A DNA stretch of 37,700 nt from Thermoflexia bacterium (GTDB lineage Bacteria; Chloroflexota; Anaerolineae; B4-G1; SLSP01). The notes under the pieces were generated by a model that worked only from the letters and a program-made list of their open reading frames with translations, did not search any database and had not been told where the DNA came from. Numbering within the stretch: the first letter of the stretch is position 1; each line of letters opens with the position of its first letter. Below, in pieces: positions 1 to 37,700 of the stretch. A program made the translations under genes and the position numbers. The stretch is taken from contig DUEJ01000006.1 of the NCBI GenBank assembly GCA_011192175.1, positions 5,950 to 43,649 of the forward strand, written 5' to 3'.

Positions 1-1
1 T

Positions 2-640
2 CACGCTCTGGCGCAACTTCCCCAACCTTTGCTCTTAGATGTGGCGACCGGCACGGCACGGCTGCCCCGCGCGCTCTTGGCGCTGCCTGATTTCCGGGGT
101 GAGATAGTGGGGCTGGATTATTCCCGCCGGATGTTGCGCGAAGCCGCGCGCCAGACAGAACCCTGGGCAGAGCGGTGTACCTGGGTCTGGCACGGCGCGC
201 GCCAACTCCCCTTCCCGGATAGCTCTTTCGATGCGGTGAGCTCGCTGGAAGCGTTGGAATTTATGCCAGATCCGAAGCAGGTGCTTGCCGAGATGGTGCG
301 CGTGCTCCGCCCGGGGGGCGTCTTCCTGATCTCAAATCGCATCGGCCGCGGGGCGTCCTGGCTGCGGGAACGGAGTTACCGACCGGCGGAGTTCGAGAAA
401 TTGTTGCGCGCCCAGGGCTTGGAGATGGTGCGCACTCAACGCTGGCAAGTGGATTACGACCTGCTCTGGGCCCTAAAGCCGGGCCTTTCGCGGCAGGCCC
501 TGGCCCAGCAAGGCGTGGAGACGTTGCGTTGTCCCCGCTGCGCCCAAGAGTTACGCCAGACGAACGGGCAGCTGTTTTGTCCGCAAGGGCATCATTTTTC
601 TATCGGAGCAGATGGTGTGTTAGAGCTAGCCGGGAAATAA
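2..640 (+). CDS. SAM-dependent methyltransferase with C-terminal zinc ribbon (5' partial)
   Basis: The reading frame is open to the left edge, so the true start lies outside the window. The first visible residues carry the class I methyltransferase motif I (LLDVATGTARL), which binds S-adenosylmethionine. Next come an acidic motif II (VGLDYSRRML), the motif-IV-like stretch LPFPDSSFDAV and the post-motif MVRVLRPGGVFLISN, all typical of the Methyltransf_11 family. Near the C-terminus two Cys pairs (LRCPRCAQEL, then LFCPQGH) form a probable zinc ribbon like those that recognise a substrate in RlmA- or Trm112-type enzymes, but here it is C-terminal. The substrate cannot be told from the sequence. 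It stands apart from tex, separated by a palindromic repeat. Confidence 0.75.
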   Translation, partial: HALAQLPQPLLLDVATGTARLPRALLALPDFRGEIVGLDYSRRMLREAARQTEPWAERCTWVWHGARQLPFPDSSFDAVSSLEALEFMPDPKQVLAEMVRVLRPGGVFLISNRIGRGASWLRERSYRPAEFEKLLRAQGLEMVRTQRWQVDYDLLWALKPGLSRQALAQQGVETLRCPRCAQELRQTNGQLFCPQGHHFSIGADGVLELAGK

Positions 641-642
641 AG

Positions 643-768
643 TTTCACCACGGAGACACAGAGGACACTGAACAGAAAATTAAATTTCAGGATAAAATAC
701 TTAACTTTACCTAGCAAAAAGTTAATTTTCTAAAGGTCAATTAAAATCTCCGTGCCTCCGTGGTGAAA
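643..768. repeat. Intergenic imperfect palindrome (CACCACGGAGACACAGAG type)
   Basis: The left arm 643-663 and right arm 748-768 are inverted repeats of 21 bp with two mismatches, reading TTTCACCACGGAG on each strand. A nested 9-bp inverted repeat (GAAAATTAA at 675-683, TTAATTTTC at 722-730) extends the hairpin. The element fills most of the spacer between the methyltransferase and tex. Similar short palindromes with a CACCRCRGAGA arm are familiar in environmental genomes, and a related one lies at 19734-19893. It may be a small non-autonomous mobile repeat or a bidirectional transcription end. Confidence 0.6.
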
Positions 769-828
769 TGCTTAAACCCAATACTGGTTTAGGCTTTAAC
801 TCCGTTCTATTTTCTATAGGAGGCATCC

Positions 829-2970
829 ATGGAGCAGGCAGCAATCATTGCGGCGGTAGCGGCTGACCTAACCCTTGAGCGACTGCGTGTCAAACAGGCG
901 GTGGATTTGTTGGATGCGGGCAACACGATTCCCTTCATCGCCCGTTATCGCAAAGAGATCACGGATTCGCTGGATGAGGAAGAGTTGCGCCAGCTCGCTG
1001 AGCGGTTGCGCTATCGCCGTAACTTGGAAGAGCGGCGCGGGACGATTCGCCGGAGTATGGTCGAACAGGGCGTGCTTACCGCGGAGCGGGCCACGGAGTT
1101 GGCCGCCGCCGATACGCTACGGCGGTTGGAGGACCTTTACCGGCCCTTCAAACCCAAACGGCGGACACGCGCTACAGTGGCCCGTGAAAAGGGGTTGGCG
1201 CCGCTCGCGGAACTAATTCTCACGCAATCCCTGGAGGCAGGCCGCACAGAAGCCGCGCGCACATTCTTGAACGCGGAGGTGCTCTCCATCAAGGAAGCTT
1301 ATGCTGGCGCCAGAGACATCGTGGCCGAGATCATCGCCGATGACCCTCAGACGCGCGGTAAGATGCGCGAACTGGCGCAGCGACAGGGGCATTTATTAGC
1401 CACCGACACCGTTAAGGAAAAAGACCCCCAGGGTATTTACCACACCTATTACGATTTTTCCGCCGCGCTGAACGCGCTGCGCCCGCATCAGATCCTCGCG
1501 CTCAACCGCGCCGAGCGGGAAGAGGTCTTGAGATTAGGGCTAGAAATCCCAGAGAGAGGCGCGGCAGGCATCCTGGCGAAATACTATCCTACCGATTACG
1601 GCAGTTCCTTCGCGGATGATCTACTGGCGGCGCGGCAGGACGGCTTCCAACGACTACTCTTCCCGGCGATTGAGCGGGAGGCGCGGAGCGCGCTGGCCGC
1701 GCTGGCCGGCGCGCACGCTATCGGCGTCTTTGCCACCAACCTGCGCTCCTTACTCCTCCAGCCGCCCTTGCGCGGGCAGACGGTGCTGGGCATTGATCCC
1801 GGCATCCGGACCGGTTGCAAGGTAGCAGTGGTGGATCCAACCGGCAAGGTGCTGGATACCGCCGTTATCTACCCTGACCGGCATCCGGAGCGCGCGAAGG
1901 CGGAACTGCGCCGGCTGGGAAAGCGCCATCAGGTCACGGTGATCGCCATCGGCAACGGGACCGCCAGCCGCGAGACGGAGCAGCTGGTCGCGGAGCTACT
2001 CCAGCAGGAAGGCGCGCGAACGAAATACACTATCGTGAGCGAGGCCGGGGCGTCCGTCTACTCCGCTTCCCGGCTGGCGCGGCGCGAGTTGCCCGAACTG
2101 GACGTCACGTTGCGCGGCGCAGTCTCTATCGCCCGGCGGCTCCAAGATCCGCTGGCGGAGTTGGTCAAGATTGATCCGCAAGCTATCGGAGTGGGGCTTT
2201 ACCAGCACGACGTTAACCAGACGGCATTAGCGGAGGCGTTGGATGTGGTCGTCGAAGCGGTGGTGCATAGCGTGGGGATTGATCTGAACACGGCTTCAGC
2301 GGCACTCTTGCAACACATCTCCGGCATCGGCCCGAAGACGGCGGAGGCCGTAGTGGCGCACCGCGACGAGCGCGGCCCCTTCGCTACGCGGGCGGCCTTG
2401 CAGGAAGTACGCGGCATCGGCCCCAAAACTTTTGAGCAGGCGGCCGGCTTTCTCCGCGTCCCCGGAGGAGCAGAACCGTTGGATAACACGTCCATCCATC
2501 CAGAGAGCTACCCGGCAGCGCGCGCGCTCCTGGCGCGGCTGGAGGCACCGCTCGGCGCGCCGCAGTTGGCCCGCGAGTTAGTCTCCCTGCGCCGAGAAAC
2601 CGATCTGGCGCAATTGGCGGTGGAGCTCGGTGCCGGATTGCCCACGCTGGAAGACATTTTGGACGCGCTGGCCCGTCCGGGCCGCGATCCACGCGACGCG
2701 CTGGCCGGCCCGCTGCTGCGCGGAGACGTGTTGACGATGAACGATCTCCACGAGGGGTTGCAGTTGCGGGGCACAGTGCGCAACGTCGTCGATTTCGGCG
2801 CGTTCGTCGATATCGGCGTCAAACGCGCGGGCCTCATCCACATCAGCCAAATGGGTAACGAATACGTCCGCAATCCCCACGACAAAGTCTCGGTGGGTGA
2901 CGTGGTACCGGTGGTCGTCATCAGCGTGGATTTGGAGCGGGGTCGCATCGGGTTGAAACTGGAAGAGTAA
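829..2970 (+). CDS. tex: Tex, RNA-binding transcription accessory protein
   Basis: At 713 residues this has the length and domain order of Tex. A helical N-terminal domain is followed by a YqgF/RNase-H-like domain (LGIDPGIRTGCKVAVVDPTG, about residues 322-341). Then comes a helix-hairpin-helix pair (HISGIGPKTAEAVVAH and VRGIGPKTFEQAAGF, about residues 495-545) and a C-terminal S1 RNA-binding domain beginning near LRGTVRNVVDFGAFVDIG. Tex is a cytoplasmic nucleic-acid-binding protein implicated in transcription and stress tolerance. An AGGAGG ribosome-binding site lies 6 nt before the ATG. It appears to be a single-gene unit. Confidence 0.96.
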   Translation: MEQAAIIAAVAADLTLERLRVKQAVDLLDAGNTIPFIARYRKEITDSLDEEELRQLAERLRYRRNLEERRGTIRRSMVEQGVLTAERATELAAADTLRRLEDLYRPFKPKRRTRATVAREKGLAPLAELILTQSLEAGRTEAARTFLNAEVLSIKEAYAGARDIVAEIIADDPQTRGKMRELAQRQGHLLATDTVKEKDPQGIYHTYYDFSAALNALRPHQILALNRAEREEVLRLGLEIPERGAAGILAKYYPTDYGSSFADDLLAARQDGFQRLLFPAIEREARSALAALAGAHAIGVFATNLRSLLLQPPLRGQTVLGIDPGIRTGCKVAVVDPTGKVLDTAVIYPDRHPERAKAELRRLGKRHQVTVIAIGNGTASRETEQLVAELLQQEGARTKYTIVSEAGASVYSASRLARRELPELDVTLRGAVSIARRLQDPLAELVKIDPQAIGVGLYQHDVNQTALAEALDVVVEAVVHSVGIDLNTASAALLQHISGIGPKTAEAVVAHRDERGPFATRAALQEVRGIGPKTFEQAAGFLRVPGGAEPLDNTSIHPESYPAARALLARLEAPLGAPQLARELVSLRRETDLAQLAVELGAGLPTLEDILDALARPGRDPRDALAGPLLRGDVLTMNDLHEGLQLRGTVRNVVDFGAFVDIGVKRAGLIHISQMGNEYVRNPHDKVSVGDVVPVVVISVDLERGRIGLKLEE

Positions 2971-3087
2971 GTTATGTTGATTGGGATTAAGATAGCTGGT
3001 CAAAAGTACCGCCTGACCTTTATTATATCTGGCAGCAGCTCTGATTTCCGGCAACTCTCGAACCGGACGTCAGATCTACTCCCTCCC

Positions 3088-3522
3088 TCAATACTCCCGC
3101 ACGGGACGTGAACGGGCCGCCTCTTGCTGGCGGACCGCGCGCGCCGCACCACGGAAGCGCGTCGGATCCTTGATCTGCCGGCGCTGCGATTTGACGAGCT
3201 CCGGGCGGATCAACAACCGCAACTTCCGGAGCGCGTTGACGTCTGGGGCTTGCTTGCGCAGTGCCAAGCCCCGGGCATAATTGGCAGCGCCCAACGCCCA
3301 ACCCCACTCGCGGCGCAGTTTGTCGGACTTGATATCATACGCGCGTTTGTCCCAGGCCCGCGCCGATTGCTCCGCGTCCTCGTGGATCGCGCGCAACGCG
3401 GTCCCGACCACGGCTAACAGATCGCGGGTCAGCGCTGGGTCAGCGCGCAACGTGGCCGGGATATGCACCAGCAAAATCTCCGCGACGACGCGCAATTGAC
3501 GGTTACGTTCCTGGACTGACAT
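3088..3522 (-). CDS. Conserved hypothetical helical protein
   Basis: The product is 144 residues, very rich in Arg, Ala and Leu, and predicted to be almost wholly helical. It has no Cys cluster, membrane segment or recognisable catalytic motif. The start is supported by GGAGGT about 5 nt upstream of the ATG on the minus strand. It lies 32 bp downstream of degV on the same strand and is probably co-transcribed with it. The basic C-terminal tail could bind nucleic acid, but this is only a compositional hint. Family not recognised. Confidence 0.6.
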   Translation of the reverse strand: MSVQERNRQLRVVAEILLVHIPATLRADPALTRDLLAVVGTALRAIHEDAEQSARAWDKRAYDIKSDKLRREWGWALGAANYARGLALRKQAPDVNALRKLRLLIRPELVKSQRRQIKDPTRFRGAARAVRQQEAARSRPVREY

Positions 3523-3554
3523 TTAACCTCCAAAATACCGTTGGGAACAACTCA

Positions 3555-4457
3555 TCAGCCCAACAACGACCCAATCCGCTCGCGCCAGGGAGCTAGAGTA
3601 TCTGGAGAACCTTCCGCATAGTATCCGATCCCCAGTGAGCCTGGCCCGGCATGTACTCCCAGCGCCATCGGCACCCGGGTTAAAAACGACTCGACGCAGT
3701 TGCACTGTGCTCGCAACGTCGCCAACAACCGCTGCCCTTCCGCCTCATCATCGCTGTAATGCACGGCTAGATGCAGCGGACGCTCGCCGACCCGCGCCCG
3801 GAGTTTCTCCACCAATCGGCGTAGCCCCGTAGCCCGCCGGCGGCACTGCGTCAATAGCGCCAGTCGATTATCCCTCACGCTCACCACGGGCTGAATCTTG
3901 AGAATACTGTTCACCAACCGGGCCGCGCTTGCCAATCGCCCACCCCGCACCGCATAATCCACCGATTCCAAGAGCGCGAATAACTCCACCTGCGGTACCA
4001 CTGCCTGCGCCCTTTCTACAATTTCATCCAGCGAACACGCCTCCAAAGCCGCGCGCGCTGCCTCCAAGACCACGAACCCCTCGGCCATCGCCGTCGTCCC
4101 CGTATCAATCACCCGCACCGGGATGGGACTGCTCTCGCCCGCCAGTCGCGCTATGTTACAAGTACCACTCTGTTCTCCGGCCACATGCACCGAAACCACC
4201 GCTTTGGCCCACTCAGCCACCCGCTCGTACAATGCCAAGAAACTCCCCAGCGAGGGCGCGCTGGTAGTAGCCGTGAGAGCCACGGGGTCGCGTAATAACT
4301 GGTAGAAAGTATCCATATCCAGCACACTAGAGTCATAGGTTCGCCCGCCAATATGCACCGCAAGCGGCGCCACGCCGATGTGATATTGTTTCACTAATGC
4401 CGCCGGCAAGCCGGTGGCGGAATCTGTCACCACAGCTACTGGATAAAGTTCATGCAT
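3555..4457 (-). CDS. DegV family fatty-acid-binding protein
   Basis: The 300-residue product has the DegV signature near the N-terminus (VAVVTDSATGLP), the Ser/Thr lipid-contacting loop (VIDTGTTAMAEG), the RGGRLASAARLV motif and a C-terminal glycine-rich HAGPGSLGIGYY segment. DegV/FakB proteins bind a fatty acid and, in organisms with FakA, present it for phosphorylation. No fakA is visible here. The start at 4457 is preferred over an ATG 27 nt upstream because AGGAG lies just before it and the family starts close to the VVTDS motif. It runs divergently from the next gene. Confidence 0.92.
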   Translation of the reverse strand: MHELYPVAVVTDSATGLPAALVKQYHIGVAPLAVHIGGRTYDSSVLDMDTFYQLLRDPVALTATTSAPSLGSFLALYERVAEWAKAVVSVHVAGEQSGTCNIARLAGESSPIPVRVIDTGTTAMAEGFVVLEAARAALEACSLDEIVERAQAVVPQVELFALLESVDYAVRGGRLASAARLVNSILKIQPVVSVRDNRLALLTQCRRRATGLRRLVEKLRARVGERPLHLAVHYSDDEAEGQRLLATLRAQCNCVESFLTRVPMALGVHAGPGSLGIGYYAEGSPDTLAPWRERIGSLLG

Positions 4458-4566
4458 CTCTCTGCTCCTAGTTTGGCAAAACATTGATTTCTGCTAAAGT
4501 GTACTTGGTAAGGAAAGATAGGCAAGTTCAAATCATCGAGTTTTCTAGCAGGGAAAAGGAGTAACC

Positions 4567-4986
4567 ATGGCCCGGGGAGCTCTCTTTGCAGGATTGGTGC
4601 TGGACAAAACGGACACGCCGGTTGAGGTGGAAGTCATCGGAGGAGAAGCCTTCTACGTGGTGGATAATGGGGGGTTCCACCGCCATATCCGCTCCGAGGT
4701 GGTGGATCGCCAGGTGCTAAACGCACTGCAAGAACAGATCTTAGGACAACGAGAGGCAATAGTGGAAGGAATGATGCACTTTATAGGGCAAGAAGACCTC
4801 TTCACCAAGGCCGCGGTTGAGAGATCCATTGATCATCTGGACGATAATCTGGAGCAGCTCTTTCACACCGGGCTGCCAGAGACCTCGCGGGCTTGGCTAG
4901 GGTTGATGGGGTTTCAAGTAACCATCAATATCCACGGGGACGTGGTGGCGCTACACTTTCCAGACACGGAGTCGCCAGAAGATTGA
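4567..4986 (+). CDS. Conserved hypothetical protein
   Basis: The product is 139 residues with no signal peptide or membrane span. The N-terminal half reads as beta strands (VEVEVIGGEAFYVV), followed by an acidic helical middle (residues about 55-100) and a C-terminal strand pair (FQVTINIHGDVVALHF). A purine-rich GGAAAAGGAG lies just before the ATG. I do not recognise the family. It sits divergently from degV and convergently with the next gene, so it is probably monocistronic. Confidence 0.6.
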   Translation: MARGALFAGLVLDKTDTPVEVEVIGGEAFYVVDNGGFHRHIRSEVVDRQVLNALQEQILGQREAIVEGMMHFIGQEDLFTKAAVERSIDHLDDNLEQLFHTGLPETSRAWLGLMGFQVTINIHGDVVALHFPDTESPED

Positions 4987-5047
4987 GAGGTAGAGTTCCT
5001 CACAAAGACGTGGAGAACAGAAAGAATTTAAGCTCAGTATCCCGTCC

Positions 5048-5689
5048 TCATCGGCTCTTTTCCCATTGCCGCGTAGCAGTTCGGATTAAAGCCTGCACCT
5101 CTAGGTCGGAGATGTCTCCTACCGCTGAATAGCTCTCCCCATCGACGATAAAAGAAATGCTCCCATCGGGGGCGTCTTGTAAATAAATAGAGCGCCGCGT
5201 CAACGAGGGATGTTGGACCAACAACTCCTCTAAAATCTCCCCAATCTCCTGCGCCAAATTGATACGCGGCATAAAAACCGGCGGCTTCTGAGAAAGTTTA
5301 GGCCGAGCCTGGCTGTGGAATTGGGGAAGTTTTCCGGGCGCGCGAGCTGGCTCTTGCGGCTGGGCAGTTGCGGCCTGATGCTCTCGGGAGATATATTCCC
5401 GGCTGAACCCGGCCAATATCTTGAGCGCGTCCACCACCTCGCGCCGCATGGCCGGTTCCGGGACTTCGGCCAACTTATGATAAGGCGTCCCGCCAACCTG
5501 CACCACCCAGATACCCCGTTCGTCCCGACGGATACTGAGCACGCTATCCTCAGAGTTACCCCTCTGCCGAACGGCTGTCCCCAGTGGTTGATTGGTCGAG
5601 TCCTTTAACAGGACACTCGCCAACCAGACCGTCAACCCCACTATGCTTAACACTACTAAAACCAATACCGGTAGAATCCAACTATCCAT
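5048..5689 (-). CDS. Membrane-anchored hypothetical protein
   Basis: The 213-residue product begins with a hydrophobic segment (residues about 4-28, WILPVLVLVVLSIVGLTVWLA) with no following signal-peptidase motif, so it is likely an N-terminal membrane anchor with a cytoplasmic or periplasmic soluble part. Two similar halves read as repeated small domains: residues 50-95 (VLSIRRDERGIWVVQVGGTPY) and 155-205 (IYLQDAPDGSISFIVDGESY), each with strand-turn-strand and a closing helix. They are joined by a Gln/Pro-rich linker. Function unknown. Confidence 0.65.
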   Translation of the reverse strand: MDSWILPVLVLVVLSIVGLTVWLASVLLKDSTNQPLGTAVRQRGNSEDSVLSIRRDERGIWVVQVGGTPYHKLAEVPEPAMRREVVDALKILAGFSREYISREHQAATAQPQEPARAPGKLPQFHSQARPKLSQKPPVFMPRINLAQEIGEILEELLVQHPSLTRRSIYLQDAPDGSISFIVDGESYSAVGDISDLEVQALIRTATRQWEKSR

Positions 5690-5811
5690 AGCAGCACCCC
5701 AGAGTAGAACATTAAATTCACGATATCAAGCTTACACCTCTTGCTAGCGCCTGTCAACAGAACGATGCTAGCGTGGCTGTTGAAATCCTTGTCTTTTTCA
5801 GTAACCCCGTG

Positions 5812-5820
5812 TGGTATAAT
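5812..5820 (+). promoter_or_regulatory. Extended -10 promoter for the DRTGG/CBS-ATPase genes
   Basis: TGGTATAAT at 5812-5820 is a perfect TATAAT preceded by the TGn extended -10 element. The nearest -35-like hexamer (TTGTCT, 5789-5794) is 20 bp away, so recognition would rely on the extended -10. A start near 5827 would leave a ~100-nt A/T-rich leader with a GGAGGC ribosome-binding site before the ATG at 5927. Confidence 0.55.
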
Positions 5821-5926
5821 TTCTCTCGTGTGGAGCGGTAGCCCCGTAGCCCCGATTTTTAGAAAAATATAACAAAACAGATATATTCTTTTCAAGGTTG
5901 CTAGAATTCAGGAGGCAACAATAGCT

Positions 5927-6292
5927 ATGAAAGCAAATGAAATTGCGGCAGTAATAGACGGTGAAGTTCTGGTTTCACCGGCGGTAGATGTTGAAGTAGA
6001 ATATGCTTTTGCAGCCGATCTGATGAGCGATATTTTGGCTTTCGCTAGACCCCAGATACTAATGCTCACCGGCTTAATCAATCCCCAGACGATCCGGACC
6101 GCAGAGATGTCTGATATTCCACTGATCCTCTTTGTGCGTGGCAAGCGGCCGCCAAAATTACTCCTTAATATGGCCCAAGCGGCCGGGATTGGGGTTTTAC
6201 TCTCGGCGCATAGCATGTATGAGACCTCCGGGTTGCTTTATCAAGCCGGGTTATCGGGGATTGGCAAACTCTCCGTGGTTCAACAGCGATGA
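5927..6292 (+). CDS. DRTGG domain protein (first copy)
   Basis: The 121-residue protein matches the stand-alone DRTGG-like fold: a leader strand (LVSPAVDVEVEYAFAADLMSDILAF), a hydrophobic strand (ILMLTGLINPQTIRTAEM) and a glycine/alanine-rich end (AAGIGVLLSAHSMYETSGLLYQAGL). DRTGG domains occur in phosphotransacetylase and CBS proteins; their ligand is unclear. Small DRTGG proteins are commonly found beside NuoE/NuoF-type subunits of hydrogenases in anaerobes. GGAGG lies just upstream, and the stop overlaps the next start (ATGA at 6289-6292), so the two are translationally coupled. A paralogue follows at 7292. Confidence 0.8.
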   Translation: MKANEIAAVIDGEVLVSPAVDVEVEYAFAADLMSDILAFARPQILMLTGLINPQTIRTAEMSDIPLILFVRGKRPPKLLLNMAQAAGIGVLLSAHSMYETSGLLYQAGLSGIGKLSVVQQR

Positions 6293-7251
6293 GCCAAAAT
6301 TTCTCTCTCTTCACGCGGATGAACAAAGACCTGCCGCTCTCTATCCTCCATGAACTGACCTATGAGATTCAAGTCTCAGAGGTCATGTCCCCGCAGATCT
6401 CGACGCTCCCTTCCACCATCTCCATGCGCGATGTTAAAAACGTCATGCGCTCCCAGCGCATATCCGGGATTCCGATTGTATCTGCGGAACAGCAGAAACT
6501 ACTGGGACTCGTCAGTGTAGAAGACCTGATCCGCGCCCTGGAACAGAATAAACTGGATGCGGCAGTGACCGAATTTATGGCTACCAATCTGATCACCGCC
6601 CTAGATGAGGAGCCGGTAGTGGAAGCCCTAAAACGGTTAGAGCGCACCGGCTTCGGACGCTTGGTCGTAGTCGATAAAAAGGGAAATTTAGCAGGGATTC
6701 TCACTAAAGGAGACATTATGGCCGGGCTCCTCCGCGCCCTGGAAAAAACCTATCATCGGGTTGAGCAATTACAGCAGGATGAACAATCGCACCATTTCTT
6801 CGCGGCTTTGAATTCAGATGAAACCAGTTTAACTTTACGCTACCGGGTACGAGCCGGAGATTTCATCAAGGGAGGCCAAGCCTCTTCAAACATCAAGAAG
6901 GCCTTGCAACATATTGGCGCTACCCCTCAATTGGCACGCCGGGTTGCGATTGCCACTTATGAAATAGAGATCAACTTGATTATTCACACCGATGACGGCG
7001 GGTATATTGTGGCCGAGGTCCGACCTGCGCAAATCAAGGTAGTGGCCCACGACGATGGCCCAGGGATCGCCGATGTCTCGCTGGCCCGCCAGCCTGGCTA
7101 TTCCACCGCTTCGTCCAAAGCCCGTGAGATGGGGTTCGGGGCTGGTATGGGCTTGGTCAACGCCGAGCGTTGCGCCGATGAGTTGCACGTCTGGTCCGCT
7201 TTGACCGTCGGGACCCGCGTGGAGATGATTTTCAATGTAGCCGTGCCATAA
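6289..7251 (+). CDS. CBS-pair protein with GHKL (anti-sigma-like) ATPase domain
   Basis: Two CBS motifs form the N-terminal half: residues about 28-88 (VSEVMSPQISTLPSTISM) and 92-150 (VTEFMATNLITALDEEPV, GFGRLVVVDKKGNLAGILTKGDI). CBS pairs bind adenosyl nucleotides. The C-terminal half is a GHKL ATPase of the RsbW/SpoIIAB type: N-box E224/N228, the DDGPGIAD loop at 254-261 and GFGAGMGL at 281-288. There is no dimerisation/phospho-acceptor histidine domain, so it is not an ordinary sensor kinase. The likely role is energy-state sensing with ATP-dependent control of a partner, which is inference. It overlaps the upstream DRTGG gene by 4 bp. Confidence 0.88.
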   Translation: MSQNFSLFTRMNKDLPLSILHELTYEIQVSEVMSPQISTLPSTISMRDVKNVMRSQRISGIPIVSAEQQKLLGLVSVEDLIRALEQNKLDAAVTEFMATNLITALDEEPVVEALKRLERTGFGRLVVVDKKGNLAGILTKGDIMAGLLRALEKTYHRVEQLQQDEQSHHFFAALNSDETSLTLRYRVRAGDFIKGGQASSNIKKALQHIGATPQLARRVAIATYEIEINLIIHTDDGGYIVAEVRPAQIKVVAHDDGPGIADVSLARQPGYSTASSKAREMGFGAGMGLVNAERCADELHVWSALTVGTRVEMIFNVAVP

Positions 7252-7291
7252 ATAGCGCATCACACTTAGTGCCAAATGGAGGAGAGCGCAG

Positions 7292-7624
7292 ATGAAACTG
7301 GAGAAAATCGTAGCCGAACTAGATTTGCAGGTGCTGGCCGGAACAGCACAATTGGAGCGTGAAGCGCAAGGTTGTTATATCGCCGATCTATTGAGTTGCG
7401 TGATGGCCGGCGCGCAGCCAGACCAGCTCTGGTTCACCCTGCAAACCCATCTTAACATCATCGCCATCGCTTCCATGTTGGAAGTGGCGGCGATTGTGGT
7501 AACAGAAGCGGCCCCCATTGCCCCGGCGACGGTGGAGAGAGCCGCGGCGGAAGGGGTGATTCTCCTCTCCAGCACAGAGCCAACGTATGAAACCGTCGCC
7601 AAATTGATCCAGGCAGGCTACTAG
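7292..7624 (+). CDS. DRTGG domain protein (second copy)
   Basis: The 110-residue product is a paralogue of the protein at 5927. It shares the order of a leader strand (LDLQVLAGTAQLEREAQGCYIADLLS), a central strand (IIAIASMLEVAAIVVTEA) and the end segment VILLSSTEPTYETVAKLIQAGY. Its Tyr-Glu-Thr near the end aligns with MYETSG in the first copy. GGAGGAG precedes the ATG by about 8 nt. Having two DRTGG paralogues flanking a CBS-GHKL protein suggests a sensory complex, although no partner can be shown from sequence. Confidence 0.8.
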   Translation: MKLEKIVAELDLQVLAGTAQLEREAQGCYIADLLSCVMAGAQPDQLWFTLQTHLNIIAIASMLEVAAIVVTEAAPIAPATVERAAAEGVILLSSTEPTYETVAKLIQAGY

Positions 7625-7632
7625 AGACGGAC

Positions 7633-8382
7633 GTGCCCCCCCTCCGCGCCTACCAGGCCGACCTGCATATTCACACGGTGCTCTCTGCTTGCGCCGAGGT
7701 GGAGATGATTCCCCCTTTGATCGTTGCTGAAGCGTTATCCCAGGGGCTGGACATCATCGCGATCACCGATCACAATGCCACAGCTAACGCTGCGGCAGTG
7801 ATAGCCGCAGCGCGCGGCACCGGGCTGACCGTGTTGCCGGGCATGGAATTCCAAACGCAGGAGGAAGTGGAACTGCTCTGCATTTTCGACACCTTAGCAC
7901 AAGCTACGGCCTGGCAACAAGAGGTGCATGCGCATCTTCTGCCGCTTCAAAATGATCCAGAACGCTTCGGCCCGCAATTTGTGGTCGATGCCGAGGGGGA
8001 TTTTGTACGTGAAGAACTCTTTTTCTACCAAGGCCCCACGCAAATTCCGTTAGAGGAAGCCGCCCGCGCCGTCCACGCGCTGGGCGGGCTGGTCATCCCC
8101 GCTCACATCACCCGTCCGGCTAAGGGGCTGCTGGGAGTATTGGGTCTCTGGCCCCCCCACCTGGTGACTGATGCGGCGGAAATTTCCTCCCGCTTGCGCT
8201 CCTCCGAAGTGCAGCACCGGTACCCCTTTCTGCCGGACGTGCCGCTCATCACCAACTCCGATGCGCATTGGTTGGACGCCATTGGACAAGTAAGGACCAC
8301 CTTCTTCTTGGCCGCACCGACCAGCGCCGAGTTGCGCCGCGCCCTCCACGGCGCGGACGAGCGGTATTTCCACGTCCCCTAA
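7633..8382 (+). CDS. PHP domain phosphoesterase
   Basis: The 249-residue protein has the PHP metal-binding pattern: DLHIHTVLS (His12, His14), an acidic residue in CAEVEM, ITDHN (Asp46-His47), GMEFQTQEEVELL, IPAHITRP and the C-terminal NSDAHW. PHP enzymes hydrolyse phosphoesters using a bi- or trinuclear metal site; the substrate is unknown. It begins with GTG 8 bp after the second DRTGG gene, with a weak GAGACGG ribosome-binding site, so it belongs to the same transcription unit. PHP genes are recurrent neighbours of hydrogenase diaphorase genes in anaerobes, which fits this context. Confidence 0.88.
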   Translation: MPPLRAYQADLHIHTVLSACAEVEMIPPLIVAEALSQGLDIIAITDHNATANAAAVIAAARGTGLTVLPGMEFQTQEEVELLCIFDTLAQATAWQQEVHAHLLPLQNDPERFGPQFVVDAEGDFVREELFFYQGPTQIPLEEAARAVHALGGLVIPAHITRPAKGLLGVLGLWPPHLVTDAAEISSRLRSSEVQHRYPFLPDVPLITNSDAHWLDAIGQVRTTFFLAAPTSAELRRALHGADERYFHVP

Positions 8383-8437
8383 ACCGATAACTCCTAAGTC
8401 GCGTAAAGTTGCCAGTGAAAGAACGCTCAATATCACT

Positions 8438-8464
8438 TTGGAATTAAAAAATCGCTAGTATAAT
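8438..8464 (+). promoter_or_regulatory. Candidate promoter of the hydrogenase operon
   Basis: A perfect TATAAT lies at 8459-8464. The upstream hexamer TTGGAA at 8438-8443 is a weak -35 with 15-bp spacing. The predicted start is near 8471, which makes an upstream ATG at 8476 an unlikely initiation codon and supports the ATG at 8545, which has GAGGTGA just before it. Confidence 0.45.
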
Positions 8465-8544
8465 GTCGTCTGATTATGCTCCCTAGTGGGATTTGTTTTT
8501 TTACCGTTTACATGCAAAAATATACATATAATCGAGGTGAACTT

Positions 8545-9042
8545 ATGAATGTTACTCCTCCCGGAGAACTGGTAACAGAGCTACAGCCGGAAATCAGAGA
8601 AAAAATTGACGCCATTCTGGTCGAAAATCTTGGCAAACCCGGAGCCACCATGTTGGTATTGACTTTAGTGCAAGAAACGGTGGGTTACATCTCTCCTCCT
8701 ATGCAGAGCTATCTCGCAGAGCAGCTGGATGTACCGCTCAGCCATCTCTATGGCGTATTGACGTTTTACTCCTCTTTTCGCACCAGTCCCATTGGACGGC
8801 ATAAAGTCAGCGTCTGTTTGGGAACCGCCTGTTATGTGCGTAACGGCCCGACGCTACTAGAGAAACTTAAACAGGTACTGGGAGTAGAGGTAAACGAAAC
8901 TACCGCAGACAATCGCTTTACACTGGAGATTTGCCGCTGCGTGGGAGCCTGTTCGCAAGCCCCGGTGGTGATGATTGATGACGACATTGCCGGGCGGGTT
9001 GATCCTAGCAAGATCGGTCGCATTCTACGTAAATACAAGTAG
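8545..9042 (+). CDS. NuoE/HydC-type [2Fe-2S] subunit (first copy)
   Basis: The 165-residue protein is a NuoE/HoxE-family thioredoxin-like ferredoxin. An N-terminal helical bundle with VGYISPPMQSYLAEQL and LYGVLTFYSSF is followed by the ligand pairs Cys91/Cys96 (CLGTAC) and Cys132/Cys136 (CVGAC). It passes electrons between the flavin subunit and the rest of a hydrogenase or dehydrogenase complex in the cytoplasm. The start is chosen for its GAGGTGA ribosome-binding site. It heads a group with a GHKL ATPase, a small ferredoxin and a HydB-like flavoprotein, an arrangement like HydC in bifurcating hydrogenase clusters. A second NuoE-like gene lies at 13695. Confidence 0.9.
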   Translation: MNVTPPGELVTELQPEIREKIDAILVENLGKPGATMLVLTLVQETVGYISPPMQSYLAEQLDVPLSHLYGVLTFYSSFRTSPIGRHKVSVCLGTACYVRNGPTLLEKLKQVLGVEVNETTADNRFTLEICRCVGACSQAPVVMIDDDIAGRVDPSKIGRILRKYK

Positions 9043-9043
9043 G

Positions 9044-9113
9044 AGTCCAAAGTCGAAGGTTGAAAGTCTAAATTCGAGGATCAACATCTGACTACCCGAC
9101 TAATTGACTAACC
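9044..9113. repeat. Spacer of degenerate 7-8 bp repeats in opposing orientation
   Basis: The left half has AGTC-containing units at 7-bp steps (AGTCCAA, AGTCGAA, AGTCTAA). The right half has GACT units at 8-bp steps (GACTACCC, GACTAATT, GACTAACC). The two motifs are reverse complements, so the spacer has weak inverted symmetry. The same motif family recurs at 12861, 13635 and 24830. It leaves no obvious ribosome-binding site for the next gene. Confidence 0.6.
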
Positions 9114-9115
9114 AA

Positions 9116-9700
9116 ATGACCGTTTTCCGAGACTTGTCCCAACATATCCTGGATATCTACGAGAATGGCGTCAAGGCTGGCGCCACGTTGATAGCGGTGG
9201 AAATTGAAGAGGATTTACTGCAGGACCTGCTCACCATCACCCTGCGGGATAATGGCGCGGGGATGGATGCCCAGATGCTCCAACGCATTGCTGATCCCTG
9301 GGTCACGACGCGCACCACGCGCAAGGTAGGGTTGGGAATCCCTTTCCTCAAACAGACAGCGGAGATGTGCGGAGGGAATTTTGCGATGCACTCGCAACCG
9401 GGTCAAGGGACGACGCTAGCGGCTACTTTCCAACATAGCCACATTGACCGGCCTCCGCTAGGCGACCTGACGGCGACTATCACTTGTTTAATCGTCGGTT
9501 ATCCCCAAGTTGATCTTTATTATCGCCACCGGCTCCTAAATCTAACGGCTCAATCAGCAGAGGAGTTTGTTTTTGATACCCGCGAGATGCGAGCTATCTT
9601 GGAAGATGCGGCGCCGCTTTCAGATCCCGACGTGCTGGGATTTATCAGAAATACTTTGGAAGCCGGGATACCCAGAGCTAAGCACTTGATAATTTACTAA
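9116..9700 (+). CDS. Stand-alone GHKL/histidine-kinase-like ATPase
   Basis: The product has 195 residues from the ATG at 9116; a TTG 12 nt earlier is possible. The ATPase core occupies residues 1-110: N-box DIYENGVKAG (Glu16-Asn17), G1 loop RDNGAGMD (Asp45), and the conserved TTRTTRKVGLGIPFLKQTAE region followed by the G-rich loop QPGQGTT. The remaining ~85 residues carry no H-box or transmembrane region. Proteins of this form accompany NuoE/NuoF-like genes of hydrogenase clusters in clostridia and Thermotogales, where their role is unsettled. Translation may be coupled to the gene before, since no clear ribosome-binding site is visible. Confidence 0.85.
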   Translation: MTVFRDLSQHILDIYENGVKAGATLIAVEIEEDLLQDLLTITLRDNGAGMDAQMLQRIADPWVTTRTTRKVGLGIPFLKQTAEMCGGNFAMHSQPGQGTTLAATFQHSHIDRPPLGDLTATITCLIVGYPQVDLYYRHRLLNLTAQSAEEFVFDTREMRAILEDAAPLSDPDVLGFIRNTLEAGIPRAKHLIIY

Positions 9701-9733
9701 CTCGTTGATCTATAGCTTAGGAGGAAACAGAGT

Positions 9734-10105
9734 ATGAAAAATTTAGCAGAACTACGCAAAATCAAAGAACGCGCCCTGCAGCGTCGCCAATTAAGTGGAG
9801 AGGAAGCGCGCGCGCGTGTCACCGTGGCGATGGGCACCTGCGGCATTGCCGCCGGCGCGCGCAACACGATGAAAGCTATTCTCGCTGAGATTGAACAGCG
9901 TCAGATCAAAGATGTGGTGGTCACGCAGACCGGCTGCATTGGCCTCTGCGAATATGAGCCGCTGGTCAAGATCCAAGTCGGCGCTGAGGAACCCATCTGG
10001 TATGGCAAAATAGATGCGGCGCGCGCGGCCACCCTGATTGCCAAACGTCTGATCGACGGCCAACCGGTGACCGAATGGGAAGTGCAGACCACGCACACGA
10101 GCTGA
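9734..10105 (+). CDS. Thioredoxin-like [2Fe-2S] ferredoxin (HndB-like)
   Basis: The 123-residue protein belongs to the small NuoE-C-terminal-like ferredoxins. A basic helical N-terminus (residues 1-20) precedes the strand VTVAMGTCGIAAGAR, with Cys36, and then TQTGCIGLCEYEPLV, with Cys68 and Cys72. Only three Cys are present, which is normal for many members. The CEYEPLV segment is characteristic of the HndB-type subunit of NADP/NAD-reducing hydrogenases. GGAGG lies about 8 nt before the ATG. It is probably an electron-transfer subunit of the complex formed with the HydB-like protein at 11086. Confidence 0.87.
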   Translation: MKNLAELRKIKERALQRRQLSGEEARARVTVAMGTCGIAAGARNTMKAILAEIEQRQIKDVVVTQTGCIGLCEYEPLVKIQVGAEEPIWYGKIDAARAATLIAKRLIDGQPVTEWEVQTTHTS

Positions 10106-10143
10106 ACATCCTATTCTCATCATATACCGAGGAAAATGAAATC

Positions 10144-11061
10144 ATGTCAACTTGGAAAACAGCAATGAAAGAATTGTCCCCTGGAGTATACGCCTATATT
10201 CAAGCCGATGGCACCTGGTTCGTGAGCAACGCCGGGCTGATCGTCGGACCAGAAGAGGCGCTAGTTGTGGATTCCCTGGCTAACGCAAAGATGGTACAGG
10301 CTTTCATCGCCCACATCGAGCAAGTAACCGACCGGCCGGTCAAATGGTTGATTAACAGCCACGGGCACGGCGACCACACTTGGACCAACCACTTCTTTCC
10401 CCAGGCAAAGACCATCTGCCACAGACTCTGTCGGGAGATGACTCTGGCAGAGATGCAGATCGGCCCCCGGACCTACGAAGCTATGTTCCCCCACCTCAGT
10501 TTCGAGGGCGCCAAGGGCACTCCCCAAGATATCACCTTTGAAAAACAACTCACTCTCTACCAGGGAGACCGTGAAATTCGATTGGTCTACAATGGCCCGG
10601 CGCATACTAAGGGCGATATCTTCATTTATCTGCCTGCCGAAGGAATCGTCTTCTGTCAAGACCTCCTTTTCTACCGGTGTACCCCGCTGGCACTGGCCGG
10701 GTACGTCTCCGGCTGGATCGAAACCTTGGATCTCCTGGCTAGTCTAGATGCCAAAGTATACGTTCCCGGCCACGGGCCGGTGACCGACAAATCCGGGGTA
10801 TTGGAGAGCCGCGAGTATCTGGCTTACATCCGTGACGAGTCCCGGCAGCGTTTCGCTGCCGGAATGGAGGCCTTCGCCGCAGCCCAGGACATTCCTCTGG
10901 GGAAGTTCGCCGCTTGGGCGGACCCTGAACGGATTGTTCCCAACGTGGAACGCCTCTATAGCGAATTTAGCGGGAAAGAACCGGGCGCCCCACTGAACGT
11001 CATGGCGATCCTCCCCCACATGAAGCGTATGGCAATAAAATTGCACTCGCAGGCCAAGTAA
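10144..11061 (+). CDS. MBL-fold metallohydrolase
   Basis: The 305-residue protein carries the metallo-beta-lactamase-fold motif HGHGDH (His73, His75, Asp77, His78), then GPAHTKGD and the C-terminal VPGHGPV, giving a full dinuclear metal site. The start at 10144 is used because GAGG lies upstream and the extra N-terminal codons overlap the preceding gene's end. There is no flavodoxin or rubredoxin domain, so it is not an FprA-type diiron oxygen reductase. The substrate is unknown. It lies between the small ferredoxin and the HydB-like flavoprotein, an uncommon place for an MBL enzyme. Confidence 0.88.
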   Translation: MSTWKTAMKELSPGVYAYIQADGTWFVSNAGLIVGPEEALVVDSLANAKMVQAFIAHIEQVTDRPVKWLINSHGHGDHTWTNHFFPQAKTICHRLCREMTLAEMQIGPRTYEAMFPHLSFEGAKGTPQDITFEKQLTLYQGDREIRLVYNGPAHTKGDIFIYLPAEGIVFCQDLLFYRCTPLALAGYVSGWIETLDLLASLDAKVYVPGHGPVTDKSGVLESREYLAYIRDESRQRFAAGMEAFAAAQDIPLGKFAAWADPERIVPNVERLYSEFSGKEPGAPLNVMAILPHMKRMAIKLHSQAK

Positions 11062-11085
11062 CAATCTGTCATAAGGAGGTTTTTT

Positions 11086-12858
11086 ATGGTTTACCGCGCA
11101 CATGTATTGATTAGCGGCAGCCCGCAATGTATTGACCTGGGGGCACGGGAGGTAAAAGCTACTCTCCTGGAGGAACTCGCCGCGCTAGGGTTGGCGAATG
11201 AAGTCCAAGTAATGGAAGTTAGCACGCTGGGCCACGATGAACAAGGCCCAGAGCTGGTCATCTACCCGGAAGGGACCCAGTACGTCGACCTGACTGCCGA
11301 CGATATGCGACTCATTGTCGCCGAGCATCTGCTCAAGGGCCGGCCAGTAGAAAAATTGACCTATCAAGAACCACCCAGTGAACCGCTCCCTCCGCCTTCT
11401 GCTAAAGAGGTGCGCGTGGTGCTAGATAACATCGGGAAAATTGACCCTGAAAATATCGACGATTATATCGCCTTAGACGGTTACATTGCACTGGGCGAAG
11501 TGCTCTCCACGATGGCGCCGGATGACGTGATCGCCGAGATGAAGAAATCGGGGTTACGGGGTCGGGGTGGCGCGGGCTTCCCCACCTGGCTCAAATGGAC
11601 TTTCGCCCGCCGGGCGGAGAGCGAACAGAAGTTCGTGATTTGCAATGCTGATGAGGGCGATCCCGGCGCGTTTATGAATCGTCGCGTTCTGGAAGGTGAT
11701 CCCCACGCGGTGCTAGAAGGCATGGCGATCGCAGCTTACGCCATCGGCGCGCAACAGGGCTACATCTACGTGCGCGCCGAGTATCCCATTGCCATCAAAA
11801 TCCTGCGCACCGCCATCAACCAAGCGCGTGAGTACGGCTTGCTGGGCAAAAATATCTTCGAGAGCGGCTTTGACTTTGATATCGAGATCCGCATGGGCGC
11901 CGGCGCTTTCGTCTGCGGAGAAGAGACCGCGTTGATGCAATCCATTGAAGGGAAGCGCGGGATGCCGCTCACCCGGCCCCCTTACCCCGCCAACTCCGGC
12001 CTCTGGGGAGACTCCACCAATATCAACAACGTGGAAACCTTGGCCAATGTCCCCAAAATCCTCCGGCGCGGGGCGGAATGGTTCGCTTCGATGGGCACGG
12101 AGAAGAGCAAAGGCACCAAGACCTTCGCCATCGCGGGGAAGGTAGCGCGCACGGGATTGATTGAGGTACCCCTGGGCATGACCATCCGCGAGATCGTTTA
12201 CGATATCGGGGGAGGAGTGCTGAATGGTAAAAAATTCAAGGCCGTGCAGACCGGCGGCCCGATGGGCGGCTGTATCCCGGAAAAATACTTGGATCTGCCC
12301 GTCGATTACGAGAGTCTGGCTGGAGTCGGTTCCATGATGGGGTCCGGTGGTTTTGTGGTGATGGACGAGGACACCTGTATGGTGGATATCGCCCGCTTCT
12401 TTATGGAATTTACGCAGGACGAATCTTGCGGCAAATGTGTGCCGTGCCGCGTAGGCACGCGCCGCATGTTGGAAATACTAGAGCGCATCTGTGCGGGTGA
12501 AGGCAAACCTGGCGACATCGAGACCTTAGAAGGATTAGCTACATACATCCAAGACGGCTCGCTCTGCGGGTTAGGGCAAGGCGCTCCGAACCCCGTTTTG
12601 AGCACCCTCAAATACTTCCGCGACGAGTACGAGGCGCACATCTACGACAAGAAGTGCCCGGCCAAAGTCTGCAAGGGATTGATTGAATTTACCATTGACC
12701 CAGAGGCTTGCATCGGCTGCACCCGCTGCGCCCGCAACTGTCCGGTCAACGCCATCAGCGGAAAGCCGAAGGAGACACACGTCATAGACCCAGAAGTCTG
12801 CATCCGCTGCGGTATCTGTGCGCAAGTCTGCCCGGTTGACGCGGTGCATGTGGAGTAA
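11086..12858 (+). CDS. HydB/NuoF-type NAD(H)-binding flavoprotein with C-terminal 2x[4Fe-4S]
   Basis: The product has 590 residues. It has an N-terminal thioredoxin-like domain (1-95), then the FMN/NADH-binding core with GLRGRGGAGFPTWLKW (156-171) and CNADEGDPGAFMNRRVLEGD. Next is the SLBB region and the [4Fe-4S] site Cys448/451/454 with Cys494. The C-terminal bacterial ferredoxin has two [4Fe-4S] sites (Cys542/545/548/552 and 572/575/578/582). The DEGDPGAF signature and ferredoxin tail are those of HydB/HndC-type subunits, including electron-bifurcating ones. The N-terminal domain keeps only Cys15, so its usual [2Fe-2S] cluster is probably absent. A strong AAGGAGG ribosome-binding site precedes it. 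Confidence 0.93.
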   Translation: MVYRAHVLISGSPQCIDLGAREVKATLLEELAALGLANEVQVMEVSTLGHDEQGPELVIYPEGTQYVDLTADDMRLIVAEHLLKGRPVEKLTYQEPPSEPLPPPSAKEVRVVLDNIGKIDPENIDDYIALDGYIALGEVLSTMAPDDVIAEMKKSGLRGRGGAGFPTWLKWTFARRAESEQKFVICNADEGDPGAFMNRRVLEGDPHAVLEGMAIAAYAIGAQQGYIYVRAEYPIAIKILRTAINQAREYGLLGKNIFESGFDFDIEIRMGAGAFVCGEETALMQSIEGKRGMPLTRPPYPANSGLWGDSTNINNVETLANVPKILRRGAEWFASMGTEKSKGTKTFAIAGKVARTGLIEVPLGMTIREIVYDIGGGVLNGKKFKAVQTGGPMGGCIPEKYLDLPVDYESLAGVGSMMGSGGFVVMDEDTCMVDIARFFMEFTQDESCGKCVPCRVGTRRMLEILERICAGEGKPGDIETLEGLATYIQDGSLCGLGQGAPNPVLSTLKYFRDEYEAHIYDKKCPAKVCKGLIEFTIDPEACIGCTRCARNCPVNAISGKPKETHVIDPEVCIRCGICAQVCPVDAVHVE

Positions 12859-12860
12859 GA

Positions 12861-12910
12861 TTAGTCGGATAGTCAGATAGTCGTTAGTCGAATGGTCATT
12901 AGTCAGATAG
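12861..12910. repeat. Tandem 7-8 bp repeats, TAGTCRGA type
   Basis: Units based on TAGTC recur every 7 or 8 bp directly after the HydB-like gene. The 13-bp segment TAGTCGGATAGTC (12862-12874) has a perfect reverse complement at 13635-13647, so this array and that at 13635 form inverted repeats flanking the HNH gene. Confidence 0.7.
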
Positions 12911-12937
12911 CCCGCAACCTTTTAATTCGTGGACAAT

Positions 12938-13489
12938 ATGACGGAAACAAACTACAAAAAACCAAGAAAAGCCATCCCGGCAGAACTTCGTCGCTCGGTT
13001 GAGGTTGAGTCTGGTCATTGCTGCGCTATAAAAGGATGCAATGAGCACACTTATCTTGAATTCCACCACATTGATAAGAACAGGGAAAACAACACTATAG
13101 ATAACCTCATTTTGCTCTGTGATAAGCACCACAAAATGGCGCATGCAGATGTCATTGATAGGAAAGCACTACGTGAATATAAGAGGCTGCTAACTGGTTC
13201 AACTGAGCTATCGGGTGCGTCACTAGATAGCTTGCTTCGCCAAGTATTCGGTGACGAAACTGCGGCGCAATTGCTATGTATGTCTCAGTACTCAATTCCT
13301 GTAATACTGAATTCAGCAACGGTTGCCGAGCTTGAATCCTACATGGCTGAAGGCTGGATTTCCCTCCAACCAACCGGGTCAGTTTGTTCAATGGGCGCTG
13401 GAAACCGTGTTGGCAATCATGTTGAAGAGCGAAAGAGGCCCTATGGTCTCGGAAGTGGGTTTGTGTTGTCCTGTCACTACAAGGGCTAA
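12938..13489 (+). CDS. HNH endonuclease-like protein, probably inserted
   Basis: The product has 183 residues from the ATG; a GTG 9 nt earlier is possible, and neither has a clear ribosome-binding site. The N-terminal half is a classic HNH domain: GHCCAIKGC, then LEFHHIDKN, then LILLCDKHHKMAH, giving a zinc-binding Cys4 frame around the His-Asn-His active site. The C-terminal third has a changed character. After LQPTG the +1 frame reads a plausible helix (FVQWALETVLAIMLK), so a one-base insertion in the GGG near 13378 may have altered the tail. The gene looks AT-richer than its neighbours, interrupts the diaphorase genes, and its TAA lies within an attC-like site. Confidence 0.75.
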   Translation: MTETNYKKPRKAIPAELRRSVEVESGHCCAIKGCNEHTYLEFHHIDKNRENNTIDNLILLCDKHHKMAHADVIDRKALREYKRLLTGSTELSGASLDSLLRQVFGDETAAQLLCMSQYSIPVILNSATVAELESYMAEGWISLQPTGSVCSMGAGNRVGNHVEERKRPYGLGSGFVLSCHYKG

Positions 13490-13609
13490 CACGGGTTGGA
13501 GCTGACCGGCTAAGTCGCGGCTCAAAACAAAGATGGTGTGGCAAAGCGATGTGCCCTGTGGCGAAGGCTCTACGGGAAACCCGCCGGCAGCTCAACCCAA
13601 CCGATAGAC
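13484..13609 (+). other. attC-like imperfect palindrome (possible degenerate integron recombination site)
   Basis: The left arm GGGTTGGAGCTGACCGGC (13493-13510) pairs with the right arm GCCGGCAGCTCAACCC (13583-13598), leaving one unpaired A and one unpaired G on the left arm, as in attC sites. The outer boxes are GGCTAAC (13484-13490; consensus RYYYAAC, one mismatch) and GATAGAC (13603-13609; consensus GTTRRRY, one mismatch). The HNH stop codon lies inside the left box, which is typical for gene cassettes. The 126-bp length is within the attC range. No integrase is in the window, and both core boxes are imperfect. Confidence 0.45.
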
Positions 13610-13634
13610 GGATAACCAAGATTGGAGATTACCA

Positions 13635-13682
13635 GACTATCCGACTACCTGACCACCAGACTACCTGACTACCTGACTACCA
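13635..13682. repeat. Six 8-bp tandem repeats, GACTACCT type
   Basis: Six consecutive octamers (GACTATCC, GACTACCT and variants) occupy 48 bp just before the ribosome-binding site of the second NuoE-like gene. They are the reverse complement of the TAGTC array at 12861. Confidence 0.8.
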
Positions 13683-13694
13683 AAAGAGGTAAAT

Positions 13695-14168
13695 ATGAAA
13701 ACAAATTTAACACAAATTCACGAAGTCATCAATCAACACGGAACAAACCGCGAAGCGTTGGTGGAGATCCTGCGCGATCTGAGCCAGAGAAGCGGGTACC
13801 TCACTAAGGAGGCTATGGAAGTGGTAGCCACGCAGCTCCAGCTGCCCCCCAGCGAGGTCTTCAGCGTAGCCAGCTTCTACACCAAGATCAACGTGGAGCA
13901 GCTGGGCAAGCACGTGATCAAATTCTGCGAAGATGCGCCCTGTCACATCGCGGGTGGCCGCGAAATCTGGGAAGCGTTGGAGCACAAGTTGGGCATCCAA
14001 TTTGGGGAGACTACCACAGATGGATTCTGGACTCTCTGGCCCACCAGCTGCCTCGGACTCTGCGCAGTAGGCCCGGTCATGCTGGTGGACGATGAGCCTT
14101 ACGGGAATCTCACCCCGGAAAAGGTTACGGATATTCTGAATCACTACCGCGCAGGAGATGCGGCATGA
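13695..14168 (+). CDS. hoxE: HoxE/NuoE-type [2Fe-2S] subunit (second copy)
   Basis: The 157-residue protein has the NuoE/HoxE fold: a helical N-terminus with SGYLTKEAMEVVATQL and VFSVASFYTKI, then Cys78/Cys83 (CEDAPC) and Cys119/Cys123 (CLGLC). It would hold the [2Fe-2S] cluster of the diaphorase module of a bidirectional hydrogenase. AGAGGT precedes the ATG. Its last codon and stop overlap the start of the next gene (ATGA, 14165-14168), so the pair is translationally coupled. It differs clearly from the NuoE-like protein at 8545, so this is not a recent duplication. Confidence 0.9.
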   Translation: MKTNLTQIHEVINQHGTNREALVEILRDLSQRSGYLTKEAMEVVATQLQLPPSEVFSVASFYTKINVEQLGKHVIKFCEDAPCHIAGGREIWEALEHKLGIQFGETTTDGFWTLWPTSCLGLCAVGPVMLVDDEPYGNLTPEKVTDILNHYRAGDAA

Positions 14169-15796
14169 TCCGCGCGCGCATATTGATTTCTAGCGATTCT
14201 CTTAGTCTTTCGCGCGGCGCTGAGGAGACCAAGCTAGCCTTTGAAGCCGAGCTATCCCGCTACGGGCTGCTGAACGAAGTCCAGGTTGTGTACATGGGCC
14301 CAGCAAATCGCACCGATGCGTTGCCATTGGTGATCATCTACCCAGAAGGGACCCGCTACGGCCCGGTCACACCGGCAGACGCGGCCTATATCGTGGAAGA
14401 ACAGCTCTACAAGGGGCGCGTAGTCGAGCATTTATTGGCTCCGCCAGAGATGTTAAGCGGTGAGAGCGCACATCTGCCCGGTCAACAAGGCGACACTTAC
14501 GCCCAAAAGCGCGTGGTATTGCAACGGGCCGGCAGCATTGATCCCACGGCTATTGAAGAGTACATTGCCGAGGATGGCTATTTCGCGCTGGGCACTGTAC
14601 TCAGTGAGTTCTCCCCGCACGCGGTGGTGGAGACAATCAAAGAATCCGGTTTGCAGGGACGCGGCGGCGCGGGCTTCCCCACCGGGCTGAAGTGGTCTTT
14701 CGTGGAAAGTCAGCAGTCTGCCCAGAAATTCATCGTCTGCAATGCCGACGAATCCGAACCGGGCACCTTCAAAGACCGCCTGATTTTGGAGGGCGACCCG
14801 CACGCAGTATTAGAAGCAATGGCGATTGCCGGCTACGCTGTCGGTGCCGACCAGGGTTGGATTTACATCCGTGGCGAATACGGACAAGCCCGGGAGCGGC
14901 TGGAACTGGCTATCCAGCAGGCAGAAGAGTATGGCTTGCTGGGCGACAATATCATGGAGAGCGGCTTCTCCTTCCACATCCACCTCCACGCTGGCGCCGG
15001 CGCTTACATTTGCGGCGAAGAGACCGCGCTGCTGGAAAGCTTGGAGGGCAAACGGGGCATCCCGCGTATCCGCCCGCCCTATCCCACCGTGGCCGGGTTC
15101 CGTGATGAACCTACCGTGGTCAACAATGTGGAGACGCTAGCCAATATCCCCCCCATTATCCGCAACGGGGTGGAATGGTTCCGCTCCATCGGAACCGAGC
15201 GTTGCCCGGGCACCAAGGTTTACACCATGTTAGGTGCTGTCAACGTCACCGGGCTGATTGAGGTCCCGATGGGGATCACGCTGCGGGAGGTGCTGGATAT
15301 TTACGGCGGCGGCATGAAGGATGGCAAAACGTTCAAATGTGCCCAGACGGGCGGCGCTTCGGGCAGCTTTATCCCCCCGGAGATGTTGGATGTGCCGCTG
15401 GATTACAAGTCAATGCAGAAGCAGGGAGCGTCACTGGGCAGCGGCGCGCTCCTAATCTGTGGAGATGATACTTGCATTGTAGACTTGGCCTATGTACTGG
15501 AACGTTTCTTTGTAGCCGAATCCTGTGGCAAATGTACTCCCTGCCGTGTGGGCACCGTCCAGATGTTAGAATCATTGGAACGGTTACGCCGGGGTTACGG
15601 GACTCAGAAAGACTTGGAGCACCTGGAAGAGGCCGCAACCTATGCCAGTACCGCCTCTTTCTGTGGGTTAGGGCAAGCTGCCCCGGTATCGATCATTACC
15701 GGTCTCCGTTATTTCCGCGAGGAGTTTGAGGCCCACGTCCGGGGTGAATGCCCGGCTGCGGTTTGTCCGATGGATAAAAAACAAGTAGCCTCTTGA
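14165..15796 (+). CDS. hoxF: HoxF/NuoF-type NADH-binding flavoprotein
   Basis: The product has 543 residues. The N-terminal thioredoxin-like domain (1-95) has lost every cluster-binding Cys. The FMN/NADH core follows, with GLQGRGGAGFPTGLKW and CNADESEPGTFKDRLILEGD, then VVNNVETLANIP and the N3-type [4Fe-4S] site SCGKCTPCRVGT with a distal Cys in CGLGQAAP. It ends soon after (CPAAVCPMDKK), without the 2x[4Fe-4S] ferredoxin found in the protein at 11086. The DESEPGTF signature is that of NuoF/HoxF rather than HydB. It would oxidise or reduce NAD(H) for the hydrogenase. Confidence 0.92.
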   Translation: MIRARILISSDSLSLSRGAEETKLAFEAELSRYGLLNEVQVVYMGPANRTDALPLVIIYPEGTRYGPVTPADAAYIVEEQLYKGRVVEHLLAPPEMLSGESAHLPGQQGDTYAQKRVVLQRAGSIDPTAIEEYIAEDGYFALGTVLSEFSPHAVVETIKESGLQGRGGAGFPTGLKWSFVESQQSAQKFIVCNADESEPGTFKDRLILEGDPHAVLEAMAIAGYAVGADQGWIYIRGEYGQARERLELAIQQAEEYGLLGDNIMESGFSFHIHLHAGAGAYICGEETALLESLEGKRGIPRIRPPYPTVAGFRDEPTVVNNVETLANIPPIIRNGVEWFRSIGTERCPGTKVYTMLGAVNVTGLIEVPMGITLREVLDIYGGGMKDGKTFKCAQTGGASGSFIPPEMLDVPLDYKSMQKQGASLGSGALLICGDDTCIVDLAYVLERFFVAESCGKCTPCRVGTVQMLESLERLRRGYGTQKDLEHLEEAATYASTASFCGLGQAAPVSIITGLRYFREEFEAHVRGECPAAVCPMDKKQVAS

Positions 15797-15947
15797 TAAT
15801 GTGTCAGAGGTTCAGCCCAAAAACCATCCAGAAAAAATGCTGATCAACTACAAAGTTATCGCTTGCCAGCTTACCAGTCACGCTTAAACCAACTGCTAAC
15901 GGGCAAACCCTGACTTTCAATCAATTAGTAAGGAGACGTTACAGAAG

Positions 15948-17654
15948 ATGAGCAAAATAAAACTGACTATCAATGACAAAGAGGTTATGGTAGAAGAAGG
16001 ACAGACCATCCTAGAGGTCGCCAAAGAGGTGGGAGTAGATATTCCAGTTCTCTGCCATCACCCGGCGTTGACCAACTGGGGTGCGTGCCGCATGTGTCTG
16101 GTAGAGGTAGCCGGTATGCGTGGCTTGCAAACGGCTTGCACCTGTCCCGCTACGGAAGGGATGAATATCCAAACCGAGACCGAGCAAGCGGTCAACGTCC
16201 GTAAATTTGTACTGGAACTGCTCTTTTCAGAGCGCAACCACTACTGCATGTTCTGCCAGATGAGCGGCGATTGTGAGCTGCAAGATGCCGCTTACCGTTA
16301 CGGCTTAGAGCACTTCACCTATCCCCGCCCTTACGAGAAATTTGAAATAGACGCTTCCCGCAAATACTTCATCCAGGACCCCAACCGTTGTATCCTCTGC
16401 TCGCGCTGCATTCGCGCTTGTGCTGAGATTGCAGCCAATCATACTCTCAATCTCAAGGGACGCGGCGCCGGCACCCGGGTTATCGCGGACTTGGACGTCC
16501 CGTTTGGCGAATCCACTTGTATCGAGTGCGGCACCTGTTTGCAGGTTTGTCCCACCGGCGCCTTGATCGACGTGCGCAGCGCGTATGGCGGCCGTGAGAA
16601 AGATGTGACGCATACTCAGACCACCTGTCTACAATGCAGCGTCGGTTGCCAACTCGACGTGGTCACGCGGTACGAGCGCCTGCTGCGCGTGGACGGCATC
16701 TTCGGTGCCGCGCCAAACGATGGCCTACTCTGCGTCAAGGGCCGCTTTGAGCCGCTCTATGACGAAGAGCGTCAGCGAGTCCAGACTCCGTTGGTACGCA
16801 AAGATGGGCAACTCCAGGAATGTAGCTGGGAAGAAGCGCTGCCCTGGGTGGCCGAAAAGCTGGCTACCGGGACAGCCCAGGGATTGGCCGCCACTGCTAC
16901 CACCAACGCAGCGTTCCAGGCGTTTGGCAAGCTCTTTGAAAAGATCGGGGACCCAGCCGGCCTGCTCTGCGGCACTCTGCCGGAGCTGGGTTACGGAAAA
17001 GGCGCCACCATCCCCGATGTGTTGGCCGCCGATTACATCGTGGTCGCCGGCGCCAAGCCGCTAACCACTCACAAGGTGGTAGGATACTTCATCAAACGCG
17101 CGGCGGATAACGGCGCGACTATCGCGCTGGTGGGCGAACCGGAAAATGAGCTGCGCAGTTATGCCCAGCTCAACGTCTCCTACGCCGAGATGGACAAAGT
17201 TAGCGTTGACATACCCGATGCGGCCGCAGTCGTTGTCGTCTATGGCGCTGGTCTAACCGCTGAAGGTATCGCGGCCCTCAAGCCGCTGGCCGAGAAAGCC
17301 GTTTTCTTGGGTCTGGAACCGGGTCGTAACGGGCGGGGGGCTGCCGCCGCCGGGCTGGCCCCGCTGGCCCCCGCACCCGCCGAGACCCGCTTGGTGTTGC
17401 TAGGTGAACATCCAGTTAAGGCCGCGTGGGTTGAACAGCTAAACGGAGCTTTCACCGTGGTGCAGGCCAGCTACCACTCCCCGCTCACTGAAAAAGCCGA
17501 TGTGGTCTTGCCCACGCCCATCTGGGCCGAGCGCAGCGGTCACGTCACTAACCTGGAAGGCCAAGTGCTGCCGCTACAAGCAGCCTTAGAGCTGCCTTCT
17601 GGTGTGCGCGATGAGGCGGAAGTCCTGGTCGCACTGGCGAAGTTGATTGGTTAA
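15948..17654 (+). CDS. hoxU: HoxU/NuoG-type iron-sulfur subunit, extended form
   Basis: The product has 568 residues. N-terminal [2Fe-2S] domain: Cys36/47/50/64. His-Cys3 [4Fe-4S] site: His98, Cys100/103/109. Two [4Fe-4S] sites: Cys148/151/154/158 and Cys191/194/197/201. A further Cys227/230/234/262 set resembles the N-terminal [4Fe-4S] of molybdopterin oxidoreductases (CLQCSVGC). About 300 residues follow that look like a shortened, cofactor-free NuoG molybdopterin domain (VVASYHSPLTEKADVVLP-like end). Ordinary HoxU stops near 240 residues, so this is a NuoG-like electron-wiring subunit. AAGGAG lies upstream, after a 151-bp spacer with no obvious feature. Confidence 0.88.
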   Translation: MSKIKLTINDKEVMVEEGQTILEVAKEVGVDIPVLCHHPALTNWGACRMCLVEVAGMRGLQTACTCPATEGMNIQTETEQAVNVRKFVLELLFSERNHYCMFCQMSGDCELQDAAYRYGLEHFTYPRPYEKFEIDASRKYFIQDPNRCILCSRCIRACAEIAANHTLNLKGRGAGTRVIADLDVPFGESTCIECGTCLQVCPTGALIDVRSAYGGREKDVTHTQTTCLQCSVGCQLDVVTRYERLLRVDGIFGAAPNDGLLCVKGRFEPLYDEERQRVQTPLVRKDGQLQECSWEEALPWVAEKLATGTAQGLAATATTNAAFQAFGKLFEKIGDPAGLLCGTLPELGYGKGATIPDVLAADYIVVAGAKPLTTHKVVGYFIKRAADNGATIALVGEPENELRSYAQLNVSYAEMDKVSVDIPDAAAVVVVYGAGLTAEGIAALKPLAEKAVFLGLEPGRNGRGAAAAGLAPLAPAPAETRLVLLGEHPVKAAWVEQLNGAFTVVQASYHSPLTEKADVVLPTPIWAERSGHVTNLEGQVLPLQAALELPSGVRDEAEVLVALAKLIG

Positions 17655-17724
17655 AGTCTGGAAGCTAGCTAAATTAGGGGTGCATTTTACTATCGGCTAG
17701 TTTCTCTATTTACTAGGAGTTGTT

Positions 17725-18279
17725 ATGGAAAAAATCACCGTAGCATCACAATGGTTGGAATCATGCGCCGGTTGTCACATGTCTTTTCTAGACATCGACG
17801 AGCGCATTATAGAATTACTAAAATATGTGGAGCTGAGCGCTACTCCCATCACCGACCTGAAACATCCGCCTAAAGAAGGCGTAACCGTCGGGATCCTCAC
17901 CGGAGGCATCGGCAACGAGGAACATATAGCCGAAGCGAAACTCATGCGCGAACGCTGCAAAATACTCATCGCGATGGGCGACTGCGCCGTAACTGGCGGA
18001 ATCTGCACCATGCGGAACTTCTTTGATAAAGATGCAGTGTTGCGTCGCGGGTACATTGAAACCGAGAGCACCGTTGATGGCGTAATCCCCGAGCATGAGG
18101 ATCTCCCCCCGTTGACGGAACAGGTCTCTGGCGTGGATGAGATAGTCCCGGTAGATATCTATCTCCCCGGTTGTCCGCCCAGCGCCGATGCTATCTGGTA
18201 CGTGTTGAGTGAACTAGTCGCCGGGCGGATGCCCAAATTAGAAGGCGATGTCCTAAAATACGGTATGGATGGAGGTTAG
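17725..18279 (+). CDS. hoxY: [NiFe]-hydrogenase small subunit
   Basis: The 184-residue protein is the short cytoplasmic type of small subunit, with no Tat signal and no medial or distal cluster domain. It carries the proximal [4Fe-4S] ligands Cys14 and Cys17 (ESCAGCHMSFLD), a Cys in GDCAVTGGIC (Cys87 or Cys94) and Cys150 (YLPGCPPSAD). It delivers electrons between the NiFe site in HoxH and the HoxU subunit. AGGAG precedes the ATG. It is separated from the large subunit gene by only 5 bp. Confidence 0.95.
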   Translation: MEKITVASQWLESCAGCHMSFLDIDERIIELLKYVELSATPITDLKHPPKEGVTVGILTGGIGNEEHIAEAKLMRERCKILIAMGDCAVTGGICTMRNFFDKDAVLRRGYIETESTVDGVIPEHEDLPPLTEQVSGVDEIVPVDIYLPGCPPSADAIWYVLSELVAGRMPKLEGDVLKYGMDGG

Positions 18280-18284
18280 ACACT

Positions 18285-19709
18285 ATGGGTAAAAAAATTA
18301 CTATTTCCCCAGTAACACGCATTGAGGGCCATGCGAAAATCACCATCCATCTGGATGATGACGGCAAAGTAGAGCAATCATTCTTCCACGTGGAGCAGTT
18401 CCGAGGATTTGAGAAGTTCAGCGAGGGGCGCATGTTCTACGAAATGCCCGAAATCACCCCCCGTATCTGCGGTATCTGCCCAGTGAGCCACCATTTGGCC
18501 GCGGCCAAAGCCGCCGATCAGGTGGCGGGGATGACCCCGACCCCCACGGCCAATAAATTACGCGAGCTAATGCACATGGGGCAAGTAATCCAATCACACG
18601 GCATGCATTTTTTCGAGCTGGCCGGACCGGACCTGATCTTCGGTTTCGACGCCGATCCCAAAGTCCGTCACGTGGGCGGGATAGTGCAAACCAATCCCGC
18701 GCTGGCTATCAAGGCCATAAAGTTACGCGCCTACGGCCAAGAGATCATCCGCCGGTTAGGCGAGCGCCGGATTCATCCTATCTTCGCGATCCCCGGCGGG
18801 GTAACTAAACCCCTAATGTCCGCAGACCGCGAGTGGATGCTCAAAGGGATCGACGACCAGTTAGCCACCACCCTGGTGGGGATCTCCTTCCTCAAGAATT
18901 GGATGCAAGAGAACCAACAAGTGATGGATGAATTCGCGGTCTTCCCCTCGGCCCACATGGGCTTGGTACAAGAAGATGGCGCGTTGGAACTCTACGGAGG
19001 CCAGCTGCGCATCGTAGATCAGGACGGTGAATTGCTAGAACAATTCGATCCCTGTAACTATCTGGATTATATCGGCGAGCGGGTCAACAAATATACTTAC
19101 CTCAAATCCCCGTACTATAAACAGCTGGGCTATCCCGCAGGCATCTATCGTGTCGGCCCGCTGGGCCGTCTCAACGCTGCCAGCCACATCAGCACGCCGC
19201 TAGCTCAGAGCGAGATGAAAATCTGGAAATCGCTCAATGGGGGTAAACCAGTAGAAGGCACCCTCTATTTCCACTACGCGCGATTGATTGATATTCTCTA
19301 CGCGCTGGAACGCACCCGCGAGCTACTGGAAGACCCGGACATCCTCAACAACGCTGTAGTAGGTGAACGGGGAGCAATCACCGGCGAAGGCGTGGGGTGC
19401 ATTGAAGCGCCGCGGGGCACGCTTTTCCACCACTATTGGACCGACGATCTGGGCGTGATACAACGTGTTAACCTCATCGTCGCCACCGCCGGCAACGCTT
19501 GGTCCATGAACCACTCCGTCAACATGGTCGCCAAGCGGTACGTGGACGGCAACCAGCTCACCGAGGGGATGCTCAACCGCGTTGAGGCTGCCATCCGCGC
19601 TCACGATCCGTGCCTCTCCTGCTCCACCCACGCCATGGGGCAAATGCCCATGCACATCGAACTGTACAGTCCTGCTGGAGAATTATTGGACACCGTCCAC
19701 CGCGACTAG
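18285..19709 (+). CDS. hoxH: [NiFe]-hydrogenase large subunit, group 3-type
   Basis: The 474-residue protein carries both NiFe ligand motifs: L1 RICGICPVSHH (Cys62, Cys65) and L2 DPCLSCSTH (Cys443, Cys446, His449). The DPCLSCSTH form and the absence of a signal sequence fit NAD(H)-linked bidirectional Hox enzymes. Beyond His449 a 25-residue tail remains, which must be removed by a dedicated endopeptidase after nickel insertion; that gene lies at 19956. GGAGG lies before the ATG. H2 oxidation or evolution occurs here. Confidence 0.97.
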   Translation: MGKKITISPVTRIEGHAKITIHLDDDGKVEQSFFHVEQFRGFEKFSEGRMFYEMPEITPRICGICPVSHHLAAAKAADQVAGMTPTPTANKLRELMHMGQVIQSHGMHFFELAGPDLIFGFDADPKVRHVGGIVQTNPALAIKAIKLRAYGQEIIRRLGERRIHPIFAIPGGVTKPLMSADREWMLKGIDDQLATTLVGISFLKNWMQENQQVMDEFAVFPSAHMGLVQEDGALELYGGQLRIVDQDGELLEQFDPCNYLDYIGERVNKYTYLKSPYYKQLGYPAGIYRVGPLGRLNAASHISTPLAQSEMKIWKSLNGGKPVEGTLYFHYARLIDILYALERTRELLEDPDILNNAVVGERGAITGEGVGCIEAPRGTLFHHYWTDDLGVIQRVNLIVATAGNAWSMNHSVNMVAKRYVDGNQLTEGMLNRVEAAIRAHDPCLSCSTHAMGQMPMHIELYSPAGELLDTVHRD

Positions 19710-19733
19710 GGGAGCGCCAGAACTTAGAGCACC

Positions 19734-19893
19734 CACCGCAGAGAACGCTGAGAGCGCAGAGAAAAAACGCACCCTGGCAAAAGCAGCACTTACCCTGCTC
19801 CCAGACCCCGGGGACGGGGACTTAGAACAAAAAATACGGGAAGTTATACAGAGTTTTCTTGTTTCTCTCTGGGTCTGCTGCATCTCTGCGGTG
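19734..19893. repeat. Intergenic palindrome of the CACCGCAGAGA type
   Basis: CACCGCAGAGA at 19734-19744 is complementary to TCTCTGCGGTG at 19883-19893, with purine-rich (left) and pyrimidine-rich (right) arms further in. It lies between the hydrogenase large subunit and its endopeptidase and could partly terminate or stabilise the transcript. It is related in form to the element at 643. Confidence 0.55.
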
Positions 19894-19955
19894 AACTTTT
19901 TGTTCTTTGTGCCCGGATTTGAGTGTTAAGTGCCTAACGCAAGAGAGGAGTAACC

Positions 19956-20441
19956 TTGAAACGAACTTTAGTCGCTGGCTTTGGTAATACTTTTCGCCGT
20001 GATGATGGTGTCGCCCGGGTCGTCATTAACGCCTTGCGCGCGCAACTAGGTCGTCCCCCCTTGGGACCACTGGATGACGGCTTCGATGATTTGGGACATG
20101 CGATTGACACGGTAGTCTTGCATCAAATGGTTCCGGAGTTGGCAGAGACCGTGGCGGATTACGACCAGGTGCTCTTTGTGGATGCCCACGTGGAGACAAT
20201 CCCCGCCTCTCTACACGAGGAGCGGATTGCAGTCGCCTATCGCACTCCTTTTGTGGCTCACCAATTCCATCCCTCGACGGTGCTGGCGCTGGCCCAACAG
20301 AGCTATGGTCATGCACCGCAAGCAGTACTGCTCTCTTTGCTGGGACATGACTTTAATTTTGGGGAAGAGCTCTCTGCGGAGACGGCGGCTTTAGTCTCCC
20401 CCGCCCGAGATCGTATCCTAGAGCTCATCGCAGAGGAGTAA
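19956..20441 (+). CDS. Hydrogenase maturation endopeptidase
   Basis: The 161-residue protein opens with the HycI/HyaD/HoxW signature VAGFGNTFRRDDGVAR, whose Asp is one of the nickel-sensing ligands. A second acidic site follows at LFVDAHVE, and a His lies in the HQFHP segment. The family cleaves the C-terminal tail of the large subunit after NiFe cofactor insertion, and its natural substrate here is the 25-residue tail of HoxH. It starts with TTG, supported by GAGGAG 5 nt upstream. It is followed 6 bp later by hypA. Confidence 0.9.
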   Translation: MKRTLVAGFGNTFRRDDGVARVVINALRAQLGRPPLGPLDDGFDDLGHAIDTVVLHQMVPELAETVADYDQVLFVDAHVETIPASLHEERIAVAYRTPFVAHQFHPSTVLALAQQSYGHAPQAVLLSLLGHDFNFGEELSAETAALVSPARDRILELIAEE

Positions 20442-20447
20442 ATCTAA

Positions 20448-20789
20448 ATGCACGAGCTGGCTGTCACCGAAGATATTCTACGCATCGTCACCGAACACGC
20501 GACCGGGGCCGGCACCCACCACGTCACCGATATTCATCTAGTGATTGGTGATATGTCCAGCTTCGTCAATGACTCTATTCAATTTTATTTTGATCTAATC
20601 TCGCCAGGGACGGTTGCGCAGGGAGCTACCTTGCATTTCCACCGGCAGGCCGTCCGTTTCCGTTGCTGGCAGTGCGGACAAGAATTCTCGCCTACCAAGC
20701 TCGACTGGGTCTGCCCCAAATGTCACGCCCTGGGAGGCAAGGTGCTCGCCGGGAAAGAATTCTACGTCGAGAGTATTGAGGTTCAGTAA
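20448..20789 (+). CDS. hypA: Hydrogenase nickel incorporation protein HypA
   Basis: The 113-residue protein has the invariant MHE nickel-binding N-terminus and a zinc site of two CxxC pairs (Cys73/Cys76 in RCWQCG, Cys89/Cys92 in VCPKCH). It hands nickel to the large subunit together with HypB. GAGGAG precedes the ATG. A MITE begins only a few bases after its stop, separating it from hypB. Confidence 0.96.
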   Translation: MHELAVTEDILRIVTEHATGAGTHHVTDIHLVIGDMSSFVNDSIQFYFDLISPGTVAQGATLHFHRQAVRFRCWQCGQEFSPTKLDWVCPKCHALGGKVLAGKEFYVESIEVQ

Positions 20790-20797
20790 ACAGGATC

Positions 20798-20948
20798 TAG
20801 TGTTCTGTCAGCCCTGATTTGAGTGGTGGCCAGTAATGTTAGCCGGGCGACTAAAGTCGCGGCTACCCTCGCGCAGTCCACCTCCGGGGACTAGGGAGCG
20901 GTCGACGGATGGTAATCAACTGCTCATTTTACACTTGACAGAACACTA
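20798..20948. mobile_element. MITE, copy A
   Basis: The 147-bp element (20800-20946) is bounded by terminal inverted repeats reading GTGTTCTGTCA inward from each end and is flanked by TA on both sides, as expected for IS630/Tc1-type targets. It has no coding capacity. An internal hairpin GCGACTAAAGTCGC is present. A second copy in the same orientation lies at 24360-24518. Its right end contains TTGACA pointing toward hypB, but no good -10 follows at normal spacing. Confidence 0.85.
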
Positions 20949-21038
20949 GTAAACAGGTAACTGGGACCGAACAAAGGCCAAGTCTAATCGGCGTAATCTG
21001 TGAATTAAAAATTAACGAACACTCGAATAGGAGAAATT

Positions 21039-21737
21039 ATGTGTGACACCTGCGGTTGTGAAGAACATACTCACGCACAAGAAGTAACTCCCCCGGTAAA
21101 AATCCCGGTAGTGCAAAAAATACTAGGGGCTAATGCTCAAGCGGCCGAAAATAACCGGGAGCACCTACAAACTCATCAAATCTCCATGTTTAATATCATG
21201 GCCTCACCTGGCGCGGGGAAGACGACACTGCTGATAGCCACCATCGAGGCCTTGCGCGCCAAGAAACACATTGGCGTTATTGAAGGCGATGTGGCTTCAC
21301 AAATAGATGCGGAGAAGATCGTTCCCACCGGCGCACCAGTGGTCCAGATCAACACCGGCGGCGGCTGTCACTTAGATGCACCGATGGTCCATCAGGGCTT
21401 ACACAGTTTGCCGCTGGCCGAGCTAGATCTGATTTTAGTAGAAAATGTTGGCAACTTAATCTGCCCCGTAGCCTTCGATTTAGGGCAAAGTCGCAAAGTA
21501 GCTCTGCTCAGCGTTCCAGAAGGCGATGATAAACCTTACAAATATCCGGCCATCTTTGAGGCCGTGGACGTGGTCGTCGTCACCAAAGCCGATCTCTTAC
21601 CTTACCTCGATTTTGACCTAGCGGCTTTCGGCAAATTAGTCCACGGCCTTAACCCCGATGCTCCCGTCATCCCACTCTCCGCTAAAACCGGGGCAGGAAT
21701 GGCTGTGTGGTTGGATTGGGTAGAGAAGAATAGCTAA
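21039..21737 (+). CDS. hypB: Hydrogenase nickel incorporation GTPase HypB
   Basis: The 232-residue protein starts with the high-affinity nickel motif CDTCGC (Cys2, Cys5, Cys7). It has the P-loop ASPGAGKT (55-62), EGDVASQID, the metal-binding NTGGGCHLD (Cys110-His111), ENVGNLICP (Cys142) and the TKAD guanine-specificity motif. It couples GTP hydrolysis to nickel delivery with HypA. There is only a short His-containing stretch and no His-rich nickel-storage tail. GGAGAAATT precedes the ATG. Confidence 0.96.
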   Translation: MCDTCGCEEHTHAQEVTPPVKIPVVQKILGANAQAAENNREHLQTHQISMFNIMASPGAGKTTLLIATIEALRAKKHIGVIEGDVASQIDAEKIVPTGAPVVQINTGGGCHLDAPMVHQGLHSLPLAELDLILVENVGNLICPVAFDLGQSRKVALLSVPEGDDKPYKYPAIFEAVDVVVVTKADLLPYLDFDLAAFGKLVHGLNPDAPVIPLSAKTGAGMAVWLDWVEKNS

Positions 21738-21787
21738 CCGTAGAACTAACGGGAAGGTTATTGTGAAACCTAAAATGACCATTAGGG

Positions 21788-21877
21788 CTGTGCGCCGATG
21801 AAGTTATCGTACCAGATGATTTCAACGCTCCCTGGCCGGCAGATATGTGGCAGCTCTTTGAGCGCGTTTTAGTTAGT
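21788..21877 (+). pseudogene. Possible antitoxin C-terminal remnant
   Basis: The hypB-hypF spacer contains an open stretch reading ADEVIVPDDFNAPWPADMWQ, then LFERVLVS. It resembles the PDDFDAPLPxxxLxLFE ends of short antitoxin-like proteins. There is no start codon or ribosome-binding site in this frame, and upstream stops block it. It is most likely a decayed leftover. The resemblance is from memory of family style, so confidence is low. Confidence 0.25.
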
Positions 21878-21887
21878 GAGAGTTCCT

Positions 21888-24341
21888 GTGAATTCACCCC
21901 ATCTAAAGACCGCCGCCCACATCACCATCACTGGCATCGTCCAGGGCGTGGGTTTTCGACCCTTTGTCTACAACTTGGCTGGACGGTTGGCGCTCGCCGG
22001 GTGGGTGCTCAACCACTCCGGCGGCGTTGATATCGAAGTAGAAGGGGCGCCAGACGCGCTGGACGCTTTCGCCGTAGCGTTAGAGAAAGCAGCACCGCCA
22101 TTGGCGCAAATCACTTCGTTGCAGGTAAAGCCAATTTCACCGCCGGGTTATGCGGATTTCGAGATCCGCCGCTCAGAGCGTAAACCTGGAGAACATCTGC
22201 TCATCTCGCCCGACGTCGCGACCTGCGCTGATTGCTTGCGCGAGCTCTTCGATCCCGCCGACCGCCGCTACCGCTACCCCTTCATCAACTGCACCAACTG
22301 CGGTCCGCGCTTCACCATCATTGAGGATATCCCCTATGACCGCCCCCAAACCACCATGCGGGTCTTCCCGCTCTGTGCTGCCTGCCGCGCCGAGTACGAA
22401 GACCCCACCGACCGCCGTTTTCACGCGCAGCCCAACGCCTGCCCCACTTGCGGCCCGCATATCTGGTTGAGCGAGAGAGCGAGTCAGCGAAAAGGCGAGA
22501 AGACGAGAAGGCAAGAAAGCGAAAAGGCGAAAAAGCGAGAGGGTGAGTCAGCGAGAGAGCGAGAGGACGCACCGGATACGCAGCCGGAGCTCTCCAATGC
22601 AGCCGCTCTGGGGCGTGCCAAAGAGCTACTAGAAAATGGCGCGATTTTGGCTATCAAGGGCTTGGGCGGCTTTCACCTGGCCTGTGACGCCACCAACGCC
22701 GCGGCCGTCCGCACGCTGCGCCGGCGCAAACACCGCCCCTACAAACCCTTCGCCATCATGGTGCCCACACTTGACGATGTGCGCGCTTACTGCGAAGTTC
22801 CGCCAGAGGCAGCCGCGCTCTTCAAATCACCGCAGTGCCCCATCGTGTTGCTGGAACGCCGTAAGCCAGCCCCAGAGCCACCCCGGCCGCCAATTGTGGC
22901 CGCAGTCGCGCCGCACCAGCAGACTCTGGGCATGATGATTCCCTACACTCCCCTCCACCATCTCCTGCTGCGCGACGTGGGTCGCCCGCTCGTGATGACC
23001 AGCGGCAACGTCACCGCAGAACCCATCGCCCAAGAGAACGCCGAGGCTTTGCGCCGCCTCGCCCCGCTGGCCGACGCTTTCCTGCTCCACAACCGCGAAA
23101 TTTATGCGCGCTACGATGATTCTGTCTGGCAAGTACTCCCTGTGACAATCGAGACTGGTGCCCCCCGCTCCAATCTGAAAATAGAACACCTCACTCAACC
23201 TCTCCGCCGCGCGCGAGGTTACGCTCCCGTCCCCATTCCGCTGCCGTTCCCTGCCCGTCGCATCTTCGCCACCGGCCCGCTGCTCAAAAATACCTTTTGT
23301 CTCACCCGCGATACACACGCTTTTCTCAGCCAACATATCGGCAATCTGGAGAGTTGGAAGACCTTGCAGCATTATCAGAGCGCGCTGGCGACTTACCAAC
23401 ATCTTTTTCGCCTCCAGCCGGAACTCGTCGCCTGCGATCTGCACCCCGACTATCTCACCACCCGCTTCGCGCGACAATACGCTGAGGAGCACGGTCTCCC
23501 CGCGCCGTTACCCATCCAGCACCATCACGCGCATATCGCCGCCTGTCTGGTGGATAACGGGCGCACCCTGGAAGCCGGCCCGGTGCTCGGCGTGGCCTTC
23601 GATGGCGCCGGTTACGGCACCGATGGCGCTATCTGGGGCGGCGAGTGGTTGGTAGGCGATTATCGGGGCTTCCGGCGCGCCGCGCAGCTGGCATATCTCC
23701 CGCTCCCCGGCGGGGACGCGGCCACGCGCCATCCCTGGCGGATTGCCGCCGCCTACAGCATCGCCCTACTGGGCGTGGAATCGCTGCCGGCCGGGGGCTT
23801 CCCTCCCGGCGAAATTGACCTCTTCCAGCAGATCATCGCGCGCGGTGTCAACGTACCGCAAACCTCTTCGATGGGGCGTCTCTTTGACGCCGTCAGCGCG
23901 TTGCTCGGCATCTGCCGCGAGAGCAGCTACGAGGCGCAGGCCGCCATTGAATTAGAGCAAATGGCCGCGTCCTGCCGAGATTCCTTTGCCCCTTACCCCT
24001 TCACTCTGGGGGATCACGAAGGCGTTCTTCAAATCACCGTGGCGCCGCTCTTTGAGGCGCTCTTAGCCGAGCTGGCGCGGGGCACCGCTGTAGCGCAGAG
24101 CGCCCGGCGCTTCCACGACACGGTCGTCGAAATGCTCCTCCGCGTCAACGGACGTTTGCGCGACCAGACCGGGATCAACGTAGTCGCCTTGAGCGGCGGC
24201 GTCTTCCAGAACCGACTCCTGCTCCAACTCGCCGTTCCGCGACTCCGCGCGGCTGGCTTCGACGTGCTACTACATCACCGGGTGCCTTCCAACGACGGTG
24301 GCATCTCCCTGGGGCAAGCTACGCTAGCGAATAGCTGTTAG
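21888..24341 (+). CDS. hypF: Carbamoyltransferase HypF, with repeat-encoded linker
   Basis: The product has 817 residues from GTG at 21888 (GAGAG 5 nt upstream); GTG at 21876 would add four residues. Order: acylphosphatase domain (GIVQGVGFRPF near residue 16), zinc fingers (Cys113/116/135/138/163/166/185/188), YrdC-like domain (AIKGLGGFHLACD, KHRPYKPFAIM) and Kae1-like domain (QHHHAHIAACLVDNG, ALSGGVFQN). HypF makes thiocarboxamide on HypE from carbamoyl phosphate, the source of the cyanide ligands. Residues 195-227, between the zinc-finger and YrdC domains, are a Glu/Arg/Lys/Ser-rich insert encoded by twelve 8-bp repeats. The gene is otherwise complete. Confidence 0.95.
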   Translation: MNSPHLKTAAHITITGIVQGVGFRPFVYNLAGRLALAGWVLNHSGGVDIEVEGAPDALDAFAVALEKAAPPLAQITSLQVKPISPPGYADFEIRRSERKPGEHLLISPDVATCADCLRELFDPADRRYRYPFINCTNCGPRFTIIEDIPYDRPQTTMRVFPLCAACRAEYEDPTDRRFHAQPNACPTCGPHIWLSERASQRKGEKTRRQESEKAKKREGESAREREDAPDTQPELSNAAALGRAKELLENGAILAIKGLGGFHLACDATNAAAVRTLRRRKHRPYKPFAIMVPTLDDVRAYCEVPPEAAALFKSPQCPIVLLERRKPAPEPPRPPIVAAVAPHQQTLGMMIPYTPLHHLLLRDVGRPLVMTSGNVTAEPIAQENAEALRRLAPLADAFLLHNREIYARYDDSVWQVLPVTIETGAPRSNLKIEHLTQPLRRARGYAPVPIPLPFPARRIFATGPLLKNTFCLTRDTHAFLSQHIGNLESWKTLQHYQSALATYQHLFRLQPELVACDLHPDYLTTRFARQYAEEHGLPAPLPIQHHHAHIAACLVDNGRTLEAGPVLGVAFDGAGYGTDGAIWGGEWLVGDYRGFRRAAQLAYLPLPGGDAATRHPWRIAAAYSIALLGVESLPAGGFPPGEIDLFQQIIARGVNVPQTSSMGRLFDAVSALLGICRESSYEAQAAIELEQMAASCRDSFAPYPFTLGDHEGVLQITVAPLFEALLAELARGTAVAQSARRFHDTVVEMLLRVNGRLRDQTGINVVALSGGVFQNRLLLQLAVPRLRAAGFDVLLHHRVPSNDGGISLGQATLANSC
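22471..22566. repeat. Twelve tandem 8-bp repeats inside hypF
   Basis: Ninety-six bases consist of twelve uninterrupted octamers with consensus GCGAGARG. Twelve units equal 32 codons, so the frame is kept at this copy number; gain or loss of one or two units would shift it. The array falls exactly at the boundary between the zinc-finger and YrdC-like domains. Confidence 0.9.
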
Positions 24342-24359
24342 CGATTAACGAGTGACACC

Positions 24360-24518
24360 TAGTGTTCTGTCAGCCCTGATTTGAGTGGTGGCCAGTAATG
24401 TTAGTTAGTTAGCCTGGCGACTAAAGTCGCGGCTACGGTGGCGCAGTCCACCTCCGGGGACTAGGGAGCGGTCGGCGGATGGTAATCAACTGCTCATTTT
24501 ATACTTAACAGAACACTA
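24360..24518. mobile_element. MITE, copy B
   Basis: The 155-bp element (24362-24516) is flanked by TA and nearly identical to copy A at 20798. It differs mainly by 8 extra bases (GTTAGTTA-type duplication) and a few substitutions; one TIR base differs (TTAACA at the right end in place of TTGACA). It lies between hypF and hypC in the same orientation as copy A. Confidence 0.85.
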
Positions 24519-24533
24519 GACTAGAGAGGTAAT

Positions 24534-24776
24534 ATGTGCCTAGCTATACCTACACAAATCAAATCCATCAGCAAAAACCACAACGCCGTCGTGGAACTGG
24601 GCGGCGTCCAGCGCGAAATCAGCCTGATTATGACGCCCGAGGCCAAAGTAGGCGACTACGTCTTGATCCACACCGGCTACGCCATCAACCTGATGTCGGA
24701 TGAGGAAGCGCAAGCCTCCCTGGACGCCTTCGCCGAAATTGCCCTTATCCAAGGGGAGAGCATCGCAGCGTTTTAG
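24534..24776 (+). CDS. hypC: Hydrogenase assembly chaperone HypC
   Basis: The 80-residue protein starts MCLAIP, with the essential Cys2, and has the conserved VGDYVLIHTGYAI (His46). HypC binds HypD to carry the Fe(CN)2CO unit and then chaperones the large subunit. GAGAGGT lies just before the ATG, immediately after the MITE, so the insertion stopped short of the ribosome-binding site. Confidence 0.96.
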   Translation: MCLAIPTQIKSISKNHNAVVELGGVQREISLIMTPEAKVGDYVLIHTGYAINLMSDEEAQASLDAFAEIALIQGESIAAF

Positions 24777-24829
24777 CGTGTCAGCAACATAGCGACGTAG
24801 CGGCACAACGTCTAAAATGCAACCCGATT

Positions 24830-24871
24830 AACTTTCGACTTTTGACTTTCGACTCTTGACTTTTGACTTCA
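24830..24871. repeat. Six 7-bp tandem repeats, GACTTTT type
   Basis: Six consecutive heptamers (AACTTTC, GACTTTT, GACTTTC and variants) fill the bases upstream of hypD and run up to 9 bp from its ATG, leaving only a weak AGG as ribosome-binding site. The motif is related to the AGTC/GACT arrays at 9044, 12861 and 13635. Confidence 0.8.
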
Positions 24872-24880
24872 GGTTTACCC

Positions 24881-25981
24881 ATGAAATATATTGATGAATT
24901 CCGCAACCCTCAATTAGCCACGCGGCTCGTCGCCCAAATCCGGCGCGAGGCCACCCGTCCGGTCCGCCTGATGGAGTTCTGCGGCGGGCATACCCACGCC
25001 ATCTTCCGCTTTGGATTGCGGCAGCTGCTCGCGGGCAAAGTCGTCCTCAGTTCTGGCCCCGGCTGCCCGGTCTGCGTCACCGCCGCCGCCGACCTGGACC
25101 ACGCTATCGCGCTGGCCGGCGTACCCGGCGTGCTCCTCACCACCTTCGGCGACATGCTCCGCGTGCCCGGCTCTCGCGGAACCCTGCAGGACGCGCGCGC
25201 CCAGGGCGCGGACGTGCGCCTCGTCTATTCCCCGCTGGACGCGCTCAAAATCGCCCGCCAGCACCCCCAACGTGAGGTCGTCTTCCTGGGAGTTGGCTTT
25301 GAGACCACCGCGCCTGGCATCGCCGCCACACTGGTGCAGGCGCAGCAAGAGTCGCTCACCAACTTTAGCGTGTTAAGCCTGCACAAACTGACCCCTCCTG
25401 CCATGCGCGCTATCTTGGACGCGGGCGAAGTAGCCCTGGATGGTATTATCGGGCCGGGGCATGTCAGCGTCATCACCGGGAGCCAGGCGTGGCAATTTCT
25501 CCCGCGCGACTACGCCATCCCCTGCGCCGTCGCCGGTTTCGAGCCGCTGGATTTGTTGAGCGCCATCTCCGCGCTGGTACAGGCCAGCGTGACCCAAACG
25601 CCCACCGTGACCAACAGCTACGGGCGCAGCGTCCGGCCGGCCGGCAATCTGGTAGCCCAACAGCTGCTGGAGCGCGTCTTCGACGTTGTCCCGGCAACAT
25701 GGCGCGGCTTCGGTGAGATTCCCGCCAGCGGCTTACAACTACGCGCGGCCTTTGCCGCTCACGATGCTGCCCTGCGTTTCCCCCTAGCCCTCACCCCGGT
25801 AGCCGAACCGCCCGGCTGTCGCTGCGGAGAAATCCTGCGCGGCGTCATTCAACCGCCCGCGTGTGGCCTCTTTGGTCGCGGCTGCACCCCGCGTCACCCC
25901 ATCGGTCCCTGCATGGTGAGCGCTGAAGGCGCGTGCGCAGCATATTTCAAGTATGGGATTGGCGTAGAGTTAAAAACGTGA
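24881..25981 (+). CDS. hypD: Hydrogenase maturation protein HypD
   Basis: The 366-residue protein has FCGGHTHAIFRFG (Cys34), SSGPGCPVCVT (Cys62, Cys65), the GFETTAPG motif and the C-terminal [4Fe-4S] Cys cluster (GCRCGEIL, ACGLFGRGC, GPCMVSAEGAC). HypD is the redox scaffold where Fe(CN)2CO is built with HypC and HypE. The ATG at 24881 gives the usual family start (MKYIDEFR); a TTG 18 nt upstream falls in the tandem repeat. hypE follows 21 bp later. Confidence 0.96.
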   Translation: MKYIDEFRNPQLATRLVAQIRREATRPVRLMEFCGGHTHAIFRFGLRQLLAGKVVLSSGPGCPVCVTAAADLDHAIALAGVPGVLLTTFGDMLRVPGSRGTLQDARAQGADVRLVYSPLDALKIARQHPQREVVFLGVGFETTAPGIAATLVQAQQESLTNFSVLSLHKLTPPAMRAILDAGEVALDGIIGPGHVSVITGSQAWQFLPRDYAIPCAVAGFEPLDLLSAISALVQASVTQTPTVTNSYGRSVRPAGNLVAQQLLERVFDVVPATWRGFGEIPASGLQLRAAFAAHDAALRFPLALTPVAEPPGCRCGEILRGVIQPPACGLFGRGCTPRHPIGPCMVSAEGACAAYFKYGIGVELKT

Positions 25982-26002
25982 TGGACAAGAGAGGCCCGAA
26001 AA

Positions 26003-27013
26003 ATGAGTAACCAGATTTTACTATCCCACGGCAGCGGCGGCCTGTTGAGCCACGAGTTGGTGCGCGACATCTTTATCCGCCATTTTGATAACCCCACGTT
26101 GAGTGCGGAGGGCGATTCCGCGCTGCTGCCAGCCCTCCCGGCGGGCCGGTTGGCGCTGACCACCGATTCCTACGTCGTCCAGCCGCTAGAATTTCCCGGC
26201 GGGGATATTGGTAAATTAGCCGTCTGCGGCACGGTGAATGACCTGGCCGTCGCCGGGGCGGCGCCGCATTACCTGACCGCCGGTTTTATCCTGGAGGAGG
26301 GTCTTTCTCTGGATTTATTGGAGCGGGTCGTTATTTCGATGGCCGCTACCGCGCGCGCGGCTAACGTCCAAATCGTAACTGGGGATACAAAAGTAGTTGA
26401 GCGCGGAGCCGCCGATGGTCTCTTCATCAACACCGCCGGACTCGGCGTAGTGCCCCCCGGACTGGCGCTCTCGCCAGCGCAATTGGAGCCGGGCGACGTC
26501 CTCCTCGTCAACGGCACATTGGGCGATCACGGCATGGCGGTGATGATGCAGCGGGAGGAACTGGCCTTCACCTCGACATTGAAGAGCGACTGCGCACCGC
26601 TCAACGGCCTCATCGCCGCGCTGCTGGCGGCGGCCCCCGGCGCGGTACACTGCCTGCGCGACGCTACGCGCGGCGGCCTCGTCACCGTGCTCAACGAGTG
26701 GGCCGAGAGTGGCGTCGGCATCACCATCCAAGAAACCGCCATCCCCGTGCGGGACGCAGTGCGCGCCATCAGCGAGCTGCTGGGCCTCGACCCCCTCTAC
26801 GCGGCCAACGAGGGTAAATTCGTCGCCGCCGTCGCCCCGGAGGCCGCTGAGCGCGCGCTACGCGCCTTGCGTGCTCAGCCCCTGGGCCGCGAGGCCGCCA
26901 TCATCGGGCGCATCACCGCGAAACACGCCGGGCGCGTCGTCCTCGAAACCCCCTACGGCGCGCAGCGCATCCTGCAAATGCTCACCGGCGCGCCCCTGCC
27001 CCGAATCTGTTAG
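26003..27013 (+). CDS. hypE: Carbamoyl dehydratase HypE
   Basis: The 336-residue protein is a PurM/AIR-synthetase-fold enzyme: LSHGSGGLLSHELVRD and the DSYVVQPLEFPGGDIGKLAVCGTVNDLAVAGA region bind ATP. It ends with the diagnostic PRIC, whose Cys336 receives the carbamoyl group from HypF and is dehydrated to thiocyanate. It is the last gene of the maturation operon and is followed by a strong terminator. Confidence 0.97.
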   Translation: MSNQILLSHGSGGLLSHELVRDIFIRHFDNPTLSAEGDSALLPALPAGRLALTTDSYVVQPLEFPGGDIGKLAVCGTVNDLAVAGAAPHYLTAGFILEEGLSLDLLERVVISMAATARAANVQIVTGDTKVVERGAADGLFINTAGLGVVPPGLALSPAQLEPGDVLLVNGTLGDHGMAVMMQREELAFTSTLKSDCAPLNGLIAALLAAAPGAVHCLRDATRGGLVTVLNEWAESGVGITIQETAIPVRDAVRAISELLGLDPLYAANEGKFVAAVAPEAAERALRALRAQPLGREAAIIGRITAKHAGRVVLETPYGAQRILQMLTGAPLPRIC

Positions 27014-27053
27014 CGCTAGCAGCTGAGAAGATCGCGTAGGTTGTGAGATACCC

Positions 27054-27086
27054 AACGCCCCCAGGCAAATACCTGGGGGCGTTTTT
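27054..27086 (+). terminator. Rho-independent terminator after hypE
   Basis: A 12-bp perfect stem (AACGCCCCCAGG paired with CCTGGGGGCGTT), a 6-nt loop and a following run of T make a very stable intrinsic terminator 40 bp after the hypE stop. It closes the long hydrogenase/hyp unit. Confidence 0.9.
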
Positions 27087-27617
27087 ATGTAGAGCGGGTA
27101 CAATTGTGACTTTCTTTTTATTGTGATGGTAAACGCCGGAGAGAGGGCGGTCTCGCGGAAGGGCTGCTAGTCACCCAACAGCCCCCGCACAGGTCCCGGT
27201 ATGTGGCCCTTCAACTACGCTCAAGACAAGTCTTTCCCGCACCGGGATCTTCAGGTAGCCTCGCTTCCGCAATCCAGCCTAGATTAGTTGAAGTTGTCTC
27301 ATCTTTTGATTCGTGGACGCGAATAGTTGACCGTCTGCCCGCCTCAATCATATCCCTCCACCGCCCACCCACACCGGCGGCGCATCCCACTTGAGCGTCA
27401 GGCTTGTACGCTTCGAGTACCTCGATTTAGGATCGCAGTCCAGCAGGAGCGCGATTTGGAAATCGCAGCTACTTTTCAGCCCTCAGTACAGATAATCCTG
27501 ATTGATTTGTAGAAAATACAACCTTAGCGTCTTTGCGACCTGGCGTTAAAAAACGCCCGAATATCTCAAAAGGCACCAGCCGTTTAATGGTCATTTCTTA
27601 GCCACTCTTATCCATCC
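27087..27617. other. Convergent intergenic region with small palindrome, no gene
   Basis: About 530 bp lie between the hypE terminator and the 3' end of res. I see no convincing gene; short open frames lack coding character. A palindrome GCGATTTGGAAATCGC sits at 27451-27466, followed by AGCTAC. The MITEs have GCGACTAAAGTCGC followed by GGCTAC, so this may be a remnant of a related element. No minus-strand terminator for the res operon was found. Confidence 0.6.
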
Positions 27618-30434
27618 TCACACAGACGCTGCGCACTGCGCCAAAATATCCTTGAGCTCCCCCGGCTGCTGCACGACGGCCCACCGCCAGCGACCAAAGC
27701 CGCCGTGGGTGTTGACGGCGTTTACCCACTCGTCCAGAAACCGCCGCTTGACGCGCTCTTGCTCGCTGTCTTGCCCCTTGGTCTCCAGCACCAGCTTCTC
27801 GCCGGAAACCAGGCGGATCAGGAAATCCGGGCGGTATTTGCGCACCACGCCGCGATAGATGTACAGCACCTCAAACCCCAGGTGGTCGTTCTTGACCCAC
27901 GCCGCGACCCCCGGATGGTAGTCTAGCACATACGCATCGGACGCCTCCCATGCGCTGTCGTAGACGCAAAAGTTGACGTGCGACTTGAGCGTGCGTTCGC
28001 ACGGCTTGCCGGTGTACCAGGTACTCATATCGCCGGTGGCGCGGATCGGGTGGTCGCGGTCAAAGACCGGTTCCAGCCGCTCGGTGTTCTCAAAACGCAG
28101 GGCATCCCACAAGTGCTGCACCACCCTGGTCATGTTGAGTGTAATGATCAGGCGGCGACGCAGTTCGTCCTGATAGAACAGCGGCGGGTGGATGGCGATT
28201 TTGTCGGAGCGGATGAACTGCTCCACCAGGCGCACCAACTGCGCCAGCAGCAGTTCCTTGCTTCCCTGCCAGGTGTGCTGCATCTGGTCGTAGACGTCGC
28301 GCGCCGCCTCAAAGATAATGCGTTGGGTGCGGAACTCGCGCGCCAGCCGTTCGAGTTCAATGCGATTTACCCGCGTTACGTCCGGCTTGCCTTCGAGGAT
28401 GGGGGAGAGTTCGGCCACCTGCGCAGTGCGGGCGGCGTCCAGTTCCAGCGGCCGGACGCGGCCCCAGTCCAACGTCAGGATGGGCCGGTACACGTGGTCA
28501 ATGCGCACCAGGTTCGGCCAGCGGATTTCGTACTGCGCCTTAGCCGGATCCGGTTCGATGGCAGTCTTGGGCGCGGGCGGGGGGGGAATGACGCCTTCAC
28601 TGCTCTCGTGGGGCAAGAAGGTGAACGGCACGCCAAAGATGTTGACGTACTCAGGGTCAAACAGGCCGGTCTCGGGGTTGACTTCGTAGGACGTGCGCCG
28701 CAGCCCCCGCCCGACTACCTGCTCGCACAACAGCTGGCTGGTAAAGGCACGCAACCCCATAATGTGCGTCACCGTCCTGGCGTCCCACCCCTCGTTGAGC
28801 ATCCCCACTGAGATGACGCTCTGTACCTTTTCCCCGGGCTGGCCGGGACGCCCAATCGTGTCCACCTTTCGGCGCAGCAACTCCGCCTGCTCGCTCTTGG
28901 TCAGTTTGCGGGCCGGCGCGGCATCCCCCTCTTTGTCTTCTGGATTCAGTTCTACCGAGGTAAGCGGCTCCTCTTGCGCCTCGGCTTTCTCAAGCACCCG
29001 GGAGTCAATGTGCAGGATACGCGCCGGGTCGCACAGTTCGTCAATGTGTACTTTTTTGTGGTCAAAGGCGTACTTGACCCGCGCGGCCGTCTGGGTGCGG
29101 TTGCAAACGGTGATCATTACCGGCGGGGTAGGCATACCGGCCTGGGCCCATTCCCGCGCCGTCTCGCGCCAGTCGTAGCCCAGCAGGTAATAGGCGTTGA
29201 GCACCAGGTCGGGCAGCTGCTCGTGCGGCCGGGCGCGGCGGTTCAGGTCGTCCTTTACCTCCGGGTCGTTGTAGATGTGATAGAGGCGCGATTTGTAGGT
29301 TTTGGCGTCCGGCACGGCATCGTCGCGCACCACCACGCGCGGCGTCTTTACCAGCCCCGACTCGATGGCATCGTTCAGGCCGAAATCGCTCACGATCCAG
29401 CCGAACAAGGCCTCCTCAGTGCTCTTTCTGCCAGATGGCGCAAAGGGCGTGGCGGAAAAATCATAGCAGGTCAGAATCCCCCGCGTGCGGTGCAAGCGAT
29501 CCAGGCCGCCGACCCATACAGTGGCTTGTTGGGCGCTGTCCTTCACGTCGCGTGTGCGCCGATACTTGCCGGTGGCTTCCACGTTTACGCGCCAGGCGTG
29601 GTGCGCTTCGTCGTTGATGACCAGGAGATTGCGTGCTCTGGACATCTCACCCAGCACCTCGCGAGTGTAGGCCTCGTCGCTCTTGGCCCCGCGCTTGTCC
29701 ACGCTGCGTTTTTTGGCGACCTGCTCCGCGCTCTCCCAGTTGAGCTTGTGCCAGTTATGCACCAGCACCCGCCCCTGGCGCAGTTTGTCCAGCAGCGCCG
29801 AGGGCACGATGCGGAAGGCGTCGTAATAGTTGCCCGGCGTCGAGGGTATCAGCACCGCCAGACGGCTCTTGACCGTCAGCCCCGGCGCGATGACCAGCAC
29901 GTTTTTGGCAAAGCGGGTGTCCTGCGGGTAGGTAACTTTGTTCAGGACGTGCCAGGCAATCGCCATGGCCATCACGATGGTCTTGCCGGCGCCGGTAGCC
30001 ATCTTGCAGCAGCGGCGCAGGAACTCGCCGCCGTCGGAGGGGATATCCACACCCACACGCCCGGCGGCGGGCGCTTCGGTCAGCCAGATCAGCGTCTCTA
30101 TCGCTTCCAGTTGGCAGAAGAAAAAGCGCCGCGCCTCGTATTCCTCCGGGTCTGTCCAGTGCTCCAGCAGCCGCCTGGTGATGCTGCTCACGCCAGGATA
30201 GCCCGCCGCGCTCCAGGCCCGGACGCGCGGGCGGATCTGGTTGACCAGCGGAATCTCGACAAAGATGCCCGGATCGTCAAAAGCCTGGGAACTCTGCGAG
30301 GCGACCACGTAGCCCGCCGGGCGGCGGCCCTCGGCCAGCGAAAAGGTGCGTGTCTCGCGTTCGTAACGCCAGTGGCGCGCGGGTTCGGTGTAGGGCGAAT
30401 TGATTATGAGGCGGTCAATGGTGGTTTTTGCCAT
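27618..30434 (-). CDS. res: Type III restriction enzyme, Res helicase-nuclease subunit
   Basis: The product has 938 residues. SF2 helicase core: Walker A MATGAGKT (146-152), DEAH box VINDEAHH (275-278), and later GWDARTVTHIMGLRAF and QVVGRGLRR motif VI. A C-terminal PD-(D/E)xK nuclease has Pro869-Asp870 and Glu885-Thr-Lys887 (YRPDFLIRL, LVLETKG). Res works with Mod to cut DNA after translocation between inversely oriented sites. AGGAA lies before the ATG, which is 3 nt after the stop of the upstream AlbA_2 gene. Its first 110 bp are duplicated at 34286-34395. A large open frame on the opposite strand is a composition artefact. Confidence 0.93.
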   Translation of the reverse strand: MAKTTIDRLIINSPYTEPARHWRYERETRTFSLAEGRRPAGYVVASQSSQAFDDPGIFVEIPLVNQIRPRVRAWSAAGYPGVSSITRRLLEHWTDPEEYEARRFFFCQLEAIETLIWLTEAPAAGRVGVDIPSDGGEFLRRCCKMATGAGKTIVMAMAIAWHVLNKVTYPQDTRFAKNVLVIAPGLTVKSRLAVLIPSTPGNYYDAFRIVPSALLDKLRQGRVLVHNWHKLNWESAEQVAKKRSVDKRGAKSDEAYTREVLGEMSRARNLLVINDEAHHAWRVNVEATGKYRRTRDVKDSAQQATVWVGGLDRLHRTRGILTCYDFSATPFAPSGRKSTEEALFGWIVSDFGLNDAIESGLVKTPRVVVRDDAVPDAKTYKSRLYHIYNDPEVKDDLNRRARPHEQLPDLVLNAYYLLGYDWRETAREWAQAGMPTPPVMITVCNRTQTAARVKYAFDHKKVHIDELCDPARILHIDSRVLEKAEAQEEPLTSVELNPEDKEGDAAPARKLTKSEQAELLRRKVDTIGRPGQPGEKVQSVISVGMLNEGWDARTVTHIMGLRAFTSQLLCEQVVGRGLRRTSYEVNPETGLFDPEYVNIFGVPFTFLPHESSEGVIPPPPAPKTAIEPDPAKAQYEIRWPNLVRIDHVYRPILTLDWGRVRPLELDAARTAQVAELSPILEGKPDVTRVNRIELERLAREFRTQRIIFEAARDVYDQMQHTWQGSKELLLAQLVRLVEQFIRSDKIAIHPPLFYQDELRRRLIITLNMTRVVQHLWDALRFENTERLEPVFDRDHPIRATGDMSTWYTGKPCERTLKSHVNFCVYDSAWEASDAYVLDYHPGVAAWVKNDHLGFEVLYIYRGVVRKYRPDFLIRLVSGEKLVLETKGQDSEQERVKRRFLDEWVNAVNTHGGFGRWRWAVVQQPGELKDILAQCAASV

Positions 30435-30437
30435 TCG

Positions 30438-31604
30438 TCAGTTCCTGCGATTATTGGTCTGTCTACGAATTACCACTTTGAATAAATTCCCTTCAACATC
30501 ATTGTAGAATTCAATATCCGGATAGGCTTTTAAGGATCGGATAATCCCGCTGCCCAGACCACGATATGGCAATATTCTTGTGGCAAAAGAAGCAAGGACT
30601 GGGTTGCGAATGTTCGAGTTTCCGCTCTTGATGTTTTCGACGGTTAGGTTATTGGGAAGATGGCCGGGGCTGATTATTTCCACTCGATCAGAATATACAA
30701 AGATTCTGATCGGCGCCGATATGAAGTAATCCCGGTGAATCAGAGAATTGACAATCAGTTCCTCAAAAACGATCTTGGGAATTTCAGGAACGCCGGGGAA
30801 ATTGATTCCCTGCTCTGCCTGCGAGTACCTGAGGTTGCCCAAAACAAAGCTCATGCTCTTTTGAAAAACATCGGCAATCTTCCCCGAGATATCCTGGCTG
30901 TCAATATAGTGCTTTTCATCAATTTCCGTTCCAGGATATACGACCGCTTTGACTATAAATACCGGTAGCCGAAAACTCGGATTCTTAGCAAACAACAAGG
31001 CGCCGCTTATATTCAAGATCCCGCCCTTCATGAGATTCATGTTCTCGAGAATCTTGGGTAACGGCACATCCTGTTTGGCAACGGATTCACCATAGTTTTT
31101 CAAGAAGAAGGCTTTGAAGTATTCCAGATCCAGGTCGGCTAGCGTCAGCCCCTGGGCGGGTATCTCATCCCCATGAATCAGACCCGCGCGTTGGAATATC
31201 CGCTGGATTTCCTCGCGAGAGGTCACTTTACGTTTGTCCGCTCCACTCTTGACCCATATCGCCCCATTATTATCCATGTAAGGTTTGCTGATGCCGTCGG
31301 CCACGGTCACAACCATGACCAGGCCATTGGGCGTGGAGATATTTTCCGTTTGCACGTTGATGGGAGGACGGACATTATTGGAACTCGTGTTGGCAACCAG
31401 TTGATTCAAACGCCCCATGTCTCGCCGCGTCAAACCGGAGAAGGTCCCATCATCACTGACACCAATAAATAGCTGTCCGCCCTCCGAATTGCTAAAGGCA
31501 ACCAACTCTGCGGATAGAGATTGCGCATTCCTGACGTTCGCCTTGAATTGATGCTTGCCATCTTCGTCGCGGGCGATAATTTCTAAGAGTTCCGTGGTTT
31601 CCAT
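30438..31604 (-). CDS. AlbA_2 / Schlafen-type ATP-binding protein
   Basis: The 388-residue protein starts with an AlbA_2 (divergent AAA-4) domain: EDGKHQFKANVRN, then LVAFSNSEGGQLFIGVSDDG, SKPYMDNNGAIWVKSGADKRKV (about 15-140). The C-terminal part is RecG/GHKL-like with INSLIHRDYF, SDRVEIISPG, and RNPVLASFATRILPYRGLGSGI. Such proteins act as nucleic-acid-linked regulators or effectors in several defence loci; the exact role here is unknown. Its start overlaps the end of the upstream ATPase by 22 bp and res follows 3 bp later, so the three are one operon. Confidence 0.85.
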   Translation of the reverse strand: METTELLEIIARDEDGKHQFKANVRNAQSLSAELVAFSNSEGGQLFIGVSDDGTFSGLTRRDMGRLNQLVANTSSNNVRPPINVQTENISTPNGLVMVVTVADGISKPYMDNNGAIWVKSGADKRKVTSREEIQRIFQRAGLIHGDEIPAQGLTLADLDLEYFKAFFLKNYGESVAKQDVPLPKILENMNLMKGGILNISGALLFAKNPSFRLPVFIVKAVVYPGTEIDEKHYIDSQDISGKIADVFQKSMSFVLGNLRYSQAEQGINFPGVPEIPKIVFEELIVNSLIHRDYFISAPIRIFVYSDRVEIISPGHLPNNLTVENIKSGNSNIRNPVLASFATRILPYRGLGSGIIRSLKAYPDIEFYNDVEGNLFKVVIRRQTNNRRN

Positions 31605-34222
31605 ATTTCGTATATCCTTTTTCTGCGATTAAAGGCTTCTGCGCCGCCTTCCATAATATCGATGATTTCTTTTTGCATCACGGGGCTATCAATGCTGCCG
31701 CTCTGGATGCTGATGGCGTTATCGGCATAGGCGCACGAAAATACCTGTTCGGCATCGCCCAGAACGGGGAAATTCGCGTTGTGGGTGGCAAAAATAAACT
31801 GCGCCGTGGGCTTCATTTGATGAATAAGCTTGATGACGTCCTCATAGATAGTCTGGTTGTCCAGATCGTCTTCTGGCTGGTCAATGATGATAACATCGTT
31901 CTCCTGCTGACTCAACACAAACAGAATCAGCGCGGATGCCCGTTGTCCAAGGGAGTGGTGCTTTAGCTCTTTTCCGCGATATTCGATCACGAAGCGATTG
32001 GGGATTTGCCAGGTCAGCAGCGCCGGCAGATTTTCATTAAAGTACTGCGCAAAGGTATCGGCGGAACCGCCAACAGTGGCCCTGGCATTATTGAAATCTT
32101 TGTAAATAGCGCCGAAGTCTGCATAGTCATCAACAAGCTTAGAAAAAGTGTGTCCCCGTATACGGCTACCTCCGAACAGATTCTTCATAAAAGAGAGGAA
32201 CGCATCTTTGTCACCTTTGTATTGGGCCTTGATTTGCAGCGCGGAATGATTCTGATTCACCTTATCCAATTCGGCTCGGAGCGCCTGGTATTCCTCCCAC
32301 CAAAGGTCATTCAATGCCCCCAGTTGCCTGAACAAATCGTCCTGATATTCTTTCTTTCGCGCCTCCTGCTTCTCCAATGCTTCGAGCATCTGTTTCGATA
32401 TGTCCACGGTTTTGCGCAATGCTTTGAACTCTTCCGGGAGGACGGCGCTTGCGCCAGCTTCTTTCAATTGCGCGGCCAGTTCTCTCTCGATCGCGGCAAA
32501 TTCTTCCTTCAGCCCGTGGTGTTGCTTCTCAAACTCACTGGCCTGGGCCTGGAGTTCACCATAAATGAACTGGCTCTCGGCTAGTGTGCCCTTGATCTCG
32601 TCGAATGTTGCCACAAGTCTGTCGAAGATTGAGAAAAACTCGTCGAAAAACGTTTGGTTCAGCCGGGATGTATAGACTCGTTGATTTTTGAGATCGTCCT
32701 CATGTTGATTGATGAACGATTCAAGGTCCGTAAGGTATTGACGGACAGAATCGACAACCCACGAGCACTTGCGTGCATCGGCGTCAAAGTCCATTTGCCT
32801 TTGGAGTTTTTCCTCGACGCCATGATCTTTGTATATTCTCAGTCTGAATTCCGCATCCTGCTTTTTGTCCTGATATTCCTTTTTCCGCTCCTCCATATTG
32901 GACAGGTCCATTAAGCGGCGAACTGCTTCGCCTACTCGCTGGCGCTGCTCTTCGATGCAGGCGCGAATCGCGGCGAGTTTTTCTCCAACCAGCTTTTCCA
33001 CCAAGTCCTTCTCAAAGCCTTCTCCCGTGCTGGATAGATCCTTCTGGCCGAAGTATATCGGTTTATGAACGACAGTCTCGCGGATCGAGACGCCGGGCTG
33101 TAATCTGCCATCCACGTAAACATCCGGCTGTTCACGATAAATACGTCGGATTTCGTAGCGCCGCCCGTGCTTGTCCACGGCACGTACAGACACCTTGCCC
33201 CCGCTGCCCAGGGTATGCCCAACGAGGGTTTCCTTATAAGCGCGATCGACGGTTTTCTCTCCAAAGGAAATATCCAGCGCATAACGAATGCACTCCAGAA
33301 TGGAGGATTTCCCGCTGCCGCGAATCCCAATAAAAGTATTCAACTCTGGTGAGAGATGCACTGTCTTGCCGTCCAGGGTTCCACCCCCGCCCTCGAAAGA
33401 CACGGAGGAAATGTAAGACCGCTCATGTTTTTGGGGCGCTGTGGCGACCCGGTTGGAGTAGTCCAATAGAGCATACCTTACTGCTTTGAAAGAAAAAGCC
33501 CCCAGTTTGAGGAAACATTTTTTTCCCTTGCCGATATCTTCGATCGCCTTGCAGTCCGAACCCTCCACTTCGGCGGGATACCAATCGCCAAGCCATTGCT
33601 TGACTCGAGTCTGGATGTCTCTGGTTCGAACCTTCTGGAATCCAAGCGTTCGTTGACGGAATAGTTCATTCTTTCCGAGCTCTTGTATTCGTCCACCCGA
33701 TAGCCCGCGCCACAAGCCGGTATTGGTCTCGACGTGCGCAAAAATGAAAAAATAGTCCTTCCTCAACTTGTCGAGTTCGCGGATTGTCTCGAGCAGACCG
33801 TGATTCGATCTGCCGTTCTCATTCTCGTAATTGCTCAGCCCGGCGAAAGTCACGCCGAGAAAACTCTGAATGTAGTTTTGATTTTCCTTGTTGCAGATCC
33901 ATTCGTCGCTAAAGACAACGAGCGTATGAATCCCGTTAGCGCCATCATTGACCGATAGTTCCACGCCTGGAAGCAGGTATATTTCTTCTTTACGCGCTCT
34001 CTTTCTCAAAGCGCGAAATTCCTGAAAATCGAATTTGTTGTGATTGGTGATGACACCAATGCGAATACCAGCCTGCTTTAAGCCGGCAACGTATGACTTG
34101 ACGAACTCGTTGTCCGGTCCGTCATATTTAAACTCTTTATCCTGGCGCGTATGCAGATGAAAATCAGCTCTCACCCAGGCGCTGCCGTTTTGGAAAACGG
34201 TGGATGTATTATCTACCATCAT
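31583..34222 (-). CDS. PHP domain-SMC-like ATPase fusion (TrlF/Ppl-like)
   Basis: The product has 879 residues. An N-terminal PHP domain has ADFHLHT (His22, His24), ITNHNKFD, LPGVELS and IFAHVE. An ABC/SMC-like ATPase follows: Walker A GIRGSGKS (299-306), a long coiled-coil middle (about 420-650), and a C-terminal signature LGQRASALILFVLSQQ, Walker B VIIIDQPEDDLDN and the switch His in FATHNAN. PHP-ATPase fusions of this kind are known from defence islands (Ppl-type). The gene starts within the mod-tail repeat: GGAGGT from the tail is its ribosome-binding site, and its first ATG overlaps the tail's TGA. A second ATG at 34219 is better spaced. Confidence 0.88.
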   Translation of the reverse strand: MMVDNTSTVFQNGSAWVRADFHLHTRQDKEFKYDGPDNEFVKSYVAGLKQAGIRIGVITNHNKFDFQEFRALRKRARKEEIYLLPGVELSVNDGANGIHTLVVFSDEWICNKENQNYIQSFLGVTFAGLSNYENENGRSNHGLLETIRELDKLRKDYFFIFAHVETNTGLWRGLSGGRIQELGKNELFRQRTLGFQKVRTRDIQTRVKQWLGDWYPAEVEGSDCKAIEDIGKGKKCFLKLGAFSFKAVRYALLDYSNRVATAPQKHERSYISSVSFEGGGGTLDGKTVHLSPELNTFIGIRGSGKSSILECIRYALDISFGEKTVDRAYKETLVGHTLGSGGKVSVRAVDKHGRRYEIRRIYREQPDVYVDGRLQPGVSIRETVVHKPIYFGQKDLSSTGEGFEKDLVEKLVGEKLAAIRACIEEQRQRVGEAVRRLMDLSNMEERKKEYQDKKQDAEFRLRIYKDHGVEEKLQRQMDFDADARKCSWVVDSVRQYLTDLESFINQHEDDLKNQRVYTSRLNQTFFDEFFSIFDRLVATFDEIKGTLAESQFIYGELQAQASEFEKQHHGLKEEFAAIERELAAQLKEAGASAVLPEEFKALRKTVDISKQMLEALEKQEARKKEYQDDLFRQLGALNDLWWEEYQALRAELDKVNQNHSALQIKAQYKGDKDAFLSFMKNLFGGSRIRGHTFSKLVDDYADFGAIYKDFNNARATVGGSADTFAQYFNENLPALLTWQIPNRFVIEYRGKELKHHSLGQRASALILFVLSQQENDVIIIDQPEDDLDNQTIYEDVIKLIHQMKPTAQFIFATHNANFPVLGDAEQVFSCAYADNAISIQSGSIDSPVMQKEIIDIMEGGAEAFNRRKRIYEIWKPRNS

Positions 34223-34395
34223 GCCACCTCCACTACTTTCAGACTCTCACTGCCCCGGTCGTCCACGATCTTGACGGCGATGCACCGGCCCTCGGCCAGC
34301 GAAAACGCGCGCGTCTCGCGCGCGTAGCGCCAGTGGCGCGAGGGTTCGGTGTAGGGCGAATTGATTATGAGGCGGTCAATCGTGGCGCTACTCAT
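34219..34395 (-). pseudogene. Chimeric in-frame ORF: res 5' end fused to mod 3' end
   Basis: The ORF encodes 58 residues. Residues 1-37 (MSSATIDRLIINSPYTEP...) match the first 37 of Res, and residues 38-58 ([18 protein letters not shown]) match the end of Mod. The fusion point has a CGG microhomology (34286-34288). Its ATG overlaps the upstream HEPN stop (ATGAGTAG), and its TGA overlaps the ATPase start, so the peptide would be made if translation is coupled. It is a relic of recombination between two mod-cargo-res loci, but an intact frame, which is unusual for a relic. Confidence 0.75.
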
Positions 34396-34789
34396 AGATT
34401 TGTCTTTCAACCCAGGCACGGGCATTCTCCATCATTCCCGCGACAGTGTTGATGTCAATGAGAGTGATCTCTATATCCTGGTAGCGGACTGTTACGGCAA
34501 ATGGGTTCAGGCGCCTCAACTGGTCTTTGGGCAGCGGTAGCTCGATACCCTGCCGCTCGAGTAAATCCGCCAACTCTTTCAGATCGTGGGTGCGACGGAA
34601 AATCAGAGCATTTGAAACCAGCACCGCCTTCATGACTTTTTCCAGGTATTGCTGGGCGTGGAAGCATACGCTGGCAACCGGGGCGTCGTGATGTTGTAAT
34701 AACAGTTCGACCGTTTTCCTGTCCCTGCCCGCCGCGCGTAGCAACGCTTGTGCTTCAGACGTAGCCGGTTTAGGTTTGTGGGGCGACAT
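34388..34789 (-). CDS. HEPN domain protein (COG2250-like), pair 2
   Basis: The product has 133 residues from the ATG at 34789, which has GGGAGGT 6 nt upstream; longer starts would overlap the previous gene further. It is a helical HEPN protein with DAPVASVCFHAQQYLEKVMKAVL and the conserved RRTHDLKELADLL, the region that contains the Arg/His motif in RNase-type HEPN proteins. HEPN-nucleotidyltransferase pairs act as toxin-antitoxin modules. It overlaps the upstream nucleotidyltransferase by 20 bp. Its stop overlaps the start of the chimeric res-mod ORF. Confidence 0.85.
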   Translation of the reverse strand: MSPHKPKPATSEAQALLRAAGRDRKTVELLLQHHDAPVASVCFHAQQYLEKVMKAVLVSNALIFRRTHDLKELADLLERQGIELPLPKDQLRRLNPFAVTVRYQDIEITLIDINTVAGMMENARAWVERQIYE

Positions 34790-35096
34790 AGAGTGACCTC
34801 CCTTCCCGCAAGGCCCAATAAATGGGACTTGTACACCAGTCTCGACGTTCCTCGATCTCGGCCTCCGAATAGACCAGCACATCCACCCCCACGCCGATGC
34901 TGCCTACCGCCTTGCGCAGGCGGATCATTTCCGTGTACTTGTCCACCAATTGCGGCTTGATCACCATGAGGTCCAGGTCGGAGCCGGCGTCGGCGTCGCC
35001 GCGCCCGTAAGAGCCGAACAGGATCACCCGGTTCGGCTGCGCCACGGCGACGATCCGCTGCACGGCTTGTTGCAGCGTTCGCTCGTCAAGCATCAT
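34770..35096 (-). CDS. Minimal nucleotidyltransferase (MNT), pair 2
   Basis: The 108-residue protein has the polymerase-beta-type motif ILFGSYGRGDADAGSDLDLMV and a third acidic strand (VGVDVLVYS). It is the probable antitoxin or modifier of the adjacent HEPN protein. Translation begins inside a mod-tail repeat that supplies GGAGGT. There are two tandem ATG codons (35096 and 35093); the second is better spaced, and the tail's TGA overlaps both. Confidence 0.9.
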   Translation of the reverse strand: MMLDERTLQQAVQRIVAVAQPNRVILFGSYGRGDADAGSDLDLMVIKPQLVDKYTEMIRLRKAVGSIGVGVDVLVYSEAEIEERRDWCTSPIYWALREGRSLYVAPQT

Positions 35097-35197
35097 TCCA
35101 CCTCCATCACTTTCAAACTCTCGATGCCCCGGTCGTCCACAATCTTGACGGCGATGCGCCGGTGCTCGCCCGGCTCAAAGGGCAGCGAGACCGTGCC
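35093..35197 (-). repeat. Duplicated mod 3' tail (copy b), untranslated remnant
   Basis: The 105 bp match the last part of mod (35815-35922), with 6 differences over a 97-bp aligned stretch and one codon fewer. In the mod frame it reads [14 protein letters not shown], then [20 protein letters not shown] and stop. It begins 2-3 bp after the upstream HEPN stop, with no start codon of its own. Its end supplies the ribosome-binding site and start overlap for the second nucleotidyltransferase. Confidence 0.88.
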
Positions 35198-35199
35198 AC

Positions 35200-35532
35200 C
35201 TATCCTTTCAACACACGTTCCAGCACCGCGATCAGAGGCGGCAGGTCGTATTGCACGGTTCGCCAGAGGATCTCCAGGTTGATGTCAAAATAGGCGTGAA
35301 TCAGCCGATTGCGCATACCGACAATGTCCGCCCAGGGAATCCCTGGCAGTTGTTCCCTGGTGGCTTTCGATACCTGGTTGGCTGCCTCGCCGACGATTTC
35401 GATTTCCTTGACCAGTGAAAGAACCAACATCCGATCACTGTCGAGGTCGGTGCGGGCCCTGCCTTGTACAAACCCGATGGCCTCGCGCGCTGCATCCAGC
35501 ATGTGTTGCAAGCGGACTTTATCCTTGCGCAT
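35200..35532 (-). CDS. hepT: HepT-like HEPN toxin (DUF86), pair 1
   Basis: The 110-residue helical protein has the RNase motif RX4H followed by Tyr ([12 protein letters not shown]), the HepT hallmark; in studied systems that Tyr is AMPylated by MntA. It also has RDLSDRM-like [23 protein letters not shown], typical of DUF86. It overlaps the nucleotidyltransferase gene upstream by 14 bp, with GAGGTT serving as ribosome-binding site. Its stop is directly followed by mod-tail copy b. Confidence 0.92.
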
Positions 35533-35818
35533 ACTGAACCTCCGCTTCCCTCAACACATCCTGGCGGAAATACCGGCTCAGATCCTCGGCGGTGCGCAGA
35601 TCGACTTTTCGCCCACCAAAGATCGCGGAAAGTTCTCGTTCCATGCGCGCGATACCGAGAAGCCCAGGCACGTGCGCAGGCTCGAAATCCACCAGCACAT
35701 CAATGTCACTCTCAGGGCGAAAATCCTCTCGCAGAACAGATCCAAATAGCGCCAAACGCCGGATCTGATTTTTCTGGCAGAACCTGGCAATGCTTTTTTT
35801 GTCAAAGATTTGGGTCAT
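35519..35818 (-). CDS. mntA: MntA-like nucleotidyltransferase antitoxin, pair 1
   Basis: The 99-residue protein carries the GSX10DXD motif of minimal nucleotidyltransferases ([24 protein letters not shown]) and a third acidic strand (KVDLRT). It is the probable antitoxin that AMPylates the HepT-like protein encoded just downstream. Its ATG overlaps the mod stop (ATGA, 35815-35818), and GGAGGT in the mod tail is its ribosome-binding site, so it is translated with mod. Confidence 0.92.
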
Positions 35819-37700
35819 ATATCTACCTCCACCACTTTCAAACTCTCAATGCCCCGGTCGTCCACGATCTTGACAGCGATGCGCCGGTGCTCGCCCGGCT
35901 CGAAGGGCAGCGAGACTGTGCCGCGATAGGCTTCAATGAGATCGGGATCAATCTCGGCCTTAAGATTGCGCGCCAGCCGCGCCCAACCTTCTTTCGGGCC
36001 GGCCAGGGGGAAAAAGACCTGGCGCGGAAAGAGGCTGCGCCCGTCGAAGTCGGTGTCCAGCAGCCAGACGGCGATCTTGTCCACGCCGCCCGATTCGATG
36101 TTGCCGGTTTTGGTGTTGTAATAGTCGAATCCGAGAACCTCCACCTGGTACTCAACCTCACCTCCGGCCCCCTTCGGCAAGCTCAGGGCAGGCTCTCTCC
36201 TACCAGGAGAGGGGAGAATGCGCACATCCGGCTGGCCGATGAGCCAGAACGATTCGTTGCTGCTGCGCTTTTTCTTCAGGTCGCCGGTGAGCAGGTCGGC
36301 GTTCATCTGCGCCTTGAGCAGCGTGACGCCGGGCCAGTTCGTCTCGTCAATGTCTCTGGCCGCTTCGGGGTCGAATTGGAAGGCGGCAAAGATGACCAGT
36401 TTGGGCCGGGGCACCAGCGTCTGCGCTTCTTCCAGCGCGCTGGCGACCTGGCGCTGTTCCAGCGGAGCGTGTTCCGGGCCGAAAGAGACCACGGCGCGCA
36501 TGGGGTCGTAGGCCGGGGCCTCCTCGCGCACCGAGTCGGCACCCTCGGCGCTGGGACGGGTCTCGCCGTCGGCGTGCAGCCAGCGGCAGCCGGGCAGCGG
36601 CTCCAGGCGGGCGAAGCGGATGTGCTGGCCCGCCTTGCCGCGCAGGCCGGTCTTGAGCAGTTCGTCGCGCCATTCGGCCTGGCGCAGCGTCTCGCCGGAG
36701 CGGGCGACGGAGGCGTCGGCGACCTCACCCCCAGCCCCTCTCCCAACAGGAGAGGGGAGCAGCAGGTCATCCACCGACTTGACCGCCGGGGCGGGGACGG
36801 CTTCGACGGTGAAGGGGCCGGTGACGCGGGTGATCTTGCGGTTCACGGTGGGCCGGTCGTAGAGCGTTTCCGTCACGGGCGGCTCATTCCTGGCGATAGA
36901 TCCCAGGGTGACGTGTGGCACGGTCTTGTACTTGAAGCCGCTGCCCACGCCCTCTTGCGGGTGGGCCAGCTCGTAATAGTCGTAAACCGCCGTCATCAGC
37001 CGCTGCTTAGCCAGCGTGAGGGCGACGCGGGAAGTGTCGCAGGTGATCCAGCGGCGGCCCCACTGCTCGGCGACGAAGGCCGTGGTGCCGGAGCCGCAGG
37101 TGGGGTCGAACACCAGGTCGCCGGGGTCGGTGGTCATCAGGAGGCAGCGTCTTGCTATTTCTCCAGAAGTTTGAACGACATAGATTTTGTTGGATGCTGC
37201 CCCGATCCCTTCCCAAATGTTGTTGATGGCCATTACCGGGTAATCTTCTGGATATAGTTTCACTCTCAGTGTATTTCCTTCCGTCAATAAACGATTATCA
37301 TCTTTCAATTTATCTAGACCATCAGGGTATGATGTTTTCCATTGTGTTCCTCTTGGAGGATAATAATCCTTCCCTTCGAAATGATAAGCTTTCTGTTTTT
37401 CTGTACCTTGTGCATTTAAGCTCCAAGTTCCAAAAATCCTCCAATCGGGATCTTGGTCGAGAAACTCATTTATGTTGCTTCTTTCAACAGGGGTTGCCTT
37501 GCGGCATTCTTTTGTTTTAGTATTTTCGGCCCATAAATGTGAACCCGTATTACCCGCAAACCATTGTAAATTTTTATCGGTGAATAGCTGCCTATATTTT
37601 ATCGCCCCTTTGTTCTTTGCATACCAAATAACATAAAAGCAAGCATTATTTAGTAGTTTCTTGGCGAACATCACAGATCCTTTTTTGATAGTTATCAAGG
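35815..37700 (-). CDS. mod: Type III DNA methyltransferase Mod (5' partial)
   Basis: The frame is open to the window edge, so the N-terminus is missing, and the expected DPPY catalytic motif would lie beyond 37700. The visible part has the SAM-binding motif [13 protein letters not shown] at about 37080-37115, which in beta-class amino-methyltransferases follows the catalytic motif, and [20 protein letters not shown]. The long C-terminal part contains two in-frame palindromic insertions (36155-36216 and 36722-36759). Mod recognises and methylates the target site and guides Res. Its last 108 bp are duplicated twice downstream, and its stop overlaps the MntA-like start. Confidence 0.9.
36155..36216. 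repeat. Palindromic element in mod with a second repeat nested inside
   Basis: ACCTCACCTCCGGCCC (36155-36170) and CTCTCCTACCAGGAGAGGGG (from 36195) are the two halves of the same element that is uninterrupted at 36722. Between them lie 24 bp (36171-36194, containing GGCAAGCTCAGGGCAGG), a separate repeat type. Both insertions keep the mod frame (24 bp is 8 codons), giving the Pro/Gly/Arg-rich peptide [20 protein letters not shown]. Confidence 0.8.
36722..36759. repeat. Palindromic element in mod, uninterrupted copy
   Basis: A 38-bp copy (ACCTCACCCCCAGCCCCTCT and onward to AGGAGAGGGGAG) has a hairpin core CCCCTCTCC/GGAGAGGGG. It is inserted in frame in mod and encodes [15 protein letters not shown]. 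It is the intact form of the element at 36155. Confidence 0.8.

Follow-up and report, generated by a model that had tools for sequence, protein, structure and literature searches.

Degenerate octamer array in the hypF gene of a Thermoflexia bacterium as a probable local copy of genome-wide short repeats

Contingency loci with simple sequence repeats consist of homogeneous, slippage-prone units and occur as on and off alleles in populations. Repetitive DNA can also be tolerated inside conserved proteins, as in Rickettsia, where genes contain in-frame palindromic elements. In Xanthomonas and Nostoc, degenerate heptamers of the form (GGGANTN)n have been described, a period of 7 being favoured in bacteria, and polymerase slippage has been suggested as the underlying process (PMC4692102). 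In marine Beggiatoaceae, 7-bp TAACTGA arrays are found genome-wide, mainly in intergenic regions; the few copies within ORFs are located mostly at the protein periphery and have been proposed to be tolerated (PMC4679880). Heptamer-derived families also appear in surveys of prokaryotic satellites, which count Chloroflexus aurantiacus among the satellite-rich organisms (PMC6749651); a literature search for such arrays in Anaerolineae found no description.

Here we describe an array of this kind in the hypF gene of a Thermoflexia bacterium. On the features tested, it belongs with the Xanthomonas/Nostoc and Beggiatoaceae repeats. Similarly to the former, there are dozens to hundreds of heterogeneous short-period arrays per genome, in both orientations, and their length varies between related species; unlike the Xanthomonas/Nostoc heptamers, which are G-rich and have been investigated chiefly as intergenic, quadruplex-forming repeats, the unit here is AGCGAGAA, the period is 8, and some copies are in frame within genes (PMC4692102). 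With the Beggiatoaceae repeats, the arrays share the genome-wide, mainly intergenic distribution and the short period; the TAACTGA unit, however, is near-invariant and contains stops in one orientation, whereas here the units are degenerate, and arrays repeatedly occupy a linker inside a conserved enzyme (PMC4679880). The similarity to the Rickettsia elements consists in the presence of in-frame repetitive DNA in a conserved protein, but those elements are longer palindromes, in contrast to the short-period tandem array in hypF.

The window, that is, the whole stretch of 37,700 nucleotides analysed here (contig DUEJ01000006.1 of assembly GCA_011192175.1), encodes a HypF protein that scores well above the curated cut-off of the respective family model (Table 1). 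The domain order is complete (acylphosphatase, zf-HYPF, YrdC, HypF_C, HypF_C_2), the frame is unbroken, and all invariant residues are present.

Table 1. Features of the hypF gene, in window coordinates
Feature	Position	Strand	Details
hypF, carbamoyltransferase HypF	21876..24341	+	821 aa, intact; TIGR00143, 744 bits, curated cut-off 466
Acylphosphatase domain	21918..22166	+	PF00708, residues 15-97
First HypF zinc finger (zf-HYPF)	22221..22322	+	PF07503, residues 116-149; best of two reported stretches
Second zinc-finger region	22374..22457	+	invariant C167, C170, C189, C192
Octamer array	22470..22565	+	12 imperfect units, consensus AGCGAGAA; HypF residues 199-230, in frame
Remaining linker and first helix ahead of YrdC	22566..22622	+	array-free
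YrdC-like domain	22623..23138	+	PF01300, residues 250-421
Kae1-like carbamoyltransferase domains	23256..24317	+	PF17788 and PF22521

The array starts after a gap of 12 bp from the end of the second zinc-finger region, spans 96 bp (12 x 8 bp, or 32 codons) and has a purine content of 83.5%. The initial annotation had described it as a perfect 8-bp array of 12 units at 22471-22566. The number of units and the place stand, the best register being shifted by one base, a matter of register choice only, but the array is far from perfect: adjacent copies match at 71% (Tandem Repeats Finder), every unit differs from AGCGAGAA in 1-4 of the 8 positions, the last two units are the only identical neighbours, and no exact lag-8 run exceeds 8 bp. 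Across 97 bp, the lag-8 identity reaches 0.72; the maximum identities in shuffled sequences, taken over all periods from 4 to 20, are 0.523 for the window (60 dinucleotide shuffles) and 0.544 for hypF (500 codon shuffles). Chance or composition is thus ruled out as the source of the array.

As initially annotated, the array is located in the coding region, in frame, and its translation, SERASQRKGEKTRRQESEKAKKREGESARERE, forms a charged linker that connects the zinc-finger part of HypF to the YrdC domain. The possibility of a tolerated insertion into a linker that is short elsewhere had been raised as well, and it is well supported: solved HypF homologs are much shorter in the zinc finger-YrdC segment, which consists of about 17 residues in 3vth vs 54 in the window protein. 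In an AlphaFold2 prediction that used 54 sequences, linker residues 201-240 show the lowest interior confidence, with means of 50-72 for ten-residue blocks vs 92 overall; some helix is predicted at residues 201-221. The claim that loss or gain of one or two units truncates HypF is borne out by frame arithmetic: changes of -1, -2, +1 and +2 units lead to stops after 220, 246, 254 and 228 aa, respectively. A change by three units in either direction keeps the frame.

Arrays similar to that in hypF are found in at least 45 places in the 2.4 Mb source genome. A stricter, four-unit GCGAN4 pattern yields 132 and 127 matches on the two strands, 259 altogether; these counts include overlapping matches, and the reversed pattern is not a clean null control because the arrays themselves match it. 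The gene context was sorted on the basis of 28 loci with flanks, in which most of the sibling arrays occupy intergenic positions or precede gene starts. About 2 of the 28 are clearly gene-interior, namely, those in an HdrA-like protein (L023) and in a PTPS-related membrane protein (L011:103-3096). Arrays at or near gene ends are associated with alr (L036) and hisS (L030), and in the case of an array-containing DUF2344 gene (L013), the contig ends within the gene. The octamer array of the PTPS-related membrane protein includes 9-bp units; another linker of this protein contains an additional, AGTCAAA-like array. The window contains three other 7/8-bp arrays, at 12862-12910, 13630-13682 and 24831-24869, with the degenerate units TAGTCAGA, TACCTGAC and ACTTTTG; all three are located outside ORFs, although ORFs account for approximately 90% of the window. 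The array at 24831-24869 sits immediately ahead of hypD. The existence of many related arrays throughout the genome, mostly outside gene interiors, is characteristic of dispersed repeats of the STRR/LSSR type. The unit is lineage-restricted: matches to the array were obtained in 17 of 60 relatives, and several family members contain no match to the pattern.

The comparison of unit numbers among relatives that the initial annotation had proposed gives, in a genome of the same genus (G001; HypF 68% identical), an array of 12 units at the same hypF site and in the same frame. The G001 array begins directly after CTGGTTG, and its units show partial turnover: units 1-4 recur exactly as units 5-8, a 32-bp block that alone would break the frame. 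The arrays of the source genome (G000) and G001 are 0.67-0.75 identical at every shift, so shifted alignment did not show unit-by-unit orthology; a rare GGTGAG start at unit 10 is common to both. Within the family, significant 7/8-bp arrays are present in the zinc finger-YrdC linker in 9 of 19 HypF genes, often with different units, vs 13 of 93 linkers outside the family. The G015 linker contains CCAGCAA heptamers (about 310 bp); those of G014 and G017 contain mixed 8- and 7-bp units and differ in length by 30 bp; G004 and G016 also have mixed arrays; and some family members have no array in this linker. In relatives without an array, for example, L121, an AGCGAG-like stretch is already present at the array point.

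A second case is provided by the HdrA-like gene, one linker of which contains 12 octamers in the source genome (L023:418-3063) vs 28 in G003 (L237), at about 85% identity between the two. The octamer arrays differ by 128 bp, which is not a multiple of three, and an adjacent array of heptamers offsets this by 14 bp in the opposite direction, for a net difference of 114 bp, or 38 codons; hence the frame is kept by the sum rather than by three-unit multiples. Changes of the arrays between species are thus sometimes frame-breaking and later compensated. The peptide encoded by the array of the HdrA-like protein is nearly the same as that in HypF.

No out-of-frame alleles were detected at the linker among 119 HypF genes read through it, all of which are open, with a single ORF across; these genes come from consensus assemblies of different species only, and broken genes might be under-represented among the 80 loci that were kept by match score, the other genomes being included without such selection. 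A split hypF (L171, G047:C197) was considered as an out-of-frame allele and rejected because its halves are separated by a scaffold gap (Ns) whose two sides carry copies of the same flanking sequence. Similarly to contingency loci of the Haemophilus type, the array combines a coding-region location with a unit that is not a multiple of three (PMC2651432), but it lacks two defining features of such loci, namely, homogeneous, slippage-prone units, given the low copy match and the short exact runs, and the occurrence of both on and off alleles in strains or closely related organisms, given the open frames in this set of species.

Periodic stretches of 36 bp with at least 75% lag identity were collected from 124 HypF genes (loci L039-L171 and the window). 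There are 47 segments of period 7/8; counted singly, 37 segments have period 7, 11 have period 8, and one has period 12. Periods of 5, 6, 9, 10 and 11 were not found in these 124 genes, and codon-shuffled HypF sequences yielded no periodic segments in 20 trials. Of the 47 arrays, 44 are located at five linker or loop sites, clusters that were defined post hoc from the data themselves: in window-protein coordinates, approximately 197-239 (zinc finger-YrdC), 366-370, 417-437 (YrdC-Kae1), 533-543 and 700-713. The array density per kb in the same loci is 0.158 in HypF, 0.144 in non-ORF DNA and 0.009 in the interiors of other genes (ORFs of at least 200 aa), so that HypF exceeds other gene interiors about 17-fold and roughly equals non-ORF DNA. 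In this comparison with the other ORFs of the same loci, HypF genes contain 7/8-bp arrays unusually often. Outside Chloroflexota, array-bearing hypF genes occur in records labelled as Ratteibacteria (L083, L084) and Nitrospira (L077), which implies that the arrays do not derive from one inheritance. Arrays occur at non-ORF density, whereas periods of 6, 9 or 12 are almost absent; this suggests a mutational process confined to 7/8-bp units and growth of the arrays through frame-breaking steps. This recurrence is the more interesting part of the observations, compared with the idea of a switch, and placing more weight on it calls for a control with other linker-rich proteins.

The array is very probably a local copy of lineage-specific, genome-wide degenerate short repeats that persists in a HypF linker tolerant of in-frame insertions and is in all likelihood selectively near-neutral. 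A lineage-wide mutational process would generate 7- and 8-bp tandem repeats; the array would have grown in, or would have been placed into, the flexible zinc finger-YrdC linker, either by local growth from native AGCGAG-like seeds or by exchange with other arrays, and would persist because the linker accepts extra charged residues as long as the total length is a multiple of 3 bp. Within genes, arrays would survive only at tolerated variable loops with the frame kept; purifying selection would act on the frame, and the linker peptide itself would be selectively near-neutral. Growth probably occurs by slippage or by exchange between arrays, and the bias to frame-incompatible periods points to multi-unit jumps or temporarily broken frames. 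Two observations argue against this explanation: the density of arrays in HypF exceeds what would be expected if any linker sufficed, as judged against the other gene interiors of the same loci, and frame-incompatible periods dominate although periods 6, 9 or 12 would be harmless.

According to the initial annotation, the array could be a frameshift switch for hydrogenase maturation. In such a phase-variation model, slippage by one or two octamers would truncate HypF after the zinc fingers, block the synthesis of the cyanide ligand and turn the [NiFe] hydrogenase reversibly off. The unit length and the truncating effect of such changes are compatible with this proposal, as are the exact 32-bp block of G001 and the 128- and 14-bp changes in the HdrA-like gene, which represent frame-breaking steps over evolutionary time, and the enrichment of 7/8-bp arrays in HypF over other genes. 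However, the units are degenerate, without long exact runs, and interruptions stabilise microsatellites, at least as outlined for human data (PMC4102424); both congeners have 12 units despite only 68% HypF identity, so that unit numbers in the G000-G001 pair are restricted to a multiple of three and divergence is slow; 119 of 119 linkers are open; arrays of this type occur genome-wide, with dozens of siblings mostly outside genes; and a literature search for phase variation of hypF found no description. The case for a hydrogenase switch is therefore weak, and we regard the switch as quite improbable. It is hardly likely, too, that the repeated appearance of frame-incompatible 7/8-bp arrays in HypF across many lineages reflects an occasional advantage of losing hydrogenase maturation reversibly, with array length acting as a slow evolutionary on/off contingency and compensating heptamer and octamer changes restoring the frame.

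Recruitment of the charged linker to a role in HypF, for instance, in spacing the domains, binding a partner or contacting RNA, would fit with the retention of the same 12 units in the congener and with the strong charge and partially helical prediction of the peptide. Nevertheless, at the corresponding position relatives either encode peptides of unrelated sequence (QQPATSF, IQNPKSK) or lack an array, the near-identical peptide in the HdrA-like protein indicates a property of the DNA repeat, and the confidence of the predicted structure is low, making recruitment unlikely. The fragmentation of the source assembly (169 contigs, 86% complete) might hint at an assembly or binning artefact, or at a pseudogene, but the presence of an array at the same site in the independent genome G001, the intact HypF frame with all invariant residues, and the similar arrays in many relatives make this explanation extremely unlikely.

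Under the preferred explanation, a local copy of the genome-wide repeats, the hypF array shows where a genome-wide short-repeat process leaves its products within genes, namely, in a small number of linkers and loops of an enzyme with several domains, the frame being kept. In the G016 hypF (L142), a second array together with a repeated CCTGTCCTGAGCTTGCCGAAGGA element is located in the YrdC-Kae1 linker, around residue 420. A different repeat-like insertion, encoding SLRAKRSNLEIATSS, is present in the zinc finger-YrdC linker of a Ratteibacteria HypF (L083), indicating that other sequence types use this linker too.
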